DNA from: Golubevia sp. BC0850
Lineage: Eukaryota > Basidiomycota > Exobasidiomycetes > Golubeviales > Golubeviaceae
Assembly: GCA_012976225.1 (NCBI GenBank)
Contig: JAAVVG010000001.1
Span: 930,001 to 994,000 of the forward strand
Reading direction: 5' to 3'
DNA length: 64,000 nucleotides
How positions within the stretch are numbered: the first letter of the stretch is position 1; the number at the start of each line of letters is the position of its first letter. Below, in pieces: positions 1 through 64,000 of this stretch. Under the pieces are notes generated by a model that had not been told where the DNA came from, ran no database searches, and worked only from the letters and a program-made list of their open reading frames with translations. Made by a program: the position numbers and the translations under genes.

Positions 1-949
1 AGCTTGATTATTACCAGGTAGAGGAGCGAAAACTTGAACGTTTCCATCTATCACGATGTAGAAGGAGAAGTCGGAATCTAAAGACAACGAATCTCCAGCT
101 ATTAGTCTTCGGGTTTGGAGATGTCTTGCTAGTTCGTGAAAGACCTGATTGAGAAGAGTTGACACGAAGAGATCGGTGAGATGAAGAAAAGAGGAGGTGG
201 CAAGACAGGAAGAGATAGAGATGTGAGAGGGTGGAAGAGATACCGAGAGGACTGGGCTGCCAGACAAAGTTACGCGAGCTCTGAGACATAGAGCTGACAG
301 CTCCACTCTTCTGAAGCGATCTAAGATGGAGAGCGATGAATCCCAAGAGGATTAAGGTTCTTTTCTGTCCTCCTGCTGCTGCTTTCCCTTTTGCCAAACC
401 TCATCTTCACCTGCTCCTCTTGTTCTCTGTGCTACTCACAGGTTTCTCTAGATAACCAAAGATTCTGATAGCTTGTAAGAACTCATCCAAATAGGAATGG
501 AAACCTTCTTTGCCATTGCCATCAGTTCCATCTATCTGGACGTCTGGGTCAAGATTAAAGCCCATGTCCTTCTCCAAAGGGACTTCCCTCAACCTCTCAT
601 AACGATTGAGATGTCTATACCTGAGCCATACTAGTAAAGTGATGATTCCGATGAAGAATAAAAGTAGGATTGAAGGGAAAGTTAAACGAAAAGTGAAAGA
701 ATAGTGTAGGATCGAGAAAAAGAAAGTTGGTAGAGTGATGGTACTGAAGTGAATGAGAGAGGCTAGGAGGGAAAGCAAAGAGGTGGTTAAAGTGAAAAGT
801 GAAGTGAAGACGTTGGTCAAAGGAGATGAAGTTGAAGTTGAAGCAACTTGAGTAGTTTGAGGCGAAGATGAATCTGACTGCAGAGAAGAGAAAACCGAAG
901 AGATGGAAGACGTCGCAGAGGAAAGAGCTGGCGTCATTCTGAATCTCAA
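1..949 (-). CDS. NTE1: Lysophospholipase NTE1 (5' part, runs off window start)
   Basis: Neuropathy-target-esterase-type phospholipase B of the ER membrane, which deacylates phosphatidylcholine to glycerophosphocholine. Only the N-terminus is present. Exon 1 is 440-949 and exon 2 is 1-144 (open at the edge); the intron 145-439 runs GTGAGT...CAG. Exon 1 encodes a Ser/Thr-rich lead, hydrophobic stretches around residues 50-110 and a short basic WLRYRHLNRYERLR segment after the last one. Exon 2 reads VFHELARHLQTRRLIAGDSL and then DFSFYIVIDGNVQVFAPLPG, which is the start of the first cyclic-nucleotide-binding-like domain of NTE1. The patatin domain lies outside the window. The start is either the ATG at 949 or the one at 937. 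The family match is firm; the exact start is not. Confidence 0.88.
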
Positions 950-1153
950 AGGTACAACCCAAAGTTGGGTCTTGGTTGATTTGGTTTATTCAAGGGTGGA
1001 TGGACGATGGGGGGGGGGAGGAGGGAGGAGAAAGGATATCAAGGACCACCCAAGTGATCGAAGGGCTCAAGGGCAATTTTGTGGGCCCCTAAACTCAGGT
1101 CTGTCGACACCTGATTTCGTTCACCTCCATCAAATTTCAATTCCAAAAAGAGA

Positions 1154-1408
1154 CTACGTTGTGCTTGTCTGGGATACTGACGAGGAGACAGCTTTCATTG
1201 TGTTCTCCTTCGCAGCCTGAATGGTCTTGGGAAAGCTACTACTATCCCTCATTCTCACCACACTCCTGGCTATGAACAAGCCTAGTGTGAGGATACCTAA
1301 CACATATCCAGGATGGGTTTTTGCCATGAGCTCAAATCGAACAGACGTCCCCAGTTCCAAGTTGAAACGATTTCCTATACGACCACTCTCTTTTCCAACT
1401 TTCGGCAT
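1154..1408 (-). CDS. Small single-pass membrane protein, unknown function
   Basis: An 84-codon open frame beginning with ATG, about 200 bp upstream of NTE1 on the same strand. It encodes a polar, basic N-terminus, one hydrophobic segment (GYVLGILTLGLFIARSVV, about residues 34-51), and a Ser/Thr-rich tail ending SQTSTT. I do not recognise the family; the size and single membrane segment suggest a small organellar or ER membrane protein. A 42-nt GTGAGA...CAG stretch inside the frame (after ARSV) is also 3n in length, but is shorter than the other introns here and was left in. It is supported only by the open frame, the plausible composition and the membrane segment. Confidence 0.42.
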   Translation of the reverse strand: MPKVGKESGRIGNRFNLELGTSVRFELMAKTHPGYVLGILTLGLFIARSVVRMRDSSSFPKTIQAAKENTMKAVSSSVSQTSTT

Positions 1409-2063
1409 TGTTTTTCTTGACCTTCCAGTGTCAAATCATTCTTTCTCTTCCTTTTCTTGTCTTTCTTATTTCTCTTCCGAAAGTTCTTTTCTTTCTCCTT
1501 CGAGTTCCGTCTCTTGCGAGCTACTCCCGAAATCGAAACTATTCCTCTCTCTTAAGACCGCCTGGGCTCTCAGCCTTCACTCTCCTACCGAAAGAGTCCC
1601 AAAAGGTGTTCCGAAAATTAAATCAAAGCTGTAAGATCCAGACGAGACTGGAGCGGAGAGAAGTTTCTGATGGTAATAGATGCGTCGCGAAGAGACCGTC
1701 AACAGAGAGAAACCTGAGACCGACAGCAAAAAGGTACGGAGAGGTGCTGGTCCTTGATTGTGCATTCTTGAGTAGTGAATAGAATTGTAGGGCATGTAGA
1801 AGTCCTTCCGTTTACAGCGAGCTGAGAGCCGCCAAAAAGAGCAGTGGAGAATGGAGTGAGATCACTTCTTTTCTTCAATCGTCAAACTCGAGGCTGCTTG
1901 CTCAGTTCTGAAAAGGTTTCAGTTAAACTTTGGATGAATTACTCGGGAATAAAGAAAGACGTGAATGCGAAAATAGGTGATTCTTATAAAAAGGAGTGGA
2001 GCGAGTGCGATTGTTCTTTGAGCTACGATACAGTTTCTATATTTACAGTGTTGGAGTCAGTAT
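1409..2063. other. Intergenic, no gene seen
   Basis: It holds the upstream region of the small membrane protein and the 3' flank of the CHRD gene. Open frames of 70-140 codons occur on both strands, but they show no conserved motif, no splice-consistent extension and pyrimidine- or purine-skewed composition. No RNA gene was recognised. Confidence 0.5.
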
Positions 2064-3436
2064 TCACTTGGCTCTGTACAGATTTCCTCTGATAGCGCCG
2101 GCGGCGAAATCGAAGGTATGAGTGTCAGCAAAGAATCCTTCTGGGTTCTGTTCGAGAGCCTTGAGGGAGAATCCAGAGGCGGAGCCAGTGTCAATTCCAG
2201 TGTCCGCGTTGTTCAAACCAGTGGTGAAAGGTCCTGTACAGAGCAAGCGACAGAGGAAAAAGTTAGAAGGGGAGCTGAATAAGAGTTCGGGAGAGTGAAA
2301 CAAACTCACCTTGAATACAAGCTTCAGAAGTTCTCTTCTTGCTTCCGATGAGCTTTCCGATCTTGGATTGAGTTGGGTTCTTGAATGCGAGTCTTGGTGG
2401 ACCAGCGCTTCCGAAGTTTCCTTGGTGGATACTGAGAGAAGAGAAAGAGAGGCAGAAAAAGGTAAGAACCAAGTCGCTGTGCCGATTTATTTCGAGGCAG
2501 AAGTCAATACTCACTGAGTGGCAGTCTTGGCTGGTGAGAAGTATTCCCCATCAACTCCAATGGTGACAATCTTGTAGCAGAGAATGTCCTTCTCTGAGTT
2601 GATCTTGAGCTCGAAGGTACCTCTTCCGTTTGGCTTACCAGCTGGTTTCGAACCATCGTTGGCGACGATCTGGGAAGAAGTGGCCTCGGTCTTGAGGATC
2701 GAAGTGAAATGCTTTGGGTCTTTGACTTCTCTCTCGGACTTGACTAGGTTTGCACGCACAGCTCCGGGGAGGAATTGAGCAGTGTGAGTATCTCCGAAGA
2801 AGGCAGCAGGATCAGCTTCGATCTGAGCGAGAGAGAATCCACTTTCCGATCCCGAGTCGATTCCATTGGTCTCGATACCAGTCTCGAAGGGTCCCTTGAG
2901 ACATCCGGCTGATTTACGAATCTCCTTTCCGTTACGGTCGGCCTTGCGCTCTGGGTTGGGGAAGGCGATTCTTGGAGGTCCAGCGGCTCCTTTGGCAGCT
3001 TGGTGGATGTGGGTGGCGGTATCTGAAGGGGAAGGGGAGAAGAAGTAGAAAGGGAAGAGGAGCGTCAGAGGGAGGACAAAGCTGGAAAAGAACGAACAAA
3101 TAAGAAGCATAAACACTCACCAGCTGGAGAAGAGTAGTCTCCGGTAACTCCTTCGAGTTCAAGGTCGTAACAGATCTTATCCTCCTTGGAGTTGATGAAG
3201 TAGTTGAACCTTCCGATGGCACCTGGTTCACCTGGAGCGGCTACGTTTCCAGTAGCGATGACTTGACCTGGCTCAGCTCTGACGAAGTAAGCTGAAGTAA
3301 ACTCCTTTGGTGCTGAGGTCTGCTTCTTTCCGTTGAGTAGGTTGGAGAGAGTGTTGGTGATTGGAGCAGGGGTAGCGCCGACTTGACTGAGAGACAAGGA
3401 TAGAACGATTAAAGAGGCGGTAATAGAGATTTGCAT
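2064..3436 (-). CDS. Secreted protein with two CHRD domains
   Basis: Four exons: 3121-3436, 2515-3022, 2310-2431 and 2064-2233, giving 371 aa. It starts with a clear signal peptide (MQISITASLIVLSLSLSQVGA). Two CHRD (chordin-like) repeats follow, one roughly residues 40-190 and the other 200-370. Each has the core HIHQ-x5-8-AGPPR-(I/L)-AF-(P/K)-NP followed by a Cys-(L/I)-(K/Q)-GPF segment, a Gly/Ser-rich piece, and a closing F-(F)-(G/A)-DTHT...GA-(V/I)-R-(G/A)-NL strand. Fungal CHRD proteins are extracellular and poorly characterised. The repeats share the motif order but differ in sequence, so the duplication is old. The splice sites are GTGAGT, and the joins restore the HIHQ and QGPF motifs across introns. 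A TATAAAA box lies about 115 bp upstream. Confidence 0.85.
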
Positions 3437-3548
3437 GATGTACGGAGAATGGAAGGTTAAGGTAGATGAAGGGCGCTTGAGTGTAACTTGAAGAGGTTGC
3501 TTGAGGACTGCTGGAGGAGCAATACTTAGATGTGCAGATTCTTCCACC

Positions 3549-3555
3549 TTTTATA
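3549..3555 (-). promoter_or_regulatory. TATA box of the CHRD gene
   Basis: TATAAAA on the minus strand, about 113 nt upstream of the CHRD start codon, within a short promoter. The position suits a fungal TATA element and a strongly expressed secreted protein. The assignment is from sequence only. Confidence 0.45.
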
Positions 3556-4150
3556 CCTTTTCTCTAACTTTTCTCAAGTGAGCTTGTCAGAACGCCATCT
3601 CCTTAGCATCAAGAGAAGATGGAGGAGGAGATGGTACCAGCCCGGGGGGAAGTGTGGCAAAATCGTATGACACCCGTCTTGGAAAAGGCTTTGACCGACT
3701 GTCCAAGACTTTTTCTCTGATTCTCCTTTTCCTTGTCATGGGCGAATGCAGATCATTCTGACGGGGCAGATTGGTCAGGGGAAAAGCAGTGAGGGGGAAG
3801 GTATCGCTGTGGAGGCTCGTATCACTTGGCGAAGGTACATAAATGTCTGGGTCAAAGATTTTCCTAACCACCGGGAAGCAAGATCCGTGTATGGGTTCGA
3901 CAGTTCATTCGGAAAACGAGGAAAAGTGATTCTATTATTACGATTGATAGTGATACAGATAGGGATAGAAGAGGAAAGTTGACGAAAGAGATGTGAAACG
4001 TGGGTGGCGGGCGGAGCCGGTGATTAGAGCGGATTGGAAGACAAGACCCAACCCACGGTGAATTTATATACAAGAACGAATCGAATGAAAACCTGCTAAG
4101 GATCAAGATCGATTTCGATAGGAAAGAAGAAGAGAGAGAGAGGCTCGAAA
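3556..4150. other. Intergenic, no gene seen
   Basis: This lies between the CHRD promoter and the 3' end of the Ser-rich gene. Frames of 80-100 codons on both strands show no domain or convincing splice structure. It probably holds CHRD upstream sequence plus the 3' UTR of the neighbouring gene. Confidence 0.45.
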
Positions 4151-6982
4151 TCACTTGAACCACCCATCGGTGAAAGCCCTTTCATCTCCGTTTTCCTCGC
4201 TCATTCTGAACCCGCTGGCTGGAGGAGAACCGATCTCGGAAGGAATGCTCCACTGACTGCTCCTACTGTCCTCCTTTCTCGAAGCTGGAAGAGAGGGAAC
4301 TCCACCCGTTCCAGGGATGTGAACGAGCTTCAATCCTCTTAAGAATTCTGGTTCGAGATCGAAGTCGAAATCGAAAGGACTTTGACTGGCTAGAGATACT
4401 GTTCTGGGAACGTCGGGATTGTAGTTGGTGGCTCTGGAGAAACGTGAGGGTAGTGCTTCGTCCGAGATGAGGGAAGAAGGGATCCGTCGAGGAGCGCTGG
4501 ACGTCCAACTCTGGGAGAACATGCTGTCTCTGAGCACTCCGCTTGATACAGATCCTTGCTGAATTGAATTCCTGTCCTTGCTGAAGACCGAGTTTAAATG
4601 GGTGGTTGAGGTGGACGTGCGAGAGAGTTGCGAAGCGTTGAAATTTCCGAAAGACGAAGACAGAGATTGTGAGAATTGATCGGTCTGTCCATCTACTTCA
4701 TCAGAGTCTTTAAATCCTAGATCCAAGCTCAGACTGAACCTGTCCGGTTCAGGCAGTTGAGACGATCTGCCACCTTCTCGATGGCTCGAAGAGAAAGTCG
4801 AATGTTCGTTCCCTGCTTCTCCAAAACTCTCTCTTTGAAGATTGTTGGGGATCTGAATGGAGCTAGAGGGAGAAGCCCCTTTGCTCTCGATCTTTGAACC
4901 TTTATGACTGGAAATTGAGAATAGACCAGAGAGCTTCTTCCTCGCTTTTCCAGAGATCGAGAGTGAACCGACACGTTGGAGACTTCCAGACGAGGTCTCA
5001 TCGTCGACTCTAGTAGCATCTTGACTTTCTGAGGCACCGGCTGAGCTGGGAGGTGGAGGCGCGCTCTTAGAAGGGAGAGGGAAGGACGAGGTAGAGTTTG
5101 AAGGCTTTTCATGTGAAGGCTCCTGCTCCTCCAGATCTGCGGGATGCATCTTTGATCTTCCCATGAAGAGTCCTGATTCCACTCTGTGACCAGCCATGTT
5201 GACGACGGAAGCTGGTGAACTCAGCTCTGTTGTCCGCGGTTCTATGAGTGGACTGCCATCCGAAGCGGAAGCTGATCCAGAGCTGCTGAGTCCGGGATTG
5301 TGAGATAAATTGCTATTGACCGATAGAAGAGAAGGAGAGGGTCTCAAGGTCGTTCCAGCGGCACCAGGGGATGGCAGTCGGCTTGGAGATCGGTTCAGTT
5401 CTGACTGAGCGAGGTCCTCAGTCTGTCTCGTTCCATGGGAAGTTCCGGGGACCTTTCTAGTCGAGAGCTGAGAAGCTGAAGCCGCAGTCCTTGAATCCGA
5501 AGTCGATCGTAGATGTGATCTAGGCGGACGTCGAGGTGGGGCGGGAGTTCCCGAAGTTGAGAAGTGGCAACCGCTTCTCATCAAGCCCACAGAACCTGAT
5601 TCTGATCGATTGAGGGCGTAAGCTGGCAGAGGGTTGGGGTCGAATCTAGGTCTGCGGCTAGCTGGAGGAGTCCTTCCTCTGACGTTTGCGTTCCTGACAG
5701 CTTGAGGGGATGGAAGATTCAGGGGGGTGATGTAGACCTTGCTCTTGCTTCCAGGTTGATGTACTGATCCAGACTTACTGTAGCTCGTGATGAAGTCACT
5801 GACGCTGTTGAATGACCTCTGCTTTTTTAACTCGACCTCTTGCTCGAAAGAAGCGCCAGCGCTACAGCTTCTCGCCATCGAGCTTGAACTTGGAGATGCT
5901 CCTCTAGGACTCCAGAGAGCGAAAGAAGGGCTTCCGAGTCTTCCGGGCTGCATCGAGTTGACCTCCGCTGCTCTAGCTGCACCTTGTAGCTCCTCTTCCC
6001 AGTCGAGAAGATCATCTGTAGCGATGATGCTTGAGAAACCAGAATCTCGACCTCGAATCTTGGTAGCTTGGTTCTTTGAAATGAAAGAATTTCCACTGGA
6101 AGAGTCCGGTGAAGCGATCGAAGAATGGGGAGACGTGATTGGCGCTTGGAGGCCAGCTGCAGCGACTTGAGACGTTTGCTTACCCCTACCTAGAGATCCG
6201 AAAGATAGAGAGCCGAGTTCCATGCTCATGCTGTTTCTCCTAGCAGGGGTGCTCAGAATAGCAGGCAGGAGACTCTGTCTCGGCTTGTCACTGTTGACGG
6301 ATTTGATCGATGGACTCCTCCTTGAGGTAGGCTCCTCTGCTCCTGGCCCGACTTCCCATCCTTCGGTATTGAGTCCCAGAACTTTCCTAGCCTTTGCTCC
6401 TGGAAGATCATCCTCGACGAGATGAGAGGGCTCCGTCGAATTTGCAGCCCCGTTGAGAAGTTCTTCCTCCTCCTCGTCCTCTCCGTCCGACCAGTGAGAG
6501 GTTCCCCCTTCGCTCATTGAACTTGATCCGATTCCGAGTCCTCTACTTTTGGAATGTTGTAAGAAATGCTGCGATTGATCGTTCGATGAAGGGAGGGAGC
6601 TCGGGAACGAGGAGGTTTCCGAGGCACTGGCTGATCTTAGAATCTCTGTAGCATCTCCCGGAGCATCCAAAGACTGAGAAAAAGAATGGAAAGAATCATC
6701 GGGAGGTGAGCTTGAGGAAGAACTTGGGAAAAGGATAGGTTCCGGAAGGATCGTAGGTCGAAGAGATCTTCTTGGATTCGAAGGGCGAGTTGAGGGTACC
6801 GGAGACTTGGAAGACTTCAAGCTGGAAAACTTGTGGGAGGAAGTCTTGACCGAGAGTTTCTTCTTGGAGTTGAGTGAAGAGGCAGTTTGGATTTGGTCGA
6901 GAGATCTGCTTTTCGTTAGACCTGACATCAGTCTGAGCTGACCAGAGGAGCTCGGAGGGAAAGGTCCTGATAGTGGATCCAT
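4151..6982 (-). CDS. Large Ser/Pro-rich disordered protein, unknown function
   Basis: A single uninterrupted frame of 943 codons from MDPLSGPFPPSSS to DGWFK. It is very rich in Ser, Pro, Arg and Gly, with many S/T-P and R-x-x-S sites, and is predicted to be almost wholly disordered. I see no catalytic domain, membrane segment or signal peptide. Short ordered-looking islands include an acidic block (about residues 165-180), a DDLLDWEEELQGAARAAEV helix in the middle, and an FDFDFDLEPEFLRGLKLVHI stretch near the C-terminus that could be a docking motif. Such proteins are often phosphoregulated scaffolds at bud neck or cortex, but that is inference. A 5' UTR intron (7011-7095) is likely. Confidence 0.8.
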   Translation of the reverse strand: MDPLSGPFPPSSSGQLRLMSGLTKSRSLDQIQTASSLNSKKKLSVKTSSHKFSSLKSSKSPVPSTRPSNPRRSLRPTILPEPILFPSSSSSSPPDDSFHSFSQSLDAPGDATEILRSASASETSSFPSSLPSSNDQSQHFLQHSKSRGLGIGSSSMSEGGTSHWSDGEDEEEEELLNGAANSTEPSHLVEDDLPGAKARKVLGLNTEGWEVGPGAEEPTSRRSPSIKSVNSDKPRQSLLPAILSTPARRNSMSMELGSLSFGSLGRGKQTSQVAAAGLQAPITSPHSSIASPDSSSGNSFISKNQATKIRGRDSGFSSIIATDDLLDWEEELQGAARAAEVNSMQPGRLGSPSFALWSPRGASPSSSSMARSCSAGASFEQEVELKKQRSFNSVSDFITSYSKSGSVHQPGSKSKVYITPLNLPSPQAVRNANVRGRTPPASRRPRFDPNPLPAYALNRSESGSVGLMRSGCHFSTSGTPAPPRRPPRSHLRSTSDSRTAASASQLSTRKVPGTSHGTRQTEDLAQSELNRSPSRLPSPGAAGTTLRPSPSLLSVNSNLSHNPGLSSSGSASASDGSPLIEPRTTELSSPASVVNMAGHRVESGLFMGRSKMHPADLEEQEPSHEKPSNSTSSFPLPSKSAPPPPSSAGASESQDATRVDDETSSGSLQRVGSLSISGKARKKLSGLFSISSHKGSKIESKGASPSSSIQIPNNLQRESFGEAGNEHSTFSSSHREGGRSSQLPEPDRFSLSLDLGFKDSDEVDGQTDQFSQSLSSSFGNFNASQLSRTSTSTTHLNSVFSKDRNSIQQGSVSSGVLRDSMFSQSWTSSAPRRIPSSLISDEALPSRFSRATNYNPDVPRTVSLASQSPFDFDFDLEPEFLRGLKLVHIPGTGGVPSLPASRKEDSRSSQWSIPSEIGSPPASGFRMSEENGDERAFTDGWFK

Positions 6983-7010
6983 GATCTGAACTTTTTTATA
7001 CAGATTGCTG

Positions 7011-7095
7011 CTGAGAAAAGAAGAAGAATCGAGGGTAAGTGTTTGTCAATGCTTCATCTTCTTTTCACTCCAAGAAAAGTGTGCAGTCCACTCAC
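7011..7095 (-). other. Possible 5' UTR intron of the Ser-rich gene
   Basis: The minus strand shows GCAA|GTGAGT at 7095 and a pyrimidine-rich TTTTCTCAG ending at 7011, about 30 nt before the ATG at 6982. The spacing and consensus match the genome's other introns. No coding test is possible in a UTR. Confidence 0.4.
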
Positions 7096-7680
7096 TTGCT
7101 CGATGTATCTTGCCGATTTGTACTAGGTCTGATAAGTGATGAGAGCTTCACTGGAGTTGAAAGTTGGTTTAGGAAAGAGGAGAAGAAGGAAAGGAAGAAA
7201 GATTGAACAAGTCCACAGAATGAAGCATGCGATCGTTTTGAAGGAATGGGCGTCAACGAGATTATCAAGCGAATGCTCCCCAATTGTCCAGGTGTTTTAA
7301 GGTTTTTGGAATGCAGAACGGACATTATTAAAATAGCTCTGGATTTCTCCACATTGGCTGCTGAGATTAAGGAAGCGTCTTGCAGGATTCTTGGAGAGAA
7401 GCAGCGTGGAGAGTGGAGATTGTCCAAGTGGGTGGCAGGAGTGAAGCAGAGGTCCAATTCTCGAAGAACCAGAGGTCCCTCTTGTAACCTTGCAACACTC
7501 AAACAACTCTGTGTCTAACTTTTTCAAGTACAATATCAACGTGCGAAGTCAGCTCTTGCAATACTGGAGCTTTGGCTGAACCAAATCGCGAAATAACAAT
7601 GACAAGCTTGTTTGTACAACGCGCTCTGACTTCCACTTTCCGCTTCTCCTCATCTTTCTAATAAAGTCAATAACTCAAAG
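7096..7680. promoter_or_regulatory. Divergent promoter region, Ser-rich gene / NSE4
   Basis: About 580 bp between two divergently transcribed genes, holding both upstream regions. Open frames here (for example 7092-7502 minus) have no recognisable domain. No TATA box or known site stands out. Confidence 0.4.
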
Positions 7681-9596
7681 ATGCCATCTTCTTCAAAGAA
7701 ACAGACGCAAAGTGATATCCAATGGATTGAAGGCTCAGAGGCTGCTCCATTCGTGTATGAACCTCAACAAGCAGCAAAGGAGAAGAGAGAAGTTAGGAAA
7801 GGATACAGAGCTCTCATCGCAGAGACCGAAGGTGAGTTGGTATCCGGGTTTGATATTGGGAGATGAACTAAGGGATATGTAGAGGAACAACTGGAAAGAT
7901 CACTCGGAAAAGACGCTTTGAAAGCTTGAATCTTTGACAACGTTTGGAAGAAGCAGAGATGTAGGAAAGGCCTCTCATCCCCTCGTCTCGTCTCCTCTCC
8001 TTAATTATTACACAGATGCTCAGAACAACATAACAGACTTCACAGCAGCTCAGCTGACAGACATGATCCATCGTGGAGATGATCTGAATAAGAAAGGTAA
8101 ATCTTTTCCTCACACATTGAACGGACCTCTATCTGCAACCCTAAAGAGCTCTCTCCAACTCTTCTGACCATGATCAAACGAATAACTATCCAATTACACA
8201 GTCAAGGCTCCAACCGAAGGAGTGTTAGACTCGCGATTCCTCATGAACATGTCGAATCTAGGTCATCAGAAAGCAAAGAGCATGAAGTTAGATTCAGAGA
8301 GTTTCGACATTGAGGAATACATGGTTAGCTTAGCCAAGTTCATTGGAGGAGGTTTGAGATCTGTTGGAGGTCAAACCAATCAATCTTCAATCGAGGAGGA
8401 TGAATTGGAAGGTGGCAATCTGGAAAGATGGGGTTGGGACAAGCTTGGTAGAACTGCCGCGCGGTATTCCCGAAGGGTTCCTACGATCGATTTCCTGTGA
8501 GTAGAAAGGGATTCAGGGATATGATCTAGGACTCGAAAGAGAGGAAAGATAGAAGACCAAGATGGAAGGGCAGGTCATCCTCTTTTCGCTTTCGAAGCTT
8601 TGATCTCTACTCATACTTTTCACTTCCACCTCTCTATTCTCCAGACTTGGGCCTCTAGAGGTCGAGCACAAGCAGCGTAAGGTTGGACTGCGTAAGAAGT
8701 TTGATCGTCCAGTACCAGAAGCCCAGGCTCAAAGGGTAAGTGATTCAATTCTTCCCTTCTTTGCCACGCATGAATTCATTCTCCTTCGTGCTATTCGCTG
8801 AATCTTCAATCTTTTCTTTATTCAAAATAGTTACAACAAGAAGACATTCAGAAGTCAGAGAACGAAACTACCAAGCTAGTTGAAAAGATTTACCAGAGGT
8901 TGGAGAGTGTAGGAGGCGAACAAGGAATCGAACTGTTCAAGTTTGCAATCAATCCTCACAGTTTCAGTGATACGGTGGAGAATCTCTTCTACATCAGCTT
9001 CTTGGTCAGAGATGGGAAAGTGGCTATCGAAGAGAATGATGATGGGATTCCAATCTTAAGTGAGTAGTGTTTTTGCCCAGCTGAAAGCAGACGTTCCTTC
9101 CTTTCGTTTCCCAAGACGAGATTCGAGTAGACGATGAGGGGATTAGAGTAGGCGATCAGGAGAAGGCAAACCACAAAGAATCTTCAGTGACTTTCCTTCC
9201 CCGGTTCTGTCTGAATTCTCCTTCTCGACCTCTCAACCCTTTTCCCCTCTTTCTTCTTTGGCCCTTCTCTCATATTCTCGGACCTACAGCTGCAGTAGAT
9301 GTGCCTACCAAAAAAGATTTCGATGAAGGCTTGACCTCGATTCAGCTTATCGTGGAGTTCGAAATGGAAACTTGGAAGGTGAGTCAGGTTATCATCTGTT
9401 TCGGGATTCCTTCCCCGTTTCAGCTTCTTCGTTTCTGATTCTTTACGATTTCATTGACTCCCGACTCTGCTCGCTGTCACTAACGAATTCCCTTCCACAG
9501 GATCTAGTCGAAGCCTTCGATATCACAGAACCAATGATCCCAACTCGTAAAGTTTCCTCCCAGGGAGTTCCAAAAGCCAACAAATGGTATGCTTGA
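7681..9596 (+). CDS. NSE4: SMC5-SMC6 complex kleisin subunit NSE4
   Basis: Seven exons: 7681-7831, 8016-8096, 8202-8496, 8645-8735, 8831-9059, 9290-9378 and 9501-9596, giving 343 aa. Nse4 is the kleisin of the SMC5/6 complex and bridges the SMC heads with Nse1 and Nse3 in DNA repair and replication. The N-terminal helix reads KREVRKGYRALIAETE, the usual Nse4 start. The middle gives DSRFLMNMSNLGHQKAKSMK. The C-terminal winged-helix domain gives ELFKFAINPHSFSDTVENLF-YISFLVRDGKVA, then ETWKDLVEAFDITEPMIPTR. All joins keep frame. The 3' end is uncertain: a GTATGC donor inside the last codons (after 9586) could splice to 9737-9857 and replace the last three residues with a longer tail (380 aa). 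Confidence 0.92.
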
Positions 9597-9857
9597 AAGC
9601 ATCACCTTAATACCAAATATCACTTTCAGTTTTGTTCCGTTTTCTTGGATACTCGATTCTCATGCTCTTCTTTTTTGCTTTTGTTCTCATTCATTCTGGC
9701 TGCTGTACTGTTAATAAAATCTGCCATCTCCTTCAGGATTCTGTGTCAGAGTGATGCTCTCGCTCGAAGAGTCCAGAACATAATTTACGAGAAGCCAGGA
9801 ATCTTCGAGGGCGAGAATAAGGGATTAGGCGATGAGGGAGATTGGGAGATGAGATGA

Positions 9858-10302
9858 TTCCGTTAGAGGGGCGATTAAGGGGCCGAATACGATCAAAGGC
9901 AGAAGTGTGTGGTAGCAATGTTCCAGAAAACATGTGAAAGGAAGAAATAGAATGGATTCATAGGATCCAAAGGGCATGGAAGACGATGGAAGGAATGACG
10001 TGGAATACACTGTGCTATCTTCTCCTTAAGACCACAACAATCTTCGACCACCGTTTCCCCTTTATTTCCCTCTCTTCTCCTTAGAATTCAAATAGTGAGT
10101 GAATGATCTGCCTCCATTTGGTTCACTTGGTTCACGCACTAAAGACAAACTTGAATACTAATCTCTCTTTCTCCTCTCCTCTCCTCTCCTCTCCTCAGAC
10201 CTACCACTACCCTCATCCACATCGTCCTCTTCAACTTCAACTTCTACTACTCCTACTTCCTTTCCTTTACTTTCTGACTTCAACTTCAACTTCTTCTAGT
10301 CC
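9858..10302 (+). promoter_or_regulatory. Promoter and 5' UTR of the HAC1-like gene
   Basis: It contains a TGACGTGG motif at 9996-10003 and a likely 5' UTR intron from GTGAGT at 10095 to TAG at 10299. That intron holds five perfect CTCCT repeats (10171-10195) inside a long pyrimidine tract. The ATG follows four nucleotides after the acceptor. No other gene is seen. Confidence 0.5.
9996..10003 (+). promoter_or_regulatory. TGACGTGG element (XBP1/Hac1-type UPRE)
   Basis: This is an exact match to the metazoan XBP1 unfolded-protein-response element core, about 100 bp upstream of the putative 5' UTR intron and 300 bp upstream of the HAC1-like ATG. HAC1 genes in fungi are known to activate themselves, so an autoregulatory site is plausible. 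An 8-mer occurs by chance about once per 33 kb counting both strands, so position rather than the match alone carries the argument. Confidence 0.4.
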
Positions 10303-11751
10303 ATGACTCATTCACGTAAACGTAAAGCCAGTTCTTCTGCCAGTGATGAATCGGAGGAGGAGGACTACCAACCAGCAGCTCCAAAGTCAACCAATCCAAA
10401 GAAGGCCTCCAAACCGATGGATCCAGCTCGTAAAGCCTTACTGGAAGCAAGGCAACTTCGGAATAGACAATCAGCTCAGAATTCTAGAGATAAGAAGAGA
10501 GCTCATCAGGAGAACTTGGAGGGTGAGAATGCGCAGCTGAAGCTGCAACTCCAAGAGAGCGATAGGCAAAGGCTTCAACTTCAGGGAGAGGTCGGAATGC
10601 TCGGAGGAAGGGTAAAGGCTTTGGAAAGTCTAGTGGCAGAACTTCTAAAGGCTGGAGTGGGAAAATTACAGCCGGCCGGATCACAAGATGCTCTTCCTCT
10701 AAGCCAACCTCTAACGTCCACGTCCATTTCAACCTTCAACGATCAATCTTCTTCAACTTCATCCACAATCAATCACAATCTATCCACAGTTCCTTTAGTC
10801 AATCCACTGGAACCTCCAACTTCATCTCCACCGTCGTCCTCAAACCTCAATCCAATTCCTTTCAACGATACCACTCCTACACCTTCTCTACTTCCTTCCT
10901 CAACGATCGCAGCGCCCGACGATACCCCCCCTAACTTTCCTTCTCAACTTTCCTCTTCGTCATCTACTCAACTCTATGGTACTCGTCTTCCAGCAGCGGA
11001 GACGACAAGGTCGTGGAAGTTCGCTTTACAAGCAGCCCGCCTCCTTCCCCAGCAGCGGGTACCTACGCAAGGAGAAGAGAGTTTGACAACAAAGAGGAAG
11101 AGAATGGAATCTCTGGATTGGAATCGTCAAATGGCAGCAGCATCGTCAAGAGTGGGATCTCAGACGAAGGAAGAAACGGTGACATCAACGAATGGAACGG
11201 ATTGGTCTCAACAAGAGGAAGCTCAAACCCCATCAGCCTTCATGGAAATGGAGAATCAAGATCCATCGAAAATGACGGAACAGGATATGGATATGGATGC
11301 TCTCTTAGCTCAGATGCACGTGGAATGGCAGATGGAGAGCGATCTTTTGGATCTGGATTGGGCGGATTGGAAGGAAGAGGATTCTCAAGTAAAGGATCTA
11401 ACCCCAACGGAGATGGAACAGGAACTCTCGTCTATTCAAACGACAGCTCCTTCTTCAACGACGACAATAGCAAGAGAGCCACTACTTCTCTCAACTTCTT
11501 CCAAACGCAAACCTTGGAGTCAACGCAAGCGTCAGAGGAGCTCCTCGACCTCAACGATCAACTCGCTACTTGGCTCGAAGACTGCATGGCCTTCTCCATC
11601 AGAAAACGTCAGCAGACACAAAGAGAGGACAAATGTCAGGATCAGAGTCAGAATTCCGAGGAGAGCAAGGTCCAAATTGGACAAGAAAGGCAAAGCAAGA
11701 AGGAAGAACGTCAAAACGTCGAACAAACCTCAACCTCAACCTCAGATTTAG
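10303..11751 (+). CDS. Unspliced translation product of the HAC1-like gene
   Basis: Without the predicted Ire1 splice the same start codon gives a 482-aa protein. It shares the first 230 residues, including the bZIP, and then diverges. Its own tail is strongly basic near the end (SQRKRQR, RIRVRIPRRARSK, KKGKARRKNVK) and lacks the acidic region of the spliced form. In XBP1 and fungal Hac1/Cib1 the unspliced product is unstable or inhibitory; whether that holds here is unknown. The region 11053-11751 is open in both frames and would be read in both forms. Confidence 0.6.
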   Translation: MTHSRKRKASSSASDESEEEDYQPAAPKSTNPKKASKPMDPARKALLEARQLRNRQSAQNSRDKKRAHQENLEGENAQLKLQLQESDRQRLQLQGEVGMLGGRVKALESLVAELLKAGVGKLQPAGSQDALPLSQPLTSTSISTFNDQSSSTSSTINHNLSTVPLVNPLEPPTSSPPSSSNLNPIPFNDTTPTPSLLPSSTIAAPDDTPPNFPSQLSSSSSTQLYGTRLPAAETTRSWKFALQAARLLPQQRVPTQGEESLTTKRKRMESLDWNRQMAAASSRVGSQTKEETVTSTNGTDWSQQEEAQTPSAFMEMENQDPSKMTEQDMDMDALLAQMHVEWQMESDLLDLDWADWKEEDSQVKDLTPTEMEQELSSIQTTAPSSTTTIAREPLLLSTSSKRKPWSQRKRQRSSSTSTINSLLGSKTAWPSPSENVSRHKERTNVRIRVRIPRRARSKLDKKGKARRKNVKTSNKPQPQPQI

Positions 11752-12098
11752 GAAATGATTTCGACACTCTCACTTCTACTTACGCCCCAACGGAAACCTT
11801 TCGATTTGGGTCTCACCACGCTCAAGCTGTTGATGAGGAAGCTCAACTTCTCCTCTCTCATCTAAACGACAACAGCCTCTCTGGCGATTCAATTCCTTCT
11901 CCTTCTTCTTTCATTGACCTCGATTTGGATATCGATATGTCTACTTCAAATGGAATGGATCTTGGTAATGCTCTCGATTTGGAATTCAACAATGGAGGAG
12001 GTCTTCAAGGTTCAGCTCCTCCTTCTGCTTTCATTTCAAATCACTACTCTTCTACCGTCTCTCAAATGGAATCAAGCTGGTCTGGAATCTTCGCTTAA
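10303..12098 (+). CDS. HAC1: HAC1/XBP1-type bZIP unfolded-protein-response factor (predicted Ire1-spliced form)
   Basis: Transcription activator of ER-stress genes. Exon parts are 10303-10993 and 11053-12098, giving 578 aa. The basic region (LEARQLRNRQSAQNSRDKKR, about residues 47-66) has the N-x7-R bZIP core with the Ala-Gln pair typical of Hac1/XBP1 rather than the AAxxSR of most bZIPs. A Leu-rich zipper follows to about residue 118. The bZIP frame ends at 11751, but removing 59 nt with non-GT-AG ends (10994-11052) joins it to a second frame. That frame encodes a Ser/Thr-rich region and an acidic, hydrophobic C-terminus (FIDLDLDIDMS, SSWSGIFA) of activation-domain type. Both cut sites are CAG|CAGC heptaloops, as Ire1 needs. 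The splice is inferred from sequence and known biology of the family. Confidence 0.8.
10994..11052 (+). other. Predicted 59-nt unconventional (Ire1) intron
   Basis: The intron starts CAGCGG and ends CCCCAG, so it is not a spliceosomal GT-AG intron. The 5' site is a seven-base loop CAGCAGC (10991-10997) on an 8-bp stem of TCGTCTTC with GGAGACGA (one G-U pair). The 3' site is the same loop (11050-11056) closed by CCC/GGG. Both loops fit the Ire1 consensus CNG|CAGN. The length of 59 is 2 mod 3, as for XBP1 (26), Cib1 (65), hacA (20) and HXL1 (56), and it is the residue needed to enter the downstream frame. A 10-nt direct repeat, CCAGCAGCGG, at both ends makes the product the same for any cut inside it. 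Confidence 0.78.
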
Positions 12099-13005
12099 AC
12101 TCTCCCCTTTTTTTCCGTCCTGTAAATCTTCTTCGACCCCCCCCCCCCACACCCTCCTTTCAACTTCTTCTGTTAATTCTCTCTGTTCCCTTCTCACCAC
12201 TCTGTTCACACACGTCAGCTGAGCTGTTTCTTTCCTTCCGACCCTGTTTCTATATCCCTTTGTAACAATTCTTCTCTCTTGTAACCTGCCATGACTCAGA
12301 TACTCAGATCATACTTTCTTCAACTTCAATTTTCAATGTACTTCCTCCCCGCCTACTTCCTGTAGCCGCCTCGACCCTTTCCAACGATTCTACTCTTTCC
12401 AGAATTGCTTTGCGGTTCCGGCTACCCTCAATTACCCATTTCCAATTGGAAAGGAAGAGAGATAAATCCGATTCGACTCCCTTTTCAACATTCCTGCGAA
12501 GAAGGCGGGCGCAATTTTAATACGCGAGGTGTTCAAGGTGGTACTTCTTCTTGCCGCGTCCGAACAAGTTCCAACGAGAGACGCCACCGCTTCGGTTTTG
12601 GAAGCACAAGGTAAGATAGAAAGTCTTGATTAATCAGCTTGGACCTGAGGCCTTTACGAATTTCGAGGACAAGGTCGTCGAACGCCAATGACGATCATCG
12701 ATCATCCCTTGAACTCTCTATTCTTCCCAATTTTGCTATCGTCGCCCCAATGGTCCCACGGATTTATGCAGTCGCCTAATCAAAGGAAGTCTTCGGAACC
12801 CGGGGTTGCCTAAACTACGTTTCATTTTAAGGAACCCAAATCTTTGTTTATAGAAGGCTGAGGCGCTGGGCAGGAGAGAACTCCCTCTCCCCTTTTAAAC
12901 AAGTCAAAAAAAATTGATTCTACTTTGTTCCTTCTACTCGATCACTCCCCTTTCCTGTGAATTCAGTATCCTAAAGCGCAATCAGCTCAAATCTCCGTTT
13001 CAAAG
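12099..13005 (+). other. 3' region of HAC1-like gene and upstream region of the bHLH gene
   Basis: There is no coding region. It starts with pyrimidine-rich 3' UTR including a run of nine to ten C. ACACGTCA at 12210-12217 is the reverse of TGACGTGT, close to the UPRE core. A purine/AT-rich stretch precedes the bHLH start. No RNA gene was recognised. Confidence 0.45.
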
Positions 13006-14247
13006 ATGTCATTTCAAGAGACTTCCTATCAAGATTACAGATTCCCATCTTCACAGTCACTCGACGAAATCAACTCAACTCAACACTATCAGCCGCATGT
13101 TCCCGAATCATCTGGCTCAAGGCTTTTAAGTAGGATAGAAGCTCCTCCACCCATACTTTTACCTACAAACAAGCCTTCCCATCAACCGTGGCAAGGTCCA
13201 ACTCCAACTTCAAAGTCGTCAGGCCTAGACCTCAGCGGAGATTCTAGAAGTAGTAAAGCTTCATCTACTACATCGTCATCTGAGAGTAAGCTTCCGAAAG
13301 CAAGGAAGATGCAAGCTCCAAAGCAGCTTCAGGAGAGAGGCAAGAGAAAGCCTCTGGACAGGACCATTCACAACGCTAGCGAGAGGAAACGTAGAGGAAA
13401 CCTGAACAACCGCTACCAGGTGAGTAAAAGAGAAAGAAGGTATCTCAGTCTTCCTGGGTTTCAAGAACTGGGCGCGTTTGCTCGATTTCCCCTGGGCTCC
13501 TCTGTGCACCCCTTTATCTGACCTTGATCTGTCTTCTTCTTCGCCCATGACCTTCAGGAACTCGCCGCTCTCCTACCCTCCCTCTCAAGAGTGAAACGAA
13601 GCTCAAAGCCTCTGATAGTCAATTCAGCTCTCACTTTTGTCGAAGCAGCTTTAAACACCGAGACGCTATGGCGTCGAAATCTCGAGGCGCTTTCAAGTGA
13701 AAATGAGATCTTACGGAGTTTACTTAATGAAGAACGTTCGAAATCAGGTTTAGAACCCATCACTTCTCAAATAGCAATTGAAATCCCTAGACCCCTATCT
13801 GAAATTGGAGTTGGAGATGAAGATGGAAGTCAAGAAGGAGAAGGTGAATTCGAAGAAAGGTCACCTTATGATATCATCCACAGAAGCATCTCAGATGAAG
13901 AAGGAACTTTCTCAAGTAACGGTACGACGATTTCAGACAGCCAACTAGAGAAAAGTTTCAACCATCAAGATTGGGATAATCAAAGTCAATTTTCTGATTT
14001 GACTACACCGGTTGCAAGTCATTTCCTCAGACCACCACCTCATGTGATGTTACCTATTAGATGTCATAATACTTCTCACTTACCAACTCCAATTTCAGGT
14101 TCAAGTTCAAATCATTTCTTTCAATCTCCTAATGATGGTTTCGCTCCTGAAGAACTCAATCAATATGCTACTCATAGAAGATCTACTTTACCGATGTCTT
14201 TTCCTTCCCATTTTAATCATTATTCTCATTATCCTCAGAACCTTTAA
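13006..14247 (+). CDS. bHLH transcription factor
   Basis: Two exons, 13006-13419 and 13558-14247, giving 367 aa. The intron (GTGAGT...CAG) falls inside the helix-loop-helix. The bHLH spans about residues 120-170: the basic region RTIHNASERKRRGNLNNRYQ has the H-x3-E-R-x-R-R pattern of E-box (CANNTG) binders, and helix 2 reads KPLIVNSALTFVEAAL. The N-terminal 110 residues are Ser/Pro-rich and disordered. After the domain comes an acidic patch, then a His/Pro/Ser-rich tail. Related fungal proteins include general class-B bHLH regulators; I cannot assign a specific orthologue. It lies directly downstream of the HAC1-like gene on the same strand. Confidence 0.85.
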
Positions 14248-14620
14248 TATCATACCCCCACCACCCCCAAAACCTTTGTTGTAAAAAAGTAGTTAGAATT
14301 GCCATCTCGTGATTCTTTTGATGTAAAAGAGAAAAGGAGAAGTGAAAAGAGAAAAGAGAAAGAAGAGCAGGTAAAAAATCGTGAAGGTTGGGTGAGACTA
14401 AGAATCGGTTCGTCTGATGTTAAAGATTGTCCGATCCCGTCTGACTTGACATTAAGTGTTTTTTGAGTTTTGTAGAGATCTCTGTAGCACAGCGATTGGA
14501 AGAAGCGAAGAGAAAGAATCTAGGATGGGGAACCGAAGGAGAAATAGCGAGAACAGGGATGGGTATTTACAGGTTCGAAAGCGAGAAGTCCGTTTGTGAT
14601 ACTAGATAGAGAAGTCAGAT
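14248..14620. other. Convergent 3' regions, no gene seen
   Basis: This lies between the 3' ends of the bHLH gene (+) and the CYSTM gene (-). Its A/G-rich sequence is consistent with 3' UTRs. Confidence 0.45.
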
Positions 14621-16218
14621 CTAGAACATACAATCTAGACACATTTCCTCTGGAAAAGATGAAGAGAGAATAGGTGGAAAGATTAGTCAGACAGAATGAA
14701 TGCGAGAAGTCAGAAGTGTCTAGATTTGAATCAAGGTCGCTTCTACTCACCAACACAACAGCAAGCGCACATTCTGTTCGAGTGAAAAGATCGAGGAAGG
14801 GAGAGAAAGAAAAGTCAGAGAACTGAAACTCGAAAAGAAGATCTCGAGTCAGATGGTTTCTTTTCACCTACCCCACTAGACAAGCACAACAACCTGTGAG
14901 AGTAAAGGATTTTTTTTGGATGACGTCGAGGTCAGTAGAAGATAAGAGGGGAGGGTCGACCAAAGCCATTCACTTCGTAGCATCAGAAGCAGTGCTGAAA
15001 TTGTCGTGCTACTCACCAGTTGCAGCACCCGCTCCTCCTCCACCTTTCTTTTGAGGTTGTTGAACATAGACCTAGGATCATCGAAAAGGGAGTTCAGAAG
15101 GTCAGGTTGATTCCAAAAAGGGTGTGGCTTGTCTTGAACATGGGAATCTCACGTCCTCCGCTCCAATCCCACCTTCTACCCTCGAAAGAGACAACTTTTT
15201 AAGATTCCGAATAGGATCTACTTCAAGAGCTTGCAGGAGAATGGGTTCTCTCAATCAGCATTCGACTTGAAGCCAAGCTTCCCCCCCCCCTCTTGTAATC
15301 CCCTCTCCTCTTCTTTGACCCTGGCCTCCAAGAAGTCGGGAGAGAGAGAGGATCTTCTCCAAAAGTACTACTCAGCTACTACTTGAAATGAAACTCCCAA
15401 CGCCTTAAAAGCTCTCTTACTGCTCTACCTCTCCTACAGATCCCGCGCCGGCTTGCGTTGTGATCCCCGCAGCGATTAGAATTTGACGTTATTAGAAACT
15501 CACAGGTTGAGGCTGTTGGTTAGGGTAGTACCCTTGTTGCTGACCTCCATAGGCTTGTTGAGGGGGAGGAGGCTATGTGGAACATTAAGAGGGGGAAGTT
15601 AGTCAAAGAGAGAGCTCAGCCGGCGGTTCCTAGAGACAAACAGAGACAACCAACTCAATTCCATTGGGATTGATCTGAGCTATTGATGACTTACGTAGTA
15701 CTAGAGAAGAGAAGAAGAAGCGGGGAGAGAGAGAGAAAGAGAGGGGTTGGTTGAGTGAGAATAGCTGGAGCTTGATTGAACTCAGAGTCTCGACTTTACT
15801 TACGCCCTGCTGTTGCTGACCATAACCTTGATTCTGCTGAGGATATCCTTGTTGAGGATATCCTTGCTGTGGGTAGCCCTGCTGTGGGTAACCTGGGGAA
15901 AGGAAATGGATAGCTTCAACTTCAGCTACTGTGCCATCTCACTTTGCTTGAGGTTTGAAGTCTGTCGGCTGAGTCTTACCTTGTTGAGGTTGTTGTTGAC
16001 CTCCCCCGTAGTACTAATTGAAAGAAGAGGAAGAAAAAGGGGAAAGAGAGAGAGGAATCGATGAGCTTTCGAGGTTGGACGGACAAAGACTTGCATGGCT
16101 TGGATCATGGATGGCAACTTGAGCTTTTTGATGAGAACCAGTTATGGATGTCCAAATTGATACTGGAGGGGCTAAATTTTTGAAGACAAAGAGATCCACT
16201 TACATCTTTAGCAGACAT
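14621..16218 (-). CDS. CYSTM-family Gln/Tyr-rich tail-anchored protein
   Basis: Nine tiny exons: 16204-16218, 15980-16013, 15804-15892, 15695-15700, 15504-15572, 15017-15071, 14872-14893, 14751-14773 and 14621-14649, giving 113 aa. After MSAKDYYGGG come four GYPQQ repeats, then more QQ, GYY and PPPP segments and a basic QPQKKGGG linker. The C-terminus carries the Cys-rich module GCCACLVG-MCACCCVEEMCLDCMF, a close match to CYSTM proteins, which anchor in the plasma membrane and are linked to stress or metal tolerance. Every join keeps frame, and the motif emerges only after splicing four exons. Exon 4 is a 6-nt micro-exon (Tyr-Tyr); skipping it also stays in frame. Intron 5 is unusually long (432 nt). 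One donor is GTAGGT. Confidence 0.82.
15833..15892 (-). repeat. 15-nt tandem repeat encoding GYPQQ
   Basis: Four tandem units in exon 3 of the CYSTM gene, each encoding Gly-Tyr-Pro-Gln-Gln with synonymous differences. The array is expected to vary in copy number between strains. Confidence 0.75.
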
Positions 16219-16355
16219 GTTGTTAGAGGATGAAAAGTAAGTAGGAAGTTGGGAGTAGAGATAGATTGTCAGATTCTGGAACCTCCCAAGCAACAAGTTC
16301 TCGTTTCTCTCTCCGCCAACACAGCCACTTTTGTCAACTTCTTCTTTGAAACTGG

Positions 16356-17409
16356 ATGACCAATCCACAAGTTTTATTTCAAACTCTGCAATCTCTGTGG
16401 AAGGAAGAACTTTCTTCAGAGCAACCGGATTTCCCGAATTCTCTCTTCTCTCTCTTCTCACCCATCATTTCAGTTCTTCTACTCCTATCATCTCCGTCTT
16501 ACCATCAACCTAACTCCTCAACTCCTTCAAATTCAATCCAGTCCTTTTTCGATTTCTGCCTCGAGGCTCAGAGCGGCTCACATCAATCTTGGGGTCAAGA
16601 TCAGAGATGTCCAAAGAGACTCGACCACCTTTTCAAGCGAGGCGACTTGAAAATCTCCTCAAAGGGAAGCAGTTCTAAAAGAGATCTAGTTGAAAAAGAG
16701 ATTTCTGCTTTGATCTTAGCCCTACGAATGAGAGAAGCAATGGTCAAATCATGGCCTTGTAAGTCTTTCTTCTTCGTTTCCAGCGAAGGGGTTTTTTCTG
16801 ATGTGCTGCTCTTTTCTCTTCTCAGTGATTGGATTCCCAAAGGTCATCTCTCCCTTAGGAGTTTTTACAAGCCATTTCGAGTTTAAGTTTCCAGGTTTAG
16901 GCGATTTGTTAAAAGAAATCGAAACTCGACCTCTTCAACTTTCCAATTATTCAACCTCAACTTCCGAAGAACCTTCTAGAGGTTCATCTCTCTTCCAATC
17001 AACATATTCAAGACATTCAGAAACAGTGTTAAAGTCTCTCAATCATTCACATCCTTCTTTACCTTCAAGTGCTTTAGACTTAATCTACCAACCTCTACTC
17101 TCTGATGATTCAGTCTTATCTCCTCATCCTTTTAGCACCAGTCTTATTTGTCTTGCTATTTGTATGGCAAGTGGATTGGAACCTCAAGCAAAAGGACACT
17201 TCGGTGGGGCTAAGAATTGTGTTAAAGTCAATGAAGAGAGAAAGGCAAAAGGAGAGAAAGGTTTGGAAGGGGTTGATTTGAAGGTTGTTCTTTTAGTTAT
17301 AAAAACTACTGCCTTCATGGTGGAAAAATTGAAAGTCGGACCAAGGTTCAGTTATTGGAAATGGTTGCCGGAAGAAGTTAGCGGGTTTCTTGAGAAGTTG
17401 GGAAAGTAG
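16356..17409 (+). CDS. Carboxymuconolactone decarboxylase/AhpD-like protein
   Basis: Two exons, 16356-16758 and 16826-17409, giving 328 aa; the start could differ. The spliced junction gives REAMVKSWPLIGFPKVISPL, which resembles the fungal AhpD/CMD-like fold core (helix LREALLKTW-x-x-GIPRVI). EKEISALILALRMREAM precedes it, and Ala/Leu-rich helices follow. The C-terminal part has LICLAICMASGLEPQAKGHFGGAKN, a typical CMD helix pair. I do not see the CxxC of peroxidase-active AhpD, so enzymatic function is unclear. Its start is about 140 bp from the divergent CYSTM gene. The family assignment is by motif memory and moderate. Confidence 0.55.
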
Positions 17410-17509
17410 GGAGGAGGGTTATAGAAATCATAGAATTGTCATCGTCATCAAATCATTTCTCTTTACATCAAACACAAAAAACCTTCATCTCATCTCATTT
17501 TTCAATCAA

Positions 17510-17855
17510 TTACAATTTCAGAGTCTTTTCCTTACTTGAGGCATTCCCCATCACGTGGTAGTAGTCTTGTACATGCTGTTGACTTTCTGGTGCTTCCATA
17601 AGCCAAAGTTCTGGCAAGACCTCCTCTTCGTCATCTGAATTTGGATCATATCCCGAACATTTGAAGCGAAAATCGTAATCTAAACATGAGAGCATCTCTG
17701 CTCGACCTCCTGGACAAATTCTAAGAGGAATAGACTCTACGTATTGGTTTCCGGTGAAAGCAGTTGAGAAGGTATGAGGGCTAAGGTCTCTTCCTTCTTT
17801 ACCGAGCTTAGATAAATTGTTCCAGCTTCTCTCCAGGTAGAGACTACATTCGAAA
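17510..17855 (-). CDS. 3' exon of an unrecognised, possibly F-box-like gene
   Basis: An open 115-codon exon preceded by an in-frame stop and an AAAG acceptor, ending TAA. It encodes ECSLYLERSWNNLSKLGKEG, then NQYVESIPLRICPGG, an acidic SDDEEE patch and a HVQDYYHVMG tail. Codon use and residues look genuine. An upstream exon probably lies in 17877-18197 (LGLWLDLLPHLFRNLDWKMI, reminiscent of an F-box helix), but I could not find donor and phase that join them, nor a start codon. It lies about 100 bp downstream of the sirtuin stop. It could be a decayed gene. A related peptide occurs at 23630-23767. Confidence 0.35.
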
Positions 17856-18297
17856 CTTTAGTCTTTTTCTTCTTTTCTAATGACTTGAACTCCTGGGTAG
17901 CATACTAAAGCTACATCTCATTTCTAGCATCAAATCTGACATTGTATATGTGAACTGTTTTGGAGAATAAACCATTGTAGCAACGATTGTAGCCTTGACA
18001 AGTGGAGCGAATCTGGATGAGAGCGAGTTGATCATTTTCCAATCCAGATTACGGAAAAGATGAGGCAGGAGGTCTAACCACAGTCCTAGCTTGTTGGAGA
18101 AACGATTAATGTTGGTGGCTTTGGGTTCGCTAGACTTCCATTGGCAGCACTCGAGAAAACAGACCCGGCTCGTGTGATCCACACGAAAATTGTTCAAAAG
18201 TAGACAGAATCAGACAGTAGGAGTGTGTCGGTGGCAAAGGAAGATGTCTCAATTCAGGATCTCTTCCGAGAGAAAGAGATTCCTCGTCCAGAACCTC

Positions 18298-19511
18298 TCA
18301 TTGGACATCAAGAGCCCAACCAAGAGTCTCTTCAACTCCACCCTGAAAAACCCAGTCGACTATTTCCCTTCCAGCGACTTCTTCATCCGAACTTCCACTT
18401 CGTTCGAGATTGAAGACAGCGACTTCCCCGCCATTAGATTTGACCTCTGAAGCAAAAGAAGCTGCCGGATAAACAGTTGATGAGGTTCCTAATACTAGGA
18501 TTAGATCGCAATTGGAGATTAGATCGGAAATCTTAGGGAGCAGAGGGATGGACTTTTGAAAATGGACGGCGAGAGAAGGACGAGAAAGATAGAGAGAACC
18601 TCAGCCGGAATCCTCAGTCTCTTTCTCCTGAGAGTCCGAAAGAGCTCACTTGCAAGATTCCGGAGTTTTTTACTCACTTCTCCAAACCAGACTGTTTAGA
18701 CAGATGGACGTAATCGACCGAAGGGAGGGGTAAACGTCTTCAGCGCTGACGACTCCGCTATCAAAGCCCTCGACTCATTTCTACTCACCGACCCCAGGTC
18801 TCAAAAGTCCGCCACAGCCAGCCTCCTTACATCTAGGAAGATCTTCCACTCGAGTCGGAGAATAAGTCTTGGTTTGATCCTCGGTTCCCTGGAGCGACGG
18901 ACAGATTGGAGAGTCGAAATTGGGCCTCGTGGAACGACAAGAGGTGCAGATCGTTTTGAAAAGTGACCCATGCCTGGAACCAAATCAAGAAAAGAGCAGT
19001 CTTTAGAGAATGCAAATCTGATCGGGGATGTCGTGGGACTTCAGAGTGGGAGCATCGCTCCCACTCACATTTCTATCAAACTCTCTTCATGCGTGCTTGC
19101 CGAACCTGTGCTTTTGAATCTAGCATCTTCAAAAGCTCTAACAGACAGTCCATCAACATTCTGAGTGATCAAAGAAAAAGATTCCTTATCTATCTGATTC
19201 GGGAAGACCTTCTCCCTAGTCTTTCTGTCGTTCATGAGTGTGGCTATCGTCCTGTGAGCTGGGTTTGGCTTAGCTTTCAAGCACACTTCTCTCCTCATAT
19301 TATAAAATTGCCAGACTAGAGAGGGATCCTTTCGAAAAGCTTCTGGAGTTGCCAGAGACAGAGCGTCATGAGTTCTCCAAAGGCCTCCTGCTCCTCTAAA
19401 CGTAGGAATTCCTGAAGCTGCTGATAGACCTGCTCCAGCGATGGCCAGTGGATATTTGGATTGAGATAGTGCCTGTCGAAAGGAAGAGAGTTGAGCCATG
19501 TTTTCTTGCAT
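18298..19511 (-). CDS. SIRT5-type (class III) NAD-dependent protein deacylase
   Basis: Four exons: 19069-19511, 18789-18973, 18678-18691 and 18298-18552, giving 298 aa. The first ATG (19511) gives [10 protein letters not shown]; a second lies 12 nt on. NAD site: [21 protein letters not shown]. The class III Tyr-x-x-Arg pair is kept ([10 protein letters not shown]), predicting removal of succinyl, malonyl or glutaryl groups from lysine. TQNVDGL, the catalytic His ([14 protein letters not shown]), zinc Cys pairs CTSC and CKEAGC, VVWFGE, and [13 protein letters not shown] follow in order. Exon 3 is only 14 nt (V-W-F-G-E). No strong mitochondrial presequence is seen, so cytosol or nucleus is possible. 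It is divergent from the flavin-reductase gene. Confidence 0.92.
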
Positions 19512-20086
19512 TGTGTTCGGGAGAGAAGGAAGGTGTGGAAGCTTGGATCTTTCTCTCTTACTCTTGCCCACAACACTCAAAGTCGCTTCTATAGCAGAGA
19601 CCGGAGAGTCAAGAAAAAGTGCCTAACCTTCAACTCAGAATCGTAGATCTAAGAATCGAGTCGAGCCCAGTATAGGCATCATAGGTGAACGGAACGGAAA
19701 GGTGAGTTGAGATGGTCCAGCTGATTGAGAGGAGTGAGAAGGGAGAAGCGACCTAGGAGACCAGAGGAAGCAGACAAGACAGAGCAAAGCAATACTCCTG
19801 AATGCTGGTCAATGATTCAAAGGTACTACAGGGAAGAGGGAGAGAGGAGAGGCCTAATCGAGAGAAGACAAGTTTGCAAAGACAGCAGCTTCACTCCACT
19901 TCTGCTGCTCGTACATGCTTTCATCAGTCCTGCAACCGCTCGTTTGGGTAGAATGAAAGAGAAACGAAGCTTTTCTTGGTTCTGCTAGTTCTGACGCAGG
20001 TCATACTCGTCTCTCTGTACCTACTATCCAGGACTTCCCACCACTATCATTCTAGCTCTATCTCTTCTACCTATCCTCTATCTGCC
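19512..20086. promoter_or_regulatory. Divergent promoter region, sirtuin / flavin reductase
   Basis: 575 bp between divergent genes. Open frames here lack motifs. Pyrimidine-rich sequence just before 20087 is probably the 5' UTR. Confidence 0.4.
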
Positions 20087-20977
20087 ATGACAAAGGGAAG
20101 CATACGAAATCTGGTTAGATACGACAGGAACCAACCACTATGGAGCGTCAAACCAACGCAGCTTCCCTCACGAGCTTCTCAAGCCTTCTTCTCGACTTCT
20201 TCCAGAACATTTGACACTCCGGACAGGAAAGGAAAGGGGAAGGAGACATCTCCAGAAACCTCTCCTGACGAGCTATCGGATTCGATCAAATCCCTGATGA
20301 GAATCTCAGCTCAATCAGTTGGAGTGATTACTTCGTACACCAACGGACCATCTCCATCTTCAACTTCAACAAAAGAGCAAGATAGATTAGTCCACGGAGC
20401 CACTTTATCCTCTTTCACAACTGTTTCACTTCAACCACCGATAGTAGCTTTCTCTCTCAGAACGCCTTCCAGATTAGCGGACGCTTTACTTTCTCCAGTC
20501 AAATCTCCAACTTCTTCTACCTCAACTCCAGCTCATTTCATCATCAACATCCTTTCTTCTTCTCAAGCTTCCATAGCTTCATCTTTCGCCAAACCTGGGC
20601 TGAAGCACTACTATCAAAAGGATTGGGAAGCTCCAACGATAGGGGGGCAGGGATCGAATGGAGAAGCAGAAGATCATCCTCTAGAGAAATTCGATCATCA
20701 ACCTTCGAAGATAGCTGGAGGTGTCCCCTTCTTGAACAAAAGTCTAGGAGCTCTGGCTTGTAGCGTTCTGAAGAAATTCGATCTGGATGATTTTGAGGGG
20801 TTAATAGATATCGGAGGGAATGGAGAGGGAAGGAAGAGTGATGGATCTCAATTGTTTTTGGCTAAAGTGCACGCGGTGGAGGGTTTGGACGGGGTCGGGA
20901 ACGAAGAAATGAAGTGTAGACTTCCCCTGGTTTATTGGAAACAAAATTTCTGTACTGTTGGAGAGGAAGTGGTTTGA
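20087..20977 (+). CDS. Flavin reductase-like (FMN-binding split barrel) protein, probably mitochondrial
   Basis: An intron-less 296-aa frame. The N-terminus is basic and Ser-rich (MTKGSIRNLVRYDRNQ; RASQAFFSTSSRTF), like a mitochondrial presequence with an RAFFST-type cleavage area. The split-barrel core follows: LMRISAQSVGVITSY, HGATLSSFTTVSLQPPIVAFSLR, and AHFIINILSSSQASIASSFAKPG, all hallmarks of flavin_reduct proteins that bind FMN/FAD. The C-terminal GVPFLNKSLGALACSVLKKF and PLVYWKQNFCTVGE also fit. The substrate is unknown. Its neighbour downstream, on the same strand, is an AIF-like flavoprotein, so the two could act in related redox metabolism (inference). Confidence 0.85.
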   Translation: MTKGSIRNLVRYDRNQPLWSVKPTQLPSRASQAFFSTSSRTFDTPDRKGKGKETSPETSPDELSDSIKSLMRISAQSVGVITSYTNGPSPSSTSTKEQDRLVHGATLSSFTTVSLQPPIVAFSLRTPSRLADALLSPVKSPTSSTSTPAHFIINILSSSQASIASSFAKPGLKHYYQKDWEAPTIGGQGSNGEAEDHPLEKFDHQPSKIAGGVPFLNKSLGALACSVLKKFDLDDFEGLIDIGGNGEGRKSDGSQLFLAKVHAVEGLDGVGNEEMKCRLPLVYWKQNFCTVGEEVV

Positions 20978-21208
20978 TCATCTCGAGGAAATCTGTCGAA
21001 ATGAACAGTCTAGACCAGAGGAATCCAGTCCCTGTGAGACTCGCGTCTCTGAATTTGTCTGAGATTTTTTTTCGATATAGATCATTCCTTTTAAGTAAGA
21101 CTTGGGCAACAATTGAGCAAGAAGAATAAATCGAAAAGAGGTAGTCTTGGGCCAATCGGAGAGGGTGGAGGGATCAGGAATCCTGACCAACCACTCTACC
21201 ATTACAAG

Positions 21209-23481
21209 ATGTTTCCTAGTCCAATCCGACTAGCATCAATGGTCAAGTCCAACATTCGTCAATACAGTACATCGAGTTTCAAAGCCATGGAACAAAGAAT
21301 CAAAGTAGCAACTCTAGACCAGTTGCCAATTGGAAAGCATTGTGCTTTCAATTTCCAAGGCGAGGGAGATGAGGCACTTCAGATCCTTCTATCAAACGTA
21401 GGTGGAAATATCAGAGCTACTTCATGTGAGTTCAATTCTTGATATTTGATTAAAGATGGGGGAGAGCGTCTAGGAATAGCAAGGAAGGAAGTCGAAGGAA
21501 AGCTTACATTCTGGGCAACTGATGCCCTTGCCCCTTCTCTCCCCTACCTCTTCATTCCCACTACCTCTAAGCCAAATGCACTCATTTTGGACTGCCTCTG
21601 GAGAAAGGTATCCTGAGAGGCGATGGCAGACTCGTTTGTTTTGCGCATGGAGCATGCTTCGATTCCAAAACTGGGGATATTGAAGATTCTCCTGCCTTAG
21701 AGTCACTTCTCTCGTTCAAGTGTGAGGTAGTAAACAAGGAAATCTTTGTTACTGCTGATCCAGAGAGACTGAAAGGAAAGCCTGGAGTGGGAGGAAGTTG
21801 CAAGGGAGGTCTCGAGGCCATCGAGAAGAAAGGAAAGGGTTCAGTTGTGGTTGGAGGAGGACCTGCAGCCGTATATCTAGTGGAAAGTGCTAGGAAGGTG
21901 AGTCATGATGATTTAATCTTTATAAGATGAGCATGTTAGGCCAGAATCGGTGGAAAGACCGGAATGGAGCCAAGTGTCAAAGGGAAGAAACGGCACAAGG
22001 GCAGAGAACAACAGTTCAACGCTAACTCCCTTCTCTCCTTCTAAGAACGGCTACCTTGGACCTCTCACGATCATCAGCTCTGAACCTCACGCTCCTATCG
22101 ATCGTACCAAGCTCTCCAAAGCTCTAGTCTCTGACCCGAAGGAAGTTCAGTGGAGGAGTCGGTCCCACCTCTCCAAGGTCTTAGGAGTCACTCTTCGAGA
22201 CAAGACTACAGTCAAATCCATCGACGTCAAATCGAAGTCTCTTACCCTGGAAGGAGGAGAGAAGGTCGAATACGAGAACGTCATCCTAGCTACGGGTGGA
22301 ACTCCAAAGCGTCTCCCGCTCGAAGGAAAGGAATTGGAGAACATTCTAGTCATGAGGGGACTTTCAGACACCGCTGCTTTGAACAAAGCTCTTGGAGAAA
22401 AGAAAGATCAGAGAGTCGTCGTGATCGGAACGTCCTTCATTGGTCTTGAAGCGGCAGGAGCGGCAGCGGAGAAGAGCAAACGCGTCGTCGCTGTTGGAAT
22501 GGAAGCGGTCCCTCTGATGAACATTCTAGGAAAGGAGGTTGGAGCTGGTCTACAGAAATCTTTGGAGAAGAATGGAATCAAGTTTTATCTAGAGGCTGGA
22601 GTCAAGTCGTTTAAGCCATCTGAGTCTGACTCGAAATCTGTAGGAGGAGTAGTCATTCAGAACAAGAATGGAAACGAAGAAACTCTCGAAGCAGATATTG
22701 TCTTATTGGGTGTTGGTGTAGCACCTGCTACTAACTTCTTGGAGGATGCGAAAGGTTTCCCGGAGCTTCGAAAGGACGGCGGGGTGGAAGTAGATGATCG
22801 TCTCAGGGTGGTTGGACTCCCAACAGAGTCTGGAGTCTTTGCTATCGGAGATATCGCTGCCTATCCAAGCCGACAAGATGGAACTCCAGTCAGGATCGAG
22901 CATTACAACGGTGAGCTTGGCTAGCACGATTCAGCCCTGGCCCTGGCAATCGTTCTAGGACCTGAACTCACGACTCTCCAACTCACATTTTTCTCCCTAC
23001 AGTCTCAACCAACCATGCAAGAGCTATTGGAGAACTACTCGGAACAGGGAAGGAAGAGCCATTCACCAAACTTCCTATCTTCTGGTCTGCTCTTGGGAGT
23101 CAACTTCGTTACGTCGCCGATGGAGGTCAGCCTGGATTCGAAACTTGCTACGTCGATGGAAGCTTGGATGAGCTTAAGTTCGCAGCTTACTATGCCAAAG
23201 GAGACACGGTCGTCGCAGTCGGAACGTGAGTGGTCATTTCGTCATCAAGGTTGCTCCGAAGGAGATTTCTGAATGAGAGACGTTCTCCGTACTGACGTTT
23301 CTCTCTTTCTTTTTCATTCCTGAATAGAATGGGAGTCGACCCTTTGATGGTTCAATGCTCAGAGTTGATGCGTCTCGGGAAGCTACCTTTATTGAGCAAA
23401 ATAAAGTCTGGAAACGCAAGCAAGTTGTTCAAGGAGCTATTGGAGAAGGAACACCAAGCAAAGTCAAAGGCCAATCTTTAG
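21209..23481 (+). CDS. AIF-like Rieske/FAD pyridine-nucleotide oxidoreductase
   Basis: Five exons: 21209-21425, 21572-21897, 22046-22910, 23003-23225 and 23328-23481, giving 594 aa. The N-terminal presequence (SMVKSNIRQYSTSSF) suggests mitochondria. A Rieske [2Fe-2S] domain follows with C-x-H (KCTHFGLPL) and C-x2-H (VCFAHGACFD). The reductase part has an FAD Rossmann motif (SVVVGGGPAAVYLVESARK), LATGG, the NAD motif VVVIGTSFIGLEAA, VLLGVGVAPAT, the second FAD motif FAIGDIAAYP, and a C-terminal AIF-like domain (NHARAIGELLG, PIFWSALG, KGDTVVAVGTMGVDPLM). This order matches AIFL/AIFM3-type and fungal Aif1-like proteins. All joins were checked for phase. Confidence 0.92.
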
Positions 23482-23629
23482 ATCTTTGTTCTGAAATTGT
23501 CCCAAAGAACTGAGACTGATTCGGTCAAAACCAATTTGTTCATAAAAGATCCGGAAATGTACTATACAACGATGTACCATGTTGTTTCTCTCATTCATCT
23601 CGCAATTAGCATGCATCATCTCAAATTAG

Positions 23630-23767
23630 GTTGAATCAATTCCACTTCGGCTAGGACCTGGATCAGATGTAGACATGGTCACCACTTTGAAAGACACTGC
23701 TCATCTTTGGGTTCAAGAATTCGATGCCGACGAAGAAGATGAAGAATTTGAAGATCATCAGAGATGA
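23630..23767 (+). pseudogene. Short ORF relic sharing the VESIPLR motif
   Basis: After a TAG acceptor, 45 codons encode VESIPLRLGPGSDVDMV, then DTAHLWVQEFDADEEDEEF and a stop. The first part aligns with VESIPLRICPGGRAEML at 17510-17855, followed in both by an acidic patch. No upstream exon can be placed before the AIF-like gene ends at 23481, so this looks like a remnant of a duplicated gene. Confidence is low because the match is short. Confidence 0.25.
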
Positions 23768-24075
23768 AAGAGAAGTTTACATTCCGTTCTTCATCCCTCC
23801 ACTCTGGTTGATAGGAGAAGGGAAGAAACTTATGAATCAACCTCTTTCTTTAGACTATCAGACGAGAAGATGAGAGAACTCAGGGTGTAATTCAACGATC
23901 GAAGAGCTTCCGAAAATTCCAGAAAGTCAGCTCAAAGATTTAGAAAGATGATCAAATCGAGGTTTAGAATCGAAATTGAAAAAAAGAAATTTAGATTAGG
24001 TGGGATGCGAGTACAGAAATGCGATGACTAACATGATTGATGATTGAATGAGCGACTTGAGCATCGTGTTGACGA

Positions 24076-25564
24076 TCAGATGGGAACCTCTACTTTGACC
24101 AGAGCTAGAACTTCTGCTGCTATCCCCCAGCTCGTTTGATAACCTGCTGGACCAAGACCGTAACAATGCAAAACCGGAATCTTCTTTCCATCTGAGGATT
24201 GGAATTGAAGTTCTTTATCGATTTCGATCCTAGGTCCAGTCTTTCTACCAGGCCTAAATCCAACATTGACCCTCTCCACCTCAATTCTTTTCCAAGGTTC
24301 CGAATCTAAATCCAGTCCAGAATCTGGATGCGAGCCATTCGTATTCCCATTATCTGGTTTCCTTTCCAACTTCGGGACGATTTCTGGACAAATCTCTGCA
24401 CATCGCCTTAATATCCTCTCAGTAGTCTTCAGATCTGGTTCTCCATCGACGCTGTTCTCGATATAAGTTCCACCTAAAATGGTAGTTCCGGATTTGGCTC
24501 TTGGAATCACATAAGCGAGCGTATCGTTTCCATTCAGCCTTGAAGTAATACCTCTTGGATGTTTCGAGAATTCTGGAGTCTTAATCAGGACTGTTTGACC
24601 TCTGATTGGAAGGACCGAAGGATCTTTCACATCTGTTAGACTCGATGAACCTAGTCCTGTTGCGTTGATGAGGATTGAGGCAGTAGGCTCATGCCCTAAA
24701 GCTGATGATAGGGATGATAGGGCAGGTATCCTTCGAATTGAGACTGGAGTTGAAGTTCCCGAAGATGCAGAGAGTTGAGATAGGATCCATTTTGTGTATA
24801 GAGGTACTGACATGAAGAACGTCTGGTAAGTCAGAAATCGCTGTTCATCTTCCGCTGAGAGACGAAACTGTATTGGTGAGGAATCAGATGAAGGAGCGAG
24901 GTCAGAGATTCTGTCCTAGTCCACGGCAAGAAAGAAAAAGGCTTACTCACGCCTTTGACTTGATTCGCAAACCACCTCCCCTTCTGTTTCGCATCTTTCC
25001 ACCCTTGCTCAGATAGAAGAGTAGTGTTGGAAGCTCTTATCAGAACCTTCTCGTCCATATTTTCCAGCAATTCCTCGAATTTTCGATACGTCGAAATCTC
25101 TCGCCTTTGAGCATCTTCGTCGTCTTCAGTTGCAAATGGATCCCAACTTGCACCCTTCAGATTTGGAGAGAAAGGCAGATTAAGAATGAGCCAAACTTCA
25201 AAGGAGACTTTGAGAGGAGATGTTGAGGGTAGCAGGTCCGAACTCCTCTAGTCTGGAAGAACTCATCTGACCTTCAAAAACATTCAGCTCGAAACTTACA
25301 GCCCAAGGCGAGGCGAAATCCTGACTGCCTGTGTCTTCTGGCAAGTCTCTAGCTACGATTGTGATTCTGTATCCTTGATCCTTCAGCGTCAGAGCAGCTG
25401 TCAATCCCATAACTTTTTGATGAATTGGAGAAGCGTCGGTGGGATTATAGTTGGTCAGCGTGGGGGCTTATCAGAGAGCTTCTCGTCTTCAGCTACTCAC
25501 TTCCAGCTCCAACTATGAGCACTTGAGGTTGATTAGGAAACTCATCAACTGCTAATGATCCCAT
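24076..25564 (-). CDS. D-amino-acid oxidase
   Basis: FAD enzyme that oxidises D-amino acids to 2-oxo acids, ammonia and H2O2. Four exons: 25501-25564, 25300-25412, 24951-25154 and 24076-24867, giving 390 aa. The dinucleotide fold VLIVGAGIMGLTAAL is completed by splicing exons 1 and 2. Then come [32 protein letters not shown], the [12 protein letters not shown] strand, [17 protein letters not shown], the substrate-binding Arg in [15 protein letters not shown], and [17 protein letters not shown] near the end. The protein ends VKVEVPI and lacks the C-terminal SKL-type peroxisomal signal usual in DAAO. Neither TGA read-through nor the obvious alternative splices supply one. Confidence 0.93.
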
Positions 25565-26677
25565 TTTTCAAAAACGAAGAGTGGAAGATGGGAGGGAAAG
25601 GAAAGAAGAAGAGGGAGGAAGAACTTTTTGTGAGACGGCGTCTGTTCCCCTTCCTTCGGCATCTCGTTCCATTTCGAGCAGTGCGCAAGTTGAATTCGAA
25701 TTTCTTCTTGACGTTGGTGGCAAAAATCGAACTGAATTGAATCGACTTGGATTAAAATTACTCTCTTGGCTGGGCAATTTTGGGGGAAGGATCATGGCTT
25801 GTCATCACAGCAGAACTCAATGAGGATGTAGTCAAAACACTGGGTCATGCGTAGCGAAAAATGCGAGACTTGTGGGGCAAAAGTGACAATGTTCTCGAGT
25901 TTGGGATTTGGGAGGGAGGGTAGGTCAAGGTATCTGTCCCTCCTTCAAATCTTCTTCAAATCAGTTCTAGAAAGGCATGAAAGAGTCTGGAAGATGAAAT
26001 CTCGAGTAGCTGTCTGGCCTAAAGGGTCGGAACGGAATGGGCGTCTCGGCAACTAGAAGGGGAGGAGGAAGGGGAAAGAAGAGACGAAAGGAGACTCTAC
26101 TCTTCAGTGCCACAGTGCACGCGCCTGATCTATGTCACAGTTCTTGGAGTTCAGGTAAGTTCCTTCTTGTACCGTAGACACCTGACCCGGAAGAGATAGA
26201 GATAGAGAGGCAAGAGTGAAGAGAAGACCAGGGAAGTCTCTTTTAACGTTTTTGATTCGGCCAAGCATAAGAAAGAAATGAAAATATCGAAAGAGAAGCT
26301 TGCTAGAGAAACATGAGAGCATGTAATCTTTGAGTGAATTGCGTAGTGTACAAAGTGAGAGCATATACATGAGGAGTAGAGGGATAAATCAGTAAAAGTC
26401 GGTGGGAGGATAAAGATGGCTTTGTGCGATGGGAGAAATAAGGCGATCAAATACTTAAAAGAGATCTTGAAGTTTGAGCGTAGTCAGGGGTATGCTTGAA
26501 GGGAGTGGAAGATGAGATAGACTTGGAAGAGTTTAGAATTAATGAAAGCAAGGATTTGCAGTTGCTGCAACCTCTTTCCCAATGATATGACTACTCCATT
26601 TCCTTACTCCCATCCAATTTTCCCACACTCATTTCCATGCTTTCAAATCCCTCTAATCAACCATCCCTTCCATCCAA
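25565..26677. other. Intergenic, no gene seen
   Basis: About 1.1 kb between divergent DAAO (start) and the 3' end of BUD20. Frames such as 25581-25823 and 26151-26450 lack motifs and do not extend by splicing. It probably holds the DAAO upstream region and a long BUD20 3' flank. Confidence 0.45.
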
Positions 26678-27159
26678 TCAAGCTTCCAATCCAGTCATAG
26701 CCTGAACTTCCTCCTCTTCCTGTTTCGAAGAAACTTGCCTCTGTTTCTTATCCGTCCCCAACCCAGCAGCCTTGTCAGCCTCCTCTTGAGTGTAAGCTTC
26801 ATTCTCCCGAACCTTCTTTACGATTCTCTTGTGTAACTTTGAAGCTGTGTGTTTGTCTTGATCTTTGGAGGATGGGAAGAATCTGTCACATTCTAGGCAG
26901 TGAAATTGTCCTAGACCTGGCTTGTCGAAATCTGGTGTCAACTCCCTTTCAGCTACTCCTGATTGAATCTTGTTAACGATCTGATCGTGATCTAGCTTAC
27001 GAGCTCTCGTACGGGCTGATCTGGAAACGTCTGTAGGAAAGGGGGGATGGGAGACGGATGGATTGAGAAGGGTCGGCAGGTGGAAGAGGGATCGTCAATT
27101 GAGATGCCCTACTCACCTCTTCTAGCGTGATGGTTTCTCTTGTGTCTCATTCGTGTCAT
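26678..27159 (-). CDS. BUD20: Bud20-type C2H2 zinc-finger pre-60S export factor
   Basis: Two exons, 27117-27159 and 26678-27030, giving 131 aa. Bud20 (human ZNF593) is a shuttling factor that promotes nuclear export of pre-60S ribosomal particles. The N-terminus is the basic MTRMRHKRNHHARR arm, then RSARTRARKLDHDQIV. The finger is C-x2-C-x12-H-x5-H (FHCLECDRFFPSS to KLH), preceded by KPGLGQ and followed by KRIVKKVRENEAYTQEEADKAAG, the diagnostic family block. A second in-frame ATG (27150) could also start translation. It sits near the ribosomal protein gene eL33. Confidence 0.93.
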
Positions 27160-28113
27160 GATGAGCGATTTTGTGGGGAGGAAGGAGCAGTGGTGGTGTG
27201 GTCCTGGAGCAAGACTGTTCGAATCAAAAAATCTTTTGAAGCAACCTCGGTTCTACGGCGTTGGCAGAAAACCTCTCCCTCCTTTCTTCTTCTTGACTTT
27301 GCCTGTTTCTCCTACCTCAGAAGTATTGATACCCAATCAGAAAGTTTTCAAATCAGCGGACGGTGAGACGAAGATTGGACAGAAGCTCTTGAAGTCTCGC
27401 CTTCCTTGATGGCGTTGCCAGTTGCCAGTTGCCACCTTACTGGGTACCTCCAACGAATCGTAAAGGAGAGCTGCGATCAAGACCAATCAATTCCGTTGAT
27501 GCCAAAACAAGAGAGAAGACGGAGGAAAATAGAAGAATGGAGGCGACGGGATTAGGGGTTGGGAAGTTCTCGACACCCCTGCTTCCTCTAATTTTCTGCT
27601 CAACCAATTTGATTTCCTTCAAGTCAATTTTTTGCTACTCCTTCAATTCGCCTGTAAATAATTGGGCTACCAGAGAAGGATGAAGAGGGGAAGAGAGACC
27701 TCAACAGTCAAGTTACGCTTAAATGGACCTCTTGAGCAGGCTATGTCACCTCTTTCCCTGAGATTTTCAGCTTCGAGTTTTTCGAAGAGGTTATAGGAAT
27801 CTGGAAGTCTTGCGCGTCTATATCGAGGGTGAAGTCCAAAGAGATGTAAACGTCCCGCGACGGAGGGGTGCCGACCTGTGGTTTTCTCTTCCCCTCACCT
27901 CCTCTCGAGCAGGTTTTGAGCCCTGAAGATCGGTATCAGATTTCAATCAATGGTCTCTTCACAAAGTACATACTAGTATCTTTGCCAAATGCCTCTTCGG
28001 GAGGTCTTTTGGTGGGAGGGATCACGCAGCGCATCAGACCTTCCTGAAATTGCTCACTTGGATCGTCTCGCAACAAGGCAAAGTTCATCTCGACCCAAAC
28101 CATATACTTCAAG
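27160..28113. promoter_or_regulatory. Divergent upstream region, BUD20 / eL33
   Basis: 950 bp between divergent ribosome-related genes. An open frame at 27140-27409 (+) overlaps the BUD20 start and shows no family resemblance. No RNA gene was recognised. The shared upstream region may co-regulate two ribosome-biogenesis genes. Confidence 0.4.
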
Positions 28114-29280
28114 ATGGTGAGTGTTGCTGCTGATTCTTGTTCAAAGTAGAATGCAAGATCTGACTGTCTTCTTCTTTTCACCAAATGCAGACTCGTCTAT
28201 ATTCAAAGGGAAGGATCATGGGACACCAGCGTGGAAAGTCTGTTTCTCACCCTGCCACCTCTTTGATCAAGATCGAGGGTGTTGAGAACAACACTGATGC
28301 CAAGTTCTACGAAGGAAAGGTGAGATACTCATTCAATCGGAGCAGGCAGGAGAGAGGAGGGGTGAGGCGAAGATGGCAGAGGGAGATGAAGAAATTTGAC
28401 AACAGCAGCAGCAACCGAACCTCAAATCTCAATCATCGAATCCTCAAGCTCAATATGACCTAGATCTAATCAAAATCAAGTAATCAATTGCAGTGTCGCA
28501 GCTGGCGGTGAAGTGAGATGCTGATCTGGATGGATTGAGGTTGGGTTTGGCAGGAAGGATTTGAGATGGAAAGATCAGGTTGCAAGTCTCAAGTTATCGC
28601 AGCTCTCAATGAAGTTTAGGCCGATCCAACAAATTCAAGAAAAAGGTACAAACCTCACATTCAACAACGACTTCAGGAGAGCAGGTTGCCTTCCACCCAC
28701 CTCAGCACCAACCACCTGCAGCGAAAATTCCTCTTCGCAACCCACCTATCCTTTCTTCTCAATCTTCATCATTCATAAAATCTGCATCTGCTGCTGTTCT
28801 CAATTCTTCAAGGCTGTCTTCCTGTGCTCTCCAAATCACTTCAAAATCCACCACCTCTAACCTTCCACTTCTTTCCCGTCCATCTTCGTTGTCAGCGTAT
28901 CGCCTATGTCTACAAGGCCAAGACCTCCGTCAGAGGATCAAAGGTCCGTGTCATTTGGGGACGTATCACTAGAACACACGGAAACTCTGGAGTGGTTCGC
29001 TCTCAATTCAGAAAGAACATTCCACCAAAGGCCTTCGGTGCTTCAGTCAGAATTATGCTTTACCCAAGCAACAGTGAGTCGCCATTCTGAGTCTAGGAAG
29101 CTTTGGGAGAATGGAAGATTGATGAAGGGAACGGTCGCCAGAAGGAAGGGGGAATGTCGAAAGAAGAGGGCGTCGATTGGTAGAAGGACAGCTCAACCTC
29201 GAACCAAGATGGAACACACCCAACTGATCTCTTCCCCCTTCTCTCTACCAACTCCTATCGTACTCGTGATATCAGTCTAA
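28114..29280 (+). CDS. RPL33: 60S ribosomal protein eL33 (L35Ae)
   Basis: Four coding exons: 28114-28116 (the ATG alone), 28191-28319, 28896-29073 and 29276-29280, giving 104 aa. The protein reads [57 protein letters not shown] and [23 protein letters not shown], which is complete L35Ae. The start codon is directly followed by an intron, and the last exon carries only the end of the Ile codon and the stop. Intron 2 is 576 nt, much longer than others here. Exons as short as 3 and 5 coding nt are easily missed by gene finders. Confidence 0.95.
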
Positions 29281-30614
29281 TTTCCGTTAGCATTCTCAAG
29301 TCTCTAGTTTTCCACCTTTTCTCTTTGTTCTTTTATCCCTTTTTCTTCTCTTTCATCCCAGCATTTTCAGCTTTCATTTTTCACAAACACTCTCAATCAT
29401 TTCACGATGAGAACACTCTGCTGGAATCTCGATTTCACCTGGAGCTCTCATCGGACCATGGTCATGCAACCCGTTATGCCCTTGTAAACCAACCCAAAAC
29501 GCTCTCAAAATGTCAATCATCATATTTTAGGGACGAAGAAGTCTCAATCGCCTAAAACTTCAAATTGCAAAAACATTAGAAATCACAACTTCGAAAGGTT
29601 TGATGTTGTGAAAGTCTGAGCGTGGGAGTCAGGGAGTGGTGAAGCTTCAAGGTTGGTTGGAATTGGTGGGAATGGAAGTGGTACTTGAATTCACGGTGAG
29701 AAAGTTGAAGCAGAAGATGAAGAAGGGATAGAGGTGATAGGAGATTGATGAGGTGAAGAGATGTTGGAACTGCTGCCCATACGAGAGAGACGGTGGGGTT
29801 GGCAAGTGTAGGGGCAAACCTACATCGCTCGACTCCTCCCTTGCCTCCCCATCCCTCTGCGCCCCCTCAACTCCATCTCACCAGGACGCTTCTTACCCCA
29901 AGCATCTGTGCTCCGCTGCTCCCCTATGACCTGTTCCAAGATCACTGAAGACCTCGAGTCTAGGTCTCCTTGCCTGCGTGAAACCCCTTGCCTCACCTTC
30001 CCCCTCCTCCTTACCTTCACTTTCCCCCAAATTTCCAAACGGAGTTTTTATCTGGTCATTCTATTGATTTCAATCCATCATGTTTTGCCCTAAACTAGCT
30101 CCGAAGATTAAATCTTTGCTTCCCATCTGATCTCGTTCTCTCTCTTCCCACTTCTGCCCTGAAGCTTCTCTCTTCTTGAGAGAATGAATGGATGAACTGG
30201 AAAGTAAGGAATGAGATTTGGGATTGTAAAATCATGGATTCTTCAGAACGATTGAGTTTTAGATGTACTTGTATGTCTCCAATCGCTTTTCTCGGCTCTG
30301 AATGGTCTCTCAACATTAACATTCTCTCTTAGTAGAAGTTGGCTTGGGCTGATTGGAGGAATGTGAACGATCGTATGTATTCGTAGACACTCAGAGTTTA
30401 GCAAAGAATTTGGTGGTTGAATTCAGAAGAAAGTCAACCAATTCGGTTTTCTTCGGCTACTGAGCTCCGAAGCAAAGATGATGAAATGCTCGACGTGATT
30501 CTTTGGTCTGCATCCCATCTCCGAATGGCAGAGAATTGCGACCATCAAGAACCAATCAACCATCTGATCTGATAAATCGTTTCCATAATCAGCAAGAGAC
30601 TTGAAGAAGAACGG
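29281..30614. other. Intergenic, no gene seen
   Basis: 1.3 kb holding the eL33 3' flank and the upstream region of the Zn2Cys6 gene. Frames up to 76 codons (for example 29325-29555 +, 30095-30322 -) lack motifs and splice support. No RNA gene was recognised. Confidence 0.45.
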
Positions 30615-33498
30615 ATGCAGCACTCAATCAGTCCTGACGGATCTGCAATGGGAATTGGAACGAGTGAATCTTCAGTCCCTCAGAAACGAAAGTTGACCAG
30701 AGCTTCAACCGCTTGTTCAGGTGAGTGGACTTACTTCTTCAAGAACTCTTCTATCAATTATTTTTCCCCTGTCTACATCCTCAGCTCGCAGCATACAACT
30801 CTTCTTATCAAGCAGCGTCCAATCCGAGTGTTCCTTGTCTTGGCTCGTACTGACTCGATCCCCTCTCTCACTCTCTCTCTCTTCTCATCACACAGCATGT
30901 CGAAAGCTAAAAATGAAATGCGTTGGTGGAACAGAAACAAAACCGTGCAATCGTTGCGCTAGAACTGGAAAAGAGGTGAGTAATACAAGTAACTTTTCGT
31001 CATTGATCAGAAAAGAGATGTCTTACTTTCGATCCGACCATCCAACCTCAGTGCGTCCTTCAAGAACGTCAAAAGAAAAAGCATTCATCCAAGAAAGATG
31101 CAGAAATCTTAGCTCTCAAAGCTCAACTTCGAGATATGGAAGAGAAAGTAGGAGAAGGTAGTCAGGTTTCTCCATCCGACGGACCTCGAATTCTACCACC
31201 TCCTCCTCCTCCTCCTGCACCATCGTCTGGTTCTTCTAGTCAATCTTCAGATTGGTTTAATACTGTAATGCCAAGAAATCCATCCTATCCTTCTGAAGGT
31301 TCGATTGCTCTACCTTCCTTCAACAATCAAAACACTTATTCAAATGGTAGCGCTGCAAGTAACCTTCCTTCAACTGATCCTAGCTCATCCGATTACAAAA
31401 TCACAGCTCTTTCCAATACTTTAGCCACTCCAAGTCAACAAGTGATGGCTCAATTTGATGTCAGTCCTTCAGATCGGATTTGGCTAGAAACTAATGCTCC
31501 TTACCTTCCCTTTTTGAAAACGAATCAACTCTCATCGATGGAAGCGATTAATCTTTTCAAATTATTCATGATGAACTGTAGTCTTCATACAGTATGTTTA
31601 GATCCAGAATGGCATACTCTTTCAAGAGTTGGTCAAGCTTCAAATGGTTTCCTTTTAGCTTGTATCCTTTATCTTGTTTCTGCTTATTATGATAACGAAA
31701 GACCGGGTCTTCAAAGACAGCTTCAAGCAGAGATGGACCTGTTAATTGGGAAAGTCATCACTTCTGGAGAGAAGAGTATCGGTGAGTTTCTTGAATCATT
31801 TGAAAGAACAAACAAACTCTTTGTTTCTTTGAATCGACCAAAGCGAAACTCTCTGCTTCTTTTTATCGGTCACTTGGCTCATCTTCCTTCTCGTCTCTTT
31901 CTCTCTATATCTGCAGAGATTATTCAAGCGTTCATGCTGCTGTATTGGTGGAGTCGGCCTTCTGGACATGGGAGAGACAATGCTTGGCTTTGGTCTGGGA
32001 TCGCTTTGAGAATGGCAACCAACATCAACCTCAGCAATCCTCCTTCGGACAGGCAGGAAGACGAGAGAGACAGGAGGAATAGGGAAAGGACCTGGTGAGT
32101 CAGAGAACCATTGCCAAAAGATCAGCGAATCGACCCCAGAGACCCCTTTCAGGAGAGAGTATCTCGAACTGACAAGACCTCTTCCTCTTTTCTCAGGTTA
32201 ATGGTCTTTCTTGTGGATCGTTCCCTCAGTGCAGCTGTCGGGAAACAGTACAGTATCAAAGGAGATGATCCACTCGTCAGGAACTCAGACACCTGGTGCT
32301 CTCAACCTGCAGCTAGAGTTTGGGATTTAGGAATCTCTGGATTAGCGGATCTCCTCAAATGCGCTTCTCGTCAAACTGATATTCTCAACACTGCTATGGG
32401 TGCTTGCACGGATCGGACTCAAGATATGGAGTTCGACTGTGATACTATGATGAGAATTATGAACGATGAACTTGTTCAGTGGAGGAAGAAATGGTTTGAC
32501 AGAGGAGTTTTCACTTCTCCTATCGACCTTGAAAACGTTAATGGTAACTTCGATCATACAGACATTCATACGTATGCCTTTCACTTTATTACGAAGCAAG
32601 CAAACATGAGATTTCAATACGCCGTTCTGGTTCTGAACACCTTCGGTTTACAGTATTGCTCGATAAATCCTGGAAATGCTGAATGTAAAACTTTCTGTGA
32701 GTGTTGAGGGGTCTTTGAATCAAAAAGAGAGACTCGCGACGGCCCTGCTCACGTCTCCTCTTGCTCTTCCCTCTCTCAGGCCTAACTCACGCCATTCAAG
32801 CTGCTCAACATCTTCTCATTTCAGCTCGAGATGGATTAGGACCGACTCTGAGTTACGCTCCTCATACTCAATATACCATCATTTCTTTCGGTATCATCTC
32901 TCTAATCAAGCTCTCATCTCTGAAGAGCGACGATCCAGTAGTCGCCGATCGACTTATCAAATTGGTAGAATCCGGAATCACTTTCCTGGAACGAGTCTCA
33001 ACTTCTTCAATTTCAACTCCAGCCAGATGTGCTTCTCTTTTAAGGGCAGTCTTGAGAAGAAAGAGAGCCAACGACGCTTTGAACAGATCTGAGAGACCAA
33101 CTTTCAGACCTGGAATGGAAGAACATGATTTACCTGTTAGATCTTCAAGAGCTAGTTCTCCTTTCCGTCATGGTAGTAACAATCATCAATCTCAAAACGG
33201 TTTAACTCCCTCTCAAACTGCAAATCATCTCTTCTCTTCTTTGAATGCTTCCACTTCTATGGAATCGAATCAATTTTCAAATGAGGCGGGATTTCAACAG
33301 AATCAGAACCCATCTCCTTCTTCTTGGCATTATTCTCCCGGGGCTCTTTTGGCTGATTTAGGTCTTACTCCAACTGGTTCAAGTGGTTCAGGTCAAACCG
33401 AATCTTTTGGTGTTTTTGGAAACGATGGAAGTCTGGGTTGGGATCAAATGACTGCTGATGAGATTCTCAACGATAATTTCTGGTTGAAACTTCAGTGA
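30615..33498 (+). CDS. Zn2Cys6 transcription factor with fungal-specific regulatory domain
   Basis: Six exons: 30615-30720, 30896-30975, 31052-31781, 31917-32094, 32197-32696 and 32780-33498, giving 770 aa. The binuclear zinc cluster (about residues 35-63) is split over three exons: C-x2-C-x6-C-x8-C-x2-C-x6-C, with CRKLKMKC and CNRCARTGKEC. A basic linker RQKKKHSSKK and a short coiled coil follow, then a Pro/Ser-rich region with a polyproline run. The middle homology (fungal_trans) domain shows LWLSGIALRMA-like sequence (AWLWSGIALRMATNINL). The C-terminus is Ser/Asn/Gln-rich. The target pathway is not evident from neighbours. Confidence 0.9.
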
Positions 33499-34226
33499 AA
33501 GGTCACGATTTCTTGTATCCCCCTCTTTTTTGTTTATACGCATAACCTTTGTAAAGAATACGTTTCAAGAGTCACAGTGGTAGAACCGAACCGCTGATAG
33601 GTTGAAGGACGAAGCGGCCTCTGCTCAGCGCTGCCCATACCAAAGCGTCTCATTTCGGAATTAGGCCTTGCATGATCTAGTAATTGTTTGAATTATTGAG
33701 GGTGGCAGATTTCAAGGTGTATAATCAAGGTAGAGATGATAGATAGACCACCTCGTACTCGGAGCTGGACTGGAAGGTATCGAGTGTATATCCAAAAGGA
33801 ATGTGAATGTGAGGTGTACAAATGTACCTAAAGAATTTCAACGTAGATTTGTATGTTCATAGTTCGGGAGGGGATCAGGGGAATTCTTGGGAAAGGGGAT
33901 GGATGATCGACAATTGACAGCTTTCGAGCAAGCAAGGGGCGACTGAACGTATGAACCTTCTTTTCTACGTCACTCTATCGTCCCAAACCTCAACCTTCCT
34001 TCAAGATCATCTCCTCCCACTTCTCTTTAATACATAACCATCTACATAACTCAGCAAGGAATCGAATTCGATTGGGGTGAGTACAACCACCGTCTCTCTT
34101 AATCTTTCCTCACCCCTTCCCGGAGCTCATCCCCTCTATCCTTCCTTCCTTTCTCTCTCCCTCTCCTCCAAACTTTTCAAGCTTCCCTGAGTCTCTCCCA
34201 ATTCTAGATAACCTACTCCACGAGTC
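33499..34226 (+). other. Intergenic; upstream region of the 1101-aa protein gene
   Basis: No gene is seen. A likely 5' UTR intron runs from GTGAGT at 34077 to TAG at 34207, 19 nt before the ATG. The rest is the 3' flank of the Zn2Cys6 gene and promoter. Confidence 0.4.
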
Positions 34227-37200
34227 ATGGTCCTGGTGACCAAATCACAAGCTCATCCCCAATCTCAATCTCAATCTCAACCAAGCTCTTCTTCCTCTTC
34301 AAGCAATCCAAAGAGGCGGTCACTCTTCGGTGGTCTAGCTAGAAGGCGACAGTCAACAGACGATTCTTCAGATAATAATCAAGGTTCCAATAGAAGATCG
34401 GCTTCTTCCTCATCTGCAGCTTCCTCTTCTTCCCCGCCTCCTCTACCTTCTTCACCACCACCTCATCAGAGGTACTTCAATGCCAACTCCAACCAACAAC
34501 AGCAACAGCAAACTACTAATCAGTGGCCTGATGGACCTCAAAGTTTGGACGATTGGGTTAGCAAGACTGGGTCGAGCAAGGTGGACGAGACGGTCAGTCA
34601 GCAGCAAGGGAGAGGAGCTAGAGGGGTAGGACCAGGACCAGGTGGTACGATAGCAGCAGGGAACGCTTCCATCTCAAGGAACAATCAATTCCAATCCAAT
34701 TCAAAAGGATCTCCTACCATGTTCGCTTCAGAAGAATGGGATTCGATGCAGTACGTCTTGGATCGAGTGGAAGATGGATCTATGATCAATAGCACAGACT
34801 CTCCTCCCAACCCTCAAAGTCAACCTCAATTCAATAACTCCCGCCAGGATGATTCTGAGCAGACTTTTCCTCTAGGTAGAGTCTCTCTGGATCTTCTGGT
34901 CCACGATCCCTCATCTACCAAGCCTTTCGATGGAGTTCAACCAAGACCCAGGCAGGATTCTGCTCCTCAGCTGGTTCATTCAAGGCACAGATCTCACTTC
35001 TCGATTCCAGACGTCGTGGTGACTGCTGCTGAAGAGGAAGGAGAAGGCCAACACTTCGAGGTCAAAGTTCCTGCTGCAAAGAGGAGGTCCTTTGTTCTCA
35101 ACGTCCATAATCCTCAGATCAGCTCGATGCCAACCAACAATTCTAATGGAGTCGGAGTCGGAGCTAGCTCTGGAGGTTTCGCAAAGAAAATCAAAGGTGG
35201 AAGCAAGTTGAAACCTTTGATTCAACTGGATCATCCTGCAAGCGGTTCCACTGCTCTTTCAGGAAGCAGTCCGAACTCGATCGCAGAAGAGAACTCTGCT
35301 GGGCCAATGTCCAATTCATCTTCCGCCAATTCAACTCTATCTAAAGCTCCACTAGGTTCTCCGACCTCGGATGCAGCTCCTCCTACCAACAGGAAAGGAA
35401 AGAAGACATTCAGTCTCTTCGGAAAGAAGTCATCTCCAGCTCAATCTCAACAACAACCACCAAGTCCAACCTACTCAAATCCTGGCGGTGCCTTCTACTC
35501 TGCCAACTACGACTCAACAGGCTCTCTCCCCACTAGCTCTTCAGCCTCAGGGGCCGATTCCTCAAAGGAAAGTCTAGCCATGAAGACCAAGGACACCAAT
35601 CAATCAAGTGGCTCGCCTCCTACCTCTAACTCTTCGGATGGCGAATCGACTGGAGGGTTCAGCGGGATGCCTAGAGCGGGGATTCCAACCTTCAGCATCT
35701 CTCCCAATGGAGTTCCTCCTTCAATCAAGTCCAAAGGAAATCCTTCGTCTAGTGCGACCAACAATTCTCCAAATCCTTCCTCAAACTACACTTACTCCCC
35801 TCAAAGCTCTGCTCCGACTTCTCCCAATCCAGCTTCTTCGGACGGCACTATGACTTCTCCAAAAAAGCTGTCGAAGAAGGAACAAAAGCAGAGAGAGAAG
35901 CAAGAGCTGGAACTCATCAAGCAGGTCGAAAAGGTCGACAAGATGGTTAGGCAACACGACGAGAAAGAGAAGAAGAGGGAGAAGAAAGAGAGAGAAAAAA
36001 TGAGAAAGAATGGAACGTTGGACTCGATGCCCTCTGAAGATGTTGCTCCAAAGAAGACCAAATCAAAGATGAGAAGGTTGACTATCTTCTCCGCAGCTTC
36101 GAAAGCGGGTCCCGCTGCTGCCAGCCAACAGGCTCAAATCGCCGCTCTAGAGAGGAGAAACAGCGCCAGAAGAAGCGCTCCAAGACCTCCGAGCGGAAGA
36201 GCAAGCCTGGTCGGTTCAGAGAATCAGATCGATCAGAGACAACACAATCCTCAACAGCAGCAGCAACAGCAGGGAAGAGAGCCAGATCAGGCGAATTTTT
36301 CTTTCCCGCCTCGCAACCAACAAGTTCAAGGTCCAAACTCAAGCTCTTCTCCTTCTACAATCAGTCGACCCAGACCTCCAAGATCTCGGCCGCCTCCTTT
36401 GACTCAAGATGAAGATCAAGTTCAATCTCAGCGTCCTCTGAACAACGCTCCACCTCCTACGATCGTCCTAACTTCACCCTCTTCGCCAGTCAGAACATCG
36501 TTCTCCGAAGCCTATCCTCAGCCCTCTAGTGCTCCTCAAAGTAAGACCCCAGTCTCACCAGTACCTGTTCTTTCGGGAGTAGGCGACACGATGGGAAGGT
36601 CGTCTCAAGAGTGGCAAGATCTCACTTCTCCTACCGAAGGAAGCTTCCCACTCGCTGAAGGAGCTAAGAATGTGGACTGGAAAGGAAATTTTTCTCAATC
36701 TCAAGGTGGAGGTGTCAGCAGATCTACCAGCCTTCAACGAGCTCTGGCATACACCCACGCTGAAGAGGGAATGATTCGAAAGAAAGCTAGTCTGAGAAGA
36801 AGAGGAAGCAAGAGGAGCGTTGGAGGAGGAACTGGATCTGCTAGGAGCAGTATCGTAGATGAGGATGGCAATTCTGTTCCTCATGGGGTTCAGAAGAAAC
36901 CGAGTTTCTTGAGAAAAGGAAGCGGAAGCGTCAAGCAGGTCGACGGAGATTGGGAAGAGGAAGAGGATGAAGCCACAGAGATTAGCAGGAGTCTCTCTTC
37001 GGACGGACAAGACAATGATGGATCTGTCACTCCAAGAGCTGGGAATTCTTCTCCTCGGCAATCAACCACTCCTCAAGGAAGGAATTCCCCTTCTTCTCCA
37101 CCTCAACTAGCAAGTCTTCCAGCAGTTTCTTTCTCAAGACCGTTTTCAAGACCTCCCCCACCTCATTCTTCTTCACCTTCTTCTTCTCAAGTCGAACCTT

Positions 37201-37532
37201 ACACGGACGCTATGTCTCATATCATAAGCGCAACTCCGCCTCTTGAAGCCGCGAGAATCAGGGGGATTCAACAAGTTTCTCCTCCGCCGAAGAACAGAAA
37301 TGGATCTGTCTCGAGTAACAGCACTGGAGGTTCGACAAGTCCAAGAAAAATCCCTAACAAGCCTAAGAGAGAAGACGATCATTTCGTTTTCCCGGTCGTA
37401 AGAACTGTTAGAAGTAGCACTTTAGATAATCCTAATGTTGCCGAATCTCAAAATCAAAAGCAGGTTCAACAGTCTCGGAAATATGGTACAAATGCTTTAC
37501 CAAGATCTTCATCAACTCCTCAATACTTCTAA
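34227..37532 (+). CDS. Large Ser/Pro/Gln-rich disordered protein, unknown function
   Basis: A single-exon 1101-aa frame. It begins with an SQSQSQ repeat and polySer, then KRRSLFGGLARRRQS, a basic motif that could be phosphoregulated. Most of the protein is low-complexity (Ser, Pro, Asn, Gln). One strongly charged helical stretch around residues 545-595 (SKKEQKQREKQELELIKQVE followed by KxxK/E repeats) is predicted coiled coil. Repeated basic-hydrophobic motifs of type RRxSxF and KKTFSLFGKK occur. No catalytic domain, signal or membrane segment is seen. The general character resembles cortical or signalling scaffolds, but no function can be assigned. Confidence 0.78.
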   Translation: MVLVTKSQAHPQSQSQSQPSSSSSSSNPKRRSLFGGLARRRQSTDDSSDNNQGSNRRSASSSSAASSSSPPPLPSSPPPHQRYFNANSNQQQQQQTTNQWPDGPQSLDDWVSKTGSSKVDETVSQQQGRGARGVGPGPGGTIAAGNASISRNNQFQSNSKGSPTMFASEEWDSMQYVLDRVEDGSMINSTDSPPNPQSQPQFNNSRQDDSEQTFPLGRVSLDLLVHDPSSTKPFDGVQPRPRQDSAPQLVHSRHRSHFSIPDVVVTAAEEEGEGQHFEVKVPAAKRRSFVLNVHNPQISSMPTNNSNGVGVGASSGGFAKKIKGGSKLKPLIQLDHPASGSTALSGSSPNSIAEENSAGPMSNSSSANSTLSKAPLGSPTSDAAPPTNRKGKKTFSLFGKKSSPAQSQQQPPSPTYSNPGGAFYSANYDSTGSLPTSSSASGADSSKESLAMKTKDTNQSSGSPPTSNSSDGESTGGFSGMPRAGIPTFSISPNGVPPSIKSKGNPSSSATNNSPNPSSNYTYSPQSSAPTSPNPASSDGTMTSPKKLSKKEQKQREKQELELIKQVEKVDKMVRQHDEKEKKREKKEREKMRKNGTLDSMPSEDVAPKKTKSKMRRLTIFSAASKAGPAAASQQAQIAALERRNSARRSAPRPPSGRASLVGSENQIDQRQHNPQQQQQQQGREPDQANFSFPPRNQQVQGPNSSSSPSTISRPRPPRSRPPPLTQDEDQVQSQRPLNNAPPPTIVLTSPSSPVRTSFSEAYPQPSSAPQSKTPVSPVPVLSGVGDTMGRSSQEWQDLTSPTEGSFPLAEGAKNVDWKGNFSQSQGGGVSRSTSLQRALAYTHAEEGMIRKKASLRRRGSKRSVGGGTGSARSSIVDEDGNSVPHGVQKKPSFLRKGSGSVKQVDGDWEEEEDEATEISRSLSSDGQDNDGSVTPRAGNSSPRQSTTPQGRNSPSSPPQLASLPAVSFSRPFSRPPPPHSSSPSSSQVEPYTDAMSHIISATPPLEAARIRGIQQVSPPPKNRNGSVSSNSTGGSTSPRKIPNKPKREDDHFVFPVVRTVRSSTLDNPNVAESQNQKQVQQSRKYGTNALPRSSSTPQYF

Positions 37533-38235
37533 GCTTCAAAATTTCCACTTTTCTTTAGTGGCTCACATCAACTCTATCGAAACTTCTCCCTCTCTCTCTC
37601 TTTCTATTTACTCAAGTTCCAATTGCTCCATCTTCATTCGAATTTGTACTCCTCTGATCTTCAAACTTGACATTCATCTGACATTCATCTATTTGTTTCA
37701 TTCCAAAGAAAACAATCATTCAATGATAATTCTCAAATCTCAAAAGTAGCAAAAACACCAACAAGAACAAAGTCAAATAGCTCGAACTTCAAACTCAAAT
37801 TTTCTCGACTTTTCTCCATTGCTCAATTTCAAGTGCTCCTCTCGACTCTATCTCCCCTTTTGACTCCTCAAGTATGTTTTACCCTATTACTCTCCCTCTA
37901 TCTCTCAAGCGTTGCCGAACAACCCTTACACTTCTTCTTTTCTCTACCTCTTTAGACGCTCTTTTTGATTTTCATATTTCTCGACCGTCTCTGTCTCTAA
38001 ATTACTTTACTTGTATGTGATCCCCCTTCTTGTCTGCCTTTTGATACCTTCTTGTATACCCTTTTTTTTCATGAATTTACAATCTAGGCCTTCCTTACAC
38101 AACAAGTCTCCAATTCTGCTTCGAGCTCGATTTTGAAGATGAAAGCCGAGAAAGGTTGCGCTGGTGGACGCGTTTCCTCGTTCTCGATGGAAGAATCTTC
38201 TCCTTTTTCTTCTTCCCTCTCCCCTCCCTTCTTCT
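37533..38235. other. Intergenic, no gene seen
   Basis: Pyrimidine-rich 3' flank of the preceding gene. No motif-bearing frame or RNA gene is seen. Confidence 0.45.
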
Positions 38236-38579
38236 TCTTCTTCTGAAATTCAGTCAGGCATCTTCGAATCGAAACTCAAGATCTTCCAAGCGTCCTTTCA
38301 CTCTTAAGACTTGGAGAGTACGTTGAGCATCTCACTTTCCGAGACAATCCATATCAGATCTCAAAGTACATGATGGGAAGCACGGAGGAGAAAGGAAACA
38401 CTTTGATGTTTTTTACAGCCCTGTCAACTGGTGCATTTGACAAGGAAAGTACAAGAGCTTCTTTCTCAAATCACCGAGAACTCCCTTTTATGATGGCTGC
38501 GTGGGAAATAGCTCAAGGTTTACGCGATTTTTGGGAATCAGAACAGCCCCACGAACAACTGCAGCATGTGCTCAATTGA
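38236..38579 (+). pseudogene. Possible F-box/LRR-like gene fragment
   Basis: Open frame after a pyrimidine-rich tract and a TTCAG acceptor, ending TGA. It encodes VRHLRIETQDLPSVLSLLRL, GEYVEHLTFRDNPYQ and a Ser/Glu-rich tail. This leucine-rich style (VRHLRI, YVEHLTF) resembles the strand repeats of basidiomycete F-box proteins. No start codon, F-box or upstream exon was found, so this is either the last exon of a gene I could not assemble or a relic. Confidence 0.25.
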
Positions 38580-39609
38580 GCAAATACGTTGAAAATCTGC
38601 GTTGATGTAAGTCAAGTTCATGAAGGAGCACTGAACGTTTGTTGAAGTGTGAAAGCAGAGAATGTGAAAAACGGGCTTGTGTCGACAGCGCAATTTTCGT
38701 AATTTCGACTCTCGTGCATTTCTCAGCTTGACGAGAATCGTAGGCGCGAGAGCACAGCTCTTCTTATCATCTTCTTCCTCTTCCTTTCATCCACAACATC
38801 CCGATCTCCAAACTACTTTCAAATTCCTTCCATCATCTTCTGATCGCACTCTATCCGGTTTCCATCTATCTCATTCATAGAGTCTCCCGTTCAATGACCG
38901 TGTCACCACATCCGACCTGATCCATCGACTCGATCCATAGACTCATCTCTCAGGTAAAGCCCCTTGAGATGACCTAGGTTCTGACTGATGGATTAGTTCT
39001 TTGGACTGGGAGATGCTGGGTGAGCTTGGGACTCAAGCAATCAGACTCTTGGTGGATAAGATCTGAGAAGTTGGATGCCCAATTCACAAGTCGTTCTGAA
39101 TCACGTCAAACCTTCATTTACCCGTTCAGTTGTGTACTCAAAGCTTCTTTGAAAGTGAGTACCTCTGCTCATCGGATACTGCACTGACTTCTATCTCTCC
39201 ACCTTTCTCTTTACAAAGCAAGCTAAAGGGTAACGAGAATGTAGAAAGCAGGGTTCGACGAGCTCTGCAATAGGTCTAATCCAGTCCCATCTCAAGGACG
39301 TACGCCGTTCTATCTTCTGATCCAAACAAACGAAACACAGACACAGGTGAAAGCATTTCGGTGCGTCTTACCAACCTTCTCGATTTCAACTCCGTTCCTT
39401 ATCTCCCTCTCCCCTGAGGAGCTAGGACTCGAATTCACTCCGGTCTCACTAGAAGGAAAGATTGAACCTTTGAAAGGGAGTCGAGGAAAGAATGCGTGTT
39501 GACATTTACAAGAGAATACATCAGAAAGAACATGGGAAGCTCTGGTCCAAGCCGGACAAAACATCTTCAGAACATCGGAGAGCTACAGATTAGAATAAGT
39601 GACCAGTAT
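38580..39609. other. Unassigned 1 kb; weak splice-like signals
   Basis: On the plus strand GTGAGC after 39021 and GTGAGT at 39159 flank an open stretch (LDAQFTSRSESRQTFIYPFS) that can be followed, after a CAAG acceptor, by LKGNENVESRVRRALQ and a stop. This could be part of an unrecognised gene, but no start or family could be supported. Confidence 0.25.
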
Positions 39610-42600
39610 CTAGGAAGCTCCCAAAGGATCATACCCTTCAGGCTGCATGCTCCTTCCTCCCATCTTTCCAGTACCAGCTAATGCATGCTGGCGGAAAGGA
39701 CTTTCTTTCGGTCGCACCTGCGGTTGAACATCTTCAGTGCCGCCAGAACGAGCTCTGGGGAGAGGGACAAACGCAGTAGCGACAGGAGGATAGGCAGCAG
39801 AAGAGCTGGCTTCCTTTGACGTCCTGCTCTCAGTTCGAAGAACCGGAGGCCGACTCGATCCTTCTCTTCTTGATGTGGTTCCAGCATGAGAAGCGAAAGA
39901 TGAGGACGAGATCGAAGATGGGGGGAATTGACTGAAAGATTGAGATTGAGGCAGCTGCCGTTGGGCGGGTCGCAAGGTTTGCAGGGAAGTCGAGGCAGAA
40001 GAGGTGGAATTGAGAGGATCTAGCAGATTCTGCGAAGTTGAGGACTTAGGTAGAGAAGAAGAGAGTTGGGTCGGTTGAGATCGAGGCTGAGGCTGAGGCG
40101 GAGATGGAAGGGTCCTCGTGGAGGGAGGAGCTTGAGAAGTCTGAAAAGCCGAGTAGGCAGAAGGATTCGAAGTAGGTGGAATTGAGCGAGAATCGCGATC
40201 CTCGACCCTCGCGAATGCCCGATGTCGTGCCGATTCTTGAGCTTTGGAAGGAACGGGCTTGACCTGAGGAGGTAAGGAGCTTTGAGATTTCGTTTCGTTT
40301 TGAGATTGATCGATAGATGGACTGACTGGAGGTCTATCAGCTACCTGTTTGGGAGATTGACTTGAAGTTGGGTTCCGAGTCTCTGTTGCTGGAGATCCTA
40401 GAATGGCGGGATCGAATTCTCGCGCCACTCCCATCAGAACGTCTCGAACGTGCTTCAATGCACAGAGAGACATGAGAGTCTCGATAGAAGAGGAGTTCAT
40501 CGTCTCTTCTTCCGTCTCATTCTTCCACTTCTTGAAGTCCCCTTTCTCTGTCGGACTTGGTTCCATACTTGACTGCTCGCTCTGAACCCACTGTCTTTCA
40601 AACACGTCTACGCAAGCGGCAATTACTGCTCCCATGGCCTTGTTGGTTTCCTTTAGAGCCTCTAGTTCGGCGTTTCGATCTTGAGCAGCTTGAGGAGCTG
40701 GAATGGCAGCTTGTGGCTGATTCTGATTGAGAGCGGCTCGACGAATCCTGACCGCTTCCTCTGCTCCAGGGGCGAAAGGTCCTTCATTCGAAGTTCCGGC
40801 TCCTCCTCCACGGTTGTATCCAGAAACGGCTCCGGCTCCAGTCGCAGCGTAAGCTCCCACCGTTTTCTGAACGTTGGACATGGTACTGACTAGAGCTCTG
40901 TTGATCCCTAGAGAGTCTGAGCGTTCGTAAATCCCTCGAGCGAAGTCAGAAATTCCTTCTGGTAGGTATGAAGAAGCTGCAGTGAAGGCGGTCGGTGTAG
41001 AGGAGATTCCTGGATTGGTCAAAGTGGGCTCTCTCGTAGAGGAAGGAGATCCAAAGGTTCCAGAGGTAGAGCTGCCCATCGACTGAGAGGGCGATGGAAC
41101 GAGTCGAGGAAGAGGTGTTCTCTGACCGTGAGACCGACCACTTGCGACTGTCTGCGCTGTTTCCCTTCTTCTGCTAGGAACAGGTCCATCCAATTTGCTG
41201 AGATTAGAAGTTGAAGGGGTAATAGCTAGATCGATTCCCAGAATGTCTCGATTTTGCATCACAATGTCCACTCCTGTTGTTGGAGACGTAGCTTCTCTAA
41301 GCCTAAGGGCTTGTTGGACCAGAAGAGACGGGTAGTCGGATCCGAGTCCGGCTTGACGTTGCGTTGGATAGTTCATCAAGATTCGTAGGGCCTCGGATGA
41401 ATCTGAAGAGAGGAGCTTGGCTCTAATTCTTTCCAGCATTCCGAGACAAACGAAATCGACGAGAGCCAGCGAGGTGTCTTCAGCGAAAATTCCATCCCAG
41501 ATCTGGAGAGCGTCTTCCAGTGGAAACTCTCTTGTGAACATGAGTCGAACCCACCGCATGGCGTAGAGTTGAGGCGCAACCTCGAGGCTTTCGAGATGAG
41601 AGCCCAGAGCTGGATCAACCACCTTTAGAGTTGCATGAATCCTTTCGCATTTGGCTACGATGGGAACGATAGGAGGCGTGTTAAGATCTTCGGGCTAGAT
41701 AGGAGGTGTTTTGATTTCGTTGGATCTGGTCAGCAAAGCAGAGAGATGACGAATCTGAAGTTAAAATCACTCACCTCTGTCGAAGCTCGAGGCTTTTCTC
41801 TCCACTCGTACCAGCTCTTTGCGTTCTGAAGTACAGCGCTGAACATCGAAAATGTGTCGTGTTCGATGTATCGATCATCCAGTAAAGTCTCGAGTCTCTT
41901 GTCGACCTCGTCTCTGGGTCTGGAAGTTGAGCTTGGTTGGATCTTGACGGACTCTCGTCTACGAACATGCCAGATGGCAGCTGCGAGCTCGTGTAAACCT
42001 TGTCGATAACCTATATCCGGGTTCAAGAGACACCATACTAGAATCAAATTCGAGAGAGATCTTTGAAGTTCTGGCCTGCGAAAGAGAGGATTGTCTGGGA
42101 AGGCTCTTTCGACGTCCGTTGAGATGGTGGCTCTGAGATCCTTGGACTCGTAGTGTGACTTCCAAGGAGTCTGAAATAGAGGGAAAGCAGCCTATCAGCA
42201 AAGCAGTCCCTGATCTCAGGCTCTATCCCAATCCTCCAGCTCTCCTCTGGTAAGATGGCCGACTACAGCTCTCTCCAATAGGAACAAAATCCTGAACTCA
42301 CCTCTTCGTCCAAGCTCAGAGGATTGTTGACTCTCAAATCCTTGACCACGCTTCCAGCTCTGTTGAGAGAGGAGTGTAGCGAATTGAGATTGCCATGTTG
42401 AAGATCACCAGAAAGGTTGCCTCCTTCTACACTATCCGAACGTTCTGTCAGACCAGTCTCTGGAGGATAAGAGCCATCTGGAGCTCTTAATTTCTTCTTC
42501 CTCGTTGAAGCGTAGTCTGATCTTTGCCTTGCTAGGAGCAGAGGCCAAGAGGATGGAGATTGGAGAGGTAGATGAGAAAAGTAGAGTTGCCAGTAGATTG

Positions 42601-42848
42601 AACGTAGAGGAGCATCGCTGGAAGCTAATTGACCTCCTAGTCCTTGAGATCTTAGTTCATTCAAAGTTGGAATGGATCCTGATTCGAATAGAGAGGTGTA
42701 ACGTTGTCTGAAAGGAGGAGAGGTGAAGTGAGCTGAGAGGATGGATAGGAGGGAGGGAGCAAGGGACTCACTTCAAATCCTTGTAGTCGAAGATGGAATC
42801 GATTTGTGGTTGAGATTGATTGGATGAAGATCCAGGATTGCTGCTCAT
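39610..42848 (-). CDS. TBC1D5-type Rab GTPase-activating protein
   Basis: Four exons: 42772-42848, 42302-42707, 41775-42170 and 39610-41694, giving 987 aa. TBC domain proteins switch off Rab GTPases; the TBC1D5 branch acts on Rab7 with retromer and in autophagy. The domain starts with LRSIYWQLYFSHLP. Then come TPWKSHYESKDLRATISTDV, ERAFPDNPLFRRPE, ILVWCLLNPDIGYRQGLHEL, AAAIWHVRRRE, DTFSMFSAVLQNAKSWYEW, PALGSHLESLEVAPQLYAMR and WVRLMFTREFPLEDALQIWD. The catalytic IxxDxxR finger is present as ISTDVERAFP, where Glu-Arg keeps the Arg; YRQG carries the Gln finger. The C-terminal 600 residues are Ser/Pro/Gln-rich with a short helical stretch around VIAACVDVFERQW. Confidence 0.88.
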
Positions 42849-43036
42849 ACCTCTCTGCTTCTTTCTTGAGGATTAGTGGAAGGAGAGTCAAGGGGAGCCA
42901 AAGAGAGCAACACTTGGATCAATTCTCCTCCCTCTCGACCATAACAATCAATTCAGCACCTATCTCGCTTCCAATTTCCTAGTATCTTGTCTATCATCTA
43001 TCATCAATTCTCGCCCCAACATCAAGTTTCACCGAC
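42849..43036. promoter_or_regulatory. 188-bp divergent promoter, TBC1D5-like / TRAPPC12
   Basis: The short gap between two head-to-head start codons must hold both promoters. Both products act in membrane trafficking. Confidence 0.55.
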
Positions 43037-44807
43037 ATGGCAGCGACAGCAGCGGATTCTACCAGCAGCTTGGCTGTTCCGCCAGCGCTCTATTATCCCA
43101 CCATCATGATGGAGAATCTACCCAATGTGAGAGCAATGAGACAATCACAATTATAAATTCCAGACCGAGGATCTCTGGTTCAACTCTGACTTGGCATTCA
43201 CTCTCATTCTCTCTCCCAGTCCGACCCACTTTCTACCCTAATCTCAAAGCATCTTCCACACCCTCGACCTCTGAGAGATCTCTCTGGCCATCTCAACGTT
43301 CCCAATCTTCAATCGTTCGATCCTTATGAATCCATTCAACAAGGTCATTGGCGAAAAGTAGCTACCTTTTCCAGACTCTCCATCTTATCTCTCGGCAACT
43401 CAAATCAACCAGTCTCAGCTCTAGCTACCATGCTCGAGTACTGGTCTCTGAGATTGATAGCTCTTGTTAGATTGAGACTCCATGGAATAGTAGAAGACGA
43501 GATAAATAAATTATGGGAAGTTTTGGGGAATTCGCAGGTCGAAGGTCAGTCATTATTAGAAACACCTATGATTCCTTTTGCACTTCACGTTATCAGAGCT
43601 AGATCTCCTAGGAACTTCAATTCCGATGTCAATGAGTCTATAAGTAGACTATGGGAGGTCTTGAGAGGTTGCAAGACTAGGGAGAGGGAATGCAGATCGA
43701 AGGAAAAGAGATTGATGAAGAGGTCAGAGAAAGTGGAGGGGGAAACGAGCAATGCTGAAGTTGAGATTAGAGAATTGGGGGAAACGGGGAAGTTATGGAA
43801 GGATAGGAAAGATCGATGCAGATTCTTGATTGCTGGGTACATGGCAGAAATGAAGGTTAGTCCTGCGGCCCAATGTCTTCCTTCCCGTCGCCTCCCTAAT
43901 CAATTTTCCTTCTCTCTTTACGCTATCGATCATCTCCTTCAAGGATTACCCATCTGCCGTAGCTCTCCTAGAACCTCTTCTACCTTCCTCGGATCCTCAA
44001 CTCTTATCTCTAATCTCAAGACTCCATCTTCAGGCTGGAAGTCTTTCAACCTCTTCTCATCTGATTTCTCTTTCTACATCTAAAGCACAAGAGAAGATTC
44101 CTCAGTTAGAGAATTGTCTAAAATCTGCAGCTTCAGAACAGGAGGCTTTGAATTTCAGGACTGAGATTCTAGGTCTGAAGAACTTGATGGTTACCGATCA
44201 TGCTCTTCTGCTAGTAGCCACCGGCAAGTTCGACGAAGCTAGGAGGGTTTTGAAAGAATTTAGGGGGGAGAATCGAGAAATTGTAAACGAGAACGGAGAT
44301 CAAACTTCGTTGCTGAACAATCTGGCGATTGCTACTTTCTATGGAGGTAGACTTGAGGAGGTGAGTCTGAGGTGATCAGATTATAGCAGACAACAGTCGA
44401 AGTACAAGACAAAAGCAGAATGAAAGTGGGAAAAGTTACTGATTCCGTTCACTCCTTTCGTGCCCTCCTGATCTTCCTCCCAGCCATTGGAGATTTTAGA
44501 GGGTCTCCTGAAAGAATCTCCTTCTCAAGTAACAAGTACAGAAAGTTTGATCTTCAATTTAACAACCTTCCATGAATTGAGACGAGAAGAGTGAGTGTCG
44601 AAGCGTCACCATTTATTTGCTAGCTTTCGAGAGTCGACACACTTCAAGAAGAGAGAGCATTTCTGGCTGACTTGATCTTCTTTCCATCCTCTCAAATTCT
44701 CTTCTCAATCTCTATTCAGCTCTGTGACCGACAAGATCCGAATCCTCACTTTGGTGGCTCAATGGTCTGGGGAAGGAAATAGTAGTTCTTGTTTGAAGCT
44801 CGCTTGA
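43037..44807 (+). CDS. TRAPPC12: TRAPP complex subunit TRAPPC12-like TPR protein
   Basis: Five exons: 43037-43126, 43220-43855, 43944-44360, 44484-44590 and 44720-44807, giving 445 aa. TRAPPC12 belongs to the TRAPPIII vesicle-tethering complex of the early secretory and autophagy pathways. The C-terminal TPR-like half is diagnostic: MVTDHALLLVATGKFDEARR, SLLNNLAIATFYGGRLEEPL, EILEGLLKESPSQ, SLIFNLTTFHELRRED and a terminal SSSCLKLA. The N-terminal half includes HWRKVATFSRLSIL and MLEYWSLRLIALVRLRL, matching the family's conserved W-L region. Donors are GTGAGA, GTTAGT and GTGAGT. It is smaller than human TRAPPC12, lacking the long disordered N-terminus. Confidence 0.85.
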
Positions 44808-44998
44808 GGCGACATCAGCATCATTTTCGACCTCCCTCAAGCTTCTACTACAGTTACTTTTCGATTGAGAGTCTTTGTTTTTCGTGTATGGTTACAAGTT
44901 GCTAGAGGAACAGGAAAGTTTTTTCGATTTTCGATCGGATGAGAACCTTGGCTGGAGATTGGGAAATTTACATTTTTACGAGAGAAGAGACAAATGCA

Positions 44999-46340
44999 CT
45001 ACGATCCGAACCATTGGCCATGGGACAAATGCAAAACGGAACCAGTCATGATGTTGGAAGAACCTGAGTCTGCTAAGAACACATAAGCTCCACCCATTTC
45101 TGAAGGCTGAAGAAAGAAAAGGAAAGAGAGAATGGGATTAGAAAATTGAAACGGAGAAAATGAATGGCCTGAAGCCTGGAGAATGCTCACCTGTGCTGGT
45201 CTGCCGTGCAAAGGTAGTTGACCAATAGCCCAGTCTTTCATTCCTTCTGCGTCTCTTGAAGCCGGTTGCATTGGAGTGTAGACTGGTCCAGGCTGCGAGA
45301 GCGAAAGAGAAGATGAAATAGAGTCAGAGGGTTACCGGAAGGAAAGAATGGAATGGAGAACTCACAGCGACGGCATTAACTCTGATGCCTCTAGGAGCCA
45401 ATTGATAGGCCATAGATCTAGTGAAACTGTTGATGGCTCCCTTAGTAGTTGAGTAATCGATCATAGCTTGAGACCCTTTGTATGCGGTTACAGAAGAGGA
45501 ATTGATGATAGTGGAACCTCTGACGAAATGAGGTAGAGCGTACTTGACAACTGCAAACTGAAAATCCAAAAAATGAATGGTGAAGGAGGAAGCAAAGGAG
45601 GAAAAGGTGAGAAACGACGAGGCGAGCAGCGAGGCTCATCAACATGTCATTGACTTTGATTCTCCGAGATTCACTGATGACTACTACTCACCATAGCCAA
45701 AATGTTGGTCTTGAAAGTATCTTCAGTAACGTCTAGATCGATTTCCTCGAAGTTTGGACAAGGAACTTGCATAGCTGCATTATTGACAACAATGTTTATC
45801 GTCTTTCCCCACTTCTCAACATGCTTCTCGACTAAAAATTTGCATTGCTCTCTTGATTTCAAATCCATGGCGACTGTCAAAATCTCTTTAGTTCCCATTG
45901 GAGCTTCAGCAACAAGTCTTTTGACCTCGTCTGTATCGGCCTGTTCTTCTGGAAGGTGAGCGATGGTGACATTGCAACCTTCCCTCGCGAAGAAAAGAGC
46001 AACTGAACGACCCTGTGAAAAATCAAGACCAGCGGGAGTGTTATGATCAGAAAATAAGGAGAGAGCTTCTCGAAGAGGTACCAGAGATGAAGAGCATACT
46101 CACAATTCCAGAATCGCCTCCAGTGATCAAAGCATTCTTTCCAGCCAATCTTCCAGTACCTTTGTATTCTTCCAAGTAAGGCTTTCCTTCATTGTCGAAC
46201 TTTTCGACTTTGAGATGTTCTGCTAATGGATCCATTTTGCTTTCCAATCCTGGAAGATTGGCTTGCTCTTGTTTGGAACTGGCATAGTTAGGAAAGGCAG
46301 TGACAATTCCATGAGGAGTGTTGGATTCTTTGGAAGACAT
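44999..46340 (-). CDS. Short-chain dehydrogenase/reductase
   Basis: Five exons: 46104-46340, 45692-46012, 45366-45557, 45191-45292 and 44999-45106, giving 319 aa. The NAD(P) motif ALITGGDSGIGRSVALFFAR is completed across the first intron. NNAAMQ, INSSSVTAYKG (catalytic Ser), YSTTKGAI (catalytic Tyr-x3-Lys), RVNAVAPGPVYTPMQ and a GSVLHLSHGQ end follow in order. The 50-residue N-terminal lead (LPGLESKMDPLAEHLK, YKGTGRLAGKNALIT) is typical of the bacterial/fungal YhdF/GRD-type SDR often called glucose or stress dehydrogenase. The substrate is unknown. It is divergent from the CitE-like gene with only 176 bp between starts. Confidence 0.9.
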
Positions 46341-46516
46341 CGATTTGAAGATGAAGAGTTAGGTGTGGAAAGGGAGGAAGGAGAAATTACAAGAAGATTT
46401 TGCTTTTTGAACCCAATCTGCTCGATTGCTCCACAAGTCCTCAACGCCTCAACCCTTGACCCTCGATTTCTTCTTTCTTCCTCCAGAGTTCTCCCGCATT
46501 GTGGAATCTTCCAGAA

Positions 46517-48064
46517 ATGTCTCTCAGAAGAATTCAAATCCAATCGATTGGTTCTAGGAACTTAAATTCTTTGTTGAGACTCAATGGACCCTTCGTTCCG
46601 GTTCGTCAAGCTGCTTCATCGAGCAATCCTCAACCACGAACCTTTTCTACAACGAATTTCAATTCATTCTCGACTACGACTTTAGTATTCTCAAAGAATG
46701 TAAAATCGACTCCTCCGATTCGACCCAGGAGATCCATGCTTTACGTTCCAGGTTCGTCAGACAAGATGATCAAAAAGGTGAGTGAGACCTCAAACAATTC
46801 TTCCTTTCTGAACTTCTACGCTGACCCAGTCTCTCCTTCATTTTCAACTCTATCTAACAGAGTCAAAGGAGCGACTCAGATTGTATCATCTTCGACCTAG
46901 AAGACAGGTGGGTAAGACGAACTAGTTTCACCTCTCGGAAATCTCGCTCACCTCCTCTCTACCCCTCCTCTCTTTCAGTGTGGCTGATCATAGGAAAGGA
47001 GCAGCCAGAGAGGCAGTTCTTCATGGTCTAAACGCAGCTCCACGACCTGGTCCAGAACTAGCAGTCAGAATCAACCCACCTTCCGGAAACCTTCAACTAG
47101 CGATCGATGATCTAGATATCATTCTCCCTTCGCTTAGTCTCGAAACAATAGTCATGCCCAAAGTAGAGCACGAGGAAGATGTCAACCTGGTTATTCAGAA
47201 AGCTCAACAACTCAGATCTCCAGATTCTCCTCATCCATTGAACTTAGTCCTTTCGATCGAATCAGCCTCAAGTCTTCTAAGAATGCCTAGGATCATCGAA
47301 GCTACATCCATCATGAGTGAAAATTCAAAGGATGAAAATGGTAGACCAGCGGCTGTTGCGGCAGCTTTGTTATTTGCAAGTGAAGATTATTGTGCATCTA
47401 CTGGAATCATTCGAAGTAGATCTAGAAGAGAATTGCTTTTCCCTAGAGCTCAAATCGTTACGATCGCTAAAGCTTATGGCTTGAGTGCTATAGATATGGT
47501 TTGCATTGATTATAAGGATGTGGATTATATGAGGGATGAAAGTGAGGATGGTGAGTTCAAAACTCTCTTTCTTTCACTTCGATCAGAATCAAGAAGTTGA
47601 CCTTCTCTCTTTTTCTCTGGACGTGATTTAGGTCGAGCATTAGGATTCGATGGAAAGCAAGCTATTCATCCTGCTCAGGTTGAACACATCCAGAGAGCTT
47701 ATTCTCCAAGCGAAAAAGGTGAGTCCTCCTCTAAGCAACTCCTGAGGCTGTATCTTAACCTTCTCTGTTTTCCGATCTCAGAAATCGAACGATCATCAAA
47801 GATCAAGCAAGCTTATGAAACAGCTGTGACTCAAAATGCAGGGGCGGTCGGATTCTTAGATGGGGAGAATACCATTATGGTAAGTCTTCCACTTTCTCAG
47901 AGTGTTTTCATCTTTGATTCGAATCCTGACTCTTTCTTTCTTTCATTCCTACGACTTCGGTTCAGATCGATGCTCCCATGCTCAAACAAGCGGAAGCAGT
48001 CCTGGCCAAAGCTCGAGCTGGAGGCTTGGACATCCCAGAGATGAGGGTTGAGCAGAAGAAGTAG
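46517..48064 (+). CDS. Mitochondrial CitE-like (HpcH/HpaI, CLYBL-type) lyase
   Basis: Six exons: 46517-46777, 46861-46907, 46979-47550, 47632-47718, 47782-47879 and 47966-48064, giving 387 aa. The N-terminal 70 residues are Arg/Ser-rich (MSLRRIQIQSIGSRN), a mitochondrial presequence. The CitE barrel follows: RPRRSMLYVPGSSDKMIKKS, IIFDLEDSVADHRKGAAR, AVRINPP, IVMPKVEHEEDV, ALLFASEDYCASTGI, GFDGKQAIHPAQVEHIQRAY. The LYVPGS, EDSV, RINP and KQAIHPxQ blocks with the metal-binding Glu/Asp are the family signature. CLYBL in mammals acts as citramalyl-CoA lyase. That activity is possible here but unproven. Confidence 0.9.
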
Positions 48065-48435
48065 GGGATTTGATTCCCTACTCGCTTGATTTGCTCAATG
48101 GCAATTTTCGTTCCTTGTAAATGAATTGGGTTCAAGGCTTTGTATGACAGACAAATACAAAAGGGAGAGAAAAAGAAAAATTAACGTTCGTAAGGTTTTG
48201 ACTTGCTGAGATGTTCTAGCTGCAGAAGATTGCGAGACTTGACTTTGATAGCTCAATTAGAAAGGTAGAGCTGGTTTTGCTTTTGATTTTGCGTCCGCTT
48301 TGGCCTGTAAGCAGGGGAAAGGAGATGGGAAAGGAAGGTAGGATGACATGGTTTGATGAGCATGACGTCCCTTTCAGAACCCAAGGCATGCATTGCCCTT
48401 TTCAAGATTTAGATTGTCCAATCTCTGATGTTGGA
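48065..48435. other. Convergent 3' region, no gene seen
   Basis: This lies between the CitE-like gene (+) and mL59 (-). It shows no supported frame or RNA. Confidence 0.45.
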
Positions 48436-49257
48436 TCAGACCTTCGACGCAAGGCTTCTCCCTTCATCTTCATCATCCTGATCATCCTTCACTCTCTCCT
48501 CCCTACTCACCATTCTCCAATCCTGAACCTTATTTTCCATTCCGTCCAAAGATTTCTGGATCCCACTCCACCTTTTCTCGTGATCTCTTTCATCCTTAGT
48601 TCCCTTAAACATTCTAATACTTTTTCTTCCTTTATAGGGCCCCTTCTTAGAAATCAGTCTTCTAACGATTCTATATTGTTCTAACTTGGCTTCTTTCCTC
48701 ACTTGTAAGTGATCTTTCTTTCCACTTTCACTTTTCCTCGTCGATTGAACACCAGACATAGGAGAAAGTAAGAAAGGATCTCGATTCAAGAACCAGGCCT
48801 CATCTTGTAAAGTTAAAGAAGGTAAGATGGAAGAATTAGAACTGGAATTCCCTGAGGTCAAAGAACTGAAACTGGTTTCTTCAACTTGTAATCTTTCCTT
48901 CAGCTTCTGAAGTTTCTTTGAATTTGAAACGATGAGATCTAAGGAGTTGGATCTTAGAGCTATGTCTATCAATTGAGCTTCCCTTCTGGCAGAGATTTTT
49001 GATGACCACCATCGATTGGTCGTTGGGTTCTTGAAAGGTCGAAATGGATTCGATTGATTCCTTAACTGCTTTGGGTGAACGGTTTGAATCTGAAGTGCTG
49101 AGGAAGTTGAGGTTGAAGGTGATGAAGGTGATGATGAAGAGGAGGAAGAAGTGGTTGGATTGGATGGAATGTCTTGAATTTGCAATGATAAGAATCGATC
49201 TAACATTCCTTGATGAGTTCTTTTAGAGCATCGTGAAATTGTACTTTGAAATGCCAT
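48436..49257 (-). CDS. Mitochondrial large-subunit ribosomal protein mL59
   Basis: A single-exon 273-aa frame. It is basic, with a Ser/Thr-rich N-terminal region after MAFQSTISRCSKRTHQG. The block NPFRPFKNPTTNRWWSSKIS followed by RREAQLIDIAL matches the mL59 signature (NPFxPxxNPxTGRWxxxxYSLRRQADLVKLA). The C-terminal half has KKGPYKGRKSIRMFKGTKDER, matching the second conserved block (YKGRKxxMFKGxKxER). It ends in an acidic QDDEDEGR tail. The assignment is from conserved blocks remembered for the family; mitochondrial targeting is consistent with the N-terminus. Confidence 0.72.
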   Translation of the reverse strand: MAFQSTISRCSKRTHQGMLDRFLSLQIQDIPSNPTTSSSSSSSPSSPSTSTSSALQIQTVHPKQLRNQSNPFRPFKNPTTNRWWSSKISARREAQLIDIALRSNSLDLIVSNSKKLQKLKERLQVEETSFSSLTSGNSSSNSSILPSLTLQDEAWFLNRDPFLLSPMSGVQSTRKSESGKKDHLQVRKEAKLEQYRIVRRLISKKGPYKGRKSIRMFKGTKDERDHEKRWSGIQKSLDGMENKVQDWRMVSREERVKDDQDDEDEGRSLASKV

Positions 49258-50136
49258 TCTTGATTATGCAGAGGGTTCAAGAGGAAGATCATAAGAGTGT
49301 CTTCTCCAGATGGGCCTCTTCCTCGTCCTCGCTGCCTCTCTCTCTCTTCTCCTTGCTCTTTCCCAGTTCAATTCTCGCTCTTTCTTCCTTCGCTTCTCGC
49401 ACTAACCAGTCTCATCACTCCTTGGAACACAATTCGATTCTCGACTGGTATTTGGGATTTCAAGAGACAAACAGTTACAATTCTTCTTTTTTACTTAGAT
49501 TCTTAGATGGAAGGAAGACAAAATCAGAAGTAGGAACGGAACGGAAGTGACAATTTGGTGTTACATTTTAGGTTTCAAGGAAGAGAAAAGAGGGAGGGGG
49601 CGAGGACAAGAACAAGAACAAACCGAGACCGAGACCAAAAAAGGGAGAAGGAGCAGGCAAAGAAAGGAAGAAGAGTCGGAAGAATAAATATTGAATGTCA
49701 GGAAAGTAGATATCAAAAGTCTGAAAACTTGAAAGGGGAGAATTGTCCGTTTTTGTGGAGTCTGGCTTCTTTTCTGCTTTGTTTTTGGAAAGATGGATAT
49801 TGGGCTGCGAAATGTATGACTTGCCTTCCAACTTTAGTTCATTCACCTTGAGATTTCGAAAGAAAGGAAGCCGATCAGATCGATTTCATTTATCATTTGT
49901 CATGGTTTCTGATTTTCTCTTCTTGACAGAGGAGGAGGAGGTGACGTTTGGAGAAGAATTTCTAGAAACTGAAGTTGAATTATCTCTGGAAGAGTAAATT
50001 GATCCAGCTCTAGATTCGGTAAAGTTTTTGATCATTGAACGATCGATGGTCTACCAATTTGAAGGGGTGAAGGGGAAAACGGACAAAAACAAAGAATTGT
50101 CAGCAAGATAAGAAAAAGGGCCTCAAAACCTCTTTC
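49258..50136. other. Intergenic, no gene seen
   Basis: 880 bp between the start of mL59 and the 3' end of DOT1. Several open frames on both strands are purine- or pyrimidine-skewed and without motifs. It probably holds the mL59 upstream region and the DOT1 3' UTR. Confidence 0.45.
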
Positions 50137-52478
50137 TCAGATTTTGGATTGTAAACTCACATGGATATAATAACTCCCACCACCATCCATCCAACTAACA
50201 CAACCAGTAACGAACCTTCTCCTTTCAGTTTTCAAAATAGCTCTAGGACTACTTAGCGATCTTTCCGTCAATCTAAAATCCGGAGGAACGAAAGGTTTCA
50301 AACTAACAATCCTAGCACCTTCAGGTAAATCCAAGAACAAAAGACTTAAAACATCATTAGTAGCTGCAGTAAAAGCATAATTGTTCACCACAACCACATC
50401 CGCTTTTTTCAAAATGGTTCTAATATCTTCTTGTTCACTGAAATCTCCTTGCCAAGATTTCATGTCACCACCTTTTAGACACCACATTCTCCATCTTTTC
50501 TTTGCCTCTTCAAGTTGGAGAGATGAGAATTCTGAAGGAGTTGTCATTTGTTCTACTCCGTATGATGAAGCTCCGGTTTGAAGTGAGGCTTGAATTAAAA
50601 GATTTCCAACTCCTGAACCCAAGTCTGCAAAAATCGAACCTGGTTTTAAAGAGACCAATGATAAGACTTCTGAAAGGAATTTTGGTAAAAGTTCTCCGTA
50701 TCTGTGAGAGTTTAGAAGAAAGAGAGAGAATAAAGATCAGTGAAAAGGAGTAACAAGTAGGAGGAGATTCAGTCATGGCAGCCTTTGAATTCCACTCACA
50801 CATTATCGCTAAAAGCAGTATAATCTCCTAATTTCTCAACTTTTGGACCAACAGTTCTAGCATAACATTGTTCTTGAATCATTCTCCAGACACCTTCCAC
50901 CACTCCAATCTCTTGACCCAATTTCCTAACATTTTTCAAGATCCCCTCATTCTTCTTCAATTCTTCCAAAGCTTGGTTGAATCTTTTGAGAGCGAAAATG
51001 AAAAGTGGACCTGATCTTCTATTTCTAGCTTTGGTCAATGAACGTAAGATAGGATCTGTGGAAGCTGAAGAAGGTAAAGTTTCACTCAAATAAGTCCCAC
51101 CTGTTGTTGAAATTGAATTTGAATTTGAAGTTGAAGTATTCCCAGAAACAGAATTGGAAGAATTAGAAAGATTCATTACACTAGAAATAGATGAATCCCT
51201 TTGAGGAGAATCCAAAAATTGAGTTGAAGTTGAATGAGAAAGAGCTGGAGAACCTGGAATTGAAGATACAGAACTTGCTTCAGGAGTTTCAATCAACATG
51301 GCGGCATCAATGATACCTGAAGTTTTTTGAACCTTCTGATGAATCGCAATGCTACTTAAAGGTTGTTGATTTTGATGAGGACTAGAAGGTGCAGGAGATG
51401 GAGGTGCAATCGAACTATCCTTATTGTTATGAACCATTCCCGCTAAAGAACCGCATTCTAACATATCTAAATCTCCAAAATTGTATTGTTTCCTTTGTTC
51501 TGGAGTTAAGAAATTGGTGACTATTGAATTGATGGTTCTTAGAAGTTCGGAAATCGGATCGTATTCATCGGCATCTTTTGAAACTAGAAGTAGGAAATCT
51601 TCTTTGGCCCCTATGGCTGGATAAGATAAAGAGACTAGGTTATGAGGAGATGGTAAATCCATGAAATCTGTTTGAGAGTAAAGGGAGGGAAAAGGAGATA
51701 AGCAAGCATAGTTGCGAGAAAGGAGGGCTGGGAGATTAAATAACTCACAATCCTTGTATGAGCCTCCAGCTCTAACAACATCAGCAGATTGAATTGGTCT
51801 GGAGATCATATCCGAATTTCCCTCTCCATCATTCTTCTCTTCTTGACCATCCGGAAAGAAAATACAATCCCTCTCTTCACAAATCTGTCTCTTGACATTA
51901 TAACTCCCACTAACACCTTTTCTTCCCATATCTCTCCAAGCAGAACCTACAGAGACCAGTTCATCAGTTCCCTGTCTATTACCCGCATTCCCACTAGACT
52001 TCTTCGCCTTAGACTTAGAAACAGATCTTTTGTTAGACTTCTTCTTGTAATCCCCATCATCATCATCTTCTTCTGAAGTGGTTGCATCTGATCCTTCACT
52101 CTCCACTTCCACTCTTCTCTTTTTAAAACTTGAAGTATTTGAGGATGCCTTAGTCTCTGATTCTGAATTGGTGGAAGTAGTTTGAGAAGCTCTTATCTCG
52201 GTTTGAAGCTTTCCAGCTTTCAACTTTCTGTCATTCTCTATCCTTCGACGGGTTTGTTCTGGTAATCGATTGTGTGAGAAAGATTGAGATTTTGTGGTTG
52301 AAGTTGAAGTTGATGGTTGAGAAGTTCTTTGCTTCTTTACTGTTGTCACAACTATCGGTGAATTGGAATTGGATGCTAAAGTAGAGGTATTCGGTTTAGA
52401 GTTTGGATTGGAAGAAGATCGTGATGTGTTGGTTTGAGATTTAGATGAAGATGAAGAAGTTCCAAAGAAGTTGAGCAT
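50137..52478 (-). CDS. DOT1: Histone H3-K79 methyltransferase DOT1
   Basis: SAM-dependent, non-SET enzyme that methylates H3 Lys79 and acts in telomeric silencing and checkpoint control. Exons 51749-52478, 50800-51667 and 50137-50701 give 720 aa. The N-terminal 270 residues are Ser/Lys-rich and disordered with an acidic EEDDDDGDYKKK patch, as in yeast Dot1. The catalytic region reads DEYDPISELLRTINSIV, CYARTVGPKVEKLGDYTAFSD, VYGELLPKFLSEVL, the SAM loop FADLGSGVGNLLIQASLQ, then VVVVNNYAFTAATND. The first intron (51668-51748) is 81 nt, in frame and stop-free, so the ORF appears continuous; its GTGAGT...CAG ends and restored YKD-YFMDLP reading favour removal. It is divergent from PRP5. Confidence 0.93.
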
Positions 52479-52779
52479 AGATGGGAAATCAAATCAACAA
52501 TCCAAATGGGAGGCAGGGTAAGAAAGAGAGAGAGAGGAACGCTGATTGGATTGGCGTGGGCGTGGCGTTTCAGAGGAGGGAGAGTTGAAGTAGACGAGCC
52601 TTTTGAAACTTGAAAGGATTAGAATTTGTTGTTTGAATTGGATCTTGGAAGTTAAGAGGACACAGTTTAAATTGGAAGGGGAAGGGGAAGGGGAAGGGGA
52701 AGGCGGGAAGGGTTTGAATCTCAGCATCCAGATTTGCTCAAGACGACTCACCTTCTCCAGCAACATCCAACCTCTGAGG
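52479..52779. promoter_or_regulatory. 301-bp divergent promoter, DOT1 / PRP5
   Basis: It contains five perfect GGAAGG repeats (52674-52703) on the plus strand, about 80 nt before the PRP5 ATG. The stretch is open in the PRP5 frame upstream to 52603, but is low-complexity and not like a helicase N-terminus. It probably serves both genes. Confidence 0.5.
52674..52703 (+). repeat. (GGAAGG)5 microsatellite
   Basis: Five perfect 6-nt units read by eye. They lie in the DOT1-PRP5 intergenic region and probably in the PRP5 5' UTR. Confidence 0.85.
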
Positions 52780-55700
52780 ATGTACAGTGACAGTTACGAT
52801 AGAAAAGATAGAGATAGGGACAGAGACAGAGATAGGTATCATGGTTCAAGTAGCAACAGCAATAGCAGCCGACACCGTCATGAATCTTCTTCAAGGAAGC
52901 ACAAACGAGCAAGATCCCCTTCTCCTTCAAGAGATTCCGACAGTCGGAGAGATAGAGACAGGGAAAGCTACAGGGATGGAAGAGATAGTAGGGATAGAGA
53001 TGGTTACAGGGATGGGAGAGATAGGGACAGAGATAGAGATCGAATTAGAGATGGTGGAAGGGATAGAGATAGAGAACGGGAAAGGGATTCCTCCTCTTCT
53101 AACAAAAGCGAAAGGAGAAGGTTTGAAGATCGTATCACTCAAGTAGATGCTACCTCAACTTCAACAACAACATCGTCTTCACTCCCTTCAGCTCCAAGTA
53201 AGCCCTTCTCTTTACCTCTCAAACCTTCCTCGACCTCATCTTCAACCTCAACCTTACCTTCAAAACCCGTTCAATCCTCTTCATTACCTACTCTTGGTTC
53301 ACCGAATCCTCAAGGTGCTGCTTCTTCAACTTCAGCTTCAACCACAGCTCCAACCACAGCTCCTTCTGCCAATGGTTCTTCAGCCATTTCCGAAGATCCG
53401 AAAGCGAAAGCTAAGAGGGAAAGATTGCAAGCTTGGAGGAAAGAACAGGAAACCAAGAAGGCTTTGGAAGAGGCTAGACTTAGAGCTTTGAATGTTGCTG
53501 CTGCTTTTGGAGGTGAGTCTATGATGGAGAGGACAAGGCGAGGGGGGAGAGGAGGGGCTCAGTTCGAAGGATTGCAGCGAGACTCTCTGAGTTCGAGAAA
53601 TATGACTCCTATCTCCCTTCTTGACTCAATATTTCTGACCTGTATTCCTTCTACTTCGTCTCCTCCAGGATCCAAGACGGCTCCAACTTCCATCAACGCA
53701 ACAGGCTTGAAAGGCTTGGGAACCTCAAAAGTAGATCTCAAATCCAAGTTAGGATCCTCAACCATGGATGACGATGATTCACTACCAAATAAACAAATCA
53801 AACGTTTCGCATTACCACCTATGGATCCTTTGATGAAACCTGGAGCTTTATCAGGTGGCAACTCTTCAACTTTAAATGGAGATGTTGAACCTGATTTAGA
53901 AAACGATCAAGATGAAGATGTGAACGATGATGATGATATTATGAGAGCTATTAGAGAGAAAGCAAACCAAGGAGCTCTTGGTGGTAGAAGAGATGAAAAT
54001 CAATCGAAAGATGTTGAAATGAAAGAGGTGGATCAAGTGGAAGAAGATGGAGAGGAAGATGAATTGGATGCATTTATGAATAGTGTCAAATCTCAGGTCA
54101 AGATGGTTGACGATGAAGATTCTAAGAGGATGGGAGAAGGTGGTGCAAATAGAAGTGGGAAAATGAAAGGAAGAACTTTAGCTGCTGTAGTTGGTGGTGA
54201 TGATGATGCTATCGATGAGGATGATGCAAGAGAAGCTAGAGAAAATTCGGATGATGAATTAGGAGATGCGAATACTGAAGACATTTATAGATTGGCCTCT
54301 AAAGGGATCAAAAAGAAGGAGATTCAAGTCGTAGATCATTCGAAACAAGATTATGAAGACTTTAGAAAGGAATTCTATCATGAACCTCAAGAGGTTGCTG
54401 AGATGTCAGAAGAAGCTGCTGATTCTATGAGGTTGGAAATGGATGCTATTGCCGTTAGAGGAAAGGAATGTCCAAAACCTTTGACGAAATGGTCTCATTG
54501 TGGTTTACCTGCAAAATGTCTAGATGTCATCAAGAAATTAGGATATGAGAAACCTACCTCTATTCAATCTCAAGCTATCCCTGCTATCATGTCTGGAAGA
54601 GATGTCATCGGTGTAGCCAAAACTGGTAGTGGAAAAACGATGGCGTTCCTGCTACCGATGTTTAGACATATCAAGGATCAGAGACCGGTGGAAAATCTGG
54701 AAGGTCCAATTGGAATCATCATGACTCCAACTAGAGAGTTGGCAGTTCAAATCTATAGAGAGAGTAAACCTTTTTTGAAGGTTCTAGGACTTCGAGCTGT
54801 CTGCGTCTATGGAGGAGCTCCGATCAGTGAACAGATAGCAGAGATGAAAAAGACTGCTGAGATCGTCGTTGCTACTCCTGGGAGAATGATAGATCTTCTA
54901 ACAGCCAATTCTGGAAGGGTTACCAATTTGAAGAGAGTCACTTATTTAGTTTTGGATGAAGCTGATAGAATGTTTGATATGGGATTCGAGCCTCAAGTCA
55001 TGAAGATCATTAACAACATTCGACCTGATAGACAGACAGTCTTATTCTCTGCTACCTTTCCTAAACAGATGGAAGCATTGGCTAGGAAAGTCGCGAAGGT
55101 CAAACCTTTGGAGATCACAGTTGGTGGAAGATCGGTAGTAGCTAAGGAGATCGAACAGATTGTAGAAGTCAGAGAGGAGTCAACCAAGTTCAATCGACTT
55201 CTGGAAATTCTAGGAACGACGTACAATGAAGACATGGATTCTAGAACTCTGATCTTCGTCGATCGACAGGAAGCTGCAGATGATCTACTTAGAGATTTGA
55301 TGAGGAAAGGTTATGCTACTATGTCTCTTCATGGTGGAAAGGATCAAGTCGATAGAGATTCAACCATCAATGACTTCAAGGCTGGAATCGTTCCGATTGT
55401 CACTGCCACTTCTGTCGCAGCTAGAGGTCTAGACGTCAAGCAACTCAAGTTGGTTATCAATTATGATGCTCCCAATCACATGGAAGATTATGTTCATAGA
55501 GCTGGTAGAACTGGAAGAGCTGGAAACAAAGGAACTTGCGTGACTTTTGTTACTCCTCAACAGGACAGATACGCCAAAGACATCATCTCAGCTCTCAAAG
55601 CTTCCAAAGTCCCAGTTCCAGATGAATTGAATGAACTCCATGAAAGCTTCAAGAAGAAATTGGCCGACGGAAAGACTCAAGCTGCAGGATCTGGATTCGG

Positions 55701-56592
55701 TGGAAAAGGTTTGGAGAGATTAGAAAGTGATAGAGAGAAAACTTTGAAGGCTCAACAAAGTGCTTATGGAGAAAGTGGAGGAGATGTAGCCAATGAAGAT
55801 GAAAAGAAAGAAGAATCAAAAGTGACTGTTGATGGAGAAATTAAGATTCACAAAGGTCCAGCTCCTTCTGATGATCAATTATCTCAATATTCAGACATTA
55901 AAATCGAAGTTAAGAGAGGAGCAGCTCCAGCTGAATCTAGAGATAACAAGGTCAAGGCTGCTGGAGTTGAAACTCCAGGCTCACCATCTGCTTCAAAGAA
56001 AGAAGAAGCTTCTCCAGCTCCATCTAATTTACCAGTTGGCGCTAACGCCACGAAATTAGCGCAAGCCCTAGCCAAGATTCAAGCTGCCGCAGCAGATAAA
56101 AAGAGAGCTCATGAGAAAAATCAAGAAGAAAGAGAAAGGAAACCTAAAGATCCGGATGCTACTGATTTCCATGCTATTGTTCCTATTAATGATTTCCCTC
56201 AACGTGCTAGATGGAGAGTTACTAACAAAGAAACTATGGTCATGTTGATTGAAAGTACTGGAGCTTCTATCACTAATAAAGGGATCTTTTATGATAAAGG
56301 TAAAGAACCTCAACCTGGTGAACCACCGAAATTACAATTGTTGATTGAAAGTAATAATGAAGGGATGGTGGAACATGCTGTTAGAGAAATTAAGAGGATC
56401 TTGTTGGAAGCTACTCAAGCTGCTTTGGAGGTGAGTTTTGTAGGTCTTGAAAACTTGTTCGATGATCTCGTTGAAAATTTTCAAAGAAAGACATTACTAA
56501 CAACAAAGATCCTTCTTCTCTTCATAAACTCTTTTTCCTCTCAGGCTGAGCAACGTAATCCTGGAACAGCCGGTCGTTACTCGGTCGTCTAG
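52780..56592 (+). CDS. PRP5: DEAD-box pre-mRNA splicing ATPase PRP5 (DDX46)
   Basis: Spliceosomal helicase that proofreads branch-point pairing when U2 snRNP joins. Exons 52780-53512, 53669-56430 and 56545-56592 give 1180 aa. The N-terminus is an Arg/Asp (RD/RE/DRDRD) repeat region, typical of Prp5. Core motifs in order: Q motif ([14 protein letters not shown]), I AKTGSGKT, Ia TPTRELA, Ib [32 protein letters not shown], then [35 protein letters not shown] and [10 protein letters not shown]. The C-terminus has the Prp5-type KH-like region (WRVTNKETM). Both introns are 3n long and stop-free (156 and 114 nt), which would make an ORF caller read through them. Confidence 0.95.
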
Positions 56593-57408
56593 AACTGGTT
56601 TAGGAAAACCCAAAACATTGAATTTAGAAGTCTTTTTTCGTTCCAGATCAAAAAGAGCCAATCAATTCGATCCGAAACAGAAGTTCCGTTCTTGACGCTT
56701 TCTCCCTTTCCCCTCTCTTTCTTCTCTTCCCGTCGCCTTCCTCCTCGTCCTCTCGAAAGACGAATACGATACTGCTTTGGTAGGTTTCTCGTCTGTCAAT
56801 CTCTCTGCTCCCACCTCACTTAATGCCTGTATACTCGTACAAATCAAGCCAACATGCTTGAAATGAAGAAAAAGGAAAATGACAGACTCAGCTTGGGAAG
56901 ATGTATCGATGCTAAATTGTGCAATTCTCGGATACTATCATCATCGATTCGATCTTGAGAGAGAGAGCAGAAGCGGGAGCACCCACTCCCATCCCTCAAT
57001 CGCAGTCTCTTCCTAGCACTCTCCTCTCTTAGGCACCTCAAAAATGCACTGATCCGCTCGATTCTGGATTTAAACGTTTTGCATAGGAGACTGGCGGTCA
57101 GTTCCTGCCCCCAGCCCCTAGAACGCGCTAGTCTTTGGATCTTATTTCTCATCCTTATCAACTCGGTCCTTTTGCCGTGGACGTGACCCTCTTCTCAAAA
57201 GAGAGCTTTATATAAAACGTTTCTTTTCGAAAGATCTCAGTCTTCTTTCCCTTCTCTCTTCATCTCCAACTCCCCCCTCCTTTTCTAACGACCCCGCCAC
57301 CCACGCTCTTTTCTATTCTCCTCTCCTTGATTAAAACGCCACTCACACGACCTAGAGTCCAACTCTTATTCCCCTCAAACTAGCATTGCAAGAAAACTGA
57401 CTTCCAGA
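56593..57408. promoter_or_regulatory. PRP5 3' region and promoter of the GH92 gene
   Basis: No gene is seen. TATATAAA at 57209-57216, 193 bp before the GH92 start, is a credible TATA box, followed by a long pyrimidine-rich tract that probably marks the 5' UTR. Frames on the minus strand (56662-57161) lack motifs. Confidence 0.5.
57209..57216 (+). promoter_or_regulatory. TATA box of the GH92 gene
   Basis: TATATAAA, 193 bp upstream of the ATG, directly before a CT-rich tract typical of strongly expressed fungal promoters. Confidence 0.45.
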
Positions 57409-60400
57409 ATGAGTAATTCTTTCAAAATGCTTTCATCAATTTTTCTACTCTCATTGCTTCTCGCTTTGACCCCCGAACCAACCTTCGCAACGTCCCGAGA
57501 ATTCGGAGTCAAGTCTCCATCTCACGTCAATCGTCATCATCACCATGGTGATCACCAATCTACTTTCAACTCAAAGAGATCTCTTCAAGACTCCATTTCA
57601 ACCTTCTCCAAATCAGACATGAAAGAGGCTCTGAAAGGTTCGAAGGATCGCGAATCTTCCCCGTCCAAGAAGAAGAACCCTGTCGATCAAGATGGTCTCA
57701 AGATTCAGATTGAAGCTGGATTGAAATCCTGGAGAGACATAGTTGGTGATGTCGTCGATGACGTTGTTGATCTTGTCACCGGTGATTCTAATTCAGAAAG
57801 CGAATTTGATGAAGACGAAGAGTCAGAGGTTTCTGAGAGAGCTACGAACAAGGGGGTCGACTTCGCCGCTTTGGTTAACAACTTCATTGGGTAAGTCCAC
57901 CCTAGCTGTGTGTTGAGCTTAAATCAAACCACTCTATCGACATCGCTCAAGTTGATCAACATATCGGAGAGCTCTGCCCAACTCCTCGCAACTGACACTC
58001 GAACTCCTACCGATCTCCTTTCTTTCAGTACTGGATTCACCAACAATCCAGGTATGTTTTACCTGTTCCAATGAAAATCAAAAGCAGTGATGGAGCTTGG
58101 GAGTCTGTATGACCTTTCTAACCTTGGCCACTTCTCGCCCATTCCACTTTATAGGTAACGTCTTCCCAGGAGCTGCCGTTCCATTTGGAATGGCCAAGAT
58201 TGGGATCGATCTTGATGGGGTTTATGCCCCCGCTGGTTATACGGATCAAGTCAGTGCCGTCGCGCCTCATTTATCGAGGGAAGTAGTAGCTGACCCCCTT
58301 TTTACTCTTTCCCCGTGCTTCATTCTCTGCTCTAGCTCAACGCTCCCGTCCGTGGAATGAGTCTTCTCCACGACACAGGTACTGGATCATCATCTGGGTC
58401 CTTTGGTAACTTCGAATCTATGCCTATTATCTGCAAGGACAACGACTTCAACGCTTGTCCTACCGCCTTGGATCCTCGTGGGAGACCTCGTAAAGCTGGA
58501 CAAGATAGAGCTTCTCCTGGGTACTTCACTACTACTCTCAACAACTCGATTCAAATGGAAGCTACTTCAACTAGAAGAGCAGGTCTCATCAGGTATACGT
58601 TCCCAGCTGAATATCTGAAGGAGCACAATTCGAAACCTTTCGTGGTAATCGATGCTTCAAACGATCTCCCTGGAACGTGAGTAGCGAGAGCAACCCAAGA
58701 GGGAGACTCGATCGAGGACTGATTAGTTTCCTTCTCAAACTTCCCCCTACATCTCTCATTTTTGCTTTTGATAGCTGGAGAGGAGGAGACTTCAACATGG
58801 ACGCAGAGAAAGGTCGCTTCACTGTCAACGGAAGTTACGCCTCTTCTTTCGGTTCTGGTCTCAACACTTACAGAGCTTACGCTTGCTTCGACATGCTCAA
58901 CGAGGGCAAGCAAAAGCTAGGAAAGGCTGGATTGTGGCAGGCTGATAGATTCGGTCAAGACACCAAGCTAGAAGGAGTCTTTTACGCCAATCTAACTCGT
59001 AACACCATAGGAGGCCAACCTGTCCAAACTGGAGCTCTGGTCTCGTTCTCGAAGTCTCCAAAGGTCAAAGGCGACTCTCAGATTACCTTGAGGGTTGGGT
59101 TATCCTACGTCTCTACTGAACGAGCTTGTCAGAATGCAGAAGAAGAAGTTCCCAGCTGGGACTTCGATGCTGTCAGACAACAATCGAGAGACAGGTGGAA
59201 CGACAAGTTGAGCCGCTTGGAGATTAGTACCAAGACAAACGATACCATCGCCGAGTTACTCTACTCTTCCTTCTACAGGCAATTTTTGTCTCCCAATAAT
59301 GCGACGTTAGAAGGCCAGTCTGCATTCGCAGGAACCAAGAGCCCTTACTTTGACGGTGAGTTTTAAAAGAAAATTGCTAAGGCCTCGCCTCATCCCTATG
59401 TCATTCATTCACTGTTATCGACCTTCACCACCCCTTTTTTGTTTACCCCCTCCTTTCCCCTCTCCAACCCGAAAACTCACTTTTATCAGGCCTATACTGC
59501 ACGTGAGTCAAGCAAAAGCGATCGTTCAAGGGGGGGGGGTTTGGAGACTTCTTGACTCATCTCACCCTTTCTTCCACCACAGTTGGGATACTTTCCGCAC
59601 TTTCTACCCATTGTTAGCTCTTCACTCTCCCCAAGATTTTGCGGACATCGTAGAGAACTACGTCGATGGCTTCAGAAAGGTGAGAAAATCATTGAATTGA
59701 GAGTGAGAGAGTGAGAGGCAGACCTCCCCCGTCCTTTTTTTTCTGACAGACTCTTCATCTCTCCACCCACTCTTGGCTCTCTGTTTTCTTTCCTCCTCTT
59801 TTTTTAGGAAGGAGTCATCCCTGAATGCAGGTGAGGGAGAGAGAAGGAACTCCAAAGAAGAGAGATTCGCCTTTTCTGACCGTTCCCTCTACTTTTTTCA
59901 CCCATTTCTCCTCTCTCTTGTACTCTCACTAAAGAGCCAACAACGTCCCTGGACTCACTCAGGGTGAGCAATCAGAGAGCCCCAGAGCAGCGTCATGTTG
60001 ACCGAAGACTGACTTTCGTTTCTCTCACTTTCCACGCTACTCTAGGTGGTAGCGACGCTACCTCGGTCCTTACCCAGTTTGCTTTGGCCTACCACAAACA
60101 AGCCAAGTCTTTGGGAGTAGACATGGATACTCTCTACGAAGCTCTCGTCTCGGATGGCTACGTAACGCCTCAAGAGTGGGATCAAGGAGGAAGGCAGGTC
60201 GGAGTCTACATGGAATACGGTTACATTCCCTTCGCCGTTTTCGATACCTACTCAACAGGAAGGCAGACAAGAGAATGCTCAAGAACTTCTGAATATTCTC
60301 ACAACGACTTCAGTATCAGAAACGTAGCTCTCCTTCGTGGAGACAAAGAAGTCGCTGATGATATGACCAAACGCTCTTTCTACTACCGCAACACTTTCGA

Positions 60401-61456
60401 CAATAGCTCAGAATCCCTTGGATACAACACCTTTGTTCAAAAGAGGTACACCGACGGTTCTTTCTTCCAACAAGACCCAACTTTCTGCTCGCCGATCGAC
60501 AACGACGGAGACCACTCTTGTTCTCTTCAGCAAGAAAATACTTTTGGAGTATACGAGACTTCGTGAGTTTTGTTTCTTTGCCGTTGATCGAGCTTTGTTG
60601 TCCATTCTCTAACACGACTTCTTCGCTTCTCTTCTTTCAGGTCCTGGGAGTACAGTCTTTGGGCTCCTCACGATACCGCCGGTCTCATCGAGCTTCTGTC
60701 TAACGGAGACAAGTCCGAGTTCGTCAAGAGAGTCGATTCTTTCTTCGACCTCGATCTCTTCTACCCTGGAAACGAGCCATCCTTCCAAGCTCCGGTCATC
60801 TATCACTACGCTAACGAGCCAACCAGATCTGTGGATCGTGTCAGAGAGACAGTTTTCAGGAATTTTAACACTACAAACGCCGGTCTCCCAGGGTGAGTAG
60901 TCTCAAGTGAAAAGCTTTTGAGTCGCCCCTTGTTGACCGCCTCCACGTCCTTTCCCTTCCAGAAACGACGACAATGGAGCCATGGCTACCCTCCTTACTT
61001 TCCATCTTCTAGGTCTCTACCCGATTCCAGCCTCGCGCGAATACCTGATCGTTTCTCCCTTCTTACCCTCTTACACAATCAATAACGCCGAGTTGGGTTC
61101 ACTGACCGTAGTAGCCAAGAACTTCGACAACAGAACTTTGTCTGAGAACATTCCGTCCGGTGCTAGAGCTTACGTCAAGAGCGTCTCTATCAATGGGCAG
61201 AAGCAATCTTCAAGATGTAAGATCCAAGTGAGTTGATTCAGAAAAGTGAGGCGGGTCTTTTGGAGGGTCCCTTTCAAGTTCTAACCCCCTACTTTTTCTT
61301 CTGATTCCTGGTCAGTTCGAGCAAATGTTCCCAGGGAACAATGCCGAGACTAAGATCGTTCTGGAAATGACCAGTGACAAGAAAGGCGTCAACTCTTGCG
61401 GAACGTCTGAGGATGATCTTCCTTCCAGTCTGTCTACAGGAGGATTCAACTACTAG
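57409..61456 (+). CDS. Secreted GH92 family alpha-1,2-mannosidase
   Basis: Thirteen exons: 57409-57890, 58031-58053, 58155-58249, 58336-58676, 58775-59355, 59490-59502, 59583-59679, 59808-59830, 59935-59963, 60046-60562, 60641-60892, 60963-61227 and 61316-61456, giving 952 aa. The signal peptide is SSIFLLSLLLALTPEPTFA. A 130-residue acidic leader precedes the catalytic part. GH92 blocks in order: NVFPGAAVPFGM, PVRGMSLLHDTGTG, SFYRQFLSPN, YCTWDTFRTFYPLLAL, YGYIPFAVFD, YETSSWEYSLWAPHD (with the Glu of the EG/YE acid motif), PGNDDNGAMA (catalytic Asp pair) and LLGLYPIPASREYLIVSPFL. GH92 enzymes are Ca2+-dependent exo-mannosidases acting on mannans or N-glycans. Exon 6 is 13 nt; exons 2 and 8 are 23 nt. 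Confidence 0.94.
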
Positions 61457-62271
61457 GCGCTTACAGCTTCTTCACTTGGTCTCACATCTCCTGAAACCAT
61501 AAGGGTCGCCTCCAGCTCACCCTAATTGTGATCCTTTCATCCGCTCTCTTGTGATAACCCCCCTTTCTTTCTTCCCATAATTTGTCGAACCCCAAATGCC
61601 CCTTTGCTTTCTTCACACTATCGCCCTACCATATTTATTTTGCCCTATATTATTTCGAATTCATTTCGCCCTTGCTTGATTTGAAGTGAAGAATGCCAAT
61701 TGTTTGAAAGTGCTTTCGAGCAGGAACGGTGATGGCTTCACGTCGAGGTTCGACTTTGTCTCCCGTCTACCTTTCCTTCCCTCACTTCTACAATTTTTTC
61801 TGACCAGGGTGTATTGCACTTGAGTCGAGAGGAGAGTATTCCCGATCGTTCATAGACTCGAAGTAGCACGACTCACCCGCCATCTCGCCCACCTCTCTTT
61901 GCGGTTGCAACTGAGACACCTTCTCGTCCTTCTCACTACTTCTTATCCATTTGCTCTCTTCAAGAAAAAGCGCACAACGTTCCTGGTCTGGTGCGCGAGA
62001 GAGAGTTGGCGAATATCGACAGACAGAATTCAAAAAAGCAACCAACGAAGGTTTCCTATTGACACCGGAAGACTTTGTGAATGACTACACGTTTCCCTCT
62101 GTTAAAATTCTACTCTGTTAAGATTCTACTACCCATCCCACCCGTCCTGGTTTCCTACGAAGTGTCCATCTTTTCACTTTCAACTTCTGGCTGCGTCGAA
62201 GACTTTCCAACATTAAGAACGTCTGTTGAGGAAAGAAGGAGGCAAAGATATGAGTTTGAGCAAACAAATTT
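61457..62271. other. Convergent 3' region, no gene seen
   Basis: GH92 3' flank and the region beyond the PUP1 stop. Frames up to 85 codons lack motifs. AT-rich patches at 61560-61660 are consistent with polyadenylation. Confidence 0.45.
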
Positions 62272-63427
62272 TCAACAGAGGCCTGAACAACAGACGTAAG
62301 ATCGTTCTAAGATTTTGCAGTCTCTTACTCACCTTCCTGTACAATCATCTGTCTAATCTCCTCCTTTGTGAACCTGGTAGTTCCTCTGGCGAAGCCGTAT
62401 TTCTGTTCCTTCTGACCTCTCTGATTTGGAGTCTGATAGTTACGCATATATTCTGAACCTTTAGCTGTGATAACACAGACATCGACATTTGAACCTGAAC
62501 CTAAATCGTTGAAGATACCAGATTGGATTGCGTTCGAGACGATTTCGATTGCTGCTTCACGCTGAGAAGAAGAAGAGTAAAGATCGACAGGGTGAATAAT
62601 CGATCAGATTAGTGTTCTGTCAGATTTAGAATGAGCGAAGCTTGGTAGATGGAAGAGCCAGAGGAGAGATCGAACTTCCTCTTCCTCCTCCCTCTATGCC
62701 ATCCATCGAGGAGCCTTCCTTTCCCTACGAGGATACCCAGATGGACATTCGATTACGGTACTCACAGTCATATCCTTTTCCCAACCAGATTCAAAGACTG
62801 CCATTGCAGCCAAACTACCACTTCCCATGGTGACGTATGGTAGCTTATCTGTAGATCCATGAGGAGCCACAGTGAAGAGATGAGGACCAGAAGCGTCGAA
62901 TCCTCCCAAGACCAAAGCAGCTCCAATTTGACCTTGATATCTAAAGGAAATTACAAAGCAGAAGGAAGGTTCCCAATCAGCGTCTTCAACTCCCACTTCA
63001 TCTCGATCACATCAAGATAGAGTCCACCTCATCTTACTCACTGGAACAATCTCTGTTTCAACATGGTCATAGCAGTAGCGACTCTTGGAGGTCTACCAGT
63101 ACTCAATTCATGCAATTGTAGATTACTGCTGATCAATTGAGTTACGAACTCTGTATCAGCAGCCGTTCCAGCCCCACAACATCTAATGAAAGGAGAAAGG
63201 TAATGAATCTTTTCACAATTCTTATCCGCTACGATTGGACCTTCAGTTGCTCTGGTATCTGCACCTAAAACGATCCCATCTTTGAAGATGCAACCAACGA
63301 TTGTGGTACCAGTTGAGGTAGCTTTTGGTAAAGATGAACCTTTGGTGGTTAAGAAGGAGTTACGTGGATGAGATGAGAAATCGAAACCTGAATGAGATGG
63401 TTCACCTAAAGCTAATGAAGTTGCCAT
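62272..63427 (-). CDS. PUP1: 20S proteasome subunit beta2 (PUP1/PSMB7)
   Basis: Trypsin-like catalytic beta subunit of the 20S proteasome. Exons 63042-63427, 62766-62940, 62333-62561 and 62272-62282 give 266 aa. A propeptide of about 37 residues precedes the nucleophile Thr1 in [21 protein letters not shown]; Asp17 (ADTR) is visible, with Lys33 expected in [44 protein letters not shown] and [16 protein letters not shown] follow. The C-terminal exon is only 11 nt and ends EGLC; this last join is the least sure. It lies next to a mitochondrial NDK-like gene in divergent orientation, 140 bp apart. Confidence 0.92.
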
Positions 63428-63567
63428 GACTTGATGATTGGAAGATTGAAGGATTTAAAGGTTGAATTAAAGAAGTTTATGAAGGATTGGCTGGCTGACG
63501 AGGACATGGACGGTGGTCATCAAATATCCAAGGCTTCCTCTCCTTCCAACCCACCTTCCACCCAAAA

Positions 63568-64000
63568 ATGTTCTCTCGTGCCGCTTTCTCTGCTGGACGC
63601 TCAGCTGTTCGTCAATTCTCGACTTCCGCTTCCAACTCAGCTCCCCGTTTGACAAAGGCAGCTGTAGGTGCAGCAGGAGCTGGTCTCGCTCTAGGCGCTG
63701 CTTTCACCTCTCCAGTCCTTCTGCAAGGCCCAAAGACTATCGGTGAGTCATTCGTAAAATAGTTGAAATTTGAGCACGTTATCGATGTGCAGTGTAGCGT
63801 CTTGGAGAATGAATCTGAAGCCAGTCAGTACTGACTCTCCTTCTCGAATTTCTTCCTGTCTCCTCCAGCTGGTGAGGCTGGAACTGATACCGAAAGAGCT
63901 TTCTACCTCTGCAAGCCAGATGCAGTCTCTCGCCAAATGGTTCACAAGATGATCCAAGCTTTTGAGGAACGTGGTTACAAGGTGAGATATCAGAGAGAAA
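63568..64000 (+). CDS. Mitochondrial nucleoside-diphosphate kinase-like protein (5' part, runs off window end)
   Basis: Exons 63568-63742 and 63869-63981 are in the window; a GTGAGA donor follows at 63982. The N-terminus (MFSRAAFSAGRSAVRQFSTS) is a classic mitochondrial presequence with an RQFST cleavage site, then an Ala/Gly-rich segment that may span a membrane (AAVGAAGAGLALGAAF). The NDK core starts TERAFYLCKPDAVSRQMVHK, then MIQAFEERGYK, matching the (T/R)(F/Y)xxxKPD-x-V block of NDKs that transfer gamma-phosphate between nucleotides. Only about 96 residues are present, so the catalytic His cannot be checked. Confidence 0.82.

Follow-up and report, generated by a model that had tools for sequence, protein, structure and literature searches.

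A gene in the window (the whole 64-kb stretch of DNA that was analysed) very likely belongs to the HAC1/XBP1 type, with an Ire1 intron predicted at 59 nt, and very probably encodes the master switch by which the cell responds when secreted proteins misfold. Four features that define the Hac1/Cib1/Hxl1/XBP1 kind are found here, namely the bZIP type, the loops, a frame shift leading to an acidic C-terminus and the absence of spliceosomal intron ends, and together they support the HAC1/XBP1-like, Ire1-spliced pattern that a preliminary description of this DNA had proposed. Two points fit less well, namely a weak second hairpin and codon statistics that show no change of frame at the Ire1 site. 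The gene is an expected addition to a known kind. What sets it apart is a stretch of about 230 codons that seems to be read in two frames. Features that go beyond the preliminary description are this dual-coding signal, a UPRE-like promoter site, a predicted 5'-UTR spliceosomal intron and a 10-nt direct repeat.

Organization of the gene

The bZIP frame starts with the ATG at 10303 and extends to 11751, encoding 482 aa, and it overlaps by 272 codons a second long frame that is open from stop to stop over 10935-12098, in line with the overlap described earlier. With 10994-11052 removed, the bZIP frame continues into the second frame as a single 578-aa frame, so the prediction that loss of 59 nt gives one protein holds. 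The features of the gene are collected in Table 1.

Table 1. Coordinates of the features of the HAC1/XBP1-type gene within the window
Feature	Position	Strand	Basis or remark
UPRE-like promoter site TGACGTGGAA	9996-10005	+	exact YGACGTGGAA
Predicted ordinary spliceosomal intron in the 5' UTR, 104 nt: GTGAGT ... TACTAATC ... CTCAG	10095-10198	+	strict consensus scan
5' exon: ATG start, Hac1-type bZIP and linker; codons 1-230 plus one base	10303-10993	+	spliced translation, Pfam
Possible closing helix GGUAC (10978-10982)/GUACC (11059-11063) enclosing both loops	10978-11063	+	
5' cleavage hairpin: 8-bp stem, heptaloop CAG/CAGC (loop 10991-10997; slash, cut)	10983-11005	+	
Predicted Ire1 intron, 59 nt	10994-11052	+	loops, stems, frame join, junction-end scan
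3' cleavage hairpin, weak: CCC/GGG stem, heptaloop CAG/CAGC (loop 11050-11056; slash, cut)	11047-11059	+	
3' exon in the second frame: acidic C-terminus, residues 231-578 of the spliced protein	11053-12098	+	
Tail of the unspliced protein in the bZIP frame; dual-coding candidate	11056-11751	+	

The content of the 64-kb window, whose GC is 45.5%, is fungal, as it also encodes a fungal-specific transcription-factor domain, DOT1, SIR2, a DEAD-box helicase with a KH domain, GH92 and TBC domains. Scans of viral contigs with the bZIP part and the C-terminal part, and of prokaryote contigs with the bZIP part, returned no relatives. Rfam gave no match at the gathering score for the whole window, and for 10200-12300, with E up to 5, two matches, which lie far below the gathering score and are not relevant; the search of solved structures returned TGA7 alone (E 0.39). 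A literature search that covered few subscription journals found no published report of this gene.

Twin Ire1-type loops and the predicted intron

At intron borders, Ire1 recognizes a 7-nt loop of consensus CNG/NNGN, where the slash marks the cut. The heptamer CAGCAGC occurs at 10991-10997 and again at 11050-11056, so that two CAG/CAGC loops do lie 59 nt apart, as had been noted, when the distance is measured from cut point to cut point. Both loops sit in an identical 10-mer, CCAGCAGCGG (10990-10999 and 11049-11058), and as a consequence 11 junction positions give one and the same spliced RNA. GT-AG, GC-AG or AT-AC ends are present at none of these 11 equivalent junctions, in agreement with the earlier statement that the removed piece has no GT-AG ends. 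Because of the repeat, template switching during reverse transcription could mimic the splice. The length of 59 nt had been regarded as unusual for a fungal intron of this type, a view that lacks justification, since HAC1 introns span 19-848 nt according to the accessible part of PMC6222058 and the Cryptococcus HXL1 intron has 56 nt (PMC3154848); a 59-nt intron is hence ordinary.

The first hairpin is solid. Its stem consists of 8 contiguous pairs, one of them G-U, which upholds the 8-bp stem reported previously. As an isolated 31-nt segment it folds with a z-score of -2.39 (5/200 shuffles fold equally well), and in a context of 240 or 440 nt the two loop-adjacent pairs have pairing probabilities of 0.51-0.52 and the remaining six of 0.75-0.98. 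The second stem is a 3-bp CCC/GGG helix with pairing probabilities of 0.06-0.20; in isolation, the second loop adopts other folds, both in 36 nt (z -1.30), where GCCCGC pairs into the loop region, and in 61 nt (z 0.37). The possible closing helix reaches pairing probabilities of 0.73-0.97 in the 96-nt fold, falling to 0.13-0.18 in the 240- and 440-nt contexts, and neither the full 96-nt nor the 126-nt region is more stable than its shuffles (z -0.86 and -0.66, respectively). In the 96-nt fold, positions 3 and 4 of both loops, which flank the cut, are unpaired with probabilities of 0.95-0.97. Another candidate for the 3' site, CAGACGA at 11161, has a 3-bp stem, lies 170 nt from the first loop and would join the frames without a stop, yet it resembles the first loop less than the loop at 11050 does. 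Three points favour the latter: its loop matches the first one exactly, every pair of its stem is G-C, and a GGUAC/GUACC helix can form around both loops.

The frame-joining pair of loops exceeds chance. Among the 310 CNGCNGN heptamers on both strands of the window (155 + 155), the loop at 10991 has the most flanking contiguous pairs, 8, the runner-up being a heptamer on the opposite strand with 7, and among the 1415 CNGNNGN heptamers of the window it is the sole one with at least 8. Synonymous shuffles of the gene (n = 2000), which followed the codon usage in seven long ORF stretches elsewhere in the window, were searched for a first loop 400-1000 nt into the gene and a spacing of 15-400 nt. 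No shuffle (0/2000) contained a frame-joining pair whose stems had 6 or more and 3 or more bp, and when the stems were required to have at least 5 and at least 3 bp such pairs were obtained in 3/2000 (CNGCNGN) and 13/2000 (CNGNNGN).

bZIP domain and the two C-termini

In Pfam, the segment 10426-10668 scores above the cut-offs for both bZIP_1 (29.7 bits, cut-off 27.6) and bZIP_2 (25.2, cut-off 22.3), and the whole ORF scores under them (20.5 and 21.7, respectively). The sequence of the basic region is LRNRQSAQNSRDKKR. Over the basic region and hinge, comparison with eight reference sequences gave 13/23 identical residues with yeast Hac1 and with Aspergillus HacA and 11/23 with XBP1 and with bZIP60, compared to 8/23 with GCN4, CREB1 and c-Jun and 6/23 with c-Fos. 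This contrast between the Hac1/XBP1 group and other bZIP proteins is weaker over the whole bZIP of 54-56 residues, where the same references share 17 (Hac1), 21 (HacA), 16 (XBP1), 16 (bZIP60), 12 (GCN4), 14 (CREB1), 13 (c-Fos) and 16 (c-Jun) identical residues. The assignment of the basic region as Hac1/XBP1-like is a supported lead and no database result.

The tail of the spliced protein (residues 231-578, 348 residues) carries a net charge of -29, and the last 150 aa, with 23 D/E and 6 K/R, have a net charge of -17, so the acidic C-terminus previously described is indeed present. The tail of the unspliced protein begins with an acidic stretch rich in D, E, W and L and is followed by a strongly basic end, with +23 over the last 92 residues. 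Hydropathy over 19-residue segments peaks at 1.04 within the zipper region (residues 97-115).

Coding signal in two overlapping frames

Coding scores were calculated with codon tables from nine other ORF stretches of the window. Beyond the end of the bZIP frame, over 11752-12098, the second frame scores 0.283 and the other frames -0.143 and -0.222, and over 11053-11751 the second frame scores 0.051, the bZIP frame 0.093 and the third frame -0.205. Over 11055-11451 the bZIP frame (0.161) and the second frame (0.105) both exceed all off-frame controls, whose maxima were 0.030 and 0.024 in 136 overlapping chunks of each kind (132 codons, leave-one-out scores), and both fall inside the range that true frames span (mean 0.199, sd 0.076). 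As both frames score as coding at least over 11055-11451, this stretch may be dual-coding. We put at about even odds that the region downstream of the Ire1 site is dual-coding, as reported for XBP1; that some 230 codons are maintained in two frames, with both isoforms being selected DNA-binding proteins that differ in their tails, is likewise as probable as its opposite.

When the bZIP-frame amino acids are kept, the second frame is open over 11055-11751 in 0/4000 shuffles under either scheme (permuted codons or codon usage), and hence it is not a chance frame. For its score given the bZIP frame, the fraction of permuted shuffles reaching it is 0.043 over 132 codons and 0.30 over 231 codons, which indicates that the double signal is partly built in by composition. 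When the second-frame protein is held constant and its own codons are permuted, the bZIP frame is open to 11751 in 642/4000 shuffles and to 11463 in 2389/4000; the mean log RSCU over 11055-11451 also favours the second frame (0.134 vs 0.04 for the bZIP frame), and the unspliced Hxl1 protein of Cryptococcus went undetected in the accessible part of PMC3154848. These observations suit an explanation in which Ire1 splicing is real, only the spliced frame is functional downstream and the open bZIP frame up to 11751 is a by-product of composition. However, with genome codon usage the bZIP frame is open to 11751 in 4/4000 shuffles and to 11463 in 264/4000, its score of 0.161 lies above each of the 136 off-frame control chunks (maximum 0.030), and the fraction of shuffles that reach the bZIP-frame score is 0.0136 (permuted) or 0.0044 (usage) over 132 codons and 0.0046 or 0.0008 over 231 codons. 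A by-product of composition is a serious contender with a probability somewhat short of even.

Another explanation starts from the position at which codon usage changes from the bZIP frame to the second frame. The best change-point is 11310 with all codon information and 11463 with synonymous choice only, and these are better than the Ire1 site by 7.6-11.7 and by about 9 log units, respectively; as they lie away from the Ire1 site, a model with one simple switch of frame is incomplete. A conventional spliceosomal intron near 11310-11540 that joins the two frames, the CAG loops being incidental, would accommodate these change-points as well as the coding scores of both frames, which are near zero around 11403-11652, and the 24 GT dinucleotides within 10940-11760 provide 215 frame-joining GT...AG pairs of 38-399 nt. 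Their quality nevertheless speaks against it, since the donors match at best two of the four consensus positions (51/215 pairs), in no case together with both a YAG acceptor and a CTNAY branch site, while the 6/215 pairs that have both, with lengths of 158-341 nt, have donors matching 0 or 1 of 4. Donors of the type GTRNGT or GTANGN are absent from 10994-11751, and just three GT are found in 11290-11480. Such an intron would moreover not require the second frame to be open over 11055-11391, which it is in only 29/4000 synonymous shuffles of the bZIP frame with permuted codons and 1/4000 with codon usage, would leave the twin loops as a coincidence, and does not explain the change-point near 11740 (11730-11748), beside the stop of the bZIP frame, which is almost as good as the best. 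A conventional intron joining the frames is therefore unlikely, with a small residual probability, and as no credible spliceosomal intron was found the two-frame coding signal is read, at about even odds, as dual coding.

An overlap of two unrelated genes, or a junction of the frames by programmed -1 ribosomal frameshifting, would fit the 272-codon overlap and the needed shift of -1, but is highly improbable, since the single XXXYYYZ heptamer in 10935-11751 (the type scanned) is out of the bZIP-frame register and the twin Ire1-type loops at frame-joining spacing would be unexplained.

Promoter and 5' UTR

The sequence TGACGTGGAAT at 9996 was first spotted by eye and searched for afterwards. 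Its exact form YGACGTGGAA has one match in the 64-kb window, which precedes the ATG by 307 bp; 0.15 matches would be expected by chance, and 13/100 shuffles contained one or more. With one mismatch allowed, YGACGTGGMA occurs across the window at chance level (9 found vs 8.14 expected). The binding motif of Ustilago Cib1 is given as T/CGACGTGGAAG in the accessible part of PMC6490947, and the site at 9996 has T at the 11th base, where the Cib1 motif has G. The UPRE-like site is suggestive, no more, of autoregulation.

Once the predicted intron at 10095-10198 is removed, the stretch 10000-10302 contains no further ATG. A Saccharomyces-type HAC1 translational block through pairing of the intron with the 5' UTR was considered and rejected, the pairing being no better than that of shuffled introns: the duplex of the predicted Ire1 intron with the upstream region 9900-10302 scores -34.0 vs -30.73 (sd 3.54) for 300 shuffled introns, of which a fraction of 0.17 is as good.

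Proposed mechanism and significance

In response to ER stress, both CAG/CAGC loops would be cut by Ire1 behind G3, and a tRNA ligase would then join the exons with the loss of 59 nt. The spliced 578-aa form, in which the bZIP domain is fused to the acidic C-terminus of the second frame, would activate unfolded-protein-response genes and perhaps, through the UPRE-like site, its own promoter. The unspliced mRNA would give a bZIP protein of 482 aa whose tail differs. If the dual-coding reading is true, the gene would specify a two-state transcription factor whose unspliced form would be a basal activator or an antagonist and no silent precursor.

Genes of the HAC1 type have diverged to such a degree that they can escape ordinary searches; for HXL1, the initial BLASTp gave no significant match as described in the accessible part of PMC3154848. 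If both frames are truly selected, the gene would be a fungal counterpart of the overlapping frames of XBP1, and a role of the unspliced Hac1-type protein, a question raised for Cib1u in the portion available of PMC6988420, would become testable. An intron recognised from the sequence would offer a ready ER-stress readout for this fungus.

Comparison with known systems

With Saccharomyces HAC1, the gene shares a basic region identical at 13/23 residues and, as predicted here, an arrangement in which Ire1 splicing exchanges the C-terminus. In the accessible descriptions of HAC1, however, the intron has 252 nt, pairs with the 5' UTR and blocks translation, and no such pairing is found here. Metazoan XBP1u carries a hydrophobic membrane-targeting stretch, whereas none resembling it is seen here (maximum 19-residue hydropathy 1.04). 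XBP1 is alike in its twin 7-nt loops, described as being cut after G3 in the accessible part of PMC4891664, and in its basic region (11/23 identical), and is unlike in its intron of 26 nt vs 59 nt here. The accessible part of PMC2329644 lists isoform U of XBP1 among functionally distinct frameshifted variants, and cites Nekrutenko and He 2006 on its overlapping frames, whose evolution in the unspliced form is a published case.

The likeness to cib1 and HXL1 is drawn from published descriptions. The intron of Ustilago maydis cib1 has 65 nt. As is predicted for the gene described here, cib1 encodes a stress-spliced bZIP regulator, as set out in the accessible parts of PMC6988420, PMC6490947 and PMC4836707, and 10/11 bases of the Cib1 binding motif (PMC6490947) are matched by the UPRE-like site. 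A regulatory role for the unspliced cib1 transcript or for Cib1u was raised as possible in what is accessible of PMC6988420.

Cryptococcus HXL1, as far as the accessible part of PMC3154848 describes it, has a 56-nt Ire1 intron with CAG at both borders and a conventional intron of 55 nt, and in C. gattii it has long overlapping frames that give an unspliced protein of 406 aa and a spliced protein of 426 aa. The same part of that report describes HXL1 as lacking both the yeast-type 3' element and any pairing with the 5' UTR. The gene shares with HXL1 the bZIP, a predicted Ire1 intron of similar length with CAG borders, an additional predicted spliceosomal intron and overlapping long frames, and it differs in the Ire1 intron (59 nt vs 56 nt), in the length of the spliced protein (578 aa vs 426 aa) and in the location of the spliceosomal intron, which lies in the coding region of HXL1 and is predicted in the 5' UTR here. 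By analogy with these two fungal systems, the gene would work in the manner of Hxl1 and Cib1.

Possible alternative cut site, leader, unspliced tail and neighbouring gene

A cut at the candidate alternative 3' site, CAGACGA, would take out 170 nt of the HAC1-type transcript and would likewise join the bZIP frame to the second frame. In the leader, removal of the predicted 5' UTR intron leaves no upstream ATG back to 10000. Pfam HLH matched the intron-joined protein of the neighbouring gene with an E-value of 5.3e-10 (query, 209 aa of the protein). Over the whole window (1-64000), ARAGORN with bacterial settings found no tRNA genes and Rfam gave 0 matches at gathering score. The unspliced tail, the end of the bZIP frame, carries a charge of +23 over the 92 residues of its basic end, and its acidic stretch looks like an activation domain.

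Features of the probable HAC1-type gene and its neighbour
Feature	Position	Strand	Details
Predicted spliceosomal intron, 5' UTR	10095-10198	+	consensus GTGAGT, TACTAATC, polypyrimidine tract, CTCAG
Unspliced tail	11056-11751	+	acidic Trp/Leu-rich stretch (DALLAQMHVEWQMESDLLDLDWADWKEED), then strongly basic end
Candidate alternative 3' cut site CAGACGA	11161-11167	+	3-bp stem
bHLH transcription-factor gene	12976-14247	+	Pfam HLH match
Canonical intron of bHLH gene	13420-13557	+
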